DNA from: Niallia sp. Man26
GTDB lineage: Bacteria > Bacillota > Bacilli > Bacillales > Cytobacillaceae
NCBI RefSeq assembly: GCF_022049065.2
Contig: NZ_CP095743.1
Span: forward strand, 3,673,001-3,737,000
Direction of reading: 5' to 3'
DNA length: 64,000 bases
In this document: piece after piece, positions 1-64,000 of the stretch
Layout of the letters: each line of letters starts with the position of its first letter
How positions within the stretch are numbered: position 1 is the first letter of the stretch
Notes under the pieces: model-generated
The model's input: the letters and a program-made list of their open reading frames with translations, nothing else
Databases searched by the model: none
Told to the model about the DNA's origin: nothing
Program-made: the position numbers and the translations under genes

Positions 1-39
1 GACTTAAGTGCTGGTTTGGCAACCATTCTCATTAACCAT

Positions 40-104
40 AAAAGAGGATTATAGATCGATAAAAGCGTTAAATAGCGCCTACTATCCATCTATAATCCTC
101 TTTT
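40..104. terminator. Bidirectional hairpin terminator downstream of lipL
   Basis: A perfect 17-bp inverted repeat pairs 40-56 with 88-104 around a 31-nt loop. The arms start with AAAAGAGG and end with CCTCTTTT, so T-runs flank the hairpin in both directions. It ends the minus-strand lipL gene and probably also a plus-strand gene lying left of the window. Bases 1-39 hold nothing else I can identify. Confidence 0.8.
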
Positions 105-105
105 C

Positions 106-948
106 TTATCTGAACGGACTCAGGAACTTTTCGTTGCGCTCGATTACACGCTCATAGTAAGAATCAAATAAAGGTATCTCTTCTCCTTGCAGCTGGTCAG
201 CAAACAAAAACTCTGCATGATCCTTTAAGGAATAAAGCAGCTTTGTCAGCACTTGATCAACTGTGAGCTCGACTCCGAGCAATTCGGATAATGAGGCCAT
301 CACTTCAGGCACTATGTCTGGATAAGCAAACTTTGTTTCTTCGCCGTTTTTTCCAATAGCATAAAACTCTTCTATAGCTTCTGCTCGTTTTTGACCGCTT
401 CCAGAAACACAAAGATAGATTTGAACAGCAACTCCGCTTCTCATTCTTCTTTGGGAAATTCCTGCGAATTTTTTACCGTCTATGCTTAAATCATAGCTGC
501 CAGGGCAATAGGATCCTACGATTTCCTTTGCTTCAATGTTTTTATGAAAATCAGAGAACATATATTTAATAAGCTCCCACATCGTATCATAGCCGCTGTT
601 AATATCTATCCCCTTTTCCTGCTCAGGCAAGATAAGGGAAATGTTTAATACCCCTTCATCCAGAACAACTGCCAATCCGCCTGAATTTCTGACGATATAT
701 TGGAATCCCTCTTTTTCTAAATAGGCAAGCGCATCCTTTAAATAAGGCAGCTTCGTATCTTGAATTCCTAATATGACTGACTTGCCATGCACCCAAGTGC
801 GCGCTGTTGCTGGCGCCAAACCTCCGCCGACAGAAGCGCATAGCGTATCATCCATTCCAAAGGAATGCAATGGGGAAACATGTAAACCGGTGCTCGACTG
901 GTCAATGATTCTCCATTTCTTTTGCTTTAACAAACTGTTGTTTTCCAT
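106..948 (-). CDS. lipL: Octanoyl-[GcvH]:protein N-octanoyltransferase LipL
   Basis: LipL is an amidotransferase of the biotin/lipoate ligase fold. It moves the octanoyl group from the H protein GcvH to the E2 subunits of 2-oxoacid dehydrogenases in Bacillus-type lipoate synthesis. The protein shows the RNSGG-type substrate loop (about residues 88-92) and a cysteine in GSYCPGSYD at residue 148, the place of the catalytic Cys of this family; ATP-dependent LplA ligases lack it. The open frame reaches a TTG at 957, but AGGAG lies only one base from that codon and about 10 bases from the ATG at 948, so ATG 948 is preferred (280 aa). The gene follows pta on the same strand, as in B. subtilis (ywfL), but a strong terminator separates them. 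Confidence 0.88.
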   Translation of the reverse strand: MENNSLLKQKKWRIIDQSSTGLHVSPLHSFGMDDTLCASVGGGLAPATARTWVHGKSVILGIQDTKLPYLKDALAYLEKEGFQYIVRNSGGLAVVLDEGVLNISLILPEQEKGIDINSGYDTMWELIKYMFSDFHKNIEAKEIVGSYCPGSYDLSIDGKKFAGISQRRMRSGVAVQIYLCVSGSGQKRAEAIEEFYAIGKNGEETKFAYPDIVPEVMASLSELLGVELTVDQVLTKLLYSLKDHAEFLFADQLQGEEIPLFDSYYERVIERNEKFLSPFR

Positions 949-1044
949 TATTGCCAAGCTCCTTCATAAGGAAAAGTCATGCTAGTGTTACAGGTTTTCC
1001 TGAATCAATAGCGCCATATTATTATATAGCAAATAAATAAAAGA

Positions 1045-1093
1045 AAAAACTATTCATCTTCAGCAGAACTTAACTAAAAGATGAATAGTTTTT
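1045..1093 (-). terminator. Rho-independent terminator after pta
   Basis: A 16-bp perfect inverted repeat pairs 1045-1060 with 1078-1093 (arms AAAAACTATTCATCTT and its complement). On the minus strand it is followed by a T-rich stretch. It begins 8 bases beyond the pta stop codon. Confidence 0.85.
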
Positions 1094-1100
1094 AGGAGGA

Positions 1101-2078
1101 TTAATGGCTGATGCTTTGAGCTGCAGTAATTAATGCAAGCTTGTACACATCTTCTTCATTACATCCGCGAGAAAGGTCATTAACAGGACGGTTTAATCCT
1201 TGAAGGATTGGACCTACTGCCTCAAAATTACCAAGTCTTTGCGCAATTTTATAACCGATATTTCCTGCTTCTAAGCTTGGGAATACAAATACATTTGCAT
1301 CACCTTGAATTGGTGAATCAGGAGCTTTTTGCTTCGCAACAGATGGAACGAAGGCAGCATCAAATTGGAACTCCCCATCGATTACTAATAGAGGATCCTT
1401 AAGTTTCGCTTCAGCAAGTGCACCTTCCACTTTTTCTGTTTCTGGCGATTTTGCAGAACCTTTAGTAGAGAAGCTCAACATAGCAACACGTGGGTCAACA
1501 TCGAACATTCTTGCTGTTTTTGCACTTTCTACTGCAATTTCAGCAAGGTCGGAACTATCTGGATTGATATTGATTGCACAGTCTGCAAATACATATTTCT
1601 CATCTTCACGAACCATGATGAAAACGCCAGAAGTTTTCTTTACGCCTTCTTTTGTTTTAATGATTTGCAATGCAGGGCGTACAGTATCAGCAGTTGAGTG
1701 AATCGCACCGCTTACTAAGCCATCTGCTTGGTTAGCATAAACAAGCATTGTGCCGAAGTAGTTTTCATCAAGAAGCGCTTTGCGAGCATCCTCTTCTGTT
1801 GCTTTCCCTTTTCTTCTTTCCACAAAAGAAGCTACTAATGCATCGAATTGTGCATAGCTTTTCGGATCATAGATTTCAGCATTTTGTAAAGAAACACCTA
1901 AGTTCTCTGCTTTCGTTTGAACTTCTTCCAAATCTCCGATTAAGATTGGTGTTAATATATTCTCTTCTGCCAGACGGCCAGCAGCTTTTAATATTCTTTC
2001 ATCCAGTCCTTCTGGAAAAACAATTTTAAGGTTTTGGCCTTTTACTTTTTCTTTCAAGCCTGTAAATAGGTCACTCAT
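1101..2078 (-). CDS. pta: Phosphate acetyltransferase
   Basis: Phosphotransacetylase interconverts acetyl-CoA and acetyl phosphate in the Pta-AckA overflow pathway in the cytoplasm. The 325-residue length is that of the short class I Pta of Bacillus, without the N-terminal domain of the E. coli enzyme. Family segments are visible: the N-terminal KIVFPEG, the central ANQADGLVSGAIHSTADTVR region, and the C-terminal GPILQGLNRPVNDLSRGC region. The start is well supported by AGGAGGAATTCGTTA just before ATG 2078. A TATAAT-like -10 lies on the minus strand at 2111-2106. In B. subtilis pta is activated by CcpA; I see no clear cre site here. It is divergent from hemQ, as in B. subtilis. Confidence 0.96.
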   Translation of the reverse strand: MSDLFTGLKEKVKGQNLKIVFPEGLDERILKAAGRLAEENILTPILIGDLEEVQTKAENLGVSLQNAEIYDPKSYAQFDALVASFVERRKGKATEEDARKALLDENYFGTMLVYANQADGLVSGAIHSTADTVRPALQIIKTKEGVKKTSGVFIMVREDEKYVFADCAININPDSSDLAEIAVESAKTARMFDVDPRVAMLSFSTKGSAKSPETEKVEGALAEAKLKDPLLVIDGEFQFDAAFVPSVAKQKAPDSPIQGDANVFVFPSLEAGNIGYKIAQRLGNFEAVGPILQGLNRPVNDLSRGCNEEDVYKLALITAAQSISH

Positions 2079-2397
2079 TAACGAATTCCTCCTTTATGTA
2101 TACTTATTATAGGATACTCTTCCTTGCTAAAAATTCAAGGAATTATACCGATATTTTAAAATTAAGCGCCAATTCCTGTTGTAACACCTAAAATCTGTTC
2201 TAAACGGCGCCAGATAAGCTATATCCTGTTATAGCATAACTACCCGTTATATTTTTCCCTAATCATGTTCTAACATGCACATGATTTTTACTAGGTTCGT
2301 TTTATGCTTTATTTTGTTCAAGTTTTATTCACAACTTTTATGGAGAAACTATGTTATAGTAAACCTATATGAGAATTATTATCAAGGAGTGGTAGCA
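2079..2397. promoter_or_regulatory. Divergent pta/hemQ intergenic region
   Basis: This 319-nt stretch holds the promoters of pta (minus; TATAAT at 2111-2106) and hemQ (plus; TATAGT about 45 nt before its start). A 7-bp inverted repeat TTCCTTG/CAAGGAA lies at about 2120-2141 and a small palindrome CATGTTctaACATG near 2263-2276. The region is AT-rich with recurring GTTCTAA/GTTATA words. No further gene is seen. Confidence 0.4.
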
Positions 2398-3141
2398 ATG
2401 AGCGAAGCAGCAAAAACACTTGATGGCTGGTATTGCCTTCATGATTTCCGGACAATGGATTGGACTACTTGGAAGATGGTTCCAAGTGAAGAGAGACAAG
2501 CAGCCATTAATGAATTCCTAGGATTGCTAGAAAAATGGAATGCTGTTCAAACAAATAAACAAGGTAGCCATGCTGTTTATAATATTGTAGGCCAAAAAGC
2601 AGATTTCATGATGATGATTTTGCGCCCAACAATGGAAGAATTACAGCAAATCGAAACAGAATTCAACAAAACGAAGCTAGCAGAATTTACTGTACCTGCT
2701 CATTCCTATGTTTCTGTAGTAGAATTGAGCAACTATCTTCCATCTAATTCTGATGAAGATCCTTATGAAAACCCGCATGTAAAAGCTAGACTATATCCGA
2801 TTCTACCTGAATCAAAATATGTCTGCTTCTATCCAATGGACAAGCGCCGCCAAGGCAATGATAACTGGTACATGCTGCCGATGGATGACCGCAAAAGCTT
2901 AATGAGAAGCCACGGAATGATCGGGCGTCAATATGCCGGCAAAGTGAAACAAATCATCACAGGATCTGTCGGCTTTGATGACTATGAATGGGGCGTTACA
3001 TTATTCTCAGATGACGTTCTCCAATTCAAAAAATTAGTATATGAAATGCGCTTTGATGAAGTAAGTGCCCGCTACGGCGAATTCGGTTCTTTCTTTGTCG
3101 GCAATATCTTGTCAGATATACCTGCATTCCTGGAAGTTTAA
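2398..3141 (+). CDS. hemQ: Coproheme decarboxylase HemQ
   Basis: HemQ is a chlorite-dismutase-fold enzyme that oxidatively decarboxylates coproheme III to heme b, the last step of the coproporphyrin-dependent heme pathway of Gram-positives. With the start at 2398 the protein has 247 residues. Tyr145 (in FYPMDKRR) and His172 (in RSHGMIG) fall at the positions known for the catalytic tyrosine and proximal heme ligand of Geobacillus HemQ. The reading frame is open upstream to 2275, but AAGGAGTGGTAGCA directly precedes ATG 2398 and the extra residues do not look like the family. A strong terminator follows. Confidence 0.95.
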
Positions 3142-3155
3142 TAATACGTTTTTAG

Positions 3156-3185
3156 AACCCCACTATTTTAATGGTGGGGTTTTTT
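3156..3185 (+). terminator. Terminator after hemQ
   Basis: Stem AACCCCAC (3156-3163) pairs with GTGGGGTT (3174-3181), followed by TTTTT. It lies 14 bases past the hemQ stop. Confidence 0.9.
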
Positions 3186-3331
3186 CACTTATTAATTTTT
3201 CAGTCCCCTAGGAATAACTTCTTTCTTCCCCTCATAGGATGGAATAGTGAGCAAGCAGCCCAGCTTTTTAAAAATGCAATGAATGAATGTTTGCAATAAA
3301 AATGTTTTGTTTAAAAGATGGAGGGATGAAA

Positions 3332-3844
3332 ATGAGTCAGTCTAATTATTACCCTTATCAAGACGGGCGAAACCAAGGTTATGGTTTCCCACAAGGCTAT
3401 GGAACAGGGCAGCAAGGTCAAGCATTGCCTGGCAGTCAAGGAGCAGCACCCGGACAGCTTTTTGGTACAGCACCACAACCTGGATATGGCACACAGGCGC
3501 CGTACATACAGCCGCAAAGCAATGCTCAGCAGACAGCACCTTCCCTGCCAGGCCAGCTTCCTTTAGAAGCTTCTTATATAGAGAATATTTTACGGTTAAA
3601 CAAAGGTAAGCTTGCCACTGTTTACACTACATTTGAAAATAACCGTGAATGGAATGCAAAGATTTTTAAAGGTCTTATTGAAGCAGCTGGACGTGATCAC
3701 CTTATTTTGAGTGATCCACAAACAGGACAGCGCTATCTGATTCCAATGATTTACCTTGATTATGTAACATTTGACGAAGAAATTGAGTATGAATATCCGT
3801 ATGTCACAGGTGCTCCAAACTTAACTTCGTACCCGCCAAGATAA
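3332..3844 (+). CDS. gerQ: Spore coat protein GerQ
   Basis: GerQ is an inner-coat spore protein needed for the action of the cortex hydrolase CwlJ during Ca-dipicolinate germination, and it is cross-linked by transglutaminase Tgl in B. subtilis. The first 80 residues are rich in Q, G, P and Y (YPYQDGRNQGYGFPQGYGTG), giving the glutamines expected for cross-linking. The C-terminal part (about 85-170) is the conserved domain with SYIENILRLNKGK and YLDYVTFDEEIEYEY. ATG 3332 sits 6 nt after GGAGGG and is preferred to the open extension from 3287. It follows hemQ as in B. subtilis ywdL but has its own terminator, as expected for a sporulation-specific gene. Confidence 0.93.
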   Translation: MSQSNYYPYQDGRNQGYGFPQGYGTGQQGQALPGSQGAAPGQLFGTAPQPGYGTQAPYIQPQSNAQQTAPSLPGQLPLEASYIENILRLNKGKLATVYTTFENNREWNAKIFKGLIEAAGRDHLILSDPQTGQRYLIPMIYLDYVTFDEEIEYEYPYVTGAPNLTSYPPR

Positions 3845-3856
3845 ATAATCAAAACG

Positions 3857-3881
3857 AAAAGCCGCCCAGTGGGCGGCTTTT
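3857..3881. terminator. Bidirectional terminator between gerQ and ywdK
   Basis: Stem AAAAGCCGCCC (3857-3867) pairs perfectly with GGGCGGCTTTT (3871-3881) around a 3-nt loop, with A/T runs on both sides. It serves the convergent gerQ and ywdK genes. Confidence 0.92.
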
Positions 3882-3887
3882 AGAGCT

Positions 3888-4259
3888 TTACAGATGTTTA
3901 ACTGCTGCGATTACAATGAGTAGCCAAGCAGCAATAAACGCCACTCCACCAATTGGAGTAATAGCTCCCAATATTCCTACTTGAGTAAGTGCTAATACGT
4001 AAAGGCTGCCTGCAAAGAAAATAATTCCTGCAACCATCAGCCATCCAGCCCAAGTCAAAAGAGTGTTTTCTGGAAATTTACTCATAAGAATACCAATAAT
4101 AAGAAGGCCTGTACTATGGAACATTTGATATTGCACACCTGTTTTCCAAATTTCCAAGTATTTTTCAGGGATCCTCCCTTCAAGACCATGTGATCCGAAA
4201 GCACCAATAGCCACAGATAGCATGGCGCTGATTGCTCCAATGATAATAAACATTTTCAT
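3888..4259 (-). CDS. ywdK: DUF423 membrane protein (YwdK family)
   Basis: This is a 123-residue integral membrane protein of the DUF423 family with four hydrophobic segments. The N-terminal pattern with IGAFGSHGLEGRIPE after the first segment, then WKTGVQYQMFHSTGLL, is the family signature. The molecular function is unknown. The start ATG 4259 is preceded by AACGAGGAGAAT. It lies just downstream of ywdI on the same strand, as in B. subtilis, so the name rests on family and position. Confidence 0.88.
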   Translation of the reverse strand: MKMFIIIGAISAMLSVAIGAFGSHGLEGRIPEKYLEIWKTGVQYQMFHSTGLLIIGILMSKFPENTLLTWAGWLMVAGIIFFAGSLYVLALTQVGILGAITPIGGVAFIAAWLLIVIAAVKHL

Positions 4260-4277
4260 ATTATTCTCCTCGTTTCC

Positions 4278-4577
4278 TTAGAAATCAAATAAAGAGTCGC
4301 CATTTCCTTCATCAGTATCCAATTTAGGTGTTTGCACTGGCTGCACTGGCTGCAGCTGCTGAACCGGAACAGGGGCAGGCTGAGCAATGCTTGGCTGGTA
4401 TACAGGCTGGCTGTATGTTTCACTTGAACGATACGTGCTTTCTTGTTCCAAACACAGCTCACATAATGATTTTATCGCATAAACCCTTTCGCGAATAGTC
4501 GCCTCGCTGCCGCTTGCTTTTGCTTCCTTCAGCTGATCTTCTATCTTTGCCAATAATTTTTGGACAGAAATGTTCAT
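4278..4577 (-). CDS. ywdI: YwdI family protein (DUF5327-like)
   Basis: A 99-residue soluble protein. Its N-terminal half (MNISVQKLLAKIEDQLKEAK, then RERVYAIKSLCELCLEQES) is helical and conserved in Bacillus YwdI. The C-terminal half is low-complexity Gln/Pro/Val (about residues 60-88) ending in an acidic DSLFDF tail. The start at 4577 follows GAAGGAAGGATTAAAACT; the frame is open to 4634 but the extra residues have no ribosome binding site. Function unknown. Confidence 0.8.
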   Translation of the reverse strand: MNISVQKLLAKIEDQLKEAKASGSEATIRERVYAIKSLCELCLEQESTYRSSETYSQPVYQPSIAQPAPVPVQQLQPVQPVQTPKLDTDEGNGDSLFDF

Positions 4578-4609
4578 AGTTTTAATCCTTCCTTCTTTTG
4601 CTGCCGCGT

Positions 4610-4780
4610 TTATTTGTGAGTGAAGCGGAGACAATCTTGTCCGGATGCCCTCTTCACTTCAATAGACGGAAGTGCTCTGCCTTTAAATTCAAAGGCTTTA
4701 CACCCCTTTGGGAATCTAGAGTCCCAAGTAATATAAAAATGCTTGCACTTAAAACAATCTATCCTTTTTTGCTCTGTCAT
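4610..4780 (-). CDS. Small Cys-rich protein near ung
   Basis: A 56-residue protein beginning MTEQKRIDCFKCKHFYITWD. It contains CFKC near the N-terminus, GCKAFEFKG in the middle and a QDC near the C-terminus, so four cysteines could bind one zinc or an iron-sulfur centre. Small proteins of this type occur beside ung/ywdI in many bacilli. ATG 4780 is preceded by GACGAGGAGAAAAAG; the longer open frame to 4813 is less likely. No enzymatic role is evident. Confidence 0.75.
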   Translation of the reverse strand: MTEQKRIDCFKCKHFYITWDSRFPKGCKAFEFKGRALPSIEVKRASGQDCLRFTHK

Positions 4781-4794
4781 CTTTTTCTCCTCGT

Positions 4795-4823
4795 CAAAAA
4801 AGCGGACTAGCAATAGTCCACTT
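4795..4823 (-). terminator. Terminator after ung
   Basis: Minus-strand stem AAGTGGACTA (4823-4814) pairs with TAGTCCGCTT (4809-4800) with one G-T pair, followed by six T. The ribosome binding site of the next gene begins within about 10 nt, so transcript readthrough into that gene may be reduced. Confidence 0.7.
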
Positions 4824-4837
4824 CTTATTTTATTATA

Positions 4838-5527
4838 TTACTCCTTGCCAAAACAATCATCTGCACACCAATTTATTGGATTTGTGCCTAACTCTTCTAA
4901 AATGGCATTTATTTTGGAAAAAGGTTTGCTTCCGAAAAAACCTCTATATGCTGATAAAGGGCTAGGATGACTTGATGTAATAATTCGGTGCTTGTCTGTA
5001 TCAATGAGCTTCATCTTTTCCTGTGCAGGCTTACCCCACAACACAAAAATAACTGGCTCCTGCCTTCTGTTCAGCTCTAAAATTACTTCATTCGTAAACA
5101 ATTCCCATCCTTTTCCTTTATGGGAATTAGCCTGACCTTGTCTGACTGTCAAAACTGTATTCAACATAAGCACACCTTGTGTTGCCCAGCCTTTTAAATA
5201 ACCATTATCAGGAATTTCACAGCCGACATCCTCTTTCAGCTCTTTAAAAATATTCTTTAAGGAAGGCGGAAGCTTTACACCAGGCTTAACAGAAAAGCTT
5301 AACCCATGCGCCTGCCCCGGTCCGTGATAAGGGTCCTGCCCTAAGAAGACTACCTTCACTTCCTTTAGTGGTGTGTATTTTAAACTATTGAATATATCTT
5401 CCTTTGCAGGATAAACCGTATACTGACTGTATTCCTCTTTCAGGAATTCTTCCAAGCTAGTAAAATACTCTTTCTGCCGTTCACGCTCTAAGAGCTGCTG
5501 CCAGTCATTATTAATTATATCCAACAT
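4838..5527 (-). CDS. ung: Uracil-DNA glycosylase family 1
   Basis: Ung removes uracil from DNA to start base-excision repair. Both catalytic motifs of family 1 are visible: the water-activating loop GQDPYHG (Asp65) and the Leu-intercalation loop [11 protein letters not shown] near residues 187-197. The length of 229 residues is typical. A second ATG (5527) lies 9 nt after AAAGG, while the first in-frame ATG (5536) abuts it, so 5527 is chosen. The gene follows a DUF4230 gene at a 12-nt gap. Confidence 0.97.
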
Positions 5528-5539
5528 AATAATCATCCT

Positions 5540-6256
5540 TTAACCTTCTGTATATTCTATCTTTACACTGTATCCAAGCTGTGAATAAAACTCTTTTATA
5601 GTCTTTTCGGCATTTGCTTCTGCCTTTTCCAATAAACCTTGTGACCCTGCTTCCTTCTTGATTTCCTCTTTAGCCTCATTGGCAAGCTGATAACCTTCTT
5701 CCCAATCTACATCTCCTCTAAATAAACCAGAAATAGAATATGTCTCTACTTGATCAAAGTCTATCGACGGCTCTTGCAAAATTTCTGCATGAGGAAGCTT
5801 GAGGCTAATCTCTTTTTTCTCTTCGTCAACTGCTATCCGGTCCGATTCTATTTCCTCCAGATTTACACCAGCAGTAACAGACCCAGGGACAACAAGAAGA
5901 ATTTTTCGTTTTGTTCCAGGAATATCTGTACTGATTTCTTTTCCAAAGATTTCATTATCCTCTTTTTCCAGAATAACCTTCACAAATGCTTGCGAGGTAG
6001 CTAATGAGGATAAATCCTTCATCTGCTCAACAAAACTGCCTTCCTTTATGGCAGGTTCATCTGCCATTGCCATTTTCCAACATGCTATAATAATTGCTAC
6101 CAAAACAAGTAAGAGGACAACCATAAAAAAAGCTCTTTTTATCCCCCGTTTTGTTCGATTGAAAATCCCTAGTTTTGGCAGGTAAGAACGCTGCTCTGCT
6201 TCCATTACTGCTGCCGCTTGCTCTCTTCGGCTCTGCTTCCAGTCTTTTCTCTTCAT
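5540..6256 (-). CDS. DUF4230 domain membrane-anchored protein
   Basis: A 238-residue protein with a basic, cytoplasmic N-terminus (residues 1-40), one strong transmembrane helix at about 43-62 (FFMVVLLLVLVAIIIACW) and an extracytoplasmic domain. The domain has the DUF4230 pattern: VVPGSVTAGVNLEEI, a beta-rich segment ending in LKLPHAEIL, and the C-terminal AEKTIKEFYSQLGYSVKIEY. Function is unknown; proteins of this family are usually single-pass surface proteins. It ends 12 nt before ung and could be co-transcribed with it. Confidence 0.8.
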   Translation of the reverse strand: MKRKDWKQSRREQAAAVMEAEQRSYLPKLGIFNRTKRGIKRAFFMVVLLLVLVAIIIACWKMAMADEPAIKEGSFVEQMKDLSSLATSQAFVKVILEKEDNEIFGKEISTDIPGTKRKILLVVPGSVTAGVNLEEIESDRIAVDEEKKEISLKLPHAEILQEPSIDFDQVETYSISGLFRGDVDWEEGYQLANEAKEEIKKEAGSQGLLEKAEANAEKTIKEFYSQLGYSVKIEYTEG

Positions 6257-6371
6257 TCCTTCTCCCCTTTATTAATAGCTTATGTACTTTTTATTATATA
6301 GGGAAATTTGTCGAAAGTGGTGCATTTCACGTTTGTATCATTTTTCCAGTTTAGTAGAAACAAAATTTTAT

Positions 6372-6397
6372 GTTTCACTATTAGTAAAATCGGATAA
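6372..6397 (+). promoter_or_regulatory. Possible SigB-type promoter
   Basis: GTTTCA (6372-6377) and GGATAA (6392-6397) are separated by 14 nt and resemble the SigB pattern GTTTAA-N12-15-GGGTAT with one and two mismatches. The downstream gene belongs to a general-stress family, which makes SigB control plausible but not proven. Confidence 0.45.
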
Positions 6398-6453
6398 ATA
6401 GTAGATAGAGAGAGCGACAGAAGCTCTATACAAATTCTAAGGAGGAATTAGAT

Positions 6454-6777
6454 ATGTATAAAGTAGAAGTAGTGGAAAATGGTGTACAAGCAACTAATGT
6501 GATTACACAATTAGAAAATCAAGGGTATACAAAGGAAAATATCTATATTTTCGCCCACGACAAAGATCGCTCAGAAGATTTGACTGCGGCCACTGAAACT
6601 GGTGATGTCAGCATGAAGGAACAAGGCTTAATGGACACAATTGGAAATGTCTTCAGAAAAAGAGGAGACGAGCTTCGTTCTAAAATGCAATCCGTAGGAT
6701 TAACAGAAATGGAAGCGGAGAAATACGAAGAAGTGCTGGACACAGGAAAATTAGTAATCGTCGGACACCAGCAATAA
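6454..6777 (+). CDS. General stress protein, YflT family
   Basis: A 107-residue soluble protein of the general stress protein 17M/YflT type. The N-terminal alpha-beta unit (VEVVENGVQATNVITQLENQGY, then IYIFAHDKD) is the family hallmark, followed by a helical region with RKRGDELRSKMQSVG and a C-terminal strand KLVIVGHQ. Members are induced by SigB; function is not established. The ribosome binding site AAGGAGGAA precedes ATG 6454 and a possible SigB promoter lies about 60 nt upstream. Confidence 0.82.
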   Translation: MYKVEVVENGVQATNVITQLENQGYTKENIYIFAHDKDRSEDLTAATETGDVSMKEQGLMDTIGNVFRKRGDELRSKMQSVGLTEMEAEKYEEVLDTGKLVIVGHQQ

Positions 6778-6783
6778 TTAATA

Positions 6784-6818
6784 AAGTCAGCCCCATGTTT
6801 AACGGGCTGACTTTTTTT
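6784..6818 (+). terminator. Terminator after the stress gene
   Basis: AAGTCAGCCC (6784-6793) pairs with GGGCTGACTT (6804-6813), followed by TTTTT. It overlaps the end of the convergent moeB gene. Confidence 0.9.
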
Positions 6819-7848
6819 ATCCAAGCAGCTTGTCATATAGAGATTTAGCATACGTAACATCCTTTGTGTCATGCACAAGGGCTCTCCCATCTTCAAAGAG
6901 GACCAGCCTGTTTTGTTCCAGTTCAACAGAAAGCAAAAATGGATGGACCATTACTTTATAGCCGTTCTTCTTTAAACTGTCAGCCAGCTTTATTAATGAG
7001 AGCTTCTTTGCATGGGAGGGCCTTATTTGAACCGTTTCTCTTCCGCACAGCACAGCTGTTTTTGTCTTGTTTTCCCCTTTTAAATATGGATAAGACCGCT
7101 CCGTTCCGCATGTTTGGCAGGCTGGGTTTTTGGCACGGCTTACCTTCATGCTGGAGTATGCATTCGACCATAAATCAAAGTGTAAAAAGCTTCCTCTTAA
7201 AGCCTGTCTGTCTTCAATAAGGATTTTCAGCGCCTCCGTAACTTGGTGCGTCACGACCATCTGGACAGCAGGTGCAATGATTCCGACTGTATCACAAGTC
7301 ATGCCTTGTACAGGCAGCTTCTGAAGCAAGCAATTAAGACATGGAGTTTCCTCAGGAATTATAGTAAAACTCATTCCTGAACTCCCTACACATGCACCGT
7401 ATATCCATGGAATATGATGATAAACGGCTAAATCATTTAAAAGCATTCTTGTTTCAAAATTATCTGTGGCATCGATTAGGACATCAGCATCTATCAAATA
7501 TTGTTCTAGTAATTCTTTCGTTGCCTCTGCAACAACACCAGTGACAGCAGCAGAGGAATTGATCTCTTTCAGTCTTTTTTCAGCTGCAATTGCTTTCGGC
7601 ACACGGCTAGTAGCATCCTCTTCTGTATACAGCTGCTGACGCTGGAGGTTTGAGAATTCCACATAATCCCGGTCGATGATTGTCACCTTGCCGACACCAG
7701 CTCTCACAAGCATTTCCGCAGAACTGGAACCAAGTGCGCCAGCTCCGACAATAAGCACCTGCTTTTTTTGAAGCTTCTCCTGACCGGCAGCTCCTATCTG
7801 GGGAAACAGCACCTGCCTCGAATAACGATTGTCCTTCATTTGCTTCAT
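6817..7848 (-). CDS. moeB: Molybdopterin-synthase adenylyltransferase MoeB
   Basis: MoeB adenylates the C-terminal glycine of MoaD before its sulfuration. The nucleotide-binding GAGALGSS motif (about residues 36-43), the IDRDYVEFSNLQRQ segment, and the two zinc CxxC pairs (CLNC near 173, CQTC near 246) fit the E1-like ThiF/MoeB family. Instead of a rhodanese domain there is a C-terminal tail of about 90 residues after the second CxxC, as in other bacilli. The ATG at 7848 overlaps the moaD stop (ATGA); a second ATG three codons in has better spacing from GGGGG. It is last in moaE-moaD-moeB. Confidence 0.93.
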   Translation of the reverse strand: MKQMKDNRYSRQVLFPQIGAAGQEKLQKKQVLIVGAGALGSSSAEMLVRAGVGKVTIIDRDYVEFSNLQRQQLYTEEDATSRVPKAIAAEKRLKEINSSAAVTGVVAEATKELLEQYLIDADVLIDATDNFETRMLLNDLAVYHHIPWIYGACVGSSGMSFTIIPEETPCLNCLLQKLPVQGMTCDTVGIIAPAVQMVVTHQVTEALKILIEDRQALRGSFLHFDLWSNAYSSMKVSRAKNPACQTCGTERSYPYLKGENKTKTAVLCGRETVQIRPSHAKKLSLIKLADSLKKNGYKVMVHPFLLSVELEQNRLVLFEDGRALVHDTKDVTYAKSLYDKLLG

Positions 7849-8078
7849 CCCCCGCTCACAGGTGGAATAAAGGCAATCACATCATTCTCTTCGATGATGT
7901 CATCATCGAAGGCAAACTCTTCATTAATCGCCGTCATCACTGATTCCAACGGAAGATCACTATACTGCTGCGCTAGCTCTGCCTTTACTTCCTTCACCGT
8001 TTTACCTACCATATCGAGCTCTAGTTGGTCAGCTTTTACAATATCCTTTAATCCTGCAAAAAACAGCAGCTTATTCAT
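7845..8078 (-). CDS. moaD: Molybdopterin synthase sulfur carrier subunit MoaD
   Basis: MoaD is a ubiquitin-like protein whose C-terminal Gly-Gly is adenylated by MoeB and converted to a thiocarboxylate that supplies the dithiolene sulfur. The sequence ends in AFIPPVSGG, the diagnostic tail. ATG 8078 follows AAGGAGTGGATACAT, giving 77 residues, the usual size; the frame is open to 8117. It overlaps moaE by 8 nt and moeB by 4 nt, so translation is likely coupled. Confidence 0.93.
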   Translation of the reverse strand: MNKLLFFAGLKDIVKADQLELDMVGKTVKEVKAELAQQYSDLPLESVMTAINEEFAFDDDIIEENDVIAFIPPVSGG

Positions 8079-8535
8079 ATGTATCCACTCCTTCCGGCTT
8101 GCCGCTTGGATAGGCATTTGTCTGCTTCTGGTTGCCTATCCATTCTTCCCCGTCTTCCCAATACTCCTTTTTCCAGATAGGCACTATTTCTTTAATTCTC
8201 TCAATTGCATAGCGGTTTGCTTCATAAGCATCATTTCTGTGAGGCGTCGATACTGCTATTACTACTGCAATATCTGTTATGTCAAGCTCACCGATTCGGT
8301 GAAAAATCGCAACCTCTGCATTCTGCCATTTTGCTTTTATCTCAAGTCCTATCTGTTCCAGCTTTTTTCTGGCCATTGGTTCATATGCTTCATAGCAAAG
8401 CCTCATCGTCTTTTTGTTTCCTGTCATTTCTCTGACCGTTCCAATAAAGGTTGTAACAGCTCCTGCATTTCTGCTTATTACAAGATCAATTGCTTCCTGA
8501 ACAACAATAGGTTCATGTACAATACGATAGTTCAT
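8071..8535 (-). CDS. moaE: Molybdopterin synthase catalytic subunit MoaE
   Basis: MoaE forms the heterotetramer with MoaD that turns precursor Z (cPMP) into molybdopterin. Family features are visible: GAVTTFIGTVRE near residue 25, the HRIGELDITD strand, STPHRNDAYEA, and the lysine-rich VPIWKKEYW segment that carries the active-site lysine. Length 154 residues is typical. It is first in moaE-moaD-moeB; the other molybdenum cofactor genes are not in the window. Confidence 0.94.
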   Translation of the reverse strand: MNYRIVHEPIVVQEAIDLVISRNAGAVTTFIGTVREMTGNKKTMRLCYEAYEPMARKKLEQIGLEIKAKWQNAEVAIFHRIGELDITDIAVVIAVSTPHRNDAYEANRYAIERIKEIVPIWKKEYWEDGEEWIGNQKQTNAYPSGKPEGVDTYE

Positions 8536-8803
8536 AGCCTTCTCCCTTATACTGATTCTTTTAGTTTTAATTAAACCGAACTTTCCTGATTATTTCAATT
8601 ATTAAACGAATCGAAAAAGCCTTTTTTAGGAATTCGCATACACTTATAATTTCAGTGGCATCTTAAAAGATAGACTTATTAATGCTAACTTAATGAAAAA
8701 AAAAACAATTAGTAGTATCATTAGCTTAAAATGAACTACAATAATTCCATCTATCTATTTGGATTAGAAACATCTTCGATGATTACATAGGGGGGCTTAT
8801 ACA

Positions 8804-9625
8804 ATGAAAAAAGTATTAACTTTGGCTGGATCTGACTCAAGTGGAGGCGCAGGCATTCAAGCCGATTTAAAAACATTCCAGGAACTTGGTGTCTACGGAA
8901 TGACTGCACTGACAACAATTGTTACAATGGATCCAAAAAACCACTGGCATCATAATGTTTTTCCGCAAGATATTGACACCGTTAAATCTCAATTAGAAAC
9001 AATTATCTCTGTCGGAATTGACGCTATGAAAACAGGAATGCTTGGTTCTGTTGAAATTATTGAAGAAGCTGCAAGGGTAATTGATGAAAATAAAATCAAG
9101 CATGTTGTTATCGATCCTGTTATGGTCTGCAAAGGGGAAGATGAAGTGCTTCATCCAGAAACAGCGGAGGCTCTTAGAGAATTGCTTGTTCCAAGAGCTA
9201 CTGTTGTAACACCTAATCTGTTCGAAGCTTGGCAGCTGGCTAAAACCGATAAACCGATTAAAACAGTTGATGACATGAAGGAAGCTGCTGTAAAAATCCA
9301 CGCATTAGGACCAAAATATGTGCTGATTAAAGGCGGCAGCAAATTGAATCATGACAAAGCAATAGATGTTCTTTATGACGGAAAAGACTTCACTGTACTA
9401 GAAAGTGATCTTGTGGACACAACTTATACTCATGGAGCAGGATGCACAAACTCTGCTGCTATCACAGCAGAACTTGCAAAGGGCAAATCAGTTGAAGAAG
9501 CTGTACAGGTAGCTAAGGATTTCATCACTGCTGCAATCAGCAATGGCTTCAAGCTGAATGAATATGTCGGCCCAACAATGCATGGTGCATACCGCAACCA
9601 AAGAAACGGCGCAGCTGTAAAGTAA
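8804..9625 (+). CDS. pdxK: Pyridoxal/hydroxymethylpyrimidine kinase (PdxK/ThiD family)
   Basis: A ribokinase-fold kinase of 273 residues. N-terminal LAGSDSSGGAGIQADLKTF and the C-terminal anion-hole segment THGAGCTNSAA are the substrate and ATP sites of the PdxK/ThiD family. The AGC in the anion hole and overall similarity point to the Bacillus PdxK (YwdB), which phosphorylates pyridoxal and pyridoxine and also hydroxymethylpyrimidine. No thi genes and no TPP riboswitch are seen nearby, which favours the vitamin B6 role. The start follows a GGGGGGCTTATACA ribosome site. Confidence 0.86.
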   Translation: MKKVLTLAGSDSSGGAGIQADLKTFQELGVYGMTALTTIVTMDPKNHWHHNVFPQDIDTVKSQLETIISVGIDAMKTGMLGSVEIIEEAARVIDENKIKHVVIDPVMVCKGEDEVLHPETAEALRELLVPRATVVTPNLFEAWQLAKTDKPIKTVDDMKEAAVKIHALGPKYVLIKGGSKLNHDKAIDVLYDGKDFTVLESDLVDTTYTHGAGCTNSAAITAELAKGKSVEEAVQVAKDFITAAISNGFKLNEYVGPTMHGAYRNQRNGAAVK

Positions 9626-9643
9626 AGCCGAAGGAGGGATAGC

Positions 9644-9991
9644 ATGGATTTCATTCAAGCTGACAAGGTACAAGAGCAAATTAATGAGAAGGCTAAAAAG
9701 GAAGTTTATATTCATTTAGAAACAACCAACGGCGCCTACGCAAACCATAATGACGAATCCTTCTTTAATTCCGGCGCCTATATTCGCAACGCAAAGCTTG
9801 CTTATGAATATGGTAAAATCACAGGCAATGGACCATACCGAATTGGTCTTAAGACAGAAATTGGCTGGGTTTATGCAGAGGGAATCACTCATTATGAAGT
9901 AGATGATAAAGGACGTCTCCTTTTGGCAGGACTCGATTTTACAGGCAAGCTTGCTGTAGCATTGGAAATTAGTGAAACACCATTTGATTAA
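9644..9991 (+). CDS. yojF: YojF family protein (DUF1806)
   Basis: A 115-residue protein beginning MDFIQADKVQEQINEKA, with a central ETTNGAYANHNDESFFNSGAYIRNA segment and a beta-rich C-terminus; this is the YojF/DUF1806 family. ATG 9644 is preceded by GAAGGAGGGATAGC. It is followed after 30 nt by bshB2, the arrangement of B. subtilis yojF-yojG, so it probably assists or accompanies bacillithiol metabolism, but its biochemical role is not known. Confidence 0.88.
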   Translation: MDFIQADKVQEQINEKAKKEVYIHLETTNGAYANHNDESFFNSGAYIRNAKLAYEYGKITGNGPYRIGLKTEIGWVYAEGITHYEVDDKGRLLLAGLDFTGKLAVALEISETPFD

Positions 9992-10021
9992 TTTAGTTGA
10001 ATTAGGCAGGAGGAAATAACA

Positions 10022-10690
10022 TTGGAAAAAGAAAGACATGTTTTAGTCATCTTTCCCCATCCAGATGATGAAGCTTTTAGTGTTTCTGGAACAATAGCAA
10101 AGTATATTCATGACGGCACGCCTGTCACTTATGCATGCTTAACTCTGGGACAAATGGGCAGGAATCTTGGAAGTCCTCCATTTGCAACAAGAGAAACACT
10201 TCCGGATGTCAGGAGAGAAGAACTTCAAGAAGCAGCAAGAGTACTTGGCCTTGAAGATTTAAGAATGTTAGGCTACAGAGACAAAACGATAGAATTTTTG
10301 GATGACTCTGTTCTTGTCAATGAATTCACAGCATTGATTGAAGAGCTTAATCCATCGTTAATCATCTCGTTCTACCCTGGATATTCGGTTCATCCGGACC
10401 ATGATGCCACTGCAGAAGGAGTTGTAAGAACATTAGAGAAAATAGAGCCATCAAAAAGGCCTAAGCTCCAATGTCTTGCTTTTTCCCGCAACTGCATAGA
10501 AGACTTAGGTGAACCAGATGTTCACGTTGACGTTCAAAATTTTGCAGAGAAGAAAATAGCAACGATCGCAGCACATCGTTCCCAAACACAGATGTATGCC
10601 CTGTCCTTGCAAGAGGGATTGAATAACCAAGATCCTGCTGTGCTGGAAAGACTGTACACAGAAAAATTATGGACATATAAATTCAAATAA
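10022..10690 (+). CDS. bshB2: Bacillithiol biosynthesis deacetylase BshB2
   Basis: BshB2 is a PIG-L family zinc deacetylase that turns GlcNAc-malate into GlcN-malate in bacillithiol synthesis and can also act as a bacillithiol-conjugate amidase. The zinc motif HPDDE is at residues 13-17 and the second metal/catalytic motif HPDHDAT near residues 125-131. The start is TTG 10022, placed 6 nt after AGGAGGAA. The 222-residue length is normal. It is probably co-transcribed with yojF. Confidence 0.92.
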   Translation: MEKERHVLVIFPHPDDEAFSVSGTIAKYIHDGTPVTYACLTLGQMGRNLGSPPFATRETLPDVRREELQEAARVLGLEDLRMLGYRDKTIEFLDDSVLVNEFTALIEELNPSLIISFYPGYSVHPDHDATAEGVVRTLEKIEPSKRPKLQCLAFSRNCIEDLGEPDVHVDVQNFAEKKIATIAAHRSQTQMYALSLQEGLNNQDPAVLERLYTEKLWTYKFK

Positions 10691-10718
10691 AAAAAGGATG
10701 CGACCGCATCCTTTTTTT
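10691..10718. terminator. Bidirectional terminator after bshB2
   Basis: AAAAAGGATGCG (10691-10702) pairs with CGCATCCTTTTT (10705-10716) around a 2-nt gap, with T-runs on both strands. It serves the convergent bshB2 and SRPBCC genes. Confidence 0.92.
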
Positions 10719-11184
10719 AATATTCTCTATTAAGCTCCAAGCTTGTTTCTTCTCGTTCAAGTAATTCCTTTGCCCGTTGGACATGATCGCCGTCTTCTGT
10801 CTTGATAATATTAACCAGCACTCTTTTCGTCAGCCTCATCATCAAGCCCTTCACATGGACCTTTCCTTCAAATTCTACTTGTGTGCCTTCTTGGATTTCT
10901 GCGAATCTGTAATCATAATCTACCAGCAATCCATTTGAATTGCTTCTCCGTTTAAATCCAACATTTTTTTCATAAGAAAGATACTCTATTTCAGCTGTTG
11001 CGTTTTTTCCACGCACTTTTCTTAGTTCTTTAAATTTAGTTCCAACCCCGATAGGGCCATCTGTCAGCTTCTCCGTTTCCTCAACATTACTCATGTACTC
11101 CGGTGCGTAGCTCATATTGGCAAAGTAGGCAAAAACAACATCTACTGGTTCTGTTATGATGACACTTGCACGAAAGTCTGCCAT
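10717..11184 (-). CDS. SRPBCC family protein
   Basis: A 155-residue START/Bet v1-like (polyketide cyclase-type) protein. The N-terminal FRASVIITEPVDVVFAYFAN and the following GPIGVGTKFKE and VDYDYRFAEIQEGTQVEFEGK strands are typical of this hydrophobic-pocket fold. No ligand or reaction can be named from the sequence. The start ATG 11184 follows a GAGGTGGAAAT site. It is divergent from the ABC exporter. Confidence 0.75.
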   Translation of the reverse strand: MADFRASVIITEPVDVVFAYFANMSYAPEYMSNVEETEKLTDGPIGVGTKFKELRKVRGKNATAEIEYLSYEKNVGFKRRSNSNGLLVDYDYRFAEIQEGTQVEFEGKVHVKGLMMRLTKRVLVNIIKTEDGDHVQRAKELLEREETSLELNREY

Positions 11185-11324
11185 ATTTCCACCTCATATT
11201 ATATTCTATCTATTAATCTAGCTATTATTTGAAATACTTTTTATAAGTATAACCGATTTTCATAAAAGACTCTATTTTATTGCCAAGCTTATTTAAAAAA
11301 GCAGCAATAGTCACAAATTATAAA

Positions 11325-11391
11325 AATGAGTGATTACTCACTTTACATTATCTTTTATAGATTTTATTATTAAAGTGAGTAATCACTCATT
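11325..11391 (+). promoter_or_regulatory. Promoter bracketed by two inverted operator copies (TetR-type)
   Basis: A 21-bp sequence at 11325-11345 recurs as its exact reverse complement at 11371-11391. Each copy has a core palindrome TGAGTgattACTCA. Between them is a good SigA promoter: TTTACA (11342-11347), 17 nt, TATTAT (11365-11370). One operator overlaps the -35 and the other begins right after the -10, so a bound repressor would block the promoter. The TetR gene at 13234 is the likely binder; that link is inferred. Confidence 0.8.
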
Positions 11392-11411
11392 AAATGACAG
11401 GAGGAGTCATT

Positions 11412-12146
11412 ATGGCAGAAAAACCAGTTGTAGCTATTCATAAACTCTCCAAAGCTTTTGGCAAGCGTCCTGTATTAGAAAATATTAATCTAGAGGTGCA
11501 GCAAGGAGAAATATTAGGTCTGCTTGGACCTTCAGGTGCTGGGAAAACAACACTTGTAAAAGCAATGATTGGCCTTGAAACACCAAGCAGTGGAAGTGTA
11601 ACAGCACTTGAGACAGCCATGCCTAACCTCAAAATCATGGAGAAAATTGGCTATATGACGCAAGCTGATGCCCTATATCATGATTTAACAGCACTTGAGA
11701 ATCTCCAGTTTTTTGCGAGGCTTTATGGGTTGAAAAAGGCTCAAAGAAAGGAGCGGATTGAAGAGGCTGCTCATCTTGTTAACTTAACAGAACATCTCCA
11801 TAAAACAGTTTCTCAGTATTCAGGCGGTATGAAACGGAGATTGTCTATTTGCATCGCTCTGTTAAATAAACCACAACTTCTTATTTTAGACGAACCAACC
11901 GTTGGCATAGATCCTGTTCTCCGTAAAAGCATTTGGGAAACATTCCGCAGTCTTAAAGACTCAGGCACTTCTATCATTGTGACAACACATGTGATGGATG
12001 AAGCCGAAAAATGTGACAGACTGGGTATGATTCGCAACGGCAGAATCATCGCATTAGGATCTCCAGATGAACTGATGGCCCGCTGTAATGCCCGAACAAT
12101 GGAGGAAGCTTTCTTATATTTTGGAGGGGTTAACGATGAGAATTAG
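11412..12146 (+). CDS. ABC exporter ATP-binding protein
   Basis: A 244-residue ABC ATPase with Walker A GPSGAGKTT, signature YSGGMKRRLS, Walker B LLILDEPT and a H-loop TTHVMDEAE. It belongs to the DrrA/CcmA type that pairs with ABC-2 permeases for export of drugs or lipids. ATG 11412 follows AGGAGGAGTCATT; the frame is open to 11394. It overlaps the permease by 11 nt and is followed by a TetR gene, a layout like B. subtilis yfiLMN-yfiR. Substrate unknown. Confidence 0.9.
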   Translation: MAEKPVVAIHKLSKAFGKRPVLENINLEVQQGEILGLLGPSGAGKTTLVKAMIGLETPSSGSVTALETAMPNLKIMEKIGYMTQADALYHDLTALENLQFFARLYGLKKAQRKERIEEAAHLVNLTEHLHKTVSQYSGGMKRRLSICIALLNKPQLLILDEPTVGIDPVLRKSIWETFRSLKDSGTSIIVTTHVMDEAEKCDRLGMIRNGRIIALGSPDELMARCNARTMEEAFLYFGGVNDEN

Positions 12147-13146
12147 AGCATTAGTCATCCGTATCTTACAGCAATTTTATCGGGATAAAAGAACAGTCGC
12201 TATGATGATAGTTGCACCAATTTTTATTTTAACAATGGTTCATCTTGTTTTTAACGGTAATGGCTATGAACCTACAATTGGGCTCATTAATCCTCCGAGC
12301 AACATAGAAAATGCCTTTACCAATGATTCCACAACCCTTTATAATACAGAAAAATCTGCGCTCACTGATCTGGCTGCAGGCAAGATAGACGGTTATCTTC
12401 TTATTGGCAAGGACCTTAGCATTATGGTGGAAGGCAGTGATCCAAGTATAAGTAAATCTGTACTTGAAGCGGTTCAGTCAGCCCTTCCTGCTGGGACAGA
12501 TGTTCCTAATATGAGGATAGATACTTTGTATGGTGAAGAAGAAATGAGCCAATTTGACTCCTTTGGTCCCATTCTACTTGGTTTTTTTGCCTTCTTTTTT
12601 GTCTTTCTTGTCGCAGGCGTTTCCTTTTTGAGAGAAAGGACATCCGGTACATTAGAAAGACTTTTCTCTAGCCCAATTAGAAGATGGGAACTAGTTCTCT
12701 CTTACGTAATTGGCTTTGGATTATTCACCATGCTTCAATCTGCGATTATTGTTTTATTTGCAGTATATATTCTAGGGATGATAAATGAAGGCTCTGTAAT
12801 TCTTGTTTTGCTGATTACATTTATCCTGTCCTTAACAGCACTGACACTTGGCATTTTATTGTCTACCTTTGCTAAAAATGAGCTGCAAATGATTCAGTTT
12901 ATTCCAATTATTGTGGTACCACAAGTGTTTTTTTCAGGATTGTTTCCTTTAGAGACTATCTCTCGATCCATCAGCTGGATTTCTGTTGTTACGCCATTGT
13001 ACTATGCTGGCAATGCCATGAAGGATGTTATGATTAGAGGAAAGGATTTAACAGAAATCGGTGGCCCGATTCTCGTTTTGCTCGCCTTTTCCACCCTTTT
13101 TGTACTAATCAATATAGCAGCATTAAAGCGGCATCGAAGTATATAA
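12136..13146 (+). CDS. ABC-2 type permease
   Basis: A 336-residue permease. It has one transmembrane helix near residues 20-40, an extracellular domain of about 130 residues, then five helices from about residue 145 to the C-terminus. The LRERTSGTLERLFSSPIRRWE segment between helices is the ABC-2 signature. ATG 12136 follows GGAGGGGTTAACG and overlaps the ATPase end, so the two form one transporter. The export substrate is unknown; the TetR gene suggests a toxic compound. Confidence 0.88.
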   Translation: MRIRALVIRILQQFYRDKRTVAMMIVAPIFILTMVHLVFNGNGYEPTIGLINPPSNIENAFTNDSTTLYNTEKSALTDLAAGKIDGYLLIGKDLSIMVEGSDPSISKSVLEAVQSALPAGTDVPNMRIDTLYGEEEMSQFDSFGPILLGFFAFFFVFLVAGVSFLRERTSGTLERLFSSPIRRWELVLSYVIGFGLFTMLQSAIIVLFAVYILGMINEGSVILVLLITFILSLTALTLGILLSTFAKNELQMIQFIPIIVVPQVFFSGLFPLETISRSISWISVVTPLYYAGNAMKDVMIRGKDLTEIGGPILVLLAFSTLFVLINIAALKRHRSI

Positions 13147-13233
13147 CATACTAGGCAAAGTTATTTCTAAATAGGTTTTCTGCATTTTTCATTGTACAAT
13201 AGGAGAAAGATCCTGCAATTAAAGGAGCGTCTC

Positions 13234-13878
13234 ATGAGTAATCAAGAATCCATATTAGACTTCATTCTTAAAGATGAAGATAATGTGACAGAAAAGCAAA
13301 AACAAATAATCGCAGCAGCAATTGAAGCCTTTTCCGAAAAAGGGTTTGCAGCAACTTCCACGAGCGAAATTGCCAAAAAAGCTGGCGTCGCCGAAGGAAC
13401 AATCTTCCGTCATTACAAAACAAAAAAAGACTTACTGCTAAAGCTTCTTTCTCCTATGCTTTCAAAGCTGATTGCACCAGTTGTGCTAAAGGATTTTAAT
13501 AAAGTATTGGATGCAGAACATCACAGCTTTGAGGATTTTCTTCGAGCGGTCGTCAAAAACCGGATGGAATTTCTGCAAAAGAATGAAGCACTTTTTAAAA
13601 TTCTCATACAAGAAATTCCCTTCCATCAAGATTTAAGAGAAATTTTCATTGAACAAATTGCCTCAAAGGTGTTCAAGCGGTTGCAGGAAATCATGGATTT
13701 CTATCAGCAGAAGGGCGAAGTAAAAGAAATGCCCAGCCTTTCTGCCGTACGTCTAACAGTCACTTCTATCATTGGATATTTCATTGCCCGGCACCTCATC
13801 ATCCCTGATTTTAATTGGGATGATGCAGCTGAAATCGAAAGAACGCTTGAATTCATATTAGCCGGCCTTGCCCCTTAA
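13234..13878 (+). CDS. TetR/AcrR family regulator
   Basis: A 214-residue regulator with the TetR helix-turn-helix at about residues 25-65 (AAIEAFSEKGFAATSTSEIAKKAGVAEGTIFRHYKTKKDLL, shown in parts) and a variable ligand-binding C-terminus. ATG 13234 follows AAAGGAGCGTCTC; the reading frame is open further upstream but without a site. It sits 87 nt after the exporter and probably represses it through the paired operators at 11325-11391. Confidence 0.9.
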   Translation: MSNQESILDFILKDEDNVTEKQKQIIAAAIEAFSEKGFAATSTSEIAKKAGVAEGTIFRHYKTKKDLLLKLLSPMLSKLIAPVVLKDFNKVLDAEHHSFEDFLRAVVKNRMEFLQKNEALFKILIQEIPFHQDLREIFIEQIASKVFKRLQEIMDFYQQKGEVKEMPSLSAVRLTVTSIIGYFIARHLIIPDFNWDDAAEIERTLEFILAGLAP

Positions 13879-13894
13879 AAGGTACATTCACAAA

Positions 13895-13931
13895 AAAATC
13901 CCCTGTAGCCACTTGGCCAACAGGGGATTTT
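13895..13931. terminator. Bidirectional terminator after the tetR gene
   Basis: AAAATCCCCTGT (13895-13906) pairs with ACAGGGGATTTT (13920-13931); GGCC within the loop can extend it. It lies between convergent genes. Confidence 0.9.
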
Positions 13932-13949
13932 CATATATGTAAGTTTTCA

Positions 13950-14804
13950 TCATGCCTCTAGAGCAAGCTTAATCGCTTTGCCAACACCGCTTTCTTCGTT
14001 TGTTGCTGTCACAAAGTGGCACTGTCTTTTAATTTCATCATCAGCATTTCCCATTGCCACTGCTCGTCCAACCTTCAGCATCATGGACAAATCATTATAG
14101 TTGTCGCCGATTGCCATTGTGTCCTGTAGCGAAATTCCTCTTGACTGTACAAACTCCTCTAAAGCAATGCCCTTTTGAGCTTCCACTGCTGTTATTTCCA
14201 TATTTTCCTTGCCTGATGCACTGACTGCAAGCTTTGAAATTTGCTTTAATTCTTCTCTTACCTTATTTAATGTGACTGGTTCAAAGTGGAATGCCAGCAG
14301 CTTGTAAATAATCTGGTCTTCATCCTCAAACAGTACAGCATAACTGTCCAGCTGATTAACCTCCTGCAAACGCTCCTCTGCAGCCTGCTTAATTTCTTCC
14401 ATGTCTTTTATATGCCCATTTACAGTAAAAATGTCCATAATCAACGATCTGGCCATTGTCTTATCCAAAGTGTATGTTCCTCTATTTGTGTAAACTTCAT
14501 AATAAACTTGATTGCTATGCAGAATTTCCGCAACTTCCTTTGCAAGTTCCTTGCTTAGTGGATTTGTATGGATAATTTCATGTGCGCTTGTGCGGATTTC
14601 CGCTCCATTTGCACAAATCATCGGTGTGATAATACCTGCATCCTTCAGCAAATCGCCTGCTTCTTCATAAGCACGACCTGTTGCAATCACGACCTCCACT
14701 CCGCTCTCCTGTGCGAGTTTAATCGCCTCACGGTTTTCCGTTGTTATTTGCTGAGTTGATGTCAGCAGCGTGCCATCCATGTCTATCGCAATACATTTTA
14801 CCAT
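13950..14804 (-). CDS. Cof-type HAD family phosphatase
   Basis: A 284-residue HAD hydrolase of the Cof/IIB subfamily. Motif I IDMDGTLL near residue 7, the motif II threonine in VVIATGRAYEE, a lysine near residue 200 and motif III GDNYNDLSML give all four catalytic motifs. Such enzymes dephosphorylate sugar phosphates, FMN or PLP; specificity cannot be read from the sequence. ATG 14804 follows AAAGGGTG at 8 nt; the frame is open to a GTG at 14846. Confidence 0.9.
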   Translation of the reverse strand: MVKCIAIDMDGTLLTSTQQITTENREAIKLAQESGVEVVIATGRAYEEAGDLLKDAGIITPMICANGAEIRTSAHEIIHTNPLSKELAKEVAEILHSNQVYYEVYTNRGTYTLDKTMARSLIMDIFTVNGHIKDMEEIKQAAEERLQEVNQLDSYAVLFEDEDQIIYKLLAFHFEPVTLNKVREELKQISKLAVSASGKENMEITAVEAQKGIALEEFVQSRGISLQDTMAIGDNYNDLSMMLKVGRAVAMGNADDEIKRQCHFVTATNEESGVGKAIKLALEA

Positions 14805-14990
14805 TCTTTGAACACCCTTTTTATTTATTTGCGGAAGGAGTAACACTAGTAAAGTTTAGCGCTTCCAACCTTCCTAAAAAAAATTTAATCTTGTAGCCAA
14901 TATCTTTATGATACCATGTATCCACCAATTTTAATAACACCCCGCTTTGCAGTGCTTCCACTCTTCTTCAACAGGGTATTTTTGTCATAT

Positions 14991-15023
14991 TTGTGAACTA
15001 ATATTGTGAACATTTTTCAAACA
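14991..15023 (+). promoter_or_regulatory. Rex-like operator half-sites upstream of cydA
   Basis: TTGTGAA occurs at 14991-14997 and again at 15004-15010; the second is followed by CATTT and TTCAAAC, which approximates the Rex operator TTGTGAA-N6-TTCACAA. Two more TTCACA elements lie at 15246-15259 just before the cydA ribosome site. Rex represses cydABCD under high NAD+/NADH in B. subtilis; its action here is inferred. Confidence 0.55.
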
Positions 15024-15073
15024 CTTTGTGATTTATAACGCAGAATTATCCTTTTTCATTATGATATAGCTAT

Positions 15074-15197
15074 CATTTGGAAAAGGAGACGATAGAGGCA
15101 CAAACAACTGTACAGCAGCTTTTTTAAAGAGTAAAGAGACTAAAAAACACATTCAGGTTGCTGCTCTAACATGCTACTGATTCCAAATGTTTTTTTC
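15074..15197 (+). ncRNA. Candidate structured cydABCD leader / attenuator
   Basis: CATTTGGAA (15074-15082) is perfectly complementary to TTCCAAATG (15181-15189), which is followed by TTTTTTTC. Inside, AGCAGC (15114-15119) can pair with GCTGCT (15160-15165). The outer stem with its T-run looks like a terminator closing a roughly 115-nt leader, 97 nt before the cydA start. A short GATAGAGGCACAAAC stretch recalls the start of lysine riboswitches, but the rest does not match and the domain is too short. The rest of the 14805-15285 gap shows no ORF. Confidence 0.4.
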
Positions 15198-15285
15198 TTT
15201 TTCACTGGTTAGTCAACGATATTTATCGCAATTTTAATTATCATGTTCACAAATTCACATTTTTAAGAACAAGGAGGAAAAACAC

Positions 15286-16689
15286 ATGGATATGGTGTTT
15301 TTATCACGTTTGCAATTTGCTTCCACCACCATCTTTCATTTCTTCTTCGTGCCAATTTCCATCGGCTTAGTATTCATGATTGCTATTATGGAAACGATGT
15401 ACGTTAAAAGCGGAAATGAAGAGTATAAAAGAATGGCAAAATTTTGGGGAAAGTTATTTCTTATTAATTTTGTCATCGGAATCGTTACAGGGATACTTCA
15501 AGAATTCCAGTTTGGTATGAACTGGTCGAACTACTCCCGCTTTGTAGGAGATGTTTTCGGTGCTCCCCTTGCGATTGAGGCATTGCTTGCCTTCTTTTTA
15601 GAATCCACCTTCATCGGGCTCTGGATTTTCGGCTGGGATCGGTTATCCAAGAAGGTTCACCTTGCCTGCATTTGGCTGACATCTTTCGGTACGATTATGT
15701 CTGCCTTCTTTATTCTTGTGGCAAACAGCTTTATGCAGCATCCTGTCGGTTATGAAATCAACAATGGCAGAGCAGAAATGAATGACTTTTTGGCACTTCT
15801 TACAAACGGGCAGGCACTTGTTGAAATTCCCCATACTGTTCTCGGGGCTTTGGCAACAGGAGCTTTCCTTGTTACAGGGATAAGCGCAATTAAACTATTA
15901 AAAAAACAAGATGTTTCTTTCTTCAAAAAATCGTTCCAAATTGGGATTGCAGTTGCGTTAATTTCGACATTTTTGACAATGGTCGCAGGTCACGCACAAG
16001 CTCAATATTTGGTAAAAACACAGCCAATGAAAATGGCAGCGAGTGAAGGTCTTTGGGAACATAGCGATGATCCGGCATCATGGACTGTTTCTGCTTTTAT
16101 TAATGTCGACAAAAAGGAAAACACAGGTGAAATTAAAATACCTTATCTGCTCAGCATTCTTTCCTACAATACTTTGGACGGCAGCGTAAAAGGGATGAAT
16201 GAGCTTCAAGAAGAGTATACGCAAAAATACGGGGAAGGAGATTATATTCCTCCTGTTAAAACAACGTTTTGGAGCTTCCGCATCATGGTTGCTGCTGGAG
16301 TTGCCATGTTTGTGTTAGGCATTTACGGTGTTTACTTGGCCTGGAAAAAGAAACTTGTTTCTAAACCAAATAAGTGGTTCTACCGTTTTATGGTGGCAGG
16401 TATATCCTTGCCATTTATAGCCAATACTTCAGGATGGATTATGACAGAAATAGGAAGGCAGCCATGGACAGTTTTCGGTCTTATGCAAACAGCAGACAGT
16501 ATAAGTCCAAGTGTCAGTGCAGGCCAAGTCTTATTTTCCATCATCACGTTCTGCACCGTCTATGCAATACTGGCTGTAATCATGATTTTCCTTTATGTGA
16601 AGGTAATCAAAAAAGGCCCGTACAAAATGGACGCAAAAGAGCAAAAAATCAACAATGACCCATTTGCAAAGGAGGGTTTCCATGTTTGA
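15286..16689 (+). CDS. cydA: Cytochrome bd ubiquinol/menaquinol oxidase subunit I
   Basis: CydA carries hemes b558, b595 and d and the quinol site of the high-affinity bd oxidase in the plasma membrane. His18 (FHFFFVPISIG) is in the position of the b595 axial ligand; GLWEHSDDP and GRQPWT (about residue 390) are conserved CydA motifs. The 467-residue length matches Gram-positive forms with a short Q-loop. AAGGAGGAAAAACAC precedes ATG 15286. First gene of cydABCD; Rex-like sites lie upstream. Confidence 0.97.
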   Translation: MDMVFLSRLQFASTTIFHFFFVPISIGLVFMIAIMETMYVKSGNEEYKRMAKFWGKLFLINFVIGIVTGILQEFQFGMNWSNYSRFVGDVFGAPLAIEALLAFFLESTFIGLWIFGWDRLSKKVHLACIWLTSFGTIMSAFFILVANSFMQHPVGYEINNGRAEMNDFLALLTNGQALVEIPHTVLGALATGAFLVTGISAIKLLKKQDVSFFKKSFQIGIAVALISTFLTMVAGHAQAQYLVKTQPMKMAASEGLWEHSDDPASWTVSAFINVDKKENTGEIKIPYLLSILSYNTLDGSVKGMNELQEEYTQKYGEGDYIPPVKTTFWSFRIMVAAGVAMFVLGIYGVYLAWKKKLVSKPNKWFYRFMVAGISLPFIANTSGWIMTEIGRQPWTVFGLMQTADSISPSVSAGQVLFSIITFCTVYAILAVIMIFLYVKVIKKGPYKMDAKEQKINNDPFAKEGFHV

Positions 16690-17698
16690 TCTAGGTGTAC
16701 TTTGGTTTATCTTAGTTGCTGTCTTATTCATCGGGTTCTTCTTTCTAGAAGGATTTGATTTCGGTGTCGGCATGTCCACACAGTTAATTGCCAGAAATGA
16801 TATGGAAAGACGAATTCTCATTAACACAATCGGCCCATTCTGGGACGCAAATGAGGTTTGGCTGATAACAGCAGGAGGAGCGCTATTCGCTGCCTTCCCT
16901 CATTGGTATGCAACATTGTTCAGCGGATTTTATACACCGCTTGTCGTCGTGCTGCTTGCTTTAATTATTCGTGCAACAGGTTTTGAGTTCCGAGCAAAAG
17001 GAAATCACCCATTGTGGAAAAAGACATGGGACATCTGCATATTTTTAGGCAGTCTCCTTCCCCCACTCTTGTTTGGGGTTGTGTTTGCCTGCTTTATACA
17101 AGGACTTCCGATTGACAAAAACATGGAGCTTAATGCCGGCTTTTTCGATATTGTTAATGTTTACACACTAACAGGCGGCATTACTGTCCTTATGCTTTGT
17201 CTAGTTCACGGGCTTATGTTTACAACAATCCGGACTGTCGGCGATTTGCAGGACCGCGCCCGCAGCCTTGGCCAAAAACTACTGCCGCCATTAGGTATTT
17301 TATTAACAGCATTTACTGTAATGACATATATCAAAACGGATATCTTCGAAAGACAAGGCACCATCCTTTCCTTCCTGTTCGGAATCGGTGTTATTGCATT
17401 TGTTCTTAGCGGATATTTCATTTCTAGGAAAAAGGACGGCTGGGCATTTGGAATGACAGGTGCTGTCATTGCCCTCTCCTTTATATCCATTTTTATCGGC
17501 TTATTCCCAAGACTGATGATCAGCTCGATCAACAGCACATTTAGCTTAACGGTTTCCAATGCAGCCTCCGGCCATTATTCCTTAAAGGTAATGACCATTG
17601 TCGCACTTACCTTGCTGCCTTTTGTATTAGGGTATCAAATTTGGAGCTATATTGTATTCCGTAAACGCGTTACAGAAAAGTCCCATCTGGAGTACTGA
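16682..17698 (+). CDS. cydB: Cytochrome bd oxidase subunit II
   Basis: A 338-residue membrane protein with the CydB signature EGFDFGVGM near residue 25 and GPFWDANEVWLITAGGALFAAFP at about 52-74 (GPFWDANEVW shown as key part). It forms the oxidase with CydA. ATG 16682 follows AAGGAGGGTTTCC and overlaps the cydA stop by 8 nt; its own stop overlaps the next ATG, so the operon is tightly coupled. Confidence 0.97.
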   Translation: MFDLGVLWFILVAVLFIGFFFLEGFDFGVGMSTQLIARNDMERRILINTIGPFWDANEVWLITAGGALFAAFPHWYATLFSGFYTPLVVVLLALIIRATGFEFRAKGNHPLWKKTWDICIFLGSLLPPLLFGVVFACFIQGLPIDKNMELNAGFFDIVNVYTLTGGITVLMLCLVHGLMFTTIRTVGDLQDRARSLGQKLLPPLGILLTAFTVMTYIKTDIFERQGTILSFLFGIGVIAFVLSGYFISRKKDGWAFGMTGAVIALSFISIFIGLFPRLMISSINSTFSLTVSNAASGHYSLKVMTIVALTLLPFVLGYQIWSYIVFRKRVTEKSHLEY

Positions 17699-19398
17699 TG
17701 GATAAAAACTTAATGAAGTCAAAAGGAATCAAGCCGATTCTTGCATTGCTAGCTGTTTCAACAATCTTTCAAGGTGCCGCCATTATTCTGCAAGCCAAGT
17801 GGCTTGCAGAGGCGATCACCTCTTTATTTAATGGGGAAAAAATTCAAGAACAATATGAGACGATCATATTGTTCTTGTTGGCATTTCTGGTTCGCCATCT
17901 TCTCCAGCTCTTCCAGCAGAGCATCTCCTCTCGCTTTACTGAAAAAACGAGCAGGGAACTGCGCGCCCGTCTTATCAATAAATTGTTTCAGCTTGGACCG
18001 AAATATACGAAAAAACAAGGGAGCGGAAATATATCAACACTTGTACTTGAGGGAATATCCCAATACAAAGGTTATGTAGAGCTGATTTTGCCAAGGATGA
18101 TCAGCACTGCCGTGATTCCGCCAATGATATTACTGTTTGTTTATTGGAAGGATTGGATTGCAGGCATCATTCTGACCATTACCATGCCAATTTTAATAGG
18201 TTTTCTTATCCTTGTTGGGCTAGCAGCAAAGGGGCAAATGAACAGACAGCTCGCAACATATCGAATTCTTTCCAATCATTTTCTCGATTCTTTGAGAGGA
18301 TTGGAAACACTTAAGTTTCTTGGAAAAAGTAAAAAACACAGTGACAATATTGTTAAAGTCAGCGAACAATATCGGACTGCCACGATGAAAACACTGCGTG
18401 TCGCTTTCCTATCTTCTTTTGCACTAGACTTTTTCACTTCATTATCTGTTGCTTCTGTTGCCGTTAATTTAGGTGTCCGCCTTATCAATGAGAACTTGAT
18501 GCTGCTGCCGGCACTGATGATTTTAATTTTAGCACCTGAATACTTTCTGCCAGTCAGAATGGTTGGAGCTGACTATCATGCTACATTAAATGGCAAAGAA
18601 GCAGGTGCATCCATCTTGGGAATTCTCGATGAGAAAAGTGATGATATTTCGAGTAGGCAAGATGCAGATATACAGGACATTTCTTCCATTTCATTTGAGC
18701 ATGTTGGCTACCAGCATGCTCAAAGTGAACAGTTTACACTTAAAGATATTTCCTTCCATATTAATGGCAGTAGAAAGGTTGGAATTGTCGGTGAAAGTGG
18801 CGCAGGGAAATCAACACTTATCGACTTGCTCAGCGGTTTCTCTGCAAATACAGAGGGAACCATTTTGCTAAACAAGAAAGCTATCCCTAGCCTCATGCAA
18901 GAAAAATGGCGACAACAAACGGTTTATATCCCACAGTCGCCGTATATTTTCAGCATGACATTGCGAGATAATATTAAGTTTTACTGTCCAGAAGCGAAAG
19001 ATGAGGACGTGGAAAATGCCTTACAAGCAACTGGATTGGAAGCATTGTACCGCTCCCTTCCAAATGGACTCGATGAAATGCTTGGTGATGGCGGCAGGAC
19101 ACTCAGCGGCGGACAAGAACAGCGGATTGCATTAGCGAGAGCCTTCCTTACCGATCGGAAAGTCATGCTGCTAGACGAACCTACGTCCCACTTAGATATT
19201 GAAACAGAGTACGAATTAAAGGAGACAATGCTTCCATTATTTGAAGATAAGCTTGTCTTTTTAGCAACACACCGCCTTCATTGGATGAAGGACATGGATC
19301 AGATTTTCGTAATGGAAGACGGTAAAATAGTTGAAAACGGCACACATGAAGAGCTTGTAACAGCAAAAGGAAGCTATTACAAGCTGCTGACACAGTAA
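17698..19398 (+). CDS. cydC: Cytochrome bd assembly ABC transporter CydC (exporter half)
   Basis: One half of the heterodimeric ABC exporter required to assemble cytochrome bd; in E. coli CydDC exports glutathione and cysteine and binds heme. About 300 residues of six-helix membrane domain are followed by an ATPase with Walker A GESGAGKS, signature LSGGQEQR, Walker B VMLLDEPT and H-loop ATHR. ATG 17698 overlaps the cydB stop (TGATG). Length 566 residues is normal. Named after the Bacillus gene order; it corresponds to E. coli CydD. Confidence 0.94.
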   Translation: MDKNLMKSKGIKPILALLAVSTIFQGAAIILQAKWLAEAITSLFNGEKIQEQYETIILFLLAFLVRHLLQLFQQSISSRFTEKTSRELRARLINKLFQLGPKYTKKQGSGNISTLVLEGISQYKGYVELILPRMISTAVIPPMILLFVYWKDWIAGIILTITMPILIGFLILVGLAAKGQMNRQLATYRILSNHFLDSLRGLETLKFLGKSKKHSDNIVKVSEQYRTATMKTLRVAFLSSFALDFFTSLSVASVAVNLGVRLINENLMLLPALMILILAPEYFLPVRMVGADYHATLNGKEAGASILGILDEKSDDISSRQDADIQDISSISFEHVGYQHAQSEQFTLKDISFHINGSRKVGIVGESGAGKSTLIDLLSGFSANTEGTILLNKKAIPSLMQEKWRQQTVYIPQSPYIFSMTLRDNIKFYCPEAKDEDVENALQATGLEALYRSLPNGLDEMLGDGGRTLSGGQEQRIALARAFLTDRKVMLLDEPTSHLDIETEYELKETMLPLFEDKLVFLATHRLHWMKDMDQIFVMEDGKIVENGTHEELVTAKGSYYKLLTQ

Positions 19399-19411
19399 GG
19401 AGCTGCTAATC

Positions 19412-21154
19412 ATGAAAGAAGACAAATGGATATTTCCGTTTATGAGAGAAAACGCTGGACGAATCCTAATCATTCTCTTATTGGCCATCATGGCACTCGG
19501 TACAGGAGCAATGCTCACCTTTACGTCCGGCTTCTTGATCAGCAGATCTGCTATGCCGATTGAAAACATCCTGATGGTTTATATTCCCATCGTCGGTGTG
19601 AGGGCATTCGGAATCAGCCGAGCTGTGTTCAGCTACCTGGAAAGACTGGCAGGTCATGATGCGGTGCTGCGTATATTATCGAAAATGCGCATTAAGCTTT
19701 ACCGTATTTTAGAGCCACAGGCACTTTTCATTAAAAGCCGCTTCAAGATGGGCGATATGCTCGGTGTGCTGGCTGAAGATATTGAACAGCTGCAATATAT
19801 TTACTTGAGGACGATTTTCCCTACAATTGCCGCCTTTGTACTTTATATCATCGTCATCTGCTCTATCGGAATTCTTGATATTCCGTTTGCAATCTTAATG
19901 GCCATATATTTAGCATTGCTGCTTATTGTGTTTCCGATTTGCTCTCTCTTTTTAATGAGAAAAAAACAAACAGACTATAAACAGCGAAGGAACGGGCTAT
20001 ATCAAAGATTGACTGACAGTGTTTTAGGCATCACAGATTGGGTTATCAGCGGGCGCTCTGGCAGCTTTATTTCCTCTTATGAAGAAGATGAAGTCTCTGC
20101 TGCTCAGGTAAACAGCAGGCTAACAAGCTTTTCAAGATGGCGTAATTTTGCACAGCAGGCAGTTTCTGCATTAGTTATCACTTCTTTGCTTGTTTGGGCT
20201 GCTGAACAGTATGCACAAGGGCATATACCAGCTACATTGATTGCCGCAATAGTTTTAGTAGCATTACCTATACTGGACGCACTTCTCGTCGTTTCCGAGG
20301 CATTCGAAAGAATTCCAGGCTATCAGGATTCCTTGAACAGACTAAAAAAAATAGAAAACGGTGCTGAACAAAAAATTAGCGCACAGGAAACTGCTGCAAA
20401 AGAAGATTCTGTTCACATTAAGCTCGAGCAAGTTTCCTATTCCTACACAAAAGCTGATATTCCTTCCGTTCAAAATGTTTCTGTGGATATCCCACAAGGA
20501 AAAAGAATTGCAGTTATCGGCAGAAGCGGTGCTGGAAAATCAACATTATTAAAGCTAATCCAAGGAGCGATTCCTGCTCAAGTTGGAAGAGTATCCTATA
20601 ATGGAAAGACTGCTTGCGTTCAGATGGACTCTTCAGCAATCATTTCTGTACTAAATCAAAATCCTCATCTTTTTGATACAACGCTAAGAAACAATGTGCT
20701 GTTAGGATCAGAAAATGCTGGTGACAAGGAATTAAATGAGGCAATTAACCTTGCCCAGCTCAGTGATTTAGTCCAAAAACTGCCAGAAGGACTGGACACA
20801 TTTATGCAGGAAACAGGGCAGCGCTTTTCTGGAGGCGAAAGACAGCGTGTCGCACTTGCGAGAATTCTCTTAAAAGACACACCAGTAGTCATTTTAGATG
20901 AGCCAAATGCAAGCCTAGATCCTCGTACAGAAAAGGAGCTTCTGCAGACCATCTTTACCGCTCTAGAGGGAAAATCAGTCATCTGGATTACTCATCATTT
21001 AGTCGGCGTAGAGCATATGGATGAGATTCTCTTTATGGAAGCAGGCCAGATAGTAATGAGGGGCACCCATACGGAACTTCTGAAAGAGAAACGCTACAGA
21101 CAGCTATATGAACTGGATCATCCAGATTTTCTCTTAAAAAAAGATGAGGCATGA
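19412..21154 (+). CDS. cydD: Cytochrome bd assembly ABC transporter CydD (exporter half)
   Basis: The second half-transporter, 580 residues. The membrane domain occupies about residues 1-310, then the ATPase with Walker A GRSGAGKST, signature FSGGERQR, Walker B VVILDEPN and H-loop THH. The Walker B ends in EPN rather than EPT, still with the catalytic glutamate. GGAGCTGCTAATC precedes the ATG 13 nt after cydC. Last gene of the operon. Confidence 0.94.
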   Translation: MKEDKWIFPFMRENAGRILIILLLAIMALGTGAMLTFTSGFLISRSAMPIENILMVYIPIVGVRAFGISRAVFSYLERLAGHDAVLRILSKMRIKLYRILEPQALFIKSRFKMGDMLGVLAEDIEQLQYIYLRTIFPTIAAFVLYIIVICSIGILDIPFAILMAIYLALLLIVFPICSLFLMRKKQTDYKQRRNGLYQRLTDSVLGITDWVISGRSGSFISSYEEDEVSAAQVNSRLTSFSRWRNFAQQAVSALVITSLLVWAAEQYAQGHIPATLIAAIVLVALPILDALLVVSEAFERIPGYQDSLNRLKKIENGAEQKISAQETAAKEDSVHIKLEQVSYSYTKADIPSVQNVSVDIPQGKRIAVIGRSGAGKSTLLKLIQGAIPAQVGRVSYNGKTACVQMDSSAIISVLNQNPHLFDTTLRNNVLLGSENAGDKELNEAINLAQLSDLVQKLPEGLDTFMQETGQRFSGGERQRVALARILLKDTPVVILDEPNASLDPRTEKELLQTIFTALEGKSVIWITHHLVGVEHMDEILFMEAGQIVMRGTHTELLKEKRYRQLYELDHPDFLLKKDEA

Positions 21155-21173
21155 TTAACTGCCTCATCTTTTT
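21141..21173 (+). terminator. Terminator of cydABCD
   Basis: AAGATGAGGCA (21141-21151) pairs with TGCCTCATCTT (21160-21170), followed by T. The hairpin overlaps the cydD stop codon. Confidence 0.88.
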
Positions 21174-21182
21174 GTTTATTAT

Positions 21183-22082
21183 TTATGTCGTTACGACTTG
21201 CCCGCCGTTTATATGAATAACTTCCCCTGTCGTGTAGCTTGAATCATCAGACGCCAGGTATACATAAGCAGGCGCAAGCTCAAACGGCTGGCCGGCCCGT
21301 TTCATTGGTGTATCGGTCCCGAAAGTCATAACATTCTTTTCAGAAAAGCTTGCCGGAATCAATGGTGTCCAAATTGGACCAGGCGCAACAGCATTCACCC
21401 TGATTTTCTTTTTAGCCAACGACTTAGATAACGACCTTGTCAATGTAAGAATTGCACCCTTTGTAGCTGAGTAATCAATTAAATCCTTATTTCCCTCATA
21501 TGCAGTGACAGAAGTTGTATTAATGATGGAACTTCCCGCCTTTAAATGAGGAAGCACAACCTTTATTAAGTAAAAGAATGAAAATATATTCGTCTCAAAG
21601 GTATTCAGCAATTGTTCCTTTGTAATGTTAAGAATGCTCTTTTGTACAAATTGTACGGCATGGTTATTGACTAATATATCAATTTTTCCAAAACGCTGGA
21701 TTGCCCTTTGTGCAACAACCGCTGCGTTTTCTTCGACTCTGAGGTCTGCTGCAATAAATAAACTTTCTCCGCCCAGCTGTTTAATTCGCTGCTCTGTCTC
21801 TTGGGCATCTCTGTGTTCATTTAAGTAAACGATAACGACCTTTGCCCCTTCCTTTACAAAGGCATATGCTGCTGCCCTGCCAATACCGCTGTCGCCGCCT
21901 GTAATAATTGCCACTTTCCCCTTGAGCTTGCCGCTGCCTTGATAGTTGGGATTTTCTGAAATAGGCAGTGGGTTCATCTCATATTCAAAGCCTGGCATTC
22001 TGTTCTGATGCTGCGGGGGAAAGGCTATGGGGATCGTTTTCACTTCTTGCTTTTGATCATAATATGGATATTCGGGATACAT
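21183..22082 (-). CDS. SDR family oxidoreductase (general stress protein 39-like)
   Basis: A short-chain dehydrogenase of 299 residues. It has an extra N-terminal segment of about 50 residues rich in Tyr and Pro that ends in GFEYEMNPLP, then KGKVAIITGGDSGIGRAAA for NAD(P) binding, NNHA, and the catalytic Ser/Tyr/Lys (INTTS, YSATKGA). The extended form resembles B. subtilis YdaD/GSP39 and YhdF. Substrate unknown. ATG 22082 follows AAAGGAGTGCGAATATA; the frame is open to 22148. Confidence 0.88.
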   Translation of the reverse strand: MYPEYPYYDQKQEVKTIPIAFPPQHQNRMPGFEYEMNPLPISENPNYQGSGKLKGKVAIITGGDSGIGRAAAYAFVKEGAKVVIVYLNEHRDAQETEQRIKQLGGESLFIAADLRVEENAAVVAQRAIQRFGKIDILVNNHAVQFVQKSILNITKEQLLNTFETNIFSFFYLIKVVLPHLKAGSSIINTTSVTAYEGNKDLIDYSATKGAILTLTRSLSKSLAKKKIRVNAVAPGPIWTPLIPASFSEKNVMTFGTDTPMKRAGQPFELAPAYVYLASDDSSYTTGEVIHINGGQVVTT

Positions 22083-22147
22083 TATATTCGCACTCCTTTG
22101 GGCCTTTGTCTTTACATATGGTATGCCCAGTAAGAAGAAGTGGTGCA

Positions 22148-22624
22148 TTATGACAGAATATCAGCGAGCACTGCGTCTGTCGCAGACATTAAATCCTTAA
22201 CTTCCAGTTCAATCTGCAGACCTATTTTTCCTCCGCTGACAACAATGGACGGCAGCCCATCTGCACCTTTATCAAGCACTGTTGTATATTTTTTCTTCAT
22301 GCCCACAGGTGAGCAACCGCCTCTAATATAACCTGTAAGCTTTTGAATATCTTTTACTGCTGCCATTTCAACCTTTTTAGCATGAACTGCTTTTGCTGCT
22401 TTTTTTAAATCTAGCTCCTCGGCAACTGGAATAACAAAAACATAAACCTCCTTCCCCCCATCTTGGACAACAAGTGTTTTATACACAATCTTATTATCAA
22501 CACCAATCTTGTCCGCTACAGAAACACCGTCAATTTTTCCATCTTTATTTTCATACGAGTGAATTTTATAACTGACGTTTAATCCATCCAGAATTCGCAT
22601 TGCATTTGTTTTTCCTTTGGCCAT
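22148..22624 (-). CDS. ybaK: Cys-tRNA(Pro) deacylase, YbaK/EbsC family
   Basis: A 158-residue trans-editing protein that hydrolyses Cys-tRNA(Pro). The family lysine in YKTLVVQ, the GYIRGGCSPVGMKKK segment and the IVVSGGKIGLQIEL segment match YbaK. The start ATG follows a GGGAAGTGATTAGATGG context, with the AGTGATTAG site. Stand-alone gene; the upstream SDR gene begins 66 nt past its stop. Confidence 0.92.
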   Translation of the reverse strand: MAKGKTNAMRILDGLNVSYKIHSYENKDGKIDGVSVADKIGVDNKIVYKTLVVQDGGKEVYVFVIPVAEELDLKKAAKAVHAKKVEMAAVKDIQKLTGYIRGGCSPVGMKKKYTTVLDKGADGLPSIVVSGGKIGLQIELEVKDLMSATDAVLADILS

Positions 22625-22786
22625 CTAATCACTTCCCACTCTCTACTCTCTTTTTTTCATTATAGCTCATCCCTTTCTCTAAATCCCGCCCATTACCAGA
22701 ACCTATTTTTAAGATGTGCCATATAGTATTGGAAAGCTTCCTTATTTCAGCAGGAAGCAAAATGCTTTCGGACTATTGGAGGAATA

Positions 22787-23512
22787 ATGATGAAACCATC
22801 CTATCAAGATGCACTAGCTTACTACGGGGTAAACGGTGCCCATCCTGGCGGACTTTCCTTGACCAAATACTTGCTGCAGCAAGAAAGAATAACATCAACA
22901 ACACAACTTTTAGACGCAGGCTGCGGCACAGGACAAACCTCCGCCTTTATAAAAAAACATTATCCATGCTCTGTCACAAGCATCGATCTTCATCCAACAA
23001 TGATAAAAAGAGCAGCAATCCGTTTCCAAAGGGAGAACTTACCTATCAGACTGCTTGAAGGCAGCGTTGAAAAGCTTCCTTTTCCTGATGGAAGCTTCGA
23101 TATTATTCTTGTAGAATCTGTCCTTATCTTTACAGATATCCGCAGCTCTTTGAGTGAGCTAAAGCGAGTGCTGAAGCCAAATGGTGTCGTCCTTGCATTG
23201 GAAATGACATCTGAAAGGGATTTGACACCAGCAGAACAAGGCAATATGCGGGCTGTGTATGGTATTGACAGGGTATATACAGAAGGAGAATGGGTGCGCA
23301 GCTTAGTGAACGCAGGATTTACAAATGTAGACATAAAGCTGTCTCATACTGTTTTCTCCCATATGTATGCCAATATGGAAGCCGAAGAAGAGGAAATGGA
23401 TTTTACTGTTTCAAGAAATATGGAAATGGAAAATAAGCTATCAGAGCATGCGCAAATCTTATACACATATGGAAATTTCATTGGTTATCGTGTTTACAGG
23501 GCCTCTTTGTAA
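22787..23512 (+). CDS. Class I SAM-dependent methyltransferase
   Basis: A 241-residue methyltransferase. Motif I LLDAGCGTGQTS (about residues 39-50), the acidic SIDLHPTM loop, and motif IV FDIILVESVL define a class I Rossmann enzyme of the UbiE/Methyltransf_11 type. The substrate cannot be inferred. TTGGAGGAATA precedes ATGATG at 22787. A 7-bp hairpin (22736-22742 with 22752-22758) lies in the leader. Confidence 0.86.
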   Translation: MMKPSYQDALAYYGVNGAHPGGLSLTKYLLQQERITSTTQLLDAGCGTGQTSAFIKKHYPCSVTSIDLHPTMIKRAAIRFQRENLPIRLLEGSVEKLPFPDGSFDIILVESVLIFTDIRSSLSELKRVLKPNGVVLALEMTSERDLTPAEQGNMRAVYGIDRVYTEGEWVRSLVNAGFTNVDIKLSHTVFSHMYANMEAEEEEMDFTVSRNMEMENKLSEHAQILYTYGNFIGYRVYRASL

Positions 23513-23520
23513 ACGAAGGA

Positions 23521-23550
23521 AACCTCCTGAAAAATCAGGAGGTTATTTTT
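23521..23550. terminator. Bidirectional terminator
   Basis: AACCTCCTGA (23521-23530) pairs with TCAGGAGGTT (23535-23544), followed by ATTTTT. It separates the convergent methyltransferase and flavoprotein genes. Confidence 0.85.
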
Positions 23551-24445
23551 CATTTAATAAAGATTTGTGTATCCAAATAGCAGCCTGAGAGCCATCCCCC
23601 ATCGCAATCGTCACTTGTTCGGAATGAGCAACAACATCTCCAGCAGCCCAAACATTCTCGACATTTGTCATCTTTGTTCTGCCATCAACCGTTATATGGT
23701 TGTTATCCATGACTTGAACGCCAAGCTGTCTGGCCAGTTCTGACTTAACAATATTGCCGCCAAATGCAATAAAGCTGTGTTCTCCTTCAAGAAATTCTCC
23801 ATCTTCTAATGTATAACCTTTCAAGTTGGATCCTTCTGCTTCTACCTTTTTAATCTGCTTATTTATGACAGGAATATGATGCTCGTCCAGCTTCTTCTGC
23901 ACTTCCTCATCAATTGCTTCACCGCCGTGATTAATGTAAACTAGCTCCTGCGTCCAATAAGTCAATGTTAATGCCATATTAGCACCGACTTTGCCATTGC
24001 CGATAACAATCGTCTTCTTGTTCTTAACCTCATATCCGTCACAATCTGGACAAAGATAAACACTGATACCTAAACAAGGATATAGCTCAGGAAATGGCGG
24101 AATATTATCAATGATACCAGTTGCGAGCAATAGTCTTTTCGCCTCAAACTCCCCTGCTTCTGTATAAATATGAAAAGAGTCACTCTGCTTCTCTACTTTA
24201 GTAGCGGCAGCAGCAAGAAACTCGACACCAAGGCTTTCTGCATGCTGCTTTCCCTTCTGACGCAGCTCGATACCGCTGATACCGTCCGGATAGCCAAGGA
24301 TATTATGATAACTCCTGCAAAGAGTAGACCTGCCCTTTTCTGAATCAATCACCAATACATTATGTTTATACCTGCCAAGCTGAATAGCCGCCTGCAAGCC
24401 AGCGATACCTCCGCCAATAATTGCACAATCCAATGTTTTCTTCAT
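23543..24445 (-). CDS. NAD(P)/FAD-dependent oxidoreductase, thioredoxin-reductase-like
   Basis: A 300-residue two-domain flavoprotein. The FAD-binding GGGIAGLQAAI is at about residues 11-21, the NAD(P)-binding IGNGKVGAN near 150, and the C-terminal FAD motif near AAGDV. A CPDCDG motif at about residues 132-137 sits where thioredoxin reductases have CxxCDG, so the protein could have a redox-active disulfide. The flanking residues differ from the canonical CATCDG, and no thioredoxin gene is near. Substrate unknown. Confidence 0.82.
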   Translation of the reverse strand: MKKTLDCAIIGGGIAGLQAAIQLGRYKHNVLVIDSEKGRSTLCRSYHNILGYPDGISGIELRQKGKQHAESLGVEFLAAAATKVEKQSDSFHIYTEAGEFEAKRLLLATGIIDNIPPFPELYPCLGISVYLCPDCDGYEVKNKKTIVIGNGKVGANMALTLTYWTQELVYINHGGEAIDEEVQKKLDEHHIPVINKQIKKVEAEGSNLKGYTLEDGEFLEGEHSFIAFGGNIVKSELARQLGVQVMDNNHITVDGRTKMTNVENVWAAGDVVAHSEQVTIAMGDGSQAAIWIHKSLLNEK

Positions 24446-24630
24446 TATGAACTCCTCTTATTAAAGTTTATCGGTTTTATTAGATTTCCTGAATCGAATG
24501 ATGTTTATACAAGGCGAAATGGTGAACATCTTTTTTACTGTTTTTCCCAAAATAGACATGAATACTTTTCAAGTTGGCTATAATAAGTCATAATAGATTC
24601 AGCAACCCCAAATTAAGGAAGTGGTTTTGT
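24446..24630 (+). promoter_or_regulatory. Leader of the small ORF, with a -10-like box
   Basis: This 185-nt gap is AT-rich. TATAAT lies at 24579-24584 without a convincing -35. The AAGGAAGTGG ribosome site of the small downstream ORF ends at 24624. Nothing else is recognised. Confidence 0.35.
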
Positions 24631-24792
24631 TTGCAGCTGGTAAAAAGGGAGCTTGCGCGCTTATTAGACGATCACAGCAGATGCCCTGATTTTCTTATAA
24701 AAAGGGAAATCGAAATAGACATACAATTATTAAAGGAAGCCATTTCCATCTTCGAAGAACAGCAGAACAGCTTCCACCAGAAAGAAACCTGA
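24631..24792 (+). CDS. Small hypothetical protein (54 aa, TTG start)
   Basis: The frame is open from 24574, but AAGGAAGTGG lies 6 nt before a TTG at 24631, so the likely product is 54 residues: LQLVKRELARLLDD, a RCPDF turn, then a charged helix EIEIDIQLLKEAISIFEEQQ. It has no signal or membrane segment and looks like a helical hairpin. I do not recognise the family. It ends 11 nt before a c-di-GMP riboswitch on the same strand. Confidence 0.55.
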   Translation: MQLVKRELARLLDDHSRCPDFLIKREIEIDIQLLKEAISIFEEQQNSFHQKET

Positions 24793-24802
24793 ATATATGA
24801 AT

Positions 24803-24890
24803 ATCTTGCAAAGGCAAATTTTACGAAAGTAAAAGACGCAAAGCCACGGACCTAAGATAGACAACCTATTATGGCCGCCGGGCTGCCAGG
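24803..24890 (+). ncRNA. Class I cyclic di-GMP riboswitch (GEMM-I)
   Basis: The sequence carries the GEMM-I core in order: GGCAAA, a stem TTTTAC/GTAAAA closed by a GAAA tetraloop (24820-24833), GACGCAAAGCC, the tetraloop receptor parts CCTAAG and TATGG around an ATAG/CTAT stem, and GGGCTGCC at the 3' end. These invariant segments are the ligand-binding and tetraloop-receptor elements of the class. No plus-strand ORF follows within the next 16 kb, so the usual target gene is absent. Confidence 0.9.
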
Positions 24891-24921
24891 ATCCTTTATA
24901 GTTCCATTAATACCCCAATAG

Positions 24922-24953
24922 AAAAAAGCATAACTTCTAATGAAATTATGCTT
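24922..24953 (-). terminator. Terminator ending the immunity-gene array
   Basis: On the minus strand AAGCATAA (24953-24946) pairs with TTATGCTT (24933-24926), followed by a T-run. It ends minus-strand transcription about 30 nt short of the riboswitch on the other strand. Confidence 0.78.
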
Positions 24954-24998
24954 AAAAGTATCTCTTATAAACTTTAGTCCTTCATTACTCATATCCAT

Positions 24999-25353
24999 TT
25001 ACTCTAATATTATATCTTTGCGATTCTCTGTTAAGATAACCTCTTCTAGAGGAAACCATTTCTCATAATAATATTTGTCTGTCCTATCAAACTGATATTT
25101 CATAGCTAATTTAGCATCACCTGTGCCGAGAAATACCTTTCCGTCTACTATGCGTGGACTGACATTAAATGTTTTTCCCTTATATTCTGCTAGATCATTT
25201 TGGTTTATTCTTTTCTTATAAATCCCTCTACCATATGTATCAACAAAATCACTGTCTATCTTAGAAATATCCTCAATGCATATTATTATCCATATCTTTT
25301 GTAACTTTATATTCTTCACCTTTATAGATTCCATAATAACCTTTTTTTATCAC
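24999..25353 (-). pseudogene. Frameshifted immunity-like gene (GTGDAK family, copy A)
   Basis: A real start is visible at GTG 25353, 7 nt after GGAGGAA. It encodes IKKGYYGIYKGEEYKVTKDM and then meets a TGA at 25275-25273. The protein continues in another frame with EDISKIDSDFVDTYGRG and ends with VFLGTGDAKLAMKYQF and KYYYEKWFPLEEVIL. One frameshift near 25265-25280 joins the two parts into a protein of about 118 residues. The longest intact frame (111 aa from 25334) therefore has a false N-terminus. I infer an immunity role from its place behind the LXG toxin. Confidence 0.72.
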
Positions 25354-25401
25354 AACTGTATTCCTCCATTAATATATTATCGGAATTAAACATTTATGGT
25401 A

Positions 25402-25650
25402 TTAGAGCTCGGTTATCTCTCTTATTAAATATATCTCATCCAGGGTCACTCTCTTTTGATAGTAGAATGTATCCATTCTTTCAAGAGCGTTTGCAAATAC
25501 AAACTTTGCATCTCCTGTACCAAAGCAGACTTCATTTAAAATTAAGCCAGAAAAATATTGAGATCTTCTTCAGAGTTTCCAGCACTTACTCCTTCTAACT
25601 GCAGTATTCTGCTTATATTTTGTTCAAATAGATATAGCAAAAAAACTTTT
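25402..25650 (-). pseudogene. Decayed paralogue of the preceding gene (copy B)
   Basis: Conceptual translation of the minus strand gives LYLFEQNISRILQLEGVSAG and NSEEDLNIF, then, after a shift of frame near 25550, SGLILNEVCFGTGDAKFVF, ERMDTFYYQKRVTLDEIYLI and a stop at 25404. The GTGDAK motif and the YYxK-LDE/LEE ending match copy A, so this is a diverged second member. It has no start codon or ribosome site and is broken at both its 5' end and middle. Confidence 0.65.
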
Positions 25651-25672
25651 TAAAGGTAATAAATAGTGCTCT

Positions 25673-26141
25673 TTAATAATCAATTGGTATACTGGAACTC
25701 ACTGTATTTCCTTTACTGCCAACATATGTTACAGACGATTGCGCTTCGTCTAGCTGTTTTAGCTTAACAGCATTATTTTCACGTATAAGCATATCGCTAG
25801 GTATTCCAGCCAAAGACATCGCAATCCATAATTTATTTTCATTAACAGTTGGCCTGCCGATATTAAATTGTGGATGCTCTTTCATAAACGGACTGATATA
25901 CCTCGCAAAATAGTAGTCCAACAATCTATTAAGTAAGAAGTATTTTTGCCGCATCTGTTTCTGATTTGAATTGTTTTTTCTGTTTTAGATAAGGCTCATT
26001 CTGCCTCTCTACAATAACTAAATCAAACTCCCATATTTCCCTTTTCTTTTCTAACACATAGTAATTCTTATATGGAGGAACAATTTCCTTTATATAGTTT
26101 CCCTTAACCTCTGTTATTTTCCTATACCTGACTAATATCAT
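25673..26141 (-). pseudogene. Frameshifted immunity-like gene of about 155 codons
   Basis: ATG 26141 follows GAGGTGAGCGATATTA and reads MILVRYRKITEVKGNYIKE to QFKSETDAAKILLT and a stop at 25929. A second frame overlapping this end reads NRLLDYYFARYISPFMKEH to SSIPIDY. The two join naturally as DAAKILL-NRLLDYYFARY. Around the joint ACTT occurs twice (ATACTTCTTACTTAAT), so a 4-nt duplication may be the cause. Family not recognised; position suggests an orphan immunity or helper protein of an LXG cassette. Confidence 0.72.
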
Positions 26142-26198
26142 TAATATCGCTCACCTCGTTTGTTATTCCTCAAGTTCTAAAAGGCAACATATAAATAA

Positions 26199-26240
26199 AA
26201 AGCATTATTTTAAAGGAAACACCTTTTAAAATAATGCTTT
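26199..26240 (-). terminator. Terminator after the toxin-immunity unit
   Basis: A 16-bp stem pairs 26199-26214 with 26225-26240 (arms AAAGCATTATTTTAAA and complement). On the minus strand it is followed by TTATTTAT. It separates the toxin/immunity operon from the decayed genes further on. Confidence 0.82.
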
Positions 26241-26247
26241 AGCATTG

Positions 26248-26447
26248 TTACTTTTTAAAGTAAATTCTCTTAAGATTTTCTATATCTTTAGCAGCAGTAG
26301 TACCTTCCTTTCGAGCTAAAGGAAGGCTATTTTTATTAACTTGCTTTAAATAGAAACTATAATTGTACATGACAACAAAAGCTGGCGATTTTTAACTATC
26401 GATATCTTTTTACCATTTGTAATATGATAGTAAATCTCATAATTCTC
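26248..26447 (-). pseudogene. Gene remnant directly behind the immunity gene
   Basis: One frame encodes ENYEIYYHITNGKKISIVKN and a second continues AFVVMYNYSFYLKQVNKNSL and PLARKEGTTAAKDIENLKRI to a stop at 26250. A GGAGAATT-ATG is present at the 5' end but in yet another frame, so at least two shifts separate the parts. No family recognised. It lies between the intact immunity candidate and the terminator. Confidence 0.5.
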
Positions 26448-26455
26448 CTAATTCC

Positions 26456-26929
26456 TTAAAATAGTTCGTTATCTATAAACTCCTTTATTTGAGTACTAGG
26501 AATTATCTTTCTTTCTACAGGTAAATTGTTGAATTCCATAATTGGCTCTAAAATTTCTACTAATGCATCAATGTCTTCTATTCTAACGTTTTTCGTAAAC
26601 ACAAATTGCTCCTGTTTCTCGAACCCTTTATTATGATAATCCTCGGAATCACTGCTCACTAATTTAATTTTTCCATCATTTATCACTAATTCCCCTATTG
26701 CAAAAGTATCATATTCTTTTCCTTTATATATCACCTTATATTTTCGTTCAAATATTAACTCAATCTCATCAATGTCTACTTCTTTAATAAATATATTATC
26801 ATGAACATTGCCACCTAAATCCACTAATACCTTAAATCCACTTTCCTTTTTATTACTCTTTAATCTATACGTATTATTACGTATATTTAGAGGATAATTT
26901 GCACTTTTATATCTAGCGTATCTCGCCAT
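26456..26929 (-). CDS. Candidate immunity protein of the LXG toxin
   Basis: A 157-residue soluble protein, start ATG 26929 after TTAGGGTGGTGTTACATAT. It is charged and beta-rich, with an RYARYKSANYPLNI N-terminus, a VDLGGNVHDNIFI segment and an acidic middle, and no signal peptide or membrane helix. I do not recognise the family. Its stop-to-start position, 15 nt behind the LXG toxin, and its low GC like the toxin C-terminus are what one expects of the cognate immunity gene. That role is inference. Confidence 0.65.
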   Translation of the reverse strand: MARYARYKSANYPLNIRNNTYRLKSNKKESGFKVLVDLGGNVHDNIFIKEVDIDEIELIFERKYKVIYKGKEYDTFAIGELVINDGKIKLVSSDSEDYHNKGFEKQEQFVFTKNVRIEDIDALVEILEPIMEFNNLPVERKIIPSTQIKEFIDNELF

Positions 26930-26944
26930 ATATGTAACACCACC

Positions 26945-28984
26945 CTAATTATCTTTAACCCATCCAACTTCTTCATCAAAAATAAATTTGAAAACAGGTT
27001 CCCCTGTTTTGCTATCTCTAATAATCAACAAATCTCCATCAACAAACTTTCTTGCTTGTTGGTAGTATTCTGGAAGAACAACTTCTCTGCTTCCTGTAAA
27101 ACCTCTACCTGTGTACGGATAGGAATCAGGTTTAGGCTCCCATCTTGGGATAGATAACTGTTCAGGCTCTAGTATCTTATATTCTATTGTTCCAAAAAAA
27201 TTATCTGGACTTCCAACAGACTCTGATATACCGTCAATACCGTTTGTTATTTTAAATGCTGTATTATTATAATCTAGACGAGCCCCCTCAAATTTCTCTT
27301 CTAAAGTTATCAACTTTTCTGTATGCTCCTTCACAGCAGTAAACCCTCTTACTCCACTATATTCTTCATTATAAAGATAATTGTATAGATCACTTTGTGG
27401 AATTACTTTTGCCATTGGAGTATTTTTTGGCGGTAAGCCTATTTCATCTCTAATTAAATTAACTTTCTGAAAATCTTCTTCACTTAATAATTTATCTGGA
27501 TGTAATAAAACCAAAAATTCATCAACTGAATAACCATACTTCTCTAAAATAATTTGTATAGATTCACTAGTTTTAGTTTTTATTGGCCCATTTTTAAGTT
27601 GTGGTCTTTGTTGCCCAGACAACAAACTCAAAGCCTTATCCTTTTCCCCGCTAACAGACTCCACTGCCTTACTTTCTGCTTTTACAGTATCATCGATGTG
27701 GACAATTCCGGTTTCTGTCACAAGTTTAGGTGAGCTGCTGATACGCTGTGTGACGTCATCAATCCAGCCTTTCCCCATACTTGTCGCTTCCCGCGCCATA
27801 GTTGGCACAAAGGGCAGCCCTGCAAAAATGCCTTGGGCAAGGCTTGCTTGCCTTTGCTCGTCTGTTAGTTCGTTGCCGAACATGTCATTGCCTGTCATGT
27901 ATTCGGACAGGCCGTTTGCTGCGATTAGACCGTAAAGGCCCATTTCTGTTTTCTCTAAGGCGGAGAAGGTGCTGGCACTTCTGTATGCATCGAGAGCGTG
28001 ATCGGCTGCTGTGATGGCTTTCGTTGCGGAGTAAATGCCTTTGCCGCCTTTGATGGCCCGTCCTGCCCAGCCGACTATTGGTATAAATCCTGCTGCGGCC
28101 ATGGCTCCTGCTGTGACGCGCTGACCGGCTGAAAGCTTTTCTCCTGTTACGGGGTCGACGCCGTCTTTTGCCCTAAGATAATCATAATAGCCGGAGAATT
28201 CTCCTGCAAATGTTTTGGTCCCTTCCCATAGATCTTCGTACCATGGCCGGTTTGCTATTTCTCTCGCTTCTTTTTCCTCTTTTTTGAAGCTGAGATATGC
28301 ATCTGTTTGTGCTTCTGCTTCAGATTTGAGCTGATACACTTCGCTTGTTAGGTAAGCGTCTGCGTTAAAATGAATTGGTGATATATCGCTGCCCTGTTTT
28401 GTAGCTTCAAGGAGGGCGCGGAAAAGGGCTGCCACGTAGAATTCTTCTCCTTCTGAGGAGAGGTATTCTTCTAATAACTCCTGGTCGGTTTGCCCGACGG
28501 CATCTAGTGTATCGGTCCTTTTCTTTCTAGCTTCTACCATTTCGTTGTCGAACCGCTCTCTAGAAAAAGGATCGAGGGATATCAGATCCTCGATCTCTGC
28601 GAAAATATTTTGGAGAGCTTTGCGCTGCTCACTGACCATTTCATCTGCCTGTCGTTCTTTATAAAGCAGCGCTTCTTCAAGAAAGCCAGTTTCCACTCTA
28701 GTATTGCTGCCTAAGTTCTTATCCTCCAGCTTGCCTTGCACACCTTCAAAAAAGGCAATTTGCCTGTCTATCAGGCGCTGCCATGCTTCTGTTACTTCTA
28801 TTTGACCTCTGTAAAATCCTTTAATTGCCTCTGCGCCTCGCCCCTCAAATTCATTTAGTTCAACTATGTCTTGAAAGGCTTTGCGCAGCTGTGCAAACTG
28901 TTCCCGTATGGATGAATAGTGTTTAGCTCTTGCTTCCATTGTTTCACGTAAGCTATTTCCATCTAATACCTTCACTGACATCAC
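26945..28984 (-). CDS. LXG-domain polymorphic toxin (T7SS effector)
   Basis: A 679-residue T7SS substrate. Residues 1 to about 230 are the helical LXG targeting domain (SVKVLDGNSLRETMEARAKH at the start). Around 275-325 is a pretoxin linker with DPVTGEKLSAGQRV and GFIPIVGWAGRAIKGGKG, as in PT-TG regions. From about residue 460 the sequence changes character and is AT-rich; this C-terminal part (KYGYSVDEFLVLLHPDK, EYSGVRGFTAVKEHTEK, YPYTGRGFTGSREVVLPEYY) should be the toxin domain, whose activity I cannot name. The N-terminus and gene order resemble B. subtilis ywqH-ywqI-ywqJ. Start is GTG 28984 or ATG 28981; both are very close to AAAGG. Confidence 0.88.
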   Translation of the reverse strand: MMSVKVLDGNSLRETMEARAKHYSSIREQFAQLRKAFQDIVELNEFEGRGAEAIKGFYRGQIEVTEAWQRLIDRQIAFFEGVQGKLEDKNLGSNTRVETGFLEEALLYKERQADEMVSEQRKALQNIFAEIEDLISLDPFSRERFDNEMVEARKKRTDTLDAVGQTDQELLEEYLSSEGEEFYVAALFRALLEATKQGSDISPIHFNADAYLTSEVYQLKSEAEAQTDAYLSFKKEEKEAREIANRPWYEDLWEGTKTFAGEFSGYYDYLRAKDGVDPVTGEKLSAGQRVTAGAMAAAGFIPIVGWAGRAIKGGKGIYSATKAITAADHALDAYRSASTFSALEKTEMGLYGLIAANGLSEYMTGNDMFGNELTDEQRQASLAQGIFAGLPFVPTMAREATSMGKGWIDDVTQRISSSPKLVTETGIVHIDDTVKAESKAVESVSGEKDKALSLLSGQQRPQLKNGPIKTKTSESIQIILEKYGYSVDEFLVLLHPDKLLSEEDFQKVNLIRDEIGLPPKNTPMAKVIPQSDLYNYLYNEEYSGVRGFTAVKEHTEKLITLEEKFEGARLDYNNTAFKITNGIDGISESVGSPDNFFGTIEYKILEPEQLSIPRWEPKPDSYPYTGRGFTGSREVVLPEYYQQARKFVDGDLLIIRDSKTGEPVFKFIFDEEVGWVKDN

Positions 28985-28987
28985 CCT

Positions 28988-29251
28988 TTACCTGGTTATC
29001 GCTTCATCTTGTTCCTTCAATGCATCAATATTATCCTTCGTATCGGCCACATTCTTTAGAACAATCTTTTTGTATTCCTCTATCAAGTTCTCGATTCGTT
29101 CTTCTCTTTCTTTCCATTCTGAAGTGAAATCAAGCTTGTTATCCTTCAGCTTGCTTGTCGGTGCACTGCTCATATCAAGATTGTGCACCGCCTGTTCTGC
29201 ATTGCTTAGTTTGCTGATTGCATTTGCATGGTTTAGTTTAATCGTAGCCAT
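28988..29251 (-). CDS. LXG-associated helical protein, YwqI-like (DUF5344)
   Basis: An 87-residue helical protein starting MATIKLNHANAISKLSNAEQ. It has WXG100-like size and lacks cysteine. The start at 29251 follows AGAAGGATGTTGTGAT; the frame is open to 29359 but overlaps the gene upstream. It lies between the DUF5082 gene and the toxin, as ywqI does. Small helical partners of this kind bind the LXG domain and are needed for export in studied systems; here the role is inferred by position and fold. Confidence 0.8.
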   Translation of the reverse strand: MATIKLNHANAISKLSNAEQAVHNLDMSSAPTSKLKDNKLDFTSEWKEREERIENLIEEYKKIVLKNVADTKDNIDALKEQDEAITR

Positions 29252-29252
29252 A

Positions 29253-29678
29253 TCACAACATCCTTCTAATTTCAGATATTTTGCCTTTGACATCCTCAAC
29301 CATTTCTTCTCCGCGGTCCAATAGTTTGTTTGCTTCAGAAACAAGGACCCCGATACCATGGAGACTGGCTTTTTCTATTTCCAGGAAGTTGATTTTATTT
29401 TCGATTGAGCTTTGGTAATATTCATATTCCCTGTTCCCAATATCACTCATCGTCTGATACACATCTTCCCGCTTTCCGTCAAACTCATCTGCTCTTTTGC
29501 CAACCCAGTTTTTGTCTAAATCAGGCTTTTTCAGCTGTCTGATTTCTTCGAGCATTGCATCCTGCTCATTCGCCACTTTATTTTTAGCTGATCTTAACCT
29601 TTTAATTTTTCGTTCAATATTATCTATTTTGCCGCTTACATCGCCGCCTAGGTTTGCGAGTATACTAGAAAGACTCAT
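29253..29678 (-). CDS. LXG-associated helical protein, YwqH-like (DUF5082)
   Basis: A 141-residue coiled-coil protein (SGKIDNIERKIKRLRSAKNK at about 15-34, then heptad-like helices) with a central LDKNWVGKRADEFD that resembles the WxG turn of WXG100 proteins. This is the DUF5082/YwqH type that pairs with LXG effectors. ATG 29678 follows AAAGGGGCAATAATT. It stands between essA and the DUF5344 gene with gaps of 1-2 nt, so the toxin cassette is fused to the secretion operon. Confidence 0.82.
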   Translation of the reverse strand: MSLSSILANLGGDVSGKIDNIERKIKRLRSAKNKVANEQDAMLEEIRQLKKPDLDKNWVGKRADEFDGKREDVYQTMSDIGNREYEYYQSSIENKINFLEIEKASLHGIGVLVSEANKLLDRGEEMVEDVKGKISEIRRML

Positions 29679-29680
29679 AA

Positions 29681-30190
29681 TTATTGCCCCTTTCTTTCCC
29701 ATTGTTTTGCTGTCCGATAGAAAACAGTTAAAACGATGCCAAGCAAAGTGATGCAGACAGCAATCAAAATGCCTAAAAATAAGGATAAAGAGGAGGTGGT
29801 ATCAGGCAATGTTTCTTCTGATACTCCCGCTTGCCTTATTTCATCATCACCTGCAAACAATCCAAGCTGTTCTGCATTCTGTTCAATCTTATTTGTGGCT
29901 GCTTTTTGGAATAGCTTCTCTTTGACATCATCAGCAGAAAAGGTCTTTTTGCCGTCAAATATGAGCTGCTTTTGTTCTTCTGGAATTTCAGACTTACTTG
30001 ATGAGGAAGCATCCTCATCAAGCAAGTCTGTATTTTTGTCAGTTGATTTACCTTCATAATCATTTGGTGCCAATTCATCAATATTTGTATTTGTCTCTGC
30101 ATATGCTTTTTTCACAGCTTCATTGTAAAAATAAACATTTATTCCCATAAAACAAATAACCAGATATATAATCCATTTACATCGTTTCAT
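29681..30190 (-). CDS. essA: Type VII secretion protein EssA (YueC)
   Basis: A 169-residue membrane protein of the T7SSb core. It has an N-terminal hydrophobic segment (about 5-24), an acidic extracytoplasmic region of about 100 residues and a C-terminal helix at about 135-158 (LSLFLGILIAVCITLLGIVL). This topology and its place after esaA identify it. ATG 30190 follows GAGGTGGGAGCTA and overlaps the esaA end by 14 nt. Sequence conservation in this family is low, so the call rests partly on context. Confidence 0.84.
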   Translation of the reverse strand: MKRCKWIIYLVICFMGINVYFYNEAVKKAYAETNTNIDELAPNDYEGKSTDKNTDLLDEDASSSSKSEIPEEQKQLIFDGKKTFSADDVKEKLFQKAATNKIEQNAEQLGLFAGDDEIRQAGVSEETLPDTTSSLSLFLGILIAVCITLLGIVLTVFYRTAKQWERKGQ

Positions 30191-33100
30191 TAGCTCCCAC
30201 CTCATGCTCTAAGCTGCTGGAGGAACCTTTAAATCGTTCAATCAGCACCTGCAGAACGATAAGAAGAAGCAGTGCAAACACCAGGATGATAGCAGCCGGA
30301 GCAAATAATGATTCAGTGCTGTACTGAATGGAAATATATACATTGCTCATCGGATCAGTAAATTTAAAGTTAGGTGTGCTCAATGCCAGCAATGGTGTGA
30401 CATACAAAGCAACCATACCTGCTGTTACAAACAGACCGGCAAGGCGGTGCAGTGAAAATGCTACAGTAATTATGCCTGAGCTTACCATTAGCAATAAGAT
30501 AGTGAACACCGTCCATTCCATTGTGGCCTGCTCTGCCAGCTGATATATTTTCAGACCGTAAAGGCTGATGATAAAGCCGACAAGGGTGTTGACGAGCAGG
30601 AATAGTGCTGCTCTTACCCAATATGGCAGGCTGTTGAAATAGTAGGTTGTATAACCGATTAACAGACTGCTTAATAAAACGATAAACAGCACAACTACCG
30701 GCGGCACTGTGTTTGTTTCAACCTTTTCAGAAGTTCCTGCAGTCAGCTGCAGCGGACTTGAAAGGAAGTCATAAACAACACCATTCGATTGATCGTCAAC
30801 AAAAGCATTGCCAAGCACGGAGAAGACGTCATCTCTTATTAGCTGTGTTGACTTAACATTTGTTGACCATTTATTGTTCAGCACATCTGCATCTGTCTGA
30901 ACAGCAGAAACCTCTTGATGTAAATCATTGGTGTAATCAATAATGGTATCCTGACTTTCGCTTGCTTCCTTGAGCCCATTGTGGAAGGAGCTCATTTGCT
31001 CTTGAATAAGCTTGTAGCTCGTTGCAACTCCAGTTCCCTTTGCTTCGGCACTTAAATTGCCAGCCTCGTTTTGAACCGGCTGCTGAATTTGCTCCATTAG
31101 TTTGCTCGCATCCTCTTGCATGGAAGTAAAGCTGTCTAAAAGAATGCTTTGATTTTCATCCATTGTTTTCTTGTAATCTGCCATAAACAAAGTAAATCTA
31201 TCGTTTAATGCAGTTAAACCGTCACGCATTGTTGGTGTTTCCTGCTCCAGCTGATTCCAATAGCTGGCTTCTTCATCTGTTACTTGGAAGATAGCTTGAA
31301 TTTGTTTAAGGAAATCTTCATTTGCCATAACTTCTTCTTTTGCTGGATTCTGACCGAGCATGCTTGACAATGTGCCTTCATACTCGTTTAAGAACGCATA
31401 GTAATAAAGGAGATCTACCACTTTGCCTGTCTCCATATCTTTATCAAACCAGCTCTCAAGCTCCTGTTTACGCTCTCCGGAAAGAGCTTCAGATGATAAT
31501 ATAGACTGTTCCTTTTCTTCAATCACATCCAATATTGCGGTCATATTATCAGCGTATTGGGAAAGCTGGTCTCTCAGCTCGTCATTTACCTCTGTTAAAT
31601 CCTCTGCGTACTCTATTAATCTTTCTTTTTGCTTCGTCAGCTCTTCGAGTTGTTTATTTAAGTCTTCATTCTTCGTTTCCAGCTCTGTTAAGCTTGTTGC
31701 GTTATTGGTGAGCTGATTTGTTAGTTCGGCAATTTGTGAAAGCAGTCCTTTAACATAACCTTGCTGGTTATCACCGCTTGTCTTTAGACTTTCGCTCACT
31801 TTCAGCACACGCTCATTAATAGCCTTCAGCTGTTCAACAGCCTTTGCCACTTCTTCGCTAGAGGTGCTGCCTGCCATGCTTGCCAATTGTTCCTCAAGGC
31901 TTTGCAAAGCAGCATGGATATCTCCTAATTCCTTTTGTTCACTACCTGCTTCATTCGAACCTCCAGGCTGTTGTTCCTGTTCTTCACCTGTTTGCTCGTT
32001 TCCGTTCGTTCCGTCTTGCTCAATTGTGGCAGATGAGTTTTCACCGCTGTCATCAGCTGGCTTATCACTAGCTGCTCCCTCTTCTTCTGTGCCTTCATCA
32101 GGCTCTGTTCCTGGATCTTCTGTAACATCATCGTCCGTCATTTCCTCTGGCACTTCCGGGTTTTCCGGCGGAGCCTCTGGCAGCAGCACTTCTTCTCCAT
32201 CTGATAAACCTTGTTTTGCAGCTACTATTTTAGTCTGCAAGGAGTTAAGTGTTTTCGTATCAACTAACTGCTGATAATAGTCTAAAAGATTGCTTTGATA
32301 TTGATTATAGGAAAGCAGCTGGCTTCCGACTGTATCAACTCGCTCTTGCTTTGTTTCTAGAAGCAGGCTTTCATTTGTCTGCAGAGAAGTGTTCAAGTCG
32401 GCCATTTGCTGCAAAACTGTTTGTTCATTCTCATTTAACAAGTTTTGTGTCTGCAAATACGGCGACTTTTGGTTTTCTGTCGCTGTGCTAATATTGGCAA
32501 CCGCATCCTCTTGAATGCTTGCAAGAAGCTTTTGTTGCTCCTGTTGATATTGTTCATATGCTTTCACATTATCAACAAAACCTGTTAAGTCCTCTGAAAA
32601 GGAATCAGCTGAAGCTGCCTGATCTGTCCCTTGATCAGCAACTTGCCCGAAGGAGTTCTTAATATTGTTTAGCATAGTTTGCTGTTCTTTTATCTGATCT
32701 GTTAAATCCTTTGAGCTCGGCTTATAAAAGGCAAGCATCGTAGTTTGGAAATCAAGCTCCTTTTGCAGGATTTGGTCGAATTCCTTCTTAACAGAATTCA
32801 TGTCTGTCGCGACATAGCTCCAATATAAAGAAGATACGCGCTGATTTGTCCGCTTTGTTGCTTTTTCAATTTCCAGCTTTACCTTCTCTGTATTGACAGC
32901 ATTTAATTGTGCTTGCAACTTATAATCAAATGTCACCTTGGCTGGGTTCTCACTCTCATAATCCATTACTTTCTTCGAAAAGTCTGATGGAATATAAATG
33001 ACAGCATCATATTTATTGTTGCGCAGCCCGCTTTCGCCGGCGCTTCTGCCAACAACACTCCAGTTATATGCAGAGTCTTTTGCCAAAATACTTGCAGCAC

Positions 33101-33284
33101 TTTCGCCTAAACGAATTTCTTGCTCCCCTTGTACACCAACATCTTCGTTTACAATAGCAATTGATTTTGTTGCGTTCTCCTTCTCTTTAAGGGGATTTTC
33201 CCCAATTGCCTTAAAAAACAGCAATGGGGAACCAATAATGACAACTAATGCGATAATTATCTTCCATATAGGAAAGCCCTTCAC
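30177..33284 (-). CDS. esaA: Type VII secretion protein EsaA (YueB)
   Basis: A 1035-residue membrane protein. It has one N-terminal helix (8-26), a long extracellular stalk rich in coiled coil (about 30-850), and five to six helices from about 860 to 1020. YueB is the SPP1 phage receptor in B. subtilis and a structural part of T7SSb that projects through the wall. The motif NPLKEKENATKSIAIVNEDVG begins the conserved domain. About residues 365-451 form an acidic Pro/Glu/Asp/Gly-rich insertion (PENPEVPEEMTDDDVTEDPG). Start is GTG 33284, overlapping the essC stop by one base after GGAAGGTGAGCCTATA. Confidence 0.93.
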   Translation of the reverse strand: MKGFPIWKIIIALVVIIGSPLLFFKAIGENPLKEKENATKSIAIVNEDVGVQGEQEIRLGESAASILAKDSAYNWSVVGRSAGESGLRNNKYDAVIYIPSDFSKKVMDYESENPAKVTFDYKLQAQLNAVNTEKVKLEIEKATKRTNQRVSSLYWSYVATDMNSVKKEFDQILQKELDFQTTMLAFYKPSSKDLTDQIKEQQTMLNNIKNSFGQVADQGTDQAASADSFSEDLTGFVDNVKAYEQYQQEQQKLLASIQEDAVANISTATENQKSPYLQTQNLLNENEQTVLQQMADLNTSLQTNESLLLETKQERVDTVGSQLLSYNQYQSNLLDYYQQLVDTKTLNSLQTKIVAAKQGLSDGEEVLLPEAPPENPEVPEEMTDDDVTEDPGTEPDEGTEEEGAASDKPADDSGENSSATIEQDGTNGNEQTGEEQEQQPGGSNEAGSEQKELGDIHAALQSLEEQLASMAGSTSSEEVAKAVEQLKAINERVLKVSESLKTSGDNQQGYVKGLLSQIAELTNQLTNNATSLTELETKNEDLNKQLEELTKQKERLIEYAEDLTEVNDELRDQLSQYADNMTAILDVIEEKEQSILSSEALSGERKQELESWFDKDMETGKVVDLLYYYAFLNEYEGTLSSMLGQNPAKEEVMANEDFLKQIQAIFQVTDEEASYWNQLEQETPTMRDGLTALNDRFTLFMADYKKTMDENQSILLDSFTSMQEDASKLMEQIQQPVQNEAGNLSAEAKGTGVATSYKLIQEQMSSFHNGLKEASESQDTIIDYTNDLHQEVSAVQTDADVLNNKWSTNVKSTQLIRDDVFSVLGNAFVDDQSNGVVYDFLSSPLQLTAGTSEKVETNTVPPVVVLFIVLLSSLLIGYTTYYFNSLPYWVRAALFLLVNTLVGFIISLYGLKIYQLAEQATMEWTVFTILLLMVSSGIITVAFSLHRLAGLFVTAGMVALYVTPLLALSTPNFKFTDPMSNVYISIQYSTESLFAPAAIILVFALLLLIVLQVLIERFKGSSSSLEHEVGANETM

Positions 33285-36200
33285 TATAGGCTCACCTTCC
33301 TTTCCACTAACATCAACGGAATCTGGATTCTCTTTTCTTTACCATTTTCCACATAATAGCCGAACCCTGGCTGCACTTCCTGCTCTTGTCTGTCATAAGC
33401 GAGGGTAAATAAGGTCTGCTCTGACTTCTTCATTAAGACAAGTGCCTGGCGGACTTGCTTCAACTCTAATGTCAGCGGGTCATAGCCTTTGGTCAGCTCA
33501 TTGTTTGTTCCAGATACAACGATATGGAAACCAAGATGGCTGTAATTCTTCATAAGTCGAACAATATTTTCTTGAATGCGGTTATCGACTTGCTGTAAAA
33601 ACCTTCCGTATCCATCAATAAACATATAGATATGCGGGTGCTTCTCTGGCATCCTGCCGCTTTGCACAGCCTCTGCATAATCTGATTCCCTCTGTTTTAA
33701 AATGTTCTCAACATTGTCTATCCAAGCAGCAATCATTTCCTTGTTATCGATAAAGCTGACCTCATCCTTATCTCCAACTTGTGACAGGCTTCTGTCAATA
33801 GAATCAAAGATGGCAGGCTTTTCGGTCGTCTGATTAAGCGCCTCATTTAAAATAAGCTGCATGGCATTTGTTTTGCCTTTTTGCGCTTGACCTAAAATTA
33901 AGCAATGATTGGTCTTGGCAAAGTTTATGCTGACAGGCTCGACAAGCTCCTCTTCCAATCCAATTGGAATTAAGCCTTGCTGCTGCTCCTTTACATACAA
34001 GTAGAACTGTTTATTATTCAGTTCAGAAGGCAGCATTGGCACTGCTTTCGGCTTATCACATTCCATATACTTCTGTTTTAAAGCATCAATGTCTTCTTTC
34101 AGCAATCGCAGCTGCTCATATTCATCCATTCCGATGTTTGGCAGAACAACTTGAGAGAAAAAGGCAGAATCCTTTTTAATAATTGCTCGGCCTGGAATCG
34201 GTTCAGGCTCAAACGGCACCCTGCCTAATATGGAATAAGCTTCCGTGTTGTCCATCAAATAATGGACAATTTTCGTTCTAAGATTGTTCATTAATGTCTG
34301 ACGAATAGAATTAACTCTCGTTGCACTGAAAATCATATAGATGCCCAGCGATTGTCCATCCCTTGCAAATTGATTCATCTGGGTCTCAAAGTCATGCATT
34401 TCATCTTTCACAACATCATAGTTATCAATGACAATAAACCATAATGGCAGCGGATCTGCCGAAAGAGTGTTGTACATCTTAATGGAGCTTACCTCCATTT
34501 GTTGGAACAGTCTCTTTCGCTTCGCCATCTCACTTTTAATAATGGCAACGAATTTATTCGTTTTGCGCTGCTCATCCATCAAGAAATAATCTGCCGAATG
34601 CGGGAGCTGCCTTAATGGCAGCAAACCGCCGTTACCGAAATCAAGCAAATAGAAATGGGCTTCTTCCGGGCTTGCATCGGCAGCAATTCCCATCAGCAAG
34701 GTAATCATTGTCTGTGTTTTTCCATAGCCTGAAGATCCGAAGACTCCGACATTGCCATCCTCCATCCATTCATATGTATATGAAGACTGACTTTGTTTCT
34801 CAGGCTCATCAACCATTGCCAACAAGACCTTCTTCGCTTCTTTCTCTTGGGCGATATCTGGTCTGTAGATGCGCGGTGATAAAGGCGGCAGCCATGGACT
34901 AGCGATTTTGATAAGACCTAATTTTTGATGAACTGCTTCAATCTCTTCAACAATTGCTTCCATCTCTGTTACCGAATCTTTTCCTGTTGTATCCTGTGAG
35001 GAAAGCTCCGATAAAGGCACTAGTCCTAAATCTGTAACAAGAGCAACCTCATCCTCATTAAGTGAGGCTTCATCGTTATAGGCTGCTCCGCTCCATGCAG
35101 ATTGGAACAGCTCGTATACCTCGTTATTGCCAACCTGCAAATAGCCTCTTCCTGTCACTGTAATACCGGCAGCATCTCCGTTTTTCAAGATTTCTCTGCT
35201 GTCCTCAGCATTTTGCACTTTTAAGGCAATGCGGAAGCGGGCATTACTCCAGATTTGCGCGTCAATAATGCCGCCTGGCTTTTGTGTTGCGAGAATAAGA
35301 TGGACACCAAGGCTTCGTCCAATTCTGGCAGCACTGACCAGTTCTTGAATGAATTCAGGCTGTTCGCTCTTTAATTCTGCAAACTCGTCAGAAATAAGGA
35401 AGAGATGCGGCAGCGGTTCAGCAATCTTATTTTGTTTATGCAGACGAGTATAATCATTAATATGATTCACCTCATATTGGTCAAACAGACGCTGGCGCCG
35501 CTTGAGCTCACTCTTGATAGAAGCAAGTGCGCGCTGGCTGAAGTTTTTGCTTCCTTCAATATTGGTGATAGTGCCAAGCAGATGGGGCATATTCTTAAAT
35601 GGCTGAGCCATTCCCCCACCTTTATAGTCAATCAGCAGGAAGGCAACCTCATGGGGATGGAAGTGCACAGCTAATGACAAGATGTATGTCTGCAAGAATT
35701 CACTTTTACCAGACCCAGTAGTTCCTGCTAATAATCCATGCGGACCGTGTGCTTTTTCATGAAGGTTCAATCTGACAAGATCTGTTTTCCCTTTAAGACC
35801 GATTGGTACTGCTAGCGATTTTGCTGATTGGTTATTATGCCAGTACTCCTCGATTGGTATATCTTTAACATCTTTAAATTGAAGCATTTCTAAGAAGGAT
35901 ACACTCTCTGGAATAGAGTTTGTCACACCGACCTGATGGTTCAGCGTCCTTAGCATCCTCGCAAAATACTCATTATTTTCATACTGATGGGTATCAAGGC
36001 TGAACGGAATTTCGACTGCCTTTTTATCCTGCATCAGGATATCTCCTTGAGAGGTGTTAATATAGCGGACAAGCGTATGGATATTATCAGAAAAGCTTTC
36101 CTTTGCTTCTGAAGCAAAGATGACAGAGATGCCAAGCTGCTTGTGCTCACCCTCTAAATATTCTAGGATGACATGCTCTGATATAAGCTGCTGGTTAGCA

Positions 36201-37750
36201 ATGATAAAAATATAGTGCGGGGAGAATAACAGCTTTTCTTTATCCTCCTCTAAGTCTCTTTCCCGAATCATTTCATATATCGAGCTCAGAAGCTGGTCTC
36301 TCGTGCTTTCGTTATAAATCATGCCCTTTGCATGGGAATTAGGCAGCTGAAAATGAGGCAGCCATTTCATCCACTCCCATGTGCTGTATTCCTTTTCATC
36401 AAAAATAAAGATGAAGCGGACATCATGATAGCTGTGGAAGAATGCCAGTTGACCAATCAGTTGGTGAAGCTCCCTTTTAAGTACTGCTTCCTTTCCGATT
36501 AATCCAATTGCACCCTTTGACAGATCGACAGTGATTGGTAGCGGCTCAAGCTCCTGATAGGTTTTCTCAAGACGCTTTGACGCTTCCATGAGCTCATCCA
36601 TTTCCCTGTTGGACATATCCTGTGAGCTTACATCGATTTTGTAGCTGGCCGGCACTTTACCTGTTCCAATGCGGAACTGCAGGAAATCCTGACTTGTTAA
36701 TGTTCGCTCCCATATTCTGTCTGATACTTCTGAGACCATATATTTCATTCGTTCAAAGGATGGAAAATGATAGTGAAGCACTTCACGCTGCTTTTCAGAC
36801 AGCAGATGAAGCTCTTCCCGTTTCTCTTCCAAATAATTAGAATAAATACGCCGTCTTCTTAGCTCCCATTCCTTGCGGTTTGCTTTATCTTTAAAATACT
36901 GGAAGGTAGATGTAAATAAAGTAGTTGCAAACATCACAAGAGAAACGACGATAAATATTCCTCTAGGAATGAACAGCGCTACAATTCCCATTACGATAAG
37001 CATCATTAATGGCGGCAGGATAATCAGCCATAGTGGGCGCTTCGTATGCTGTGCCTCTTGTCCTGGAAATGTGAGTTGAACTTTCTCCTTTGGAAGCTCA
37101 TATACCATCCTCGGTGTTCGTCTGTATAAAGGATAACGTTTTTTCATTTCAGACTGATGAGGTTTAATTGCCTCCAACTCTGTGCCAAATTCCTTTGCAC
37201 TCGTAACAGCAAGTAGGTCTTCCTCCAAATATGTAATTTCCATACCATTCCAGAAGAGGATATCGCCTAATTCCAATTCACTGTCTGCAGCCAGCAAATG
37301 GCCATTAAGATATAAGTTGGCTTCCCCTTTCTTTACAGACGGTTTGTCATATAAATCGAGCATAAAGCCTGCTGACAACTCGTCCTGTTTCTCTAGCAGC
37401 CAGTATTCCGACGCGCTCTTTCCTTCATCTCCATTCGCTGCAAAACGGATTTCCTTACGATTACCAATATAATAGGTGGTTTCAGGTAGATTCCTTGTTA
37501 GAAACAACTTAATAAATAAAGTCCCTGTATTTACAGAATGCTGCATTTGTTCCTCTAACTGGACTGTTTCCTTGCCAACCTGACAGAAGGCATTCCCATT
37601 TTTGTCGACTGTTACTGTTAACTGGCTTATTATGTTTGCTGCGGTTAAAGTAATATCATCATCAACTGCTGTTCCGATGGTTAGCTCGTCATCCTTTTTC
37701 AGATGAGCCTTTTCGTATGTATCATCATGAAATACAAATAATGTGTACAT
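33284..37750 (-). CDS. essC: Type VII secretion ATPase EssC (YukBA)
   Basis: The motor of the T7SSb, 1488 residues. Residues 1-185 are two FHA-like domains, 238-283 a transmembrane pair (LWLIILPPLMMLIVMGIVAL), and the rest three FtsK/SpoIIIE ATPase modules. Walker A motifs: GTTGSGKS near 675 with Walker B LLIDYKGGG; GSSGYGKT near 1007; GQAQKGKT near 1288. The third domain usually controls substrate binding. ATG 37750 follows GAGGAGATAACAAG. The protein is in one piece, as in B. subtilis YukBA. Confidence 0.97.
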   Translation of the reverse strand: MYTLFVFHDDTYEKAHLKKDDELTIGTAVDDDITLTAANIISQLTVTVDKNGNAFCQVGKETVQLEEQMQHSVNTGTLFIKLFLTRNLPETTYYIGNRKEIRFAANGDEGKSASEYWLLEKQDELSAGFMLDLYDKPSVKKGEANLYLNGHLLAADSELELGDILFWNGMEITYLEEDLLAVTSAKEFGTELEAIKPHQSEMKKRYPLYRRTPRMVYELPKEKVQLTFPGQEAQHTKRPLWLIILPPLMMLIVMGIVALFIPRGIFIVVSLVMFATTLFTSTFQYFKDKANRKEWELRRRRIYSNYLEEKREELHLLSEKQREVLHYHFPSFERMKYMVSEVSDRIWERTLTSQDFLQFRIGTGKVPASYKIDVSSQDMSNREMDELMEASKRLEKTYQELEPLPITVDLSKGAIGLIGKEAVLKRELHQLIGQLAFFHSYHDVRFIFIFDEKEYSTWEWMKWLPHFQLPNSHAKGMIYNESTRDQLLSSIYEMIRERDLEEDKEKLLFSPHYIFIIANQQLISEHVILEYLEGEHKQLGISVIFASEAKESFSDNIHTLVRYINTSQGDILMQDKKAVEIPFSLDTHQYENNEYFARMLRTLNHQVGVTNSIPESVSFLEMLQFKDVKDIPIEEYWHNNQSAKSLAVPIGLKGKTDLVRLNLHEKAHGPHGLLAGTTGSGKSEFLQTYILSLAVHFHPHEVAFLLIDYKGGGMAQPFKNMPHLLGTITNIEGSKNFSQRALASIKSELKRRQRLFDQYEVNHINDYTRLHKQNKIAEPLPHLFLISDEFAELKSEQPEFIQELVSAARIGRSLGVHLILATQKPGGIIDAQIWSNARFRIALKVQNAEDSREILKNGDAAGITVTGRGYLQVGNNEVYELFQSAWSGAAYNDEASLNEDEVALVTDLGLVPLSELSSQDTTGKDSVTEMEAIVEEIEAVHQKLGLIKIASPWLPPLSPRIYRPDIAQEKEAKKVLLAMVDEPEKQSQSSYTYEWMEDGNVGVFGSSGYGKTQTMITLLMGIAADASPEEAHFYLLDFGNGGLLPLRQLPHSADYFLMDEQRKTNKFVAIIKSEMAKRKRLFQQMEVSSIKMYNTLSADPLPLWFIVIDNYDVVKDEMHDFETQMNQFARDGQSLGIYMIFSATRVNSIRQTLMNNLRTKIVHYLMDNTEAYSILGRVPFEPEPIPGRAIIKKDSAFFSQVVLPNIGMDEYEQLRLLKEDIDALKQKYMECDKPKAVPMLPSELNNKQFYLYVKEQQQGLIPIGLEEELVEPVSINFAKTNHCLILGQAQKGKTNAMQLILNEALNQTTEKPAIFDSIDRSLSQVGDKDEVSFIDNKEMIAAWIDNVENILKQRESDYAEAVQSGRMPEKHPHIYMFIDGYGRFLQQVDNRIQENIVRLMKNYSHLGFHIVVSGTNNELTKGYDPLTLELKQVRQALVLMKKSEQTLFTLAYDRQEQEVQPGFGYYVENGKEKRIQIPLMLVERKVSL

Positions 37751-37794
37751 CTTGTTATCTCCTCTTTAATCGCTGACGTAATGACGATAAACGA

Positions 37795-38958
37795 TTAAGT
37801 TTCACTGTCTTCTTTTTGCTGGTATTCCTTAATCTCCCGATCAATTTCATCGATTTTTTGCTGACGTTCCTCGCTGTCCATCGATTCATCTGCAGAAATA
37901 TTTTCCCGGTAATTAATAAGGGCAAAGACAATAAGATCTGTCTCCTCTAGAAATCTTGCCGTTTTCAGTGCTTCTTCCCCTTCTCCTCTGCCAATCTGGA
38001 TCCAATAATCTAAATACTTAGTATCAGATTGCAGGGTGACGGTATTGCGGACAAATTGTTTTTGCTCATCTGTCAGGTTTTCATTTGAAATATAAGCTGT
38101 TGCCAGTTCATATTTAGCAACCTTAGGCAAGTCATCGATTTTATAAGGCTGAAGTGTATTAATTACGTCACTGTAGGAACTGGTTAGAAATTGTTCTTGT
38201 GCAAGTATAATCTTGGACTGCTTCGGCTGCAGAAAAAAGATAGAATAAAAGGAATATATAATGGCTGGTACAAGCAGAACACTCACAGCAATCAAACTAT
38301 TACGGAACCATTTCCATTTCTTTTTTGTCACTTCTATATACAGAGATGCAGACTCCCTATCCTTCCTTATAAACTCGTCGATTACTGTTAACAGCTCTTC
38401 AACAGACTCGGCCTCAAGCACCCTTTTGCTGTCTTCACTCAGCTCCAAAGTCTTCTCATATTGCAGGTATTGCTCAAATGAACGGGAGACATCGACCCAA
38501 GAAGCAGCCAGCGCCTTCAGCTCTTGCCACAGCTCAACCTCATCTCTTTCGTAAGGAGGCAGACTTTCTTTCACTCCATAATGCAGGAAATAAGGGGTCA
38601 AGCCTTGATCCACCACAATGTTCTCGGGACTGATGAAAAGATGCAGCCTTGAGATGCGATGATCTTTTACTTTATGAATCAATTGATAGATTATTTTTAA
38701 TCTGTCCTTGTGCGAAAGCCCTTGAATAGAGGTACCATATTGATAGGAGCTGGGAATATCAATATGTATTTGAAGAGCATCCTCCTCTACATTAATTTCT
38801 TTAGGAAGCTGACTTTCTATATCCTTAAGAATTAACACTTCACTCTTATCATCCATCTTTATCTTTTCAATTTGAAAGATAAACGTAATACGATTTTTGT
38901 CTTTTTTGATTATCGCATCCAACTTTTTTTCTAAGTATGTACGTTCAGCTTGAGGCAT
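37795..38958 (-). CDS. essB: Type VII secretion protein EssB (YukC)
   Basis: A 387-residue membrane protein. The cytoplasmic N-terminal pseudokinase-like domain spans about residues 1-215, a single helix lies at about 222-243 (SLIAVSVLLVPAIIYSFYSI), and an extracytoplasmic helical domain follows, with a charged tail ending in QQKEDSET. EssB/YukC dimers link EssC to other membrane parts of the machine. It lies between yukD and essC with gaps of 14 and 44 nt. The start follows GAGGGTGGTATAGAAG. Confidence 0.93.
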   Translation of the reverse strand: MPQAERTYLEKKLDAIIKKDKNRITFIFQIEKIKMDDKSEVLILKDIESQLPKEINVEEDALQIHIDIPSSYQYGTSIQGLSHKDRLKIIYQLIHKVKDHRISRLHLFISPENIVVDQGLTPYFLHYGVKESLPPYERDEVELWQELKALAASWVDVSRSFEQYLQYEKTLELSEDSKRVLEAESVEELLTVIDEFIRKDRESASLYIEVTKKKWKWFRNSLIAVSVLLVPAIIYSFYSIFFLQPKQSKIILAQEQFLTSSYSDVINTLQPYKIDDLPKVAKYELATAYISNENLTDEQKQFVRNTVTLQSDTKYLDYWIQIGRGEGEEALKTARFLEETDLIVFALINYRENISADESMDSEERQQKIDEIDREIKEYQQKEDSET

Positions 38959-38972
38959 CTTCTATACCACCC

Positions 38973-39212
38973 TCATAAAATTTCAATAATATCTCCCGTA
39001 GTAATTCCTGCATCTGTTAGCCGTTGATTTCCCGGGAATACCTTTTGTTTATTTTTCACACGCACCCAATAACCTGATCGTGGAAGAGTTTCTATATCAG
39101 AAACCTGCCATGATAAATCAATTAGCTTTTTTATTGTGTAATAGTCAGATAAGCGTAAGTCGATTTTGTTTCGATTGTATTTCTGCAAATCGACCGTTAC
39201 TTCTATATACAT
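38973..39212 (-). CDS. yukD: Ubiquitin-like T7SS protein YukD (EsaB)
   Basis: A 79-residue beta-grasp protein (MYIEVTVDLQKYNRNKIDLR, ending GITTGDIIEIL). YukD folds like ubiquitin but lacks the Gly-Gly tail, as here. It is a cytoplasmic, essential or regulatory part of T7SSb. ATG 39212 follows GAGGTGGAAAATA; the frame is open to 39227. Confidence 0.93.
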   Translation of the reverse strand: MYIEVTVDLQKYNRNKIDLRLSDYYTIKKLIDLSWQVSDIETLPRSGYWVRVKNKQKVFPGNQRLTDAGITTGDIIEIL

Positions 39213-39234
39213 TATTTTCCACCTCAAAACGTAA

Positions 39235-39262
39235 AGGAGCGCTCCATAAAAAAAGCGCTCCT
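39235..39262 (-). terminator. Intercistronic hairpin between yukE and yukD
   Basis: AGGAGCGCT (39235-39243) pairs with AGCGCTCCT (39254-39262). On the minus strand it is followed by TTTACGTTTT, a poor T-tract. It could be a leaky terminator or an mRNA-stabilising hairpin that raises yukE over the rest of the operon. The remaining gap to yukE (39263-39380) has a second small hairpin near 39296-39310. Confidence 0.65.
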
Positions 39263-39380
39263 CCTAGGGTTTAGTTCATTTATTAAAATACACACGGCTT
39301 TTAAAAAGCCACATCCGCTATTTCGTCACCCATCATGATGCAAATCATGAAGAAGCTCTAACGATATTAAGTTCAGACAC

Positions 39381-39674
39381 TTAGCCGCGAATTTGGTTAG
39401 CGATTTGAGCATCAGCATCCTCAAGCGCTTTAGCTGTGCTGTTCAATTGTGAGGAGATATCCTCTAGCAACTGCTGCATTTTAAGGAATGAAGGGCGAAG
39501 TGATTGGTATTGCTCACTGAACGCTTGGCTTGATTGACCTTCCCAAATGCTTTCCAATTCTTGGATCATTTGATCCAAACGAGTGACTTGTTCACCAACT
39601 TGACTTCCCTCGTTTGCATAACGGTTTGACATGCTAATAAGCTCTTCAGGGGTTACTCGAATGATTCCTGCCAT
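39381..39674 (-). CDS. yukE: WXG100 secreted protein YukE/EsxA
   Basis: A 97-residue helical hairpin protein with the WEG motif at residue 44 (LESIWEGQSSQAF), the hallmark of WXG100 substrates. Dimers are secreted by the T7SS and are required for the machine. The C-terminal helix ends in ALEDADAQIANQIRG, which carries the DxxQIANQI-type export signal region. ATG 39674 follows AAAAAGGAGAGAGGAAAC; the frame is open to 39713. First gene of the yuk operon. Confidence 0.97.
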   Translation of the reverse strand: MAGIIRVTPEELISMSNRYANEGSQVGEQVTRLDQMIQELESIWEGQSSQAFSEQYQSLRPSFLKMQQLLEDISSQLNSTAKALEDADAQIANQIRG

Positions 39675-39907
39675 GTTTCCTCTCTCCTTTTTCAAAAAAA
39701 TTTTAGCTATCATTCTTTATAACTATGTAGCTAATGGAAAACAAACATCTATATATTAATTACCACATTTTAATATCCAAATAAAGGATAAAACGAACTT
39801 TTGACCATAAATGCATTTATTTTCCTATGAATATTATAGTAAATAGGACATATTCTCCCTTTTTTCAACACTAAAATCTAGTAATATAGTTCTTTTTTGT
39901 TTTTCTA
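39675..39907 (-). promoter_or_regulatory. Upstream region of the yuk operon
   Basis: An AT-rich 230-nt region between the terminator of the GH4 gene and yukE. A TATAAT-like hexamer lies on the minus strand near 39836-39831, without a clear -35, which would fit an activator-dependent promoter such as the DegU-controlled one of B. subtilis; no DegU site can be defined. No ORF is seen. Confidence 0.35.
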
Positions 39908-39940
39908 CAAAAAGAGGAGTGTCAACAATGACACTCCTCT
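39908..39940 (-). terminator. Terminator after the GH4 gene
   Basis: AGAGGAGTGTCA (39913-39924) pairs perfectly with TGACACTCCTCT (39929-39940) around a 4-nt loop; on the minus strand TTTTT follows. It isolates the yuk operon from the upstream gene. Confidence 0.9.
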
Positions 39941-39958
39941 CACATTCGTTGTTCCTGA

Positions 39959-41296
39959 TTATGATAAAACTTTATCTTCTTTAAAGAATTGCGGCAAATG
40001 CTCTTTATGTGCTTCAAGCATTTCATTCAGAATTTCTTTCGCCACTTTATCAGAAGGCAATAACGGGTTGATTGTCATCGCAAGCAATGCTGTATTGTAG
40101 TCGCCTGTTACCGCTGCTTCTGCTGCCACTCTTTCAAAGGACTTAATTTGCTGTACTAAGCCTCTGACAGGTACAGGAAGGTCACCAATAGAGATTGGTT
40201 TAGGGCCGTCTTTTGTGATAACACTGCTGATTTCTACAGCTGATTCATCAGGAATGCTGGCAATTGCACCGTTATTAATTGTATTAACAGGCTGGATATC
40301 GCGCTTATCGTTGTACATGGAGTCGATCAAGCTGCAGGCTGCATCGCTGTAGTATGCACCTCCGCGTTTTTCAAGCTGTGGCGGTTTAATAGAAAGATTT
40401 TCATCTTTGTATAATTCAAACAGCTCTTTTTCCAGCTTTTGTACAACTTCTGCTCTTGTTCCTTGCTCTGCTGCTTCCTCATGCTCATGCTCAAGCATTT
40501 GTGCTTGCTTGTAGTAGTAACGGTGGTAGCCGCATGGGATTGCTCCCAACGCTTTAATGAAGTCTGGATCCCAGTCAATTGCTGCAATATTACGCATTGT
40601 CGCACTTGCATGCTTGCCTGAAGTCATTTCTTCCAGCACTTCTTTTGTAACTTCTTTTCCGTCAAGATACACATGCAGGCCGTATACCATGTGGTTAAGT
40701 CCTGCAAAATCAACGCGAACTCGCTCAGGTTCTACTTCCAACAGCTTGGCTACACTCATTTGGATAGAAATCGGCACGTTACAAAGACCGACGATTTTTC
40801 TCCAATTGCTGTGACGAAGCACTGCTTCTGTTACCATTCCTGCAGGGTTCGTGAAGTTGATCAGCCAAGCATTTGGACAAAGCTCTTCCATATCTTTAAC
40901 AATGTCAAGGATGACAGGGATTGTGCGTAAGCCTTTGAAAAGGCCGCCAGGACCGTTTGTCTCTTGTCCAATTACATTGTATTTCAAAGGAATTCTTTCG
41001 TCCTTCGCTCTTGCTGCAAGCAAGCCGACACGAAATTGAGTTGTAACGAAATCGGCATCTTTTAAGGCTTCTCTGCGGTCAAGAGTCAAATGAACCTCTA
41101 TTGGTAAACCAGCCTTTTTCACCATACGCTTCGCTAAATTACCTACGATTTCTAATTTTTCTTGTCCTTCAGGAATATCAACAAGCCATAGCTCACGAAC
41201 CGGCAGTGAATCATATCTTTTAATGAATCCTTCAACAAGCTCAGGTGTGTAGCTGGAACCTCCGCCAATCGTTACAATTTTAATTCCGTTGCTCAT
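39959..41296 (-). CDS. licH: 6-phospho-beta-glucosidase, GH4 family
   Basis: A 445-residue GH4 enzyme, which cleaves phosphorylated disaccharides with NAD+ and a divalent metal by an oxidation-elimination route. The NAD motif IGGGSSYTPELVEG is at about residues 10-23, the metal cysteine lies in GLCNVP, and INFTNPAGM and DFAGLNHM are family motifs. LicH/CelF type. ATG 41296 is preceded by AAAAGGGGCGTTTCTAT. The RpiR gene is divergent; no PTS gene is adjacent, though a cellobiose-type PTS lies 20 kb away. The exact sugar is not proven. Confidence 0.88.
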   Translation of the reverse strand: MSNGIKIVTIGGGSSYTPELVEGFIKRYDSLPVRELWLVDIPEGQEKLEIVGNLAKRMVKKAGLPIEVHLTLDRREALKDADFVTTQFRVGLLAARAKDERIPLKYNVIGQETNGPGGLFKGLRTIPVILDIVKDMEELCPNAWLINFTNPAGMVTEAVLRHSNWRKIVGLCNVPISIQMSVAKLLEVEPERVRVDFAGLNHMVYGLHVYLDGKEVTKEVLEEMTSGKHASATMRNIAAIDWDPDFIKALGAIPCGYHRYYYKQAQMLEHEHEEAAEQGTRAEVVQKLEKELFELYKDENLSIKPPQLEKRGGAYYSDAACSLIDSMYNDKRDIQPVNTINNGAIASIPDESAVEISSVITKDGPKPISIGDLPVPVRGLVQQIKSFERVAAEAAVTGDYNTALLAMTINPLLPSDKVAKEILNEMLEAHKEHLPQFFKEDKVLS

Positions 41297-41327
41297 ATAG
41301 AAACGCCCCTTTTCTTATTTTTAGGTG

Positions 41328-41341
41328 TGTAACCCTTTTCA
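41328..41341. promoter_or_regulatory. cre-like site between the GH4 and rpiR genes
   Basis: TGTAACCCTTTTCA matches the CcpA pattern TGWNANCGNTNWCA with one mismatch (C for the central G). It lies in the divergent promoter region, 15 nt upstream of a TATAAT (41356-41361) for the plus-strand regulator gene and about 32 nt before the GH4 start. Catabolite repression would be expected. Confidence 0.4.
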
Positions 41342-41392
41342 ATTTTAGTTGATGTTATAATAAGATTATCTAAGTTGGAGTAAATCTATTTA

Positions 41393-42163
41393 ATGGATGT
41401 GTTTAACATGTTTACAAATGAGCAGATTCAATCTTTTTCCGATCTTGAATATGAGCTTTACAATTACATTATGAAGAATTCTCGGGAAGTAACCTATATG
41501 AGAATACGAGAACTCGCAAATGAAACGCATGTCTCCACAACCACCATACTTCGTTTTTGCAAAAAGCTTGGTTTTGACGGCTTTACTGAATTCAAGGTGC
41601 AGCTGAAAAATCATCTTGCAGAGGAAGAAACATATCGGCTTAACAATACATATACAACTGTTTCCGATTTCGTAGAAAGAACGCTTTCAGCAAACTATGA
41701 ATCTAAAATTAAAGAAATAGCCGAAGTTATCGCTAAAGCAAAAATCGTTATTTTTATCGGTGCAGGAACCTCTGGCGTCATTGCAGAATATGGTGCAAGG
41801 TTCTTCTCCGGTCTCAAGAAATTTTCTCTTCATATTAAAGATCCGTATTTCCCAATTTACAGTCACTACATAACTGACAGTGTCACAATCGTGCTGTCTG
41901 TGTCAGGCGAATCTAAGTCAACAATGGAAAAGCTGGACCGCCTTAAGCAGGACGGCAGCATCATTGTAAGTTTGACAAATCATTCTGACAGCTCACTGGC
42001 CAAAATGTCTGATTACAACCTGGCGTATTATATAACGACAGAATATTTGGGAAATGTCAATTTAACGACTCAAATACCAGTCATGTTTTTAATTGAACGG
42101 TTAGGAAAAGAGACTTTCGACTATATGCAATCCTCCTTAATCAACAGGGATGAAGGGAAATAG
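41393..42163 (+). CDS. RpiR/MurR family sugar-phosphate regulator
   Basis: A 256-residue regulator. The N-terminal helix-turn-helix (about 20-75; ELANETHVSTTTILRFCKKL) is followed by a SIS sugar-isomerase domain (about 100-240; VIFIGAGTSGVIAEYGARF). RpiR proteins sense phosphosugars. It is divergent from the GH4 phospho-beta-glucosidase, so it probably controls that gene in response to a phosphorylated disaccharide. GGAG lies 12 nt before the ATG, rather far; an ATG five codons in is an alternative. Confidence 0.88.
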   Translation: MDVFNMFTNEQIQSFSDLEYELYNYIMKNSREVTYMRIRELANETHVSTTTILRFCKKLGFDGFTEFKVQLKNHLAEEETYRLNNTYTTVSDFVERTLSANYESKIKEIAEVIAKAKIVIFIGAGTSGVIAEYGARFFSGLKKFSLHIKDPYFPIYSHYITDSVTIVLSVSGESKSTMEKLDRLKQDGSIIVSLTNHSDSSLAKMSDYNLAYYITTEYLGNVNLTTQIPVMFLIERLGKETFDYMQSSLINRDEGK

Positions 42164-42292
42164 CATTGCTCCCTTTTGCTTTACATCTATAAGTTACAAT
42201 GCACGCTCATGATAGTAAATACATCTTCCAGATTTAGTACTTAGTCACACCGAATGGAACTTGTTACTTTATAGGAACAACCTGTTACATAA

Positions 42293-42337
42293 AAAAAGCA
42301 ATGATAAGCACTCATTTATATGCTTCCATTGCTTTTT
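42293..42337. terminator. Bidirectional terminator between rpiR and threonine exporter genes
   Basis: AAAAAGCAATG (42293-42303) pairs with CATTGCTTTTT (42327-42337), with A and T runs outside on both strands. It overlaps the end of the minus-strand gene. Confidence 0.8.
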
Positions 42338-42771
42338 CTTGTTTTTCTTTTATATAACAACTGATTTATCACTTCTGAGAACATCAATCCGATTGCAATC
42401 GACCCTGATAAGAGAAACGCTTTGGCAGCAAGGCTGACTGCGTTATAATAGTCATTCTCCACAAAGTGTCGCATGGCATTATAAGCCATTCCACCAGGTA
42501 CAAGGGGAATGATCCCAGCTACTGTAAAAATAATAACCGGTGTTTTATACCATCTTGCAAATACTTGACTCATCACTGCAACAAGAAATGCACCAATGAT
42601 TGTCGCAGGAACTTCATCTATATTTACATAGACCGCGCCCCAATATGCGACCCAGCCACACATGCCGACAAACCCGCATCTCACAAGCAAATGTTGTGGT
42701 GTGTGAAAAATCATCGCAAAGGCAAATGATGCAATAAAGCTTGTAACTGCTTGTTCTAATAATTCCCACAT
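42316..42771 (-). CDS. Threonine/serine exporter family, YjjB-like half (DUF3815)
   Basis: A 151-residue protein with four to five membrane helices (LLEQAVTSFIASFAFAMIFH at the start). GIIPLVPGGMAYNAMRHF is the ThrE C-domain signature. It lies 15 nt downstream of the gene for the larger half, so the two together make one split ThrE/YjjPB-type transporter, proposed to export threonine, serine or dicarboxylates. Substrate unproven. Confidence 0.86.
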   Translation of the reverse strand: MWELLEQAVTSFIASFAFAMIFHTPQHLLVRCGFVGMCGWVAYWGAVYVNIDEVPATIIGAFLVAVMSQVFARWYKTPVIIFTVAGIIPLVPGGMAYNAMRHFVENDYYNAVSLAAKAFLLSGSIAIGLMFSEVINQLLYKRKTRKSNGSI

Positions 42772-42786
42772 AATATAAATTTCTCC

Positions 42787-43551
42787 TTAAAATACTACAA
42801 ACACAACAGCAATTCCAGATCCAATCGCAAAAGCTGTCAAAAAGGCCTCAGCTCCTTTAGAGATGCCTGAAACTAAATGACCTGCCATTAAATCTCTGAC
42901 TGCATTAGTTATCAGCAACCCTGGAACAAGGGGCATAACCGAACCGATAATGATTTTGTCTGTTTCTGCACCAAACCCTATATAAACAGCTCCAAAAGCA
43001 ATCAATCCAACGAGCACCGATGCCAGGAATTCTGCAAAAAACTTAATTTGCACCACTCGATGGAAATAAACAGAACATAAAAACCCTGCTCCGCCTGCAA
43101 TCACAGCCGCTAAGAAATCCTTCCAGATTCCTTGGAACATTATTAAGAAACAGCCGCTTGCTATTGCCGCAGCAACAAACTGCACCCAAACTGTATAGGT
43201 TGGACCTTCTTTATCAATCTCTTTCAATAGATGATATGCCTCTTGCAAAGAGATATAGCCGGAGCTGATTTTTCGCGATATATCATTTACCTTCAGAACC
43301 TTTTCCAGATTTGTTGTTCTGTCAATAATCCGAATCAGCTTTGTCTTTGTCGGCTCACGCCCTTCTAAAGAAAAGATAATACCAGTAGGTGTAACAAAGC
43401 TGTCTGAATCCTCCACTCCATACGCTTTGGCTATGCGGGTCATCGTGTCTTCCACCCGATATGTTTCTGCTCCATTTTTGAGCATAATTCTTCCAGCAAG
43501 CAAGCAAACCTCAATTATTTCATACGTTTTTTCTTTGGATATATAGTCCAT
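42787..43551 (-). CDS. Threonine/serine exporter family, YjjP-like half (DUF1212)
   Basis: A 254-residue protein. The cytoplasmic N-terminal domain has LLAGRIMLKNGAETYRVEDT, the DUF1212 signature, and five helices follow from about residue 110 with VMPLVPGLLITNAVRDL before the last two. It pairs with the DUF3815 gene just downstream. ATG 43551 follows TTGGAGAGTTGGC; the open frame to 43575 is less likely. Confidence 0.86.
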   Translation of the reverse strand: MDYISKEKTYEIIEVCLLAGRIMLKNGAETYRVEDTMTRIAKAYGVEDSDSFVTPTGIIFSLEGREPTKTKLIRIIDRTTNLEKVLKVNDISRKISSGYISLQEAYHLLKEIDKEGPTYTVWVQFVAAAIASGCFLIMFQGIWKDFLAAVIAGGAGFLCSVYFHRVVQIKFFAEFLASVLVGLIAFGAVYIGFGAETDKIIIGSVMPLVPGLLITNAVRDLMAGHLVSGISKGAEAFLTAFAIGSGIAVVFVVF

Positions 43552-43671
43552 GCCAACTCTCCAATATATAAACATTCTTAGCTGTTAAAAGAAATTACCA
43601 TTATCAGTTTAAAGGACATGTTCACCTATAATCAATAGAAGAAGTACAACTCCTGTTTGCAAACATAACAA

Positions 43672-43694
43672 AAAGTCCTTTAAAAAAGGACTTT
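43672..43694 (-). terminator. Terminator after tnrA
   Basis: AAAGTCCTTT (43672-43681) pairs with AAAGGACTTT (43685-43694). On the minus strand CTTTTTGTT follows. It lies 67 nt past the tnrA stop. Confidence 0.7.
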
Positions 43695-43760
43695 CACTTG
43701 GGAATGTAAATATTATGAAGGGGACAATTTTCGAAGTGGATGAATTTTCTCGTTTTGTTT

Positions 43761-44087
43761 TCAGTCTTTTTGAATGCCAAACCGCGCATTGATTTGGCCG
43801 CGTAACATTTGTTTTTTTATTTTGCGCTCTTCTTCTTCACGGGTTTTTTTAATTATTTCCTGACGTATTTCATGGGTTCTTACTCCTTCTTCCCGCTTGT
43901 TGGCAATTTCAATTAAGCGCTCTACATCTGAAAATGAATACTTCCGGTTCCCCCGTTCAGGTCTTTCCGGGAAAATAAGCTTTCGTTGTTCATAATAGCG
44001 AATTTGCCTTTCTGTTAACCCAGTCAGCTCACTAACAACACCAATCGTGATAACTTTCCTTTTTTTGTAGGATGGCTCATGATCCAT
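43761..44087 (-). CDS. tnrA: Nitrogen regulator TnrA (MerR family)
   Basis: A 108-residue MerR-type regulator. The winged-helix segment has IGVVSELTGLTERQIRYYEQ and RKYSFSDVERLIEIANKRE, closer to B. subtilis TnrA than to GlnR, which has NRRLFSF here. The C-terminal KKQMLRGQINARFG corresponds to the TnrA tail that binds feedback-inhibited glutamine synthetase. TnrA controls nitrogen genes under nitrogen limitation. A TnrA-like box lies about 50 nt upstream of its predicted transcription start, suggesting self-activation as in B. subtilis. Confidence 0.93.
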   Translation of the reverse strand: MDHEPSYKKRKVITIGVVSELTGLTERQIRYYEQRKLIFPERPERGNRKYSFSDVERLIEIANKREEGVRTHEIRQEIIKKTREEEERKIKKQMLRGQINARFGIQKD

Positions 44088-44133
44088 ATTATCATCTCAC
44101 CTCATGAAGTAATAATTTCTCTCATTAACTGTA

Positions 44134-44185
44134 ATTATAATACGAGTATTCAGATTTTTATCGTATCCTGTTATAAAATCTAACG
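44134..44185 (-). promoter_or_regulatory. tnrA promoter with upstream TnrA box
   Basis: TGTTA-N7-TAACG at 44169-44185 matches the TnrA/GlnR consensus TGTNA-N7-TNACA at all but the last base. On the minus strand a perfect TATAAT lies at 44139-44134, giving a start near 44127. The box centre is then near -50, the spacing known for TnrA-activated promoters. Confidence 0.65.
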
Positions 44186-44201
44186 CAAAATTCAAAAAAT
44201 A

Positions 44202-44253
44202 GGTAAGAATACCTGACAATATAGCTGTTTTTTGCATAAAATTCTTTTAAAAT
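44202..44253 (+). promoter_or_regulatory. Possible TnrA box and promoter of the 45-aa ORF
   Basis: GGTAA-N7-TGACA at 44202-44218 has one mismatch to TGTNA-N7-TNACA. TAAAAT at 44248-44253 could be the -10, giving a start near 44260 and a box centre near -50. A competing -10, TATAGT, is at 44261-44266. Confidence 0.4.
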
Positions 44254-44316
44254 ATTTATGTATAGTTGGTCATCAGGAGAGAACGTAAAATTTTTTACTG
44301 AAAGGAGCTATTTGCA

Positions 44317-44454
44317 ATGATCAGCAAAGAAGCAATCGAATTAGCAAAAAAAATTGTCGAGATTGACCTTCTTCGTGATGAGGTATGGGAAGACTTCGCA
44401 GCAGTTGCTGGCGATAACGCCCATGATATTCTTCGTATTATCCAAAATAGTTAA
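44317..44454 (+). CDS. Small hypothetical protein divergent from tnrA
   Basis: A 45-residue ORF with a strong AAAGGAGCTATTTGCA site before ATG 44317. It encodes MISKEAIELAKKIVEIDL, then RDEVWEDFAAVAGDN and AHDILRIIQNS, an acidic helical protein without membrane segments. In B. subtilis a small TnrA-activated gene (ykzB) is divergent from tnrA; size and place agree, but I cannot confirm homology by eye. The gap behind it (44455-44641) contains only a TnrA-like box. Confidence 0.65.
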   Translation: MISKEAIELAKKIVEIDLLRDEVWEDFAAVAGDNAHDILRIIQNS

Positions 44455-44541
44455 AATAGATACAATCCATCGCAAGCAGCTTCCTTATACTTTTAGCTTG
44501 TGGTGGATTTTTGCATTTTTGCCATTAACCTACCCTTTTAA

Positions 44542-44558
44542 TGTTAGGAAATCTAACG
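44542..44558 (+). promoter_or_regulatory. TnrA-like box upstream of the amidohydrolase gene
   Basis: TGTTA-N7-TAACG matches TGTNA-N7-TNACA at all but the last base and is itself nearly palindromic. It is 84 nt before the M20 start. No convincing -10 is seen at the expected distance, so either a weak activated promoter or repression is possible. Confidence 0.5.
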
Positions 44559-44641
44559 TTATTTTAATGGATGGAAGCAACAACTGCAAGTAAATGTCAA
44601 AATTTTTTTAATTTTTTTTATTTTTGAGAGGAGGATTATAG

Positions 44642-46051
44642 ATGAGCAACTTATTTTGGATTACAGAATACTTAGAGGAAACAAAGGCCAAGTGGAGCAC
44701 AATAAGCGATTATATCTGGGATCATCCTGAAACAAGGTTTGAGGAGTTCGCCTCCGCTTCTTATTTGAAGACAGCTATTCAAGGGGAAGGATTTACAATT
44801 CACGAAAAGATCGGCGGCATGGAGACCGCCTTTATGGCCGAATTTGGTTCAGGCACGCCAGTTTTCGCTTTCCTTGGTGAATTTGATGCTTTATCAGGCT
44901 TAAGTCAGGCAGATGGAACCGCGAGGGAATGTCCTCTTATTCCAAACGGCAATGGCCACGGCTGCGGTCATAACCTTCTAGGCACAGGAGCCATGGCTGC
45001 TGCTGTTGGATTGAAAAATTATGTGGCCGAAAACAATATTCCTTGCACCATTCGTTATTATGGCTGCCCTGGAGAAGAAGGCGGTTCAGGCAAAACATTC
45101 ATGGTCAGATCGGGAGCATTTGATGATGTTGATTGTGCATTAACATGGCATCCAAATGACATTACCTTTGTAATGAACACCAGCTCCTTAGCGAATATTC
45201 AAGTTTACTTCCGTTTCAAAGGCAAAAGCGCACATGCTGCTGGCTCTCCTCACTTAGGAAGAAGTGCGCTTGACGCAGTAGAGCTGATGAATATTGGATC
45301 TAATTATATGAGAGAACATATAATTGACCAGGCTCGTATTCATTATGCCATCACTAACTCAGGCGGTTTGTCCCCAAATGTTGTACAAGGCTTTGCAGAG
45401 GTCCTCTATTTAATCCGCGCTCCTAAAACAGATACGGTGATAGATTTATTTGAACGAGTGAAAGATGTCGCAAAGGGAGCTGCCTTAATGACTGGCACAG
45501 AAATGGAGGTTGTTATAGATAAGGCCTGCTCCAACTATATCCCGAACAACACGCTTAATTTAGTGATGCAAGAAGCAATGCTTGAAGTCGGGCCGACAAA
45601 ATTCACTGCTGCCGAAAAGCAGTTTGCGACAGAGATTCAAGCCACCCTTACTGATGAGATGCTAACAGAAGCATATAAACCTTTAAGTATGAACAGAGAG
45701 GATAATCCCTTGTTCGAGGATGTCCTTGCTTACGAACAATCAATGTCACTCATGCCAGGCTCTACTGATGTTTCCGATGTCAGCTGGGTTACACCAACAG
45801 CTCAATGCAATGTTACAACTTGCGCAATCGGAACTCCCTTTCATACTTGGCAGTTAACAGCACAAGGAAAATCAAGCAGCGCTCATAAAGGAACCTTACA
45901 GGTTGCAAAAATCCTTTTCCTTACTGCAGCTAAACTGCTTAAAGATCCGGAACTACTTATAGAAGCGAAAAAGGAGCTGCAGCAAACAGTTGGAGAAAAA
46001 GGCTATGTCTGCCCTATCCCTGATGAGGTACAGCCAGCTGCTGCGAGATAG
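44642..46051 (+). CDS. M20 family amidohydrolase (AbgB-like)
   Basis: A 469-residue metallopeptidase of the M20D type, closest in pattern to the p-aminobenzoyl-glutamate hydrolase subunit AbgB. Metal-site segments: GHGCGHNLLGTGA near residue 100, GCPGEEGGSGK with the catalytic glutamate near 140, WHPND near 175, and the C-terminal GTPFHTWQ. The dimerisation domain contains KGKSAHAAGSPHLGRSALDA. It would release an amino acid from an N-acyl conjugate. GAGAGGAGGATTATAG precedes the start. A TnrA-like box upstream hints at use of the product as a nitrogen source. Confidence 0.86.
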   Translation: MSNLFWITEYLEETKAKWSTISDYIWDHPETRFEEFASASYLKTAIQGEGFTIHEKIGGMETAFMAEFGSGTPVFAFLGEFDALSGLSQADGTARECPLIPNGNGHGCGHNLLGTGAMAAAVGLKNYVAENNIPCTIRYYGCPGEEGGSGKTFMVRSGAFDDVDCALTWHPNDITFVMNTSSLANIQVYFRFKGKSAHAAGSPHLGRSALDAVELMNIGSNYMREHIIDQARIHYAITNSGGLSPNVVQGFAEVLYLIRAPKTDTVIDLFERVKDVAKGAALMTGTEMEVVIDKACSNYIPNNTLNLVMQEAMLEVGPTKFTAAEKQFATEIQATLTDEMLTEAYKPLSMNREDNPLFEDVLAYEQSMSLMPGSTDVSDVSWVTPTAQCNVTTCAIGTPFHTWQLTAQGKSSSAHKGTLQVAKILFLTAAKLLKDPELLIEAKKELQQTVGEKGYVCPIPDEVQPAAAR

Positions 46052-46057
46052 TTACAA

Positions 46058-46100
46058 ATATTGCCTGAGCCTCTTTCGTAGGTTTTAGGCAATATCTTTT
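46058..46100 (+). terminator. Terminator after the amidohydrolase gene
   Basis: ATATTGCCT (46058-46066) pairs with AGGCAATAT (46087-46095), followed by CTTTTT. Confidence 0.8.
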
Positions 46101-46199
46101 TAAAACTGTAGCTGCAACAGTACTTTTTCGCCGGCAGTCGACTTATAATAAAGAGGACTAGCTAGTACCTTTCTTAACAAAGTCTGGAGCTGAAAAAAT

Positions 46200-46991
46200 T
46201 TGAATATCCTCTTAAAGCGCCTTGCCCAATCTAAAGGCGAACTCAGCGAATTAGAAAAACAAGTATTGGACTATATAATTGCAAACCCAGCGCTTGTAGC
46301 TGAATCGAGCTTGGACCATTTATCAAAAGCTTTATTCATATCAACTGCTACAATAAGCAGAACATGTAAACGCTTAGGATTCAGCGGATTTCAAGACTTA
46401 AAATACAGCTTAAACAAAGATAGCGAACAAGAATTATATAAAGAAGCTGTACATCCGCCGAGCTTTTTGACAGCACATATGGACAGAGTCAAACAGGAAA
46501 TGGAATGGACTTTGGAACATATTAATGAGCTTGATATTCATAAGGCAGCAAGCTTCATTCATGAAAGTAATTTTATTGAGTTCTTTGGAGTCGGAGCATC
46601 CTTGCCAACTTGCATTGATGCGGCCAGAAAACTAACCTTTGCAGGGATAATCTGCAACGCAAGAGAAGACTGGGATGAGTTAAGATGTGTCGCTAACGGG
46701 TTGTCCAATAAGGATTTAGCTATATTGGTTTCATACAGCGGAGAAACCGCTCATATTCTTGATTATGCTGCAATTCTAAAGGAAAGAGCAGTAAAAACAA
46801 TTGCTATTGTCGGAAGGAAAAGCAGCCGGCTGAAGGATTTAGCAGATATTACTTTTCAAGCCCGAATTCAAAACTGTTATCTCGGAGATCTTGATATGAG
46901 TTCAAGATTTCCATTAAGTATTTTATTAGATTTTATTATCCTGACTGCATTAGAATCAGGTAAAACAGGACAGAAGGCTTCTAGGGCGTGA
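46200..46991 (+). CDS. RpiR/MurR family regulator
   Basis: A 263-residue regulator with an N-terminal RpiR helix-turn-helix (LSKALFISTATISRTCKRLG at about 42-61) and a SIS domain (FIEFFGVGASLPTCIDAARK at about 122-141). The start is TTG 46200, about 11 nt behind GGAG; a TATAAT lies at 46144-46149. It is followed by a MalX-type PTS gene and patB/malY, which it probably regulates in place of the LacI-type MalI of E. coli. Confidence 0.86.
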   Translation: MNILLKRLAQSKGELSELEKQVLDYIIANPALVAESSLDHLSKALFISTATISRTCKRLGFSGFQDLKYSLNKDSEQELYKEAVHPPSFLTAHMDRVKQEMEWTLEHINELDIHKAASFIHESNFIEFFGVGASLPTCIDAARKLTFAGIICNAREDWDELRCVANGLSNKDLAILVSYSGETAHILDYAAILKERAVKTIAIVGRKSSRLKDLADITFQARIQNCYLGDLDMSSRFPLSILLDFIILTALESGKTGQKASRA

Positions 46992-47008
46992 ACCTAGCGG
47001 CTTTTTTT
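46975..47008 (+). terminator. Terminator after rpiR
   Basis: CTAGG (46981-46985) pairs with CCTAG (46993-46997) and is followed by CGGCTTTTTTT; an outer AAG/CTT pairing can extend it. Confidence 0.6.
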
Positions 47009-47023
47009 ATGGAAAACCCGCTG

Positions 47024-47036
47024 TACAAAAATTGTA
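47024..47036. promoter_or_regulatory. Palindrome upstream of the PTS gene, possible operator
   Basis: TACAAAAATTGTA is a perfect palindrome around AAA, about 95 nt before the PTS start. It is a candidate site for the RpiR protein encoded just upstream. Confidence 0.3.
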
Positions 47037-47130
47037 TACCCTTACATTTCTCCCAAAACCAATTGTTCTTCTTGTCATAGACAGTTACTCTAGACACAAA
47101 CATCCATGTTTTAGAAAGGAGTAAGTGATT

Positions 47131-48685
47131 ATGAATAATGCAAAATCACGCTTTTGGGAGTTTTTCCAAGGGCTCGGAAAGACATTCATGCTTCCAGTAG
47201 CTCTGCTTGCCTTTATGGGTCTTATGCTAGGAATCGGCAGCTCCTTCACAAGCCCGTCTACAATTGAAGCTCTGCCTTTTTTAGACAACCGCTTCCTGCA
47301 AACGATATTTAGGTTTATGTCTACCATCGGAGGCTTCGCTTTCACCTATCTGCCTGTACTCTTTGCAATTGCAATCCCACTCGGATTGGCACGTTATGAA
47401 AAAGGAGTTGCTGCTTTTTCAGGATTTGTAGGCTTTGTCATTATGCATTTATCTATCAATTTTTATTTAACAGAAACAAGCCAGCTTGCAGCAGCGGAAA
47501 AACTTCGCGAAGCAGGTCAAGGCATGGTAATGGGTATTCAAACAATTGAGATGGGCGTTCTCGGCGGAATTATTGTCGGTGTAATTGTCCATTTACTGCA
47601 TAGCCGTTTCTATAATATTCAGCTTCCAGATGCTTTTGCCTTCTTCGGGGGAGCAAGATTTGTGCCCATCATCACCTCTCTTACGTTAGCTGTTGTCGGC
47701 ATACTTATTCCAATCATTTGGCCAATACGCCATTGCTATCACTGGAATTGGCCAGCTAATTCAAAAATCTGGAGCATTTGGTCCGTTCATATTCGGAGCA
47801 GGAGAACGTTTATTGCTCCCATTCGGACTGCATCATATTCTTGTCGCCATGATTCGATTTACAGAAGCAGGGGGCATCCAAGTTGTTGATGGGCAAACAG
47901 TAGCTGGAGCATTAAACATATTCTATGCTCAGCTGCAAAGCGGCTCTCCAATCAGTCCTTCCGCTACTGCTTTTTTGTCTCAAGGAAAAATGCCAACCTT
48001 CATGTTTGGTTTACCGGCAGTCGCACTGGCAATTTATCATACAGCCCTTCCTGATAGACGAAGCAAGATTAAAGGTTTATTGATATCTGGTGTCATTGCT
48101 ACATTTGTAACTGGTATAACAGAACCGATTGAGTTCCTGTTTCTATTTCTTGCACCTGCCCTTTACGGCATTCATGTTCTATTAACAGGGTTAGGGTTTA
48201 TGACGATGCATTTGCTTGGTGTCGTAATCGGGAATACAGACGGCGGTATCCTTGACTTCATTATTTTTGGAGTTCTGCAAGGAACGTATACGAAATGGTA
48301 TCTCGTTCTAATAGTTGGCGCTGTTTGGTTTGCTGTTTACTATTTCATCTTCCGATATGCCATTATTAAGTTCAATTTAAAAACACCTGGCCGTGAGGAT
48401 GAAGCAGTGACGACTGGGAATGAGGAGTTAACTTATCAGAAAAAAGGCAAGTATGATGCGAAAAGAATACTGTCAGCATTAGGCGGAAAAGAAAATCTTC
48501 AGTCACTCGACAATTGTATTACTAGACTGCGCCTTGTAATCAATGATATGAGCAAAATTGATGAGAAGGAATTAAAGGACTGCGGAGCACTCGGCGTGGT
48601 AAAGCTCGATAATCATAATTTACAGGTTATTATCGGCACACAAGTAGCATCTTTAAAAAATGCATTAGAAATAGAAATGGAGTAG
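47131..48685 (+). pseudogene. malX: MalX-type PTS EIICB gene, disrupted by a frameshift
   Basis: A glucose/maltose-type PTS permease. The first frame (from ATG 47131 after AAAGGAG) encodes residues 1 to about 197, LPVALLAFMGLMLGIGSSFT to VVGILIPIIWP, then leaves the family. The second frame resumes with FQSFGQYAIAITGIGQLIQK, continues through GERLLLPFGLHHILV and GITEPIEFLFLFLAPALYG, and ends with an EIIB domain (LDNCITRLRLV, with the phosphorylated Cys). Total length of about 518 codons is normal for MalX. The shift is at 47707-47724 and appears to come from collapse of a repeat. As read, no full transporter can be made without recoding. Confidence 0.82.
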
Positions 48686-48693
48686 TACCGTTT

Positions 48694-49881
48694 ATGACAT
48701 ATTCCTTTGATCGGATAACAAAAAGAACTGGTACGTACTGTACACAGTGGGATTATATTGAAGACAGATTCGGAGAAGCAGACCTGTTGCCCTTCTCCAT
48801 CTCTGATACAGACTTCCAAACACCGCAGGAAGTAAGCAAAGCTTTAAGCAGACGGCTGGAGCACGGCATTTTCGGCTACACAAGATGGAATCACCAGGAA
48901 TTTAAAGAAGCTGTTCAAAAATGGTATCGAGAACGCTTTTCTGCAGAGCCGCAACAAGATTGGATTGTTTACAGCCCAAGTGTTATTTATACAATCGCGA
49001 AACTAATTCATGTTTTAACAGATGATGAAGATCATGTTGTTATACAGACTCCAGCATATGATGCTTTTTTTAAGATGATTACAGATAATAACAGGCGGAT
49101 TTCTGCAAATCCACTAGTTGTAAAAGACGGGAAATATCACATTGATTTTGCTGACTTAGAAAACAGGCTTGCCCACAATAAAGCGAAAGTGCTTTTGCTG
49201 TGCAGCCCACATAACCCGACAGGCAGAGTTTGGACAGAAAATGAGCTTGAACAAATCATTAATCTTTGCAGGAAATATCATGTTTTTATTATCAGCGATG
49301 AAATTCATATGGATATTGTGCTGCAGCCTAATAAGCATACTCCCATCATCAGCAAAGCAACAGCGCTTGAAAATGTATGCATATGTACCTCTGCCAGCAA
49401 AACATTCAATATTCCAGGACTTATTGGTTCGTATGCCATTATCCCAAGTGAGCATATAAGAGATGAATTTTTGCTAACATTAAAAAATCGTGATGGCCTT
49501 TCCTCCACAAGCATATTAGGATTGACTGCAACGATAGAGGCCTATCAGTCTTGCGGCAGTTGGGTGGATCAACTGAATGACTATATTAAAAATAACATGC
49601 TGTTTATACAGGCATATTTAGAAAAGCAGCAATTAGGAGCGACGCTGCAAATTCCAGAAGCAACTTACTTAGCATGGATTAATATCGAAAACATGCCATA
49701 TACCCCAAAACAAGTTCAGCACGCCCTTATCCATGAAGGTAAAGTGGCTATCATGGCCGGAGATACCTACGGAGCTGAAGGAAGGAGCTTCTTGAGGCTG
49801 AATGCTGGCTGTCCGCAATCAAAGCTTGCAGATGGCTTAGCACGTTTCACACAAGCTATTAACTTTTTAAAGAAAAGCTAA
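48694..49881 (+). CDS. patB: Cystathionine beta-lyase PatB/MalY family
   Basis: A PLP-dependent C-S lyase of 395 residues. Key parts: LPFSISDTDFQTP near residue 30, the cofactor loop NPTGRVWT, and the Schiff-base lysine in TSASKTFNIPG (about residue 235). PatB/MalY proteins cleave cystathionine and related thioethers. In E. coli malX-malY are adjacent as here; MalY also acts as a repressor of the maltose regulon there. The start is 8 nt after the PTS gene. Intact, unlike its neighbour. Confidence 0.9.
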   Translation: MTYSFDRITKRTGTYCTQWDYIEDRFGEADLLPFSISDTDFQTPQEVSKALSRRLEHGIFGYTRWNHQEFKEAVQKWYRERFSAEPQQDWIVYSPSVIYTIAKLIHVLTDDEDHVVIQTPAYDAFFKMITDNNRRISANPLVVKDGKYHIDFADLENRLAHNKAKVLLLCSPHNPTGRVWTENELEQIINLCRKYHVFIISDEIHMDIVLQPNKHTPIISKATALENVCICTSASKTFNIPGLIGSYAIIPSEHIRDEFLLTLKNRDGLSSTSILGLTATIEAYQSCGSWVDQLNDYIKNNMLFIQAYLEKQQLGATLQIPEATYLAWINIENMPYTPKQVQHALIHEGKVAIMAGDTYGAEGRSFLRLNAGCPQSKLADGLARFTQAINFLKKS

Positions 49882-49882
49882 A

Positions 49883-49913
49883 AAAACCGGAGAGCAGCCC
49901 TCTCCGGTTTTTT
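49883..49913. terminator. Bidirectional terminator after patB
   Basis: AAAACCGGAGAG (49883-49894) pairs with CTCTCCGGTTTT (49900-49911), with A and T runs at both sides. It is shared by patB and the convergent ABC permease gene. Confidence 0.92.
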
Positions 49914-49915
49914 CA

Positions 49916-50899
49916 TTAAATGCTGATATCTCTTTTTTGGAAAAAGAAAAATGTGATAAACATAAAGATAAGGTAGTAAATTCCAAGAATTCCTAATGAC
50001 ATCGGCATCGTGATATTTTCTAAGATTTTATCCTGCACTACGAATACAGTCTGATCTAAGTGCGGGAAAATTAACGCTTTTGTCCATGTGTACTTTTCTG
50101 AAAAACCAACAATTAATGCTCCTGCAGTCGAAGAAAAGAATAGTACAAATACACCAATTCCAACTGCAATTGCTTGGTTCTTAAACAATGTAGACAGCAT
50201 AAATGCCAGCGTAAGGACCATGATAAGCCCTGGCAAATAGTATAGAAGGCTTTGGAAGAAATATGCTCCACCAGCTACAGCTTCCATTTCAAAAGTAGTA
50301 GGATTTTGCACCGACAATTTTCCACTAAAGTCATCAATACCAAAGAAGGCAATGCTCACTAAATAGCCTATTCCAATTAGTACCGCAATCAAAAACGCAG
50401 AATAAATAAGAAGCGCAATATATTTTGACAGCAGGATTGCCCATCTTCTATGAGGCCGAATCAGCAGCTGCTTAATTGTGCCATCGGAAAACTCAGACGA
50501 TATATTCCCTGCACAAACAATTACTACAAAAAGAGTAATAAGAGACTTCAATGCAATTCCATAATAATCCAAATATGACCAGCTTGTCGTATAGGGATTC
50601 ACATTGTCATTTAAATTGCCATTAAAACTGTCGATTTCGGCTTGGATATCCTCCTTTGCCTTTGTCGTATAATCATCTTCTGGAATATCCTCATAGCTTG
50701 GAGCTTTTTCCATTTCCTTCTCCAGCTGGTCTATTTCCGTTTGAACCTGCACCTTCCAATCATCTTCTGTTTGCTGTGTGCTAGTTTTCAACTCAAGTAC
50801 AGCAGTTCCAACTAATGCAATAATAAGTATAATGGCAAAAATCCAGCTCATCTTCTTTTCAAATATCTTTATCAGTTCATTCTGGACTAACCCAATCAT
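49916..50899 (-). CDS. ABC-2 type permease (bacitracin-type)
   Basis: A 327-residue permease with one helix at about 16-34, an extracellular charged loop of about 75 residues (QTEIDQLEKEMEKAPSYEDI), and five helices from about residue 110. SDGTIKQLLIRPHRRWAILL is the ABC-2 signature loop. It overlaps the ATPase gene by 4 nt and forms one exporter with it. Substrate unknown. Confidence 0.86.
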   Translation of the reverse strand: MIGLVQNELIKIFEKKMSWIFAIILIIALVGTAVLELKTSTQQTEDDWKVQVQTEIDQLEKEMEKAPSYEDIPEDDYTTKAKEDIQAEIDSFNGNLNDNVNPYTTSWSYLDYYGIALKSLITLFVVIVCAGNISSEFSDGTIKQLLIRPHRRWAILLSKYIALLIYSAFLIAVLIGIGYLVSIAFFGIDDFSGKLSVQNPTTFEMEAVAGGAYFFQSLLYYLPGLIMVLTLAFMLSTLFKNQAIAVGIGVFVLFFSSTAGALIVGFSEKYTWTKALIFPHLDQTVFVVQDKILENITMPMSLGILGIYYLIFMFITFFFFQKRDISI

Positions 50900-51837
50900 C
50901 GTACTGCTTCCTCTCCTTTTTTATTCGTGATTTCTAGGAATCTGTCTTCTAATGTCGCTTTCGCCGCATTTATTCCGTACACAGAAATTCCCTTTTCCAC
51001 AAATAGTTTGTTCACAGCCGGAATGGAAGACCTCGACAGTTTTACTGTTAACAGTTCCTTTTTAAGCGAAACCTCCTCAAAAGCTACTGCGCTGCTTTTC
51101 AGCAGTTCTAGTGCATTATTAGCCTCATCTATTTCAAAGGTCACTTCTCTTAGCTCATCTACTCCCTCAGCGACTGTTTCATCCATAGAGGAGATGTGGA
51201 TAAGCTTACCTTTTTCAATGATTGCAAAGCGATGACACATGAGCTGCATTTCCGAAAGCAAATGTGATGATACGAGCACAGATATCCCTGTTGCTGCCAG
51301 TTCATGAAGATAGTCACGGAACTCTCTTATTCCTTGTGGATCAAGACCGTTTGTTGGTTCATCCAGAATTAGGATCGCAGGATTATGCAGAAGGGCTTGT
51401 GCAACGCCAAGACGCTGTCTCATTCCTAAGGAATATGTTTTTACCTTTTGGTGGATAGCATTATCCAGTCCTACAAGCTTAACGACTTCTGTAATTCTGC
51501 TTTCCGAAATTTCTTCTTTTGCCATTCTGGCATAATGGCGCAAATTCTTATAGCCGCTCATATATTTATAGAATTCAGGGTTTTCAACAATGGCCCCTAA
51601 GCTGCTCATCGCCTCAGCGAAGGAAGCGTCTAGATTATGTCCGTTAATGACAACCTCGCCTTCTGTTCTGTTAATCAAGCTGACTATCATTCTAATAATA
51701 GTTGTTTTTCCCGCACCATTCGGGCCAAGCAGTCCGAAAATCTCTCCCTTTTCCACCGCAAAACTGACCTTATCTACAATCGTTTTGCTTCTGATTTTCT
51801 TTGTGAGATTTTTTACCTCTAATGCATATTGAGACAT
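50896..51837 (-). CDS. ABC transporter ATP-binding protein (BcrA-like)
   Basis: A 313-residue ATPase. Walker A GPNGAGKTT, signature YSLGMRQRLG, Walker B LILDEPTNGLDPQG, H-loop SSHLLSEMQ. The YSLGMRQR signature and the C-terminal domain of about 90 residues are typical of BcrA-type exporters used for peptide or antibiotic resistance. A RBS AAAGAGAGGAGTTTAAC precedes the ATG. No two-component system is adjacent, so no inducer can be proposed. Confidence 0.9.
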   Translation of the reverse strand: MSQYALEVKNLTKKIRSKTIVDKVSFAVEKGEIFGLLGPNGAGKTTIIRMIVSLINRTEGEVVINGHNLDASFAEAMSSLGAIVENPEFYKYMSGYKNLRHYARMAKEEISESRITEVVKLVGLDNAIHQKVKTYSLGMRQRLGVAQALLHNPAILILDEPTNGLDPQGIREFRDYLHELAATGISVLVSSHLLSEMQLMCHRFAIIEKGKLIHISSMDETVAEGVDELREVTFEIDEANNALELLKSSAVAFEEVSLKKELLTVKLSRSSIPAVNKLFVEKGISVYGINAAKATLEDRFLEITNKKGEEAVR

Positions 51838-51966
51838 GTTAAACTCCTCTCTTTTTTTAAGATCCTATGTGTACCCCACCTTATCTGTCATATACTATTA
51901 CGAGTTTGCCTTTTAATAAGTTTCATTTATTTGGAAAAAATTTATATACTTGTAAGCAAACTCCAT

Positions 51967-52000
51967 AAAAAAACCAGGTTCCAGTAAAACGGAAACCTGG
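51967..52000 (-). terminator. Terminator after ald
   Basis: CCAGGTTTCC (52000-51991) pairs with GGAACCTGG (51982-51974) on the minus strand, followed by seven T. Confidence 0.88.
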
Positions 52001-52014
52001 CTGTTAATCTATTG

Positions 52015-53151
52015 TTAAACTGCAGTAGTGGGAATGGAATTGATGACTTCTTGAACAGGCACATACTCCAGCCCAAGATCCTTCGCTACAGGAGCATATG
52101 TTATATGTCCATTAAAGGTATTAACACCTTGCTTGATTGCGTAGTTGTTCTGGATTGCATTGACAGCTCCTTGATTGGCAATTTGCAGCGCATATGGGAC
52201 CGTGACGTTAGTTAGAGCAATTGTTGATGTTCTCGGCACCGCACCTGGCATATTAGCAACAGCATAGTGAACGACACCATGCTTTACATATGTCGGATTA
52301 TCATGTGTGGTAATATGGTCTACTGTCTCAAAGATTCCGCCTTGATCGATTGCCACATCGACAATCACAGAGCCTGGAGCCATCTTCTTAACCATTTCTT
52401 CCGTCACAAGCTTCGGCGCTTTAGCACCAGGGATAAGAACAGCCCCGATTACTAAATCGGACTCTGCTACAGCTGCTTCAATATTTGCCGGGTTAGACAT
52501 AACTGTGTTTAGGCTTGACCCAAATTGATTATCCAATTCTCTTAATCTTTCCGGATTCAAGTCCAACAACGTTACATTTGCCCCAAGACCAACTGCAACT
52601 TTCACAGCGTTCGCGCCGACAATACCACCTCCGATGATTGTCACATTACCGCGCTTCACACCAGGCACCCCTGCAAGCAGGATCCCTTTGCCGCCATGGG
52701 GCTGCTCAAGAAACTGGGCACCAATCTGAACAGCCATTCTGCCTGCAACCTCACTCATCGGTGTAAGCAGCGGCAGTTTGCCATTCACTTCAATTGTTTC
52801 ATAAGCAATGCCTGTTACTCCCTTTTCTGTCAAGGCTGCAGCCAATTCCTTTTCTGCAGCTAAGTGCAGGTACGTAAACAAGATGAGCCCTTTGCGGAAG
52901 TAGCCATACTCTGATTGCAGCGGTTCCTTTACTTTCATGATCATCTCTGCAGAATTCCATACCTCTTTTGCATTTTCAGCAACCTTCGCCCCAGCCGCTG
53001 CATACTCAGCATCTGTAAAACCGCTGCCTGCACCAGCATTTGTCTCGACTAAGATTTCATGATTGCTATTTTTTAAGTAAGCAACTCCAGATGGAGTAAT
53101 TGCAACCCTGTTTTCGTTGTTTTTTATCTCTTTCGGAATACCAATAATCAA
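52015..53151 (-). CDS. ald: Alanine dehydrogenase
   Basis: Ald oxidatively deaminates L-alanine to pyruvate and ammonia with NAD+, used in alanine catabolism and sporulation. The 378-residue protein shows the [15 protein letters not shown] start, MKVKEPL with the catalytic Lys, the NAD-binding [14 protein letters not shown] and VDVAIDQGG. Start is TTG 53151, 6 nt after AAGGGGTGG. adeR lies just upstream on the same strand, as in B. subtilis. Confidence 0.96.
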
Positions 53152-53299
53152 TCCAATCCACCCCTTGTCAGTTTTCCTTACTTTAATTGTTAGTTATCTT
53201 ATAATTATAATAGGACGGATTGTGAAATTAATCATTGGTAAAAAGGATAAAAGTAAAGATGAGCCTTTGTGAAAATTCACAAAACTTAAAAACAAGGGT

Positions 53300-54538
53300 T
53301 TAATTCTGTCGCCAGCGCAGCAGCTTCAAATCGAGATACAGCATGAATTTTTGAGAAGGGACGGACAGGTCAACTTCCATTATTTCAGTAATCCGCTTTA
53401 ATCGATAGGTTAATGTATTAGTATGTATATGAAGCCGTGCTGCTGTTTTTTGCATGCTTTCACTCTCATCCAAAAAGGCTTCCAAGGTAACTAAAAGCTC
53501 TGTATTATGACTCTTATCATATTCTCTTAATCTTTTAATCGCTATATTGTCGAACCCATCCTGAACTCGTTTTTCCAACAGGACGTCCATAAATTGATAA
53601 ATTCCTAATTCCTGATAAGCAGAAAAAGACTCTGCCTCTTCTGGGAACTTCTCCTTAACCTCCACGACTTTTTTCGCTTCCTTAAAGCATTTCTTTACAT
53701 GGTTCCATTCAGAATATATGCTGCCATATCCGCCGTACACGCCTTCTATATGAAATTTTTCCGCTAAGCTTTTGGGGAAATTTTCAATGAACTGCTTAAA
53801 TACTGCAGCAGGGCTGATTTGTCTGTCTACTGTGCTTGCTAGCAAAATCAGCTCATGATCATCCATCGTATAGAGAATGATTTTTATATCATCCATTACT
53901 TTAAGCAAATATATGATTTGCTTTTCCATATCCTTGCTGATAATTTCTTTAAAGTTAAAAACCATAATCGTAAATTTATTGCTTGTGTAATTTAGCTCTA
54001 ACAGCTTTTGATTAGCCTCATGGTCGCTCACATGACCAGTAAGAAGCTTCCAAAAGAATTCCTGATCATCATGGGTTGACGGTCTTTTGCTTTTCCCAAA
54101 CCGCGATAACAGATGCTTCGCGACGGCAGCAGCGTTCTGTAATATTTCCATTTGACTGTCTGTAAGAGGCTGATCCCATTCAATAGCCCAAATATACCCA
54201 ATGACTTCATCCCCTCGCCATATAGAAACAGCCACTCTGCTTCCAAGACCAATCTCTTTTTTTCCTTCGATTCTGATTGGCTTTTTGCTTTGGAGGAGAC
54301 TTGGGATAACTCCGTCTTTCCATAAGCGGTTTATTACTTTCTCAGGAACCCGTCTGCTTATAATGGTAGAAATTCTGACAGTATCGGTTTCCTCCCCATG
54401 ACTGCTGTATACAAGCACACGATGATGTGTATCTTCAAGCGTTATCGAGCATCCGAGCAATTCACTGACATGGTCTACAAAACTTTCAAGAGAATCGTAC
54501 ATCTCCCGCCGGAAAGGATTTATTGGCTGATTAGGCAT
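53300..54538 (-). CDS. adeR: PucR/CdaR family activator of ald (AdeR)
   Basis: A 412-residue regulator with a GAF-like sensor region (about 10-150), a GGDEF-like domain and a C-terminal PucR helix-turn-helix (MQKTAARLHIHTNTLTYRLK near the end). B. subtilis AdeR (YukF), encoded beside ald, activates ald in response to alanine. Context and architecture agree. The start follows AAGGGAGCAAATCA. In B. subtilis the next genes are yukE-yukD; here these are about 13 kb away. Confidence 0.85.
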   Translation of the reverse strand: MPNQPINPFRREMYDSLESFVDHVSELLGCSITLEDTHHRVLVYSSHGEETDTVRISTIISRRVPEKVINRLWKDGVIPSLLQSKKPIRIEGKKEIGLGSRVAVSIWRGDEVIGYIWAIEWDQPLTDSQMEILQNAAAVAKHLLSRFGKSKRPSTHDDQEFFWKLLTGHVSDHEANQKLLELNYTSNKFTIMVFNFKEIISKDMEKQIIYLLKVMDDIKIILYTMDDHELILLASTVDRQISPAAVFKQFIENFPKSLAEKFHIEGVYGGYGSIYSEWNHVKKCFKEAKKVVEVKEKFPEEAESFSAYQELGIYQFMDVLLEKRVQDGFDNIAIKRLREYDKSHNTELLVTLEAFLDESESMQKTAARLHIHTNTLTYRLKRITEIMEVDLSVPSQKFMLYLDLKLLRWRQN

Positions 54539-54672
54539 TGATTTGCTCCCTTCTTCCTTTGGAATGGTTATTTAGCTTTTCTACTATTCTATATGGATTA
54601 GGTTATGTACAACAACACTATAATTATAGTTAGCTTCAAATCGAGCGTACCAACTGGAGCCTGCTGCATGAA

Positions 54673-54700
54673 AAAATGAGCCGAGATCCTGGCTCATTTT
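54673..54700. terminator. Bidirectional-type terminator downstream of chbG
   Basis: AAAATGAGCC (54673-54682) pairs with GGCTCATTTT (54691-54700). It lies 13 nt beyond the chbG stop on the minus strand. Confidence 0.85.
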
Positions 54701-54712
54701 CTGTATACTATC

Positions 54713-55417
54713 TCAAAGCAACTCCATATTTTCTGGCAATTTTACTTCAGACAGAATTCTCGTCTCCTCCTGTCTTTCCTCATAATAGGAGCTGCCGTTT
54801 TTCAGTCTAGAGTCTAAATAGGCAGGATGTGTCATCACTTCCACTGTTTTGCCATCTTCCACTCTATCTTGGAGCTTTTCAAAATAATCCTCTGTAACTC
54901 CCTCACCGTAAAAATCAGCAATTAAAATATCTGTAACTGTTTTTATATCTGTAAAATGGGGACCAGCAATCCGGACTGGAACATCATACTTTTCTGACAG
55001 CCTTTTAATAACAGGATAAAACTCTTTGATACCATGGACATGATGATGGCTGTCAAAATGCGACGGTTTCAGGTCTGCAGCCAAAAACTTTTCTATTTGC
55101 GCCGTCCATTCCCGCTCCAAGTCCTCATGTGAAATTTCCTCTGGATGCTCATATACCTCCTTTTGCTTCTTAAAAAAACCATCATCACCAATAAGGCTTG
55201 AAGCACTAGTCAGCGGTTTTCCCAATGTGAGGACAAGATGGACTCCCACCTTTAAAGAAGGTGTAGCTTTAGCAATCTCAAGGGCATGCTCCGTTCCTGC
55301 TGCATTCATCATCATTGTTGCGGAATTGACAATCCCGTTTAAGTGAGTATCAAGAATCCCGTAGTTAACACCTCTGGAAAAACCGAAATCATCCGCATTT
55401 ACAAGCAATTTAATCAT
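54713..55417 (-). CDS. chbG: Carbohydrate deacetylase, ChbG/YdjC family
   Basis: A 234-residue YdjC-fold enzyme that removes an acetyl group from N-acetylated disaccharides or their 6-phosphates. The N-terminal VNADDFGFSRG holds the catalytic Asp-Asp pair, and HFDSHHHVHG (near residue 117) gives the metal histidines. The AAAGGGGAACTAGC site precedes ATG 55417. A consensus cre site lies 73 nt upstream. Its partner PTS is unknown; the cellobiose-type PTS at 60-64 kb is a possible one. Confidence 0.88.
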   Translation of the reverse strand: MIKLLVNADDFGFSRGVNYGILDTHLNGIVNSATMMMNAAGTEHALEIAKATPSLKVGVHLVLTLGKPLTSASSLIGDDGFFKKQKEVYEHPEEISHEDLEREWTAQIEKFLAADLKPSHFDSHHHVHGIKEFYPVIKRLSEKYDVPVRIAGPHFTDIKTVTDILIADFYGEGVTEDYFEKLQDRVEDGKTVEVMTHPAYLDSRLKNGSSYYEERQEETRILSEVKLPENMELL

Positions 55418-55489
55418 GCTAGTTCCCCTTTGCTCTCATTTATTTTTTAATCATCTACTTTATATATTTTGGCATAAAACCCACTGGAA

Positions 55490-55503
55490 TGAAAGCGCTT
55501 TTA
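55490..55503 (-). promoter_or_regulatory. cre site upstream of chbG
   Basis: TGAAAGCGCTTTTA fits the CcpA cre consensus with one deviation at the end. On the minus strand it overlaps the presumed -35 zone of chbG, whose AT-rich -10 (TATATA/TATAAA) lies near 55460, so CcpA would repress the gene when glucose is present. Confidence 0.7.
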
Positions 55504-55525
55504 TTCGGTAACTTACTCACATAAT

Positions 55526-55552
55526 AAGCCAGGCCCATTACAGACCTGGCTT
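55526..55552 (-). terminator. Terminator-like hairpin after the substrate-binding protein gene
   Basis: AAGCCAGG (55526-55533) pairs with CCTGGCTT (55545-55552). On the minus strand the following tract is ATTATGT, with few T, so termination may be weak and transcription could read into chbG. Confidence 0.6.
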
Positions 55553-55564
55553 TGCTTATTAATA

Positions 55565-56587
55565 CTACTTTGACAACTTCTCCACAAATTGCATATCAAT
55601 TAGCTCTTCGTATTTATAGCCTTCTTTATATACACCGGTTTTCTCCACAACATCCATCGGCTTTGCCAATGCTTCTTCAGAAATGAAGCCATCCTTGCTC
55701 CATAGCTGATCTGCATAGGCCCGGTCAAGAGAAGCCTTTAAGCTTTCGTCAGATGTAGTCGGAAATTCTTTTTTCAAAGCTTCCATAGCCAAATCATGGT
55801 CTTCATCAACCGTCTTCAGTCCTTTAAGCATTGCTTTGACAAAGCTTTCGACCACTTCCGGCTCATTCTCAATCGTTGATTTTTTGACACTGATTACAGA
55901 ATAAGGATAGTCTCCTAAACTAGGAAAGCTATAGAACGGTTCATTCCAGACTCCTTTATTAATGCCTTCTGTTATTTGCGGTTCTCCGCCATTGGCAATA
56001 TCGGCCTGCCCAGATTCAACAAGGGAGACAACTGCGCTTGCATCAGCAGGCTCCTCAAGCTTCACATCTTTATCCGGGTCTAAACCAAGCTCGAGCAGCA
56101 GCCATCTTGTCAAAAGATTTGGGCTGCCGCCATACCGGCCGGCGGCAATTGTTTTTCCTTCCAAATAACTTGCCAGTTCCGCTTCATTTGTACTGTCTAT
56201 TGGTTCATCAGAGCTGCCCATTAAATACACATTAGCTCGATTGACGACATTCACGACTCCTTGAATCGGATCAGAGCTGCCTGGATTCGCCATTTGGTTT
56301 GAATCAGGTCCGGCAATATTGCCCCAAGCATCTCCACTCACAAGGGATGTGACGTGGGCTCCTCCTGTAGCAGTAATGACTTCCACTTCCAGTCCCTCTT
56401 CCTCAAAATACCCCTCCTGTATGGCTAAATAAAGAGGCAGATAACCAATTAAATGAACAGGTTCGGCTATGACAATCTTCTTCAAGCCTTCCTCTGTCCC
56501 GCCACCAGAATCTTTTGAAGCACAGCCTGCAAGCAGCATCATAAGGCCTAATAAAGCAATCAGCAGCAGTTTGCCTTTCCGCACCAT
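55565..56587 (-). CDS. ABC transporter substrate-binding lipoprotein (NitT/TauT type)
   Basis: A 340-residue lipoprotein; the lipobox LAGC places the lipidated Cys at residue 22. The SsuA/THI5-like domain has VHLIGYLPLYLAIQEGYFEE and GLEVEVITATGG, then SLVSGDAWGNIAG. Such proteins bind sulfonates, nitrate, taurine or pyrimidine precursors; no TPP riboswitch or ssuD/tauD gene is near, so the ligand is unknown. It is last in an ATPase-permease-binding protein unit, with a 157-nt gap before it that shows no ORF. Confidence 0.85.
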   Translation of the reverse strand: MVRKGKLLLIALLGLMMLLAGCASKDSGGGTEEGLKKIVIAEPVHLIGYLPLYLAIQEGYFEEEGLEVEVITATGGAHVTSLVSGDAWGNIAGPDSNQMANPGSSDPIQGVVNVVNRANVYLMGSSDEPIDSTNEAELASYLEGKTIAAGRYGGSPNLLTRWLLLELGLDPDKDVKLEEPADASAVVSLVESGQADIANGGEPQITEGINKGVWNEPFYSFPSLGDYPYSVISVKKSTIENEPEVVESFVKAMLKGLKTVDEDHDLAMEALKKEFPTTSDESLKASLDRAYADQLWSKDGFISEEALAKPMDVVEKTGVYKEGYKYEELIDMQFVEKLSK

Positions 56588-56744
56588 AAATCCCCCTTTT
56601 TTCTAAGTTGCGATTAGCCATCTCCCGGGAAAACACATCTTATTAAAGTTGCTGATACTTGTTCTAATAAAGGATGGTCATCGGTAAAATATATGGGAGG
56701 CAGCATTGTCTATATTCATGAATCTTACCTCCTGGCTCCAATTA

Positions 56745-57563
56745 TTACGGAGCATTCCTGCCCTTTAACAGTATTTTCTCCACCCAGACCGTCGCGAAAT
56801 ACATTAGAATCGACAGTAAGGACAAGACAACAACTCCTACCCAGACGAGATTGATATTCATAATTTGTCCTGCATAAAGAATCATTCTGCCAATTCCTTG
56901 TCTGGAGCTGATAAATTCTCCGACAATTGTTCCTGCCAAGGCAAGGGCAATATTTATTTTTAATGAGCTCACAATCCATGGCATGCTTGTTGGAATAACA
57001 ACCTTTGTGAATACGTGCCAGCGCTTTGCGCCAAGCGAATACATGAGCTTCTCTAAATCCTTATCAACTGCTTTCACACCGCTGTATGCAGCTAGTGCTG
57101 TGACGATAACCGTCATCATGAAGGCAAGCACCACTTTAGAGCTGAAGCCAATCCCAAAGAGAATAACTAGCACTGGTGCAAGAGCAAGCTTTGGAACCGC
57201 GTTAAATGCAATTAAATATGGCTCTGAAATGCGCGAGTAATAGTAGGACCACCAAAAGGATAAACCAAGCAGTGCACCAATAAAGGTTCCAAGAATAAAG
57301 CCGAGTACAGTCGATCCGCTTGTATAAATTAAATCATCGAGCAATGTTCCTTCTGTAAATGCTGTATATGCCGTACTCCATATAGTTGACGGACTGCTCC
57401 AATAATAAGAGTCAATAATCTGCCATCTAGCAAACAGTTCCCAAAACACAATCAGTAAAACTCCTAAAGCCCATTGTCCGTATAAGGTAATGCGTGATCT
57501 TCTTTTTGCTGCTTTCTCTTCATCTTCTATATACGGAAGGGGATTTTGATTCTGCTGCGCCAA
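56745..57563 (-). CDS. ABC transporter permease (NitT/TauT type)
   Basis: A 272-residue permease with six helices. GEFISSRQGIGRMILYAGQI is the conserved EAA-type loop that contacts the ATPase. Start is TTG 57563, 6 nt after AAGGAGGAG. It lies 19 nt downstream of the ATPase gene and forms the same importer. Confidence 0.9.
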   Translation of the reverse strand: MAQQNQNPLPYIEDEEKAAKRRSRITLYGQWALGVLLIVFWELFARWQIIDSYYWSSPSTIWSTAYTAFTEGTLLDDLIYTSGSTVLGFILGTFIGALLGLSFWWSYYYSRISEPYLIAFNAVPKLALAPVLVILFGIGFSSKVVLAFMMTVIVTALAAYSGVKAVDKDLEKLMYSLGAKRWHVFTKVVIPTSMPWIVSSLKINIALALAGTIVGEFISSRQGIGRMILYAGQIMNINLVWVGVVVLSLLSILMYFATVWVEKILLKGRNAP

Positions 57564-57582
57564 CGAAGACTCCTCCTTTCCT

Positions 57583-58341
57583 TTATTTTTCTGTTTTCAG
57601 CGTTTGCAGTACATGCTCTTTTAAATCAATAAATTCAGTGCTTAATAAGGTTTGGGCACTTCTCGGTCTTGCTAGAGGGACAGTGACCTTCTCCTTAATT
57701 GTTCCTGGTCTAGAAGACATGATATAAATATCATCAGACAGGAAAATCGCTTCATCAATGTCATGTGTAATGAAAAGAATGGTCTTTTTAAAATCCGTCC
57801 ATATTTGCAAAAGCCATTCCTGCATTAATAGTCTTGTTTGCGCATCAAGAGCACCAAACGGTTCATCTAATAAAATGATATCCTGGTCATACAGCAGTGT
57901 CCTGAGCAAAGCCGCTCTTTGTCTCATTCCCCCGGAGAGTTCATCGGGAAAGTGATTTTCGAAACCGCCTAATCCGTACTTTTCTAATAGGGGAGCCGCC
58001 TGGCTGATTGCTTCTTTTTTAGAAACACCTTTTATCTCCAATCCTAAAATGACATTATGCATGATCGACCTCCAAGGCAGCAGCAAATCCTTCTGCAGCA
58101 TATAGCCTACATAGCCGTTCTTGCCGACAATATCTTTACCGTCAAGCAGCACCTCCCCTGTGGAAGGTTTGATTAACCCAGCAATGATATTAAATAGAGT
58201 TGATTTTCCACAGCCGCTTGGACCTATGATGCTGACAAATCTTCCTTCTGGAACTTGCAAGCTTGCATCTTTTAAAGCATAGAAGTCTTTACTGTCCTTC
58301 CTGAAAATCTTGCTGCTGTTTTTAACCTCTAACTTATACAC
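57583..58341 (-). CDS. ABC transporter ATP-binding protein (NitT/TauT type)
   Basis: A 252-residue ATPase: Walker A GPSGCGKST, signature LSGGMRQRAA, Walker B IILLDEPFGALD, H-loop THDIDEA. ACAGGAGGTTTAAAA is directly followed by GTG 58341, which is preferred to an ATG further up at 58377 that lacks a site. First gene of the three-gene importer. Confidence 0.92.
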   Translation of the reverse strand: MYKLEVKNSSKIFRKDSKDFYALKDASLQVPEGRFVSIIGPSGCGKSTLFNIIAGLIKPSTGEVLLDGKDIVGKNGYVGYMLQKDLLLPWRSIMHNVILGLEIKGVSKKEAISQAAPLLEKYGLGGFENHFPDELSGGMRQRAALLRTLLYDQDIILLDEPFGALDAQTRLLMQEWLLQIWTDFKKTILFITHDIDEAIFLSDDIYIMSSRPGTIKEKVTVPLARPRSAQTLLSTEFIDLKEHVLQTLKTEK

Positions 58342-58525
58342 TTTTAAACCTCCTGTCTTAAAACACTTTTCATCCAACTCCTGGCCTTAATGTATAATTA
58401 TTCTAGGCGATATCATTATGTGCGCAAAAATCAATGGGCATTTTATTTATCACAAGACTGACAACAAGCTGACTGCATTTATTTGCTATACTATATGTAA
58501 ATATTTATTAGAGAGGAACGTCGAA

Positions 58526-59179
58526 ATGGAAAAAAATGCTTTAGTGATCGGCGCAACAGGGCTTGTCGGAAGGGAGCTTGTACAGCTGCTTGCAAGAGAG
58601 AACAAGTACAGCACAATAACCGTACTGACAAGAAGGAAAAGCTTTGATCATCCTTTAATAAAGGAAGTAGTCGCAGATTTCAGCAAGCTGTCCGCATACA
58701 AACAAGAGTTTGCAGTTGATGATGTTTTTTGCTGTATAGGAACAACAATAAAAAAGGCAGGTAGCCAGGCAGAAATGACAAAAATTGATTTGGAATATCC
58801 TGTGGAAATTGCTAAGCTCGCATTTGGGATGGGAGCAAAACAGCTGCTTGCAATCAGTGCAATTGGAGCTGATTCAAGCTCTAAAATATTCTATAGCAGA
58901 CTCAAGGGAGAATTCGAAGAGCATCTTCAAGAAATCGGTTTTCCATCTCTGACAATTGTAAGACCTTCCCTTCTCCTTGGTGCAAGAGGTGAGTTTCGTC
59001 TTGGAGAAAAGCTGAGCTCTTACTTGCTGCCGCCTCTGCACTTTATGTTCGTTGGCCGTTTGAGGAAGTATCGGGGCATTAAAGCGCAAACTGTTGCAGC
59101 TGCAATGAGCAAGCTTGCTGCAGAAAACAAAAGCGGTGTGCATATACTTGAATCAGATGAAATTGAAAGACGCGCTTAA
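58526..59179 (+). CDS. NAD(P)-binding protein, atypical SDR (YraR/Htatip2-like)
   Basis: A 217-residue Rossmann protein. VIGATGLVGRELVQLL at the N-terminus binds NAD(P), followed by TVLTRRKS, DDVFCCIGTTIKKAG and an AIGADSSSKIFYSRLKGEFE segment with the Tyr-x-x-x-Lys-like pair. It is of the atypical SDR family with HTATIP2/YraR proteins; reaction unknown. ATG 58526 follows AGAGAGGAACGTCGAA; the frame is open to 58418. A 38-nt gap precedes the transporter gene, so they may be co-transcribed. Confidence 0.82.
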   Translation: MEKNALVIGATGLVGRELVQLLARENKYSTITVLTRRKSFDHPLIKEVVADFSKLSAYKQEFAVDDVFCCIGTTIKKAGSQAEMTKIDLEYPVEIAKLAFGMGAKQLLAISAIGADSSSKIFYSRLKGEFEEHLQEIGFPSLTIVRPSLLLGARGEFRLGEKLSSYLLPPLHFMFVGRLRKYRGIKAQTVAAAMSKLAAENKSGVHILESDEIERRA

Positions 59180-59217
59180 TGCTACTTATATATTAACTTT
59201 GATTGGAGTCCTGTTAT

Positions 59218-60192
59218 ATGCTTCAAAGCATGAATGCTTTTCTTAGTAAATGGATGCCTTTGCTTACACCAGTTAGTGTGGTAATAGGGGTGCTTTTAGC
59301 CTCTTTTTTGCATCATTTATCCTTTCTCGTTCCATGGATTTTTGCTGCCATGACATTCACAGGGAGCCTTAACTCCAACTTTAAATCAATGAAGCATACT
59401 GTCACTCATCCATTATCCTTATTACTGACATTGGGCGCCCTGCATATTATCACCCCCATTTGGGCGTTTGCAATTGGTCACCTATTCTTTCATAATGACC
59501 CGTACACCATTACCGGCCTTATACTTGCCACAGTAATTCCAACAGGTATTACGAGCGTTATATGGGTTTCCATCTATAAAGGAAATGTCCCCCTCACGTT
59601 GGCAATTATTTTGGCAGACACCTTGCTGTCTCCATTCTTAGTGCCATTGAGCATGAGCATTTTTGTCGGAGAATCGGTTCAGTTAGATATTTGGGGCATG
59701 ATGAGGGGACTTCTTGGAATGATTGTACTTCCATCCATCGCAGGGATGGCTGTTAACCAGTTTTATTCCAAGGAAAAAGCGTTAACTTGGAATAAGACAC
59801 TTGCTCCTTTTTCAAAGCTTGGTTTGGCAGCTGTTGTAGCAATAAACAGCTCCGTTGTTGCTCCTTATCTCCGCAATATTGACATGAAATTCATCTACAT
59901 TGCTCTAACGATGTTTTTTGTGGCGTTATCTGGATACTTTTTTTCATGGATGCTTGGTGTTCTCACAAAGCGTCATAAGGATGAGACGATTGCGATGATT
60001 TATACAGGAGGAATGAGGAACATCAGCGCTGGTGCTGTTATTGCGGTCAGCTTTTTCCCGCCCCAAACAGCTGTGCCTGTTGTCATCGGCATGCTTTTCC
60101 AGCAAATACTCGCTGCCACTTATGGCCAAGCGATTCGAACGGTTTATCAGAAGCCTTCATTGATAAAAGTTGCTGGCAAGAAAATCTCCTAA
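59218..60192 (+). CDS. Bile acid:sodium symporter family transporter (YocS-like)
   Basis: A 324-residue membrane protein with about nine or ten helices. ATVIPTGITSVIWVSIYKGN and IYTGGMRNISAGAVIAVSFF are the two crossing-helix motifs of the BASS family. Bacterial members move organic anions such as pantoate or keto acids; the substrate is unknown. ATG 59218 is the first codon with a spaced GGAG; the frame begins with TTG 59203. Confidence 0.88.
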   Translation: MLQSMNAFLSKWMPLLTPVSVVIGVLLASFLHHLSFLVPWIFAAMTFTGSLNSNFKSMKHTVTHPLSLLLTLGALHIITPIWAFAIGHLFFHNDPYTITGLILATVIPTGITSVIWVSIYKGNVPLTLAIILADTLLSPFLVPLSMSIFVGESVQLDIWGMMRGLLGMIVLPSIAGMAVNQFYSKEKALTWNKTLAPFSKLGLAAVVAINSSVVAPYLRNIDMKFIYIALTMFFVALSGYFFSWMLGVLTKRHKDETIAMIYTGGMRNISAGAVIAVSFFPPQTAVPVVIGMLFQQILAATYGQAIRTVYQKPSLIKVAGKKIS

Positions 60193-60228
60193 CAAAAAAA
60201 CACGAGCATATCTCGTGTTTTTTGTTAG
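60191..60228. terminator. Bidirectional terminator
   Basis: AAACACGAG pairs with CTCGTGTTT at 60198-60220, with outer AACAAAA/TTTTGTT pairing extending the stem. It separates the convergent BASS gene and PTS operon. Confidence 0.88.
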
Positions 60229-60229
60229 G

Positions 60230-60568
60230 TCACGTATTTTGCCTGCTGTCTTTCAAAAAAACAGCACACATTTCCACCATTTCACAGGCCATAATCTTCA
60301 AGGTTTCTGTTGTCAGCATTTGATCCTCCGCATGCATCAAGATTAACGAAAAAGGCAGCTCCTCCCCACTTGCTTCTCTTTGAACAAAGGAGGCATGAAC
60401 TTTATGTATCTTGTTGTAGGAGCGTTCCCCTGCCTTAATAATCTCTTTCGCTTCGTCTATTTTCCCCTCCCTCGCAGTGCGGATTGCCTCCACATAGCTG
60501 CTCCGTGCCTCACCTGAATACGTTATAATTTGAAAAGCCGCCGCCTGCATTTCCTCTAGTAACTTCAT
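60230..60568 (-). CDS. PTS lactose/cellobiose-type EIIA component
   Basis: A 112-residue all-helical IIA of the Lac family. The phosphorylated histidine is His79 in LILMHAEDQ. It receives phosphate from HPr and passes it to IIB. Last gene of the IIC-uxuA-GH1-IIB-IIA operon. The start follows GGAGGGAAAAA. Confidence 0.94.
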   Translation of the reverse strand: MKLLEEMQAAAFQIITYSGEARSSYVEAIRTAREGKIDEAKEIIKAGERSYNKIHKVHASFVQREASGEELPFSLILMHAEDQMLTTETLKIMACEMVEMCAVFLKDSRQNT

Positions 60569-60586
60569 TTTTTCCCTCCGACAGCT

Positions 60587-60907
60587 TTATTTTTGGTTTA
60601 ATTGCAATGCATGATCGAGAATCTTTTCCCCGTCTGCTGTTCCATACAGTCTGACATCAATAACATCAACTGGTATTCCATACGGCTTGGCAGTATTGAC
60701 TGCCGCCTGTTTCATAAAGCGTACTTGTGGTCCAAGGAGAATAGCAATAATCCCCTCACTTGAAGTGGCTAATTCATCCTCAATAGCTCCCTCTGGTATG
60801 GCATAAACATCGATGTCCTCTCCTCTTGCTTGAATTGCTGCTTTCATTTTAGAGACAACAATGGAAGTGGACATGCCTGCTGCACATGCTAAGATAATTT
60901 TCTTCAT
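60587..60907 (-). CDS. PTS lactose/cellobiose-type EIIB component
   Basis: A 106-residue IIB protein with the phosphorylated Cys8 in ILACAAGMSTS. It transfers phosphate from IIA to the sugar bound by IIC. ATG 60907 is 7 nt after AGGA and is preferred to the in-frame TTG two codons earlier. It lies between the GH1 and IIA genes. Confidence 0.94.
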   Translation of the reverse strand: MKKIILACAAGMSTSIVVSKMKAAIQARGEDIDVYAIPEGAIEDELATSSEGIIAILLGPQVRFMKQAAVNTAKPYGIPVDVIDVRLYGTADGEKILDHALQLNQK

Positions 60908-60929
60908 ATTCAATTCCTGCCCTTCTATT

Positions 60930-62372
60930 TTATTTCACCAAATCATCATCTGCGGCTTCTAAAGTCCGATTGGCTATAATGGATTGATACCATCTAGCAG
61001 ACTTTTTCATCTGTCTGTTCCTGTTATCATCCAGATTAATTTCTACTAATCCATAGCGGTTTTTGAAGGCATTCATCGGTGAAACATTATCAGTAAACGC
61101 CCAAAGCATATACCCTTTGCAATTAGAGCCTTCGTCCACCGCCTTCAACAGCCATTTCATATGCTCGGCAATAAATTCAATTCTGTAGTCGTCTTGAATA
61201 CTGCCTTCGTCATTCTTATAGCGCCACTCCTGCTCAACACCCATGCCATTTTCAGCGATAAACCATTCTATGTTGCCATACTCCTCTTTCATCCTCATAG
61301 CCATATCGTACATAATTTTCGGATAGATCTCCCAACCGCGGAAAGGATTCATCTTCTTGCCAGGCATATCAAACATCTCATAATAATAAGAAGGATGAAA
61401 TGGCGTGCTTTCATTCCAAGCTGTCGTTCTTGCCTTAACACGATGAGGGTAATACAAATTAATGCCTACATAATCAACTGTGTTCTGCTTGATAGTTTCT
61501 AAGTCTGCCTGTGTATACTCAAAGGCGATGCTATGTCTGGCCATCAAGTCAAAAAGCTCTTGCGGATATTCGCCTTTAATGGAAGGATCCAAAAATATTC
61601 GGTTAAAGAACAAATCATAGATGTTAGCTGCTTCTTGGTCATGTGGAGCAGATGAGCGCGCATATGTCACTTCTGGGTTTAAAATAACCCCCATCTTCGC
61701 TCCTGTCTTTTCCTTGAGCCCTTTCTGTTTAAAAAGCTCCACTACTTTAGCTGTTGCCAAAGCCTTATGAAAGTTCCACTGCATCCATTTTTTTGTATTC
61801 TGCTCAAAAGGATAACGAATGGCATCTAAGTAAACCCTTGTCTGAACAACAATCGGCTCATTGAAGGTGAACCAGTGCTTCACCTTATGTCCATAACGGT
61901 CCAGCACTTTATCAGCATACTTTACAAAAAGCTCGACCACATGCTTGGAGTCCCAGCCTCCATATTTCTCAAACAAGTAGGCAGGCACTTCATAATGCTC
62001 CAAGCATATCATCGGCTCCACTTGTTTTTCTAAGAGCTCATCAATCACCTTATCGATATAGGCTGCATACTCTTCATCCACTATTGCTTCCTCATAATCT
62101 AGTAAGAAGCGGGACCAATTAATGGAGGTGCGATAATGGGTTAGCCCGATTTCTGCCATTATCCCGATGTCTTCCTTGTATCTGTTATAAAAATCAGTTG
62201 CTACTCCTGGTCCGTACCCGTTATGCCAGACGTTCTTGTTATTTTTGTACCAAAGATCTAAATACGAGTCTTGAGATTCCTTTTTTCCTGACCAGCCCTC
62301 TGTCTGCCAGGCAGATGCTGCAGCACCGATGATAAAATCATCAGGTATTTTCACCATTAATTTATCCGACAT
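60930..62372 (-). CDS. GH1 family 6-phospho-beta-glycosidase
   Basis: A 480-residue TIM-barrel glycosidase. The acid/base glutamate is in FTFNEPIVV (about residue 168) and the nucleophile in FIAENGMG (about 375). The place in a PTS operon implies a 6-phosphorylated disaccharide. The sequence near the C-terminus, KNRYGLVEI, follows the phosphate-binding loop region of the family. Whether it takes gluco- or galacto-forms, or a uronic acid-containing substrate, cannot be read by eye. GGGAGGTAAATA precedes ATG 62372, which overlaps the uxuA stop. Confidence 0.9.
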   Translation of the reverse strand: MSDKLMVKIPDDFIIGAAASAWQTEGWSGKKESQDSYLDLWYKNNKNVWHNGYGPGVATDFYNRYKEDIGIMAEIGLTHYRTSINWSRFLLDYEEAIVDEEYAAYIDKVIDELLEKQVEPMICLEHYEVPAYLFEKYGGWDSKHVVELFVKYADKVLDRYGHKVKHWFTFNEPIVVQTRVYLDAIRYPFEQNTKKWMQWNFHKALATAKVVELFKQKGLKEKTGAKMGVILNPEVTYARSSAPHDQEAANIYDLFFNRIFLDPSIKGEYPQELFDLMARHSIAFEYTQADLETIKQNTVDYVGINLYYPHRVKARTTAWNESTPFHPSYYYEMFDMPGKKMNPFRGWEIYPKIMYDMAMRMKEEYGNIEWFIAENGMGVEQEWRYKNDEGSIQDDYRIEFIAEHMKWLLKAVDEGSNCKGYMLWAFTDNVSPMNAFKNRYGLVEINLDDNRNRQMKKSARWYQSIIANRTLEAADDDLVK

Positions 62373-63421
62373 TATTTACCTCCCGATTTTTCAAGCGTTT
62401 CCCATATGCCTGAAAGATACATACTTCCTAAAGCCCTGTCATAAAGTCCGTAGCCAGGTTTTCCGGTTTCCCCCCAAATCATCCGGCCGTGATCAGGTCT
62501 TACATAACCTGTAAAGCCATTGTCATGGAGCGCCTTCATAATAGCAGCCATATCGAGACTTCCGCATGTTGAGAAATGTGCTGATTCCTCAAAATCACCG
62601 TTTGCAAGTATCTTAATATTGCGCAAATGAACAAAAGGAACTCGGTTAAGCTGCGTATATTTTGCTGCCAGCTTAACGATGTCATTATCTTTTGTACAAC
62701 CTAACGAGCCTGAGCATAAAGTGATCCCATTTGCTTCACTTTCATATAAGTTTAAAAAGCGATCAAGATTATGTTCATTTGTAATAATGCGGGGCAGTCC
62801 AAATATACTCCACGGCGGATCATCTGGATGGATGGCCATCTTGATTCCATGCTTCTCTGCAGCCGGAATCACTCTAGCTAAAAAGTACTCCAGATTATTC
62901 CACAAGCCTTCTTCTCCCAACTCCTGATATTGCCTGATTAACTCTTGCAGTTCTTCTCTCGTATAAGAAGTATCCCAGCCTGGGAGGGACAGATCGTTGT
63001 GCACAGGATCCATCCTCTTTAGCTGTTCTTGATAATAAACTAATGCAGTAGACCCATCCTCCAGCTCCTTATCAAGCTGTGTTCTCGTCCAGTCGAAGAC
63101 AGGCATAAAGTTATAACAGATCACTTCAATACCAATTTTCGCCAGCCTCTCCATTGTGAGGATATAATTATCAATATACGTATCTCTGTTTAGAAGACCT
63201 AATTTAATATCTTCATGAACAGGCACGCTTTCCACTACCTTGAACTCTAGTCCTGCTGCGCTTATCTCTCTATAGAGCTCCTGAATGCTTTCCTCCGGCC
63301 AAGCTTCACCTGGGGGAACATCATAAACAGCGCTGACTATCCCATTCATGTTAGGGATTTGCTTAATATATTCAAGGGGAATAGAGTCTTGTTTTCCATA
63401 CCATCTGAAAGACATCTTCAT
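62372..63421 (-). CDS. uxuA: Mannonate dehydratase UxuA
   Basis: UxuA dehydrates D-mannonate to 2-keto-3-deoxygluconate in glucuronate catabolism. The 349-residue protein has MSFRWYGKQDSIPLEYIKQI at the start, the metal-site AIHPDDPPWSIFGLPRI (near 195), SGSLGC, FVHLRNIK and YVRPDHGRMIWGE, all UxuA hallmarks. It overlaps or abuts both neighbours (IIC 2 nt before, GH1 sharing one base), so it is firmly part of the PTS operon. AAGGAAGGTGATTTAAAG precedes the start. Confidence 0.94.
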   Translation of the reverse strand: MKMSFRWYGKQDSIPLEYIKQIPNMNGIVSAVYDVPPGEAWPEESIQELYREISAAGLEFKVVESVPVHEDIKLGLLNRDTYIDNYILTMERLAKIGIEVICYNFMPVFDWTRTQLDKELEDGSTALVYYQEQLKRMDPVHNDLSLPGWDTSYTREELQELIRQYQELGEEGLWNNLEYFLARVIPAAEKHGIKMAIHPDDPPWSIFGLPRIITNEHNLDRFLNLYESEANGITLCSGSLGCTKDNDIVKLAAKYTQLNRVPFVHLRNIKILANGDFEESAHFSTCGSLDMAAIMKALHDNGFTGYVRPDHGRMIWGETGKPGYGLYDRALGSMYLSGIWETLEKSGGK

Positions 63422-63423
63422 CT

Positions 63424-64000
63424 TTAAATCACCTTCCTTGTATCATCACTTTCTTCTCCAGTTTGCTGGGACACTTTATTAGCCATTAAGACGAACGGCA
63501 GGTAGATGAATATAGAAGCAGCAATACATATCAGCTGTGTGATGACTGCTCCCATACTCCCGGCAGTAGACAGCCAAGCATTAATAATCGGCGGTGTCGT
63601 CCAAGGAACCATAACGACTGCTTTTCCTGCAAAGCCTGTTGCAGTTGCGATATACCCGATTGTTCCTGTTACTAATGGTGTGATAACGAATGGAATCGCC
63701 ATAATTGGATTGAGCATGACCGGAAGTCCGAAGATAACAGGTTCGTTAATATTAAAAATCCCTGGACCGAAAGACAATTTAGCAATACTTCGCATTTCTT
63801 CTCTTTTTGAAACAATAAAGATTGCTATTAAGAGACCAATTGTTACTCCTGAACCACCAATGCTCATATATACATCCCAGAATGGCATTGTAATAATATT
63901 TGGAATTTCCTTTCCTTCTTGGAAGGCAGTCATATTGACTGTTATGGACGCAAGCAAGAGCGGCTCCCGAATCGGCTTAATCATTTGGTTACCATGAATT
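63424..64000 (-). CDS. PTS lactose/cellobiose-type EIIC component (5' end beyond window)
   Basis: The reading frame runs off the right edge; about 192 C-terminal residues are present. IHGNQMIKPIREPLLLA at the edge, SIGGSGVTIGLL, and FGPGIFNINEPVIFGLPVML (with the sugar-binding NEP) are typical of CelB/LacE IIC. Several membrane helices follow. An ATG at 63984 is internal. It is the membrane permease for the operon that continues to 60230. Confidence 0.93.
   Translation of the reverse strand, partial: IHGNQMIKPIREPLLLASITVNMTAFQEGKEIPNIITMPFWDVYMSIGGSGVTIGLLIAIFIVSKREEMRSIAKLSFGPGIFNINEPVIFGLPVMLNPIMAIPFVITPLVTGTIGYIATATGFAGKAVVMVPWTTPPIINAWLSTAGSMGAVITQLICIAASIFIYLPFVLMANKVSQQTGEESDDTRKVI

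What the first reader, a model, noticed from the sequence alone, without database searches (positions are those of the whole stretch)
24803..24890. Orphan class I c-di-GMP riboswitch at the edge of the T7SS/toxin island
The aptamer has the conserved GEMM-I elements (GGCAAA, GAAA tetraloop, GACGCAAAGCC, CCTAAG/TATGG receptor, GGGCTGCC), yet no plus-strand gene follows for over 16 kb; 30 nt beyond it lies a terminator for opposite-strand genes. Either the target gene was lost when the toxin island was rearranged, or the RNA now serves as a 3' element for the 54-codon ORF upstream or as an antisense/convergent regulator of the minus-strand array.
Basis: partly seen in the sequence, partly recalled or inferred. 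Interest (0 to 1): 0.72.

Follow-up and report, generated by a model that had tools for sequence, protein, structure and literature searches.

The report
c-di-GMP riboswitch behind a small gene
An RNA sensor for the bacterial signal c-di-GMP, which normally sits in front of the gene it controls, here follows a tiny gene whose relatives include a sporulation inhibitor; the same order recurs in two bacterial genera, which suggests a sensor that works from the 3' end of its message.

Summary
The aptamer is real: Rfam RF01051 (c-di-GMP-I) matches window 24803-24890 (+) full length at 79.4 bits. It is not an orphan made by the toxin island. It lies 10 nt behind the stop of a 53-aa ORF (24631-24792, +), and this ORF-aptamer pair recurs in 9 genomes: 5 of 13 Niallia species (two different loci) and 4 of 5 genomes of another genus of the family (a third locus), where the ORF carries an N-terminal Sda (sporulation inhibitor) domain in 4 of 4. 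Behind these nine aptamers, plus-strand ORFs are no longer than chance; behind 71 other c-di-GMP-I aptamers there are genes. The aptamer is the best-conserved stretch of the locus, and the ORF is under purifying selection. A relative of the ORF in a third genus has an ordinary 5' c-di-GMP-I leader. Best reading: a dedicated 3'-UTR riboswitch that makes 3'-end formation or stability of the small regulator's mRNA depend on c-di-GMP. The arrangement is shown; transcription, ligand response and mechanism are inferred.

The parts
24615..24624 (+). Likely ribosome-binding site AAGGAAGTGG of the small ORF
   Evidence: read from the sequence; identical in 4 Niallia genomes
24631..24792 (+). 53-aa ORF (TTG start, TGA stop) of a small protein family; homologous to the C-terminal part of a 102-104 aa Sda-domain protein in genus g10
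   Evidence: dN 0.067-0.088 against dS 0.40-0.54 versus three Niallia orthologues; Sda domain in 4 of 4 g10 proteins
24803..24890 (+). c-di-GMP-I (GEMM-I) riboswitch aptamer, located 3' of the ORF
   Evidence: RF01051, 79.4 bits; aptamer 90-100% identical within genera where the ORF is 79-93% (G003 not compared)
24803..24807 (+). 5' strand of a possible closing-stem extension (AUCUU)
   Evidence: 4-5 of 5 pairs in each of 8 sequences, strands placed by hand; G003 left out. The minimum-energy fold shows this stem in the 4 g10 sequences but not in the 4 Niallia ones or G003
24888..24892 (+). 3' strand of the possible closing-stem extension (AGGAU); in genus g10 the same strand can instead pair with a downstream UCCU that precedes a U run
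24926..24953 (-). Intrinsic-terminator-like hairpin of the convergent minus-strand genes, conserved in 4 Niallia genomes

Best explanation
A short transcription unit consists of a promoter, a small ORF and, immediately behind its stop codon, a complete c-di-GMP-I aptamer that forms the mRNA's 3' UTR. The ORF product belongs to a small-protein family that is fused to the kinase inhibitor Sda in another genus, so it is probably a small regulator of the sporulation/biofilm decision. c-di-GMP binding closes the aptamer, and the folded or unfolded state decides how the message ends: whether transcription stops or runs on into the convergent genes, or whether the 3' end is open to RNases. The level of the small protein thereby follows c-di-GMP. 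Shown: aptamer, ORF under selection, conserved order in two genera and three loci, no downstream gene beyond chance ORFs. Inferred: promoter and co-transcription, ligand binding, sign of the effect, and the termination/decay step.
For: Rfam matches in 9 of 9, 56.3-81.1 bits. The pair lies in G000, G002 (Niallia taxi), G005, G006 at one locus, G003 (Niallia sp. NCCP-28) at another, and G021, G213, G214, G215 at a third. The ORF stops 5-13 nt before the aptamer (start set 10 nt before GGCAAA) in 9 of 9. The convergent neighbour changes while the ORF stays. Longest downstream ORF with an RBS-like word: 60 aa or more behind 0 of 9 unit aptamers (0.6 expected from shuffles) but behind 56 of 71 others (1.6 expected); 35 aa or more behind 2 of 9 (2.1 expected) and 68 of 71 (11.4 expected). 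The aptamer is more conserved than the ORF and than the 60 nt behind it in all 12 within-genus pairs, narrowly in G002/G005. ORF dN/dS 0.12-0.19 against the window. Other ties of the family to c-di-GMP: a relative in a third genus (G029, 45 aa) has a 5' aptamer of 83.6 bits (the protein scores 25.1 bits against a best of 12.5 in 500 shuffles); and in 5 of 9 Niallia paralogue loci read, all of one branch, a 369-380 aa gene follows on the same strand, a GGDEF gene in the host. Ordinary c-di-GMP-I leaders in this family precede SinI, Spo0E-like and other small proteins. The host has 23 GGDEF matches.
Against: No transcript data; the promoter-like sites in this region are no more than shuffles give (10 against 8.4). 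No expression platform of textbook strength behind the aptamer: in g10 a 4-bp hairpin of -2.5 to -3.5 kcal/mol (three of the four folded) before a U run, in Niallia nothing comparable, and the closing-stem extension is absent from the minimum-energy folds of the Niallia sequences and from the consensus structure of the nine. The pyrimidine-rich, G-poor stretch behind the aptamer is not specific: 30 of 76 control 3' regions reach the same C-over-G excess. A second copy of the ORF in G003 has no aptamer, and no aptamer lies near more distant family members that I scanned (0 of 49 other loci, including that copy; 0 of 24; 0 of 40; some places held twice). The nine genomes are about three independent lineages at most. 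Within-genus dN/dS not involving the window is less strict (0.21-0.40; G214 not compared). In G003 a short, apparently frame-broken plus-strand ORF with a good RBS starts about 103 nt behind the aptamer.
Confidence: 0.58

Rival explanations
1. The aptamer controls a non-coding or antisense transcript that runs into the convergent genes (in the window, the toxin/immunity and T7SS genes); the ORF only supplies the promoter.
For: No plus-strand gene follows, and a convergent ORF of 80 codons or more faces the aptamer within 1.2 kb in 8 of 9 genomes. A c-di-GMP-I riboswitch ahead of antisense RNA is known in C. difficile (PMC7699646, passages read).
Against: The convergent gene is not conserved: T7SS or toxin/immunity genes in Niallia, an aminotransferase-like gene in g10, none in reach in G003. 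A hairpin lies about 36 nt behind the window's aptamer, though its U run serves the minus strand.
Confidence: 0.2
2. The small ORF is a leader peptide: a ribosome ending 10 nt before the aptamer covers the start of the aptamer, so translation and c-di-GMP together set read-through.
For: Stop-to-stem-strand distance is 5-14 nt in 9 of 9, within a ribosome's footprint (recalled).
Against: The ORF is conserved as a protein and is part of a larger Sda-domain protein in g10; no downstream gene is there to be regulated.
Confidence: 0.1
3. Relic: the target gene behind the aptamer was lost and the aptamer is decaying.
For: No plus-strand gene follows; the 71 other aptamers inspected precede a gene; one aptamer between two genes shows that such an order exists (L241).
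Against: Aptamer intact in 9 of 9, Rfam 56.3-81.1 bits, and 90-100% identical within genera in the 8 genomes compared, at three loci in two genera.
Confidence: 0.08

Closest known systems
c-di-GMP-I (GEMM-I) riboswitch, Rfam RF01051
   Same: Complete aptamer, full-length model match at 79.4 bits.
   Different: Known members regulate the gene that follows them; here the conserved partner precedes the aptamer and no gene follows.
Riboswitches that end the transcript of an upstream gene (Listeria and others; review PMC7821165, passages read)
   Same: An aptamer becomes part of the 3' UTR of the gene before it.
   Different: There the riboswitch still has its own downstream gene, and the 3'-UTR role follows from a missing terminator; here there is no downstream gene and the pairing with the upstream ORF is conserved.
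C. difficile cdi1_4/cdi1_5 riboswitches ahead of antisense antitoxin RNAs RCd11/RCd12 (PMC7699646, passages read)
   Same: c-di-GMP-I aptamer whose product is not a protein-coding gene.
   Different: There the riboswitch has its own promoter and a downstream RNA; here it lies right behind an ORF, and the convergent gene is not conserved.
Sda, checkpoint inhibitor of sporulation kinases (PF08970)
   Same: In genus g10 the ORF before the aptamer has an Sda domain in 4 of 4 proteins (6.9e-8 to 2.8e-5, all above Pfam's cut-off).
   Different: The window's ORF lacks that domain and matches only the C-terminal extension; no Pfam or NCBIfam family matches it.

Membership tests
c-di-GMP-I riboswitch (RF01051) | Sequence and structure match above the family's gathering score | tested here: met
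   79.4 bits against 35, positions 1-87 of 87; 9 of 9 genomes with the pair, 56.3-81.1 bits
c-di-GMP-I riboswitch (RF01051) | Binds c-di-GMP | not testable with these tools
   inferred from the full-length model match only
c-di-GMP-I riboswitch (RF01051) | Lies in the 5' leader of the gene it controls | tested here: not met
   no downstream plus-strand ORF beyond chance in 9 of 9; ORF ends 5-13 nt before the aptamer in 9 of 9
c-di-GMP-I riboswitch (RF01051) | Expression platform (terminator or sequestered RBS) behind the aptamer | tested here: inconclusive
   weak 4-bp hairpin and U run in 4 of 4 g10 genomes, none clear in Niallia
Sda family (PF08970) | Sda domain in the protein | tested here: not met
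   no Pfam match for the window's 53-aa ORF; met only in the g10 relatives
Riboswitch-terminated 3' UTR of an upstream gene (as in Listeria) | Aptamer on the same transcript as the upstream gene | not testable with these tools
   distance of 10 nt and co-conservation suggest it; no RNA data
Riboswitch-terminated 3' UTR of an upstream gene (as in Listeria) | A downstream gene of the riboswitch exists | tested here: not met

The most novel reading that the evidence does not exclude
A dedicated bacterial 3'-UTR riboswitch: a c-di-GMP aptamer that has no downstream gene and regulates the small sporulation/biofilm regulator encoded in front of it, by ligand-dependent 3'-end formation or decay, conserved across two genera.
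Probability: 0.45. Interest if true: 0.85.

Novelty: new variant of a known kind. Interest (0 to 1): 0.68.

Why it matters
Bacterial riboswitches are described as 5' elements that act on what follows. A conserved aptamer whose only constant partner lies upstream would make regulation from the 3' end directly testable, and it would tie c-di-GMP to a small Sda-related sporulation/biofilm regulator. It also shows that an apparent orphan aptamer should be compared with its upstream neighbour before it is called a relic.

Tried and rejected
Lost target: rejected, the arrangement is conserved at three loci. Antisense control of the T7SS/toxin genes as the conserved role: weakened, the convergent gene is not conserved. 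Rho-type control from a C-rich, G-poor stretch: 6% G behind the nine aptamers against 19.8% behind 52 ordinary ones, but the ordinary ones hold ribosome-binding sites, and 30 of 76 control 3' regions show the same C excess, so I do not rely on it. Named protein family for the small ORF: none in Pfam or NCBIfam; one meaningless PDB match at E 0.34. GGDEF neighbours: a motif search found a GGDEF motif in 1 of 63 family loci (opposite strand) and missed the host's own; reading nine Niallia loci by ORF showed a same-strand downstream gene of 369-380 aa in 5, confirmed as GGDEF by profile only in the host. Literature: ten searches (four of them empty) listed no bacterial 3'-UTR c-di-GMP riboswitch by title and start of abstract; the library lacks most subscription journals and cannot search the prime sign, so this is weak.

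Limits of the survey: the other aptamers were picked from the top of score-ranked, capped lists, not at random: 12 in the host, 40 and 22, of which three places were held twice, so 71 distinct. In the uniform recount 68 of 71 have an RBS-bearing ORF of 35 aa or more, with 11.4 expected from mononucleotide shuffles; L013, L150 and L182 fall below and were judged by eye. An upstream ORF within 60 nt was called in 0 of 40 and in 2 of 22 (L241, between two genes; L249, probably chance); it was not scripted for the host's 12. Six of the nine unit aptamers went into model R1, all nine into R2, and six of the nine ORFs into A1, so their ranking first with these is partly by construction; the Rfam scores are independent of that.

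Full report
Observation. Rfam's covariance model RF01051 (c-di-GMP-I) matches window 24803-24890 on the plus strand over its full length at 79.4 bits, gathering score 35, E 5.7e-14. The first large plus-strand ORF after the aptamer begins at 41393.

The partner is upstream. Each is followed by a c-di-GMP-I aptamer (81.1, 75.4 and 67.8 bits). A more distant copy in Niallia sp. NCCP-28 (G003) has one as well (56.3 bits), at another place in the genome with no T7SS genes recognised nearby. In another genus of the family (labelled g10; its name is not known to me) four genomes have a 102-104 aa ORF whose C-terminal part is homologous, again followed by the aptamer (66.3-77.2 bits). The fifth g10 genome held is 66% complete and is not among those with an ORF match. 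In all, 5 of 13 Niallia and 4 of 5 g10 genomes carry the pair. In one search, 9 of the 10 family matches at E below 1e-16 have the aptamer; the tenth is a second copy in G003. Six of these ten were in the query alignment.

No gene follows. With one script the ORF ends 5-13 nt before the aptamer (start set 10 nt before GGCAAA) in 9 of 9. A uniform recount asked for the longest plus-strand ORF with an RBS-like word that starts within 450 nt behind the aptamer. Of 60 aa or more: 0 of 9 for the pair (0.6 expected from mononucleotide shuffles) and 56 of 71 for other aptamers (1.6 expected). Of 35 aa or more: 2 of 9 (2.1 expected) and 68 of 71 (11.4 expected). The 71 are the host's 12 others, and 40 and 22 of relatives less three held twice; the three below 35 aa have a start by eye. 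They were taken from the top of score-ranked lists. G003 also has a short, apparently frame-broken ORF with a good ribosome-binding site about 103 nt behind its aptamer.

Three contexts. In G002, G005 and G006 the convergent T7SS genes face the aptamer; in the window LXG-toxin and immunity-type genes lie between. The minus-strand hairpin behind the aptamer is conserved in all four. In g10 an aminotransferase-like gene converges instead (named from its sequence, recalled). In G003 no convergent ORF of 80 codons lies within 1.2 kb. What stays constant is the ORF in front.

Selection. In the 12 within-genus pairs (4 Niallia, 4 g10; G003 not compared) the aptamer core is 90-100% identical, the ORF 79-93%, the 60 nt behind the aptamer 49-97%; the aptamer is highest in every pair, in G002/G005 only by 74/76 against 58/60. 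For the ORF the window against three orthologues gives dN 0.067-0.088 and dS 0.40-0.54 over 45 codons, a ratio of 0.12-0.19; the three other Niallia pairs and three g10 pairs (G214 not compared) give 0.21-0.40.

What the ORF may be. No Pfam or NCBIfam family matches the window's ORF. In g10 the same domain follows an Sda domain in 4 of 4 proteins (PF08970, 6.9e-8 to 2.8e-5). Sda blocks KinA's phosphotransfer to the phosphorelay (PMC11925247, passages read). All four g10 genes have TTTTGTCGAAAAATA about 97 nt before the start codon, which resembles a Spo0A box (recalled consensus). A relative in a third genus (G029, locus L181, 45 aa; 25.1 bits against at most 12.5 in 500 shuffles) has a 5' c-di-GMP-I leader (83.6 bits) with a terminator-like hairpin read by eye. 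One Niallia paralogue branch is followed on the same strand by a 369-380 aa gene in 5 of 9 loci read, a GGDEF gene in the host. Ordinary leaders precede SinI proteins (3 in the host; Pfam 9e-11 to 9.4e-14) and, in G115, a Spo0E-like protein (L250, 5.3e-7). So c-di-GMP-I switches in this group often govern tiny developmental regulators, and the window's ORF fits that set. No aptamer was found near the other members of the small family that I scanned: 0 of 49, 0 of 24 and 0 of 40 loci (some places held twice).

Mechanism. The 5' strand AUCUU (24803-24807) can pair with AGGAU (24888-24892) to close the aptamer. In 8 of the 9 sequences (G003 left out, strands placed by hand) 4 or 5 of 5 pairs form, with U-A, U-G and C-G at one position. 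The minimum-energy fold shows this stem in the four g10 sequences but not in the four Niallia ones or G003, nor does the consensus fold of the nine. In g10 the same AGGA can pair with a UCCU that precedes a run of U (AGGA-N4-UCCU-C-UUUUU), -2.5 to -3.5 kcal/mol in the three folded. That is the layout of a switch, but a weak terminator, and Niallia lacks a clear version. RNases are reported to cut riboswitches in other bacteria (PMC3649979, passage read), so ligand-dependent decay is as likely as termination. The stop-to-stem distance of 5-14 nt would also let a terminating ribosome interfere. Which of these acts is not settled by sequence.

Known ground. A review states that riboswitches can end the transcripts of upstream genes, first in Listeria, but with their own downstream genes (PMC7821165, passages). 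In C. difficile two c-di-GMP-I switches precede antisense antitoxin RNAs (PMC7699646, passages). I found no report of a c-di-GMP-I aptamer whose conserved partner is the ORF before it (searches, seen as listings; the library is partial). I therefore call it a new variant of a known kind: a member of RF01051 by sequence and structure, outside the usual definition by position.

Verdict. The aptamer and its unusual place are established. That it is a functional 3' element of the small gene is my best explanation (0.58). An antisense or non-coding product, a leader-peptide arrangement and a relic remain at 0.20, 0.10 and 0.08.

Noticed in passing
G000:C1:3378543 (L004), G000:C1:520127 (L008), G000:C2:913738 (L009): Three of the host's 13 c-di-GMP-I riboswitches directly precede SinI-type anti-repressor ORFs (Pfam SinI 9e-11 to 9.4e-14).
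   Followed up: partly
L250 (G115:C1:3419821-3419916): A c-di-GMP-I leader in front of a Spo0E-like ORF (PF09388, 5.3e-7).
   Followed up: partly
L035, L036, L034, L037, L020: A paralogue of the small ORF is followed on the same strand by a 369-380 aa gene in 5 Niallia genomes; in the host it is a GGDEF gene.
   Followed up: partly
L241 (G102:C168:23798-23889): A c-di-GMP-I aptamer between two genes, 44 nt behind a 64-aa ORF and 48 nt before one that looks CheY-like.
   Followed up: no
G000:C1:1630752 (L006) and most of L233-L245: A family of about 61-70 aa proteins with an N-terminal FYPT motif is a recurrent target of 5' c-di-GMP-I leaders; its function was not examined.
   Followed up: no
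window 24999-26929: Short minus-strand ORFs behind the LXG gene, perhaps immunity-type genes or remnants; no Pfam match for the three tested (24999-25334, 25673-25954, 26456-26929).
   Followed up: no
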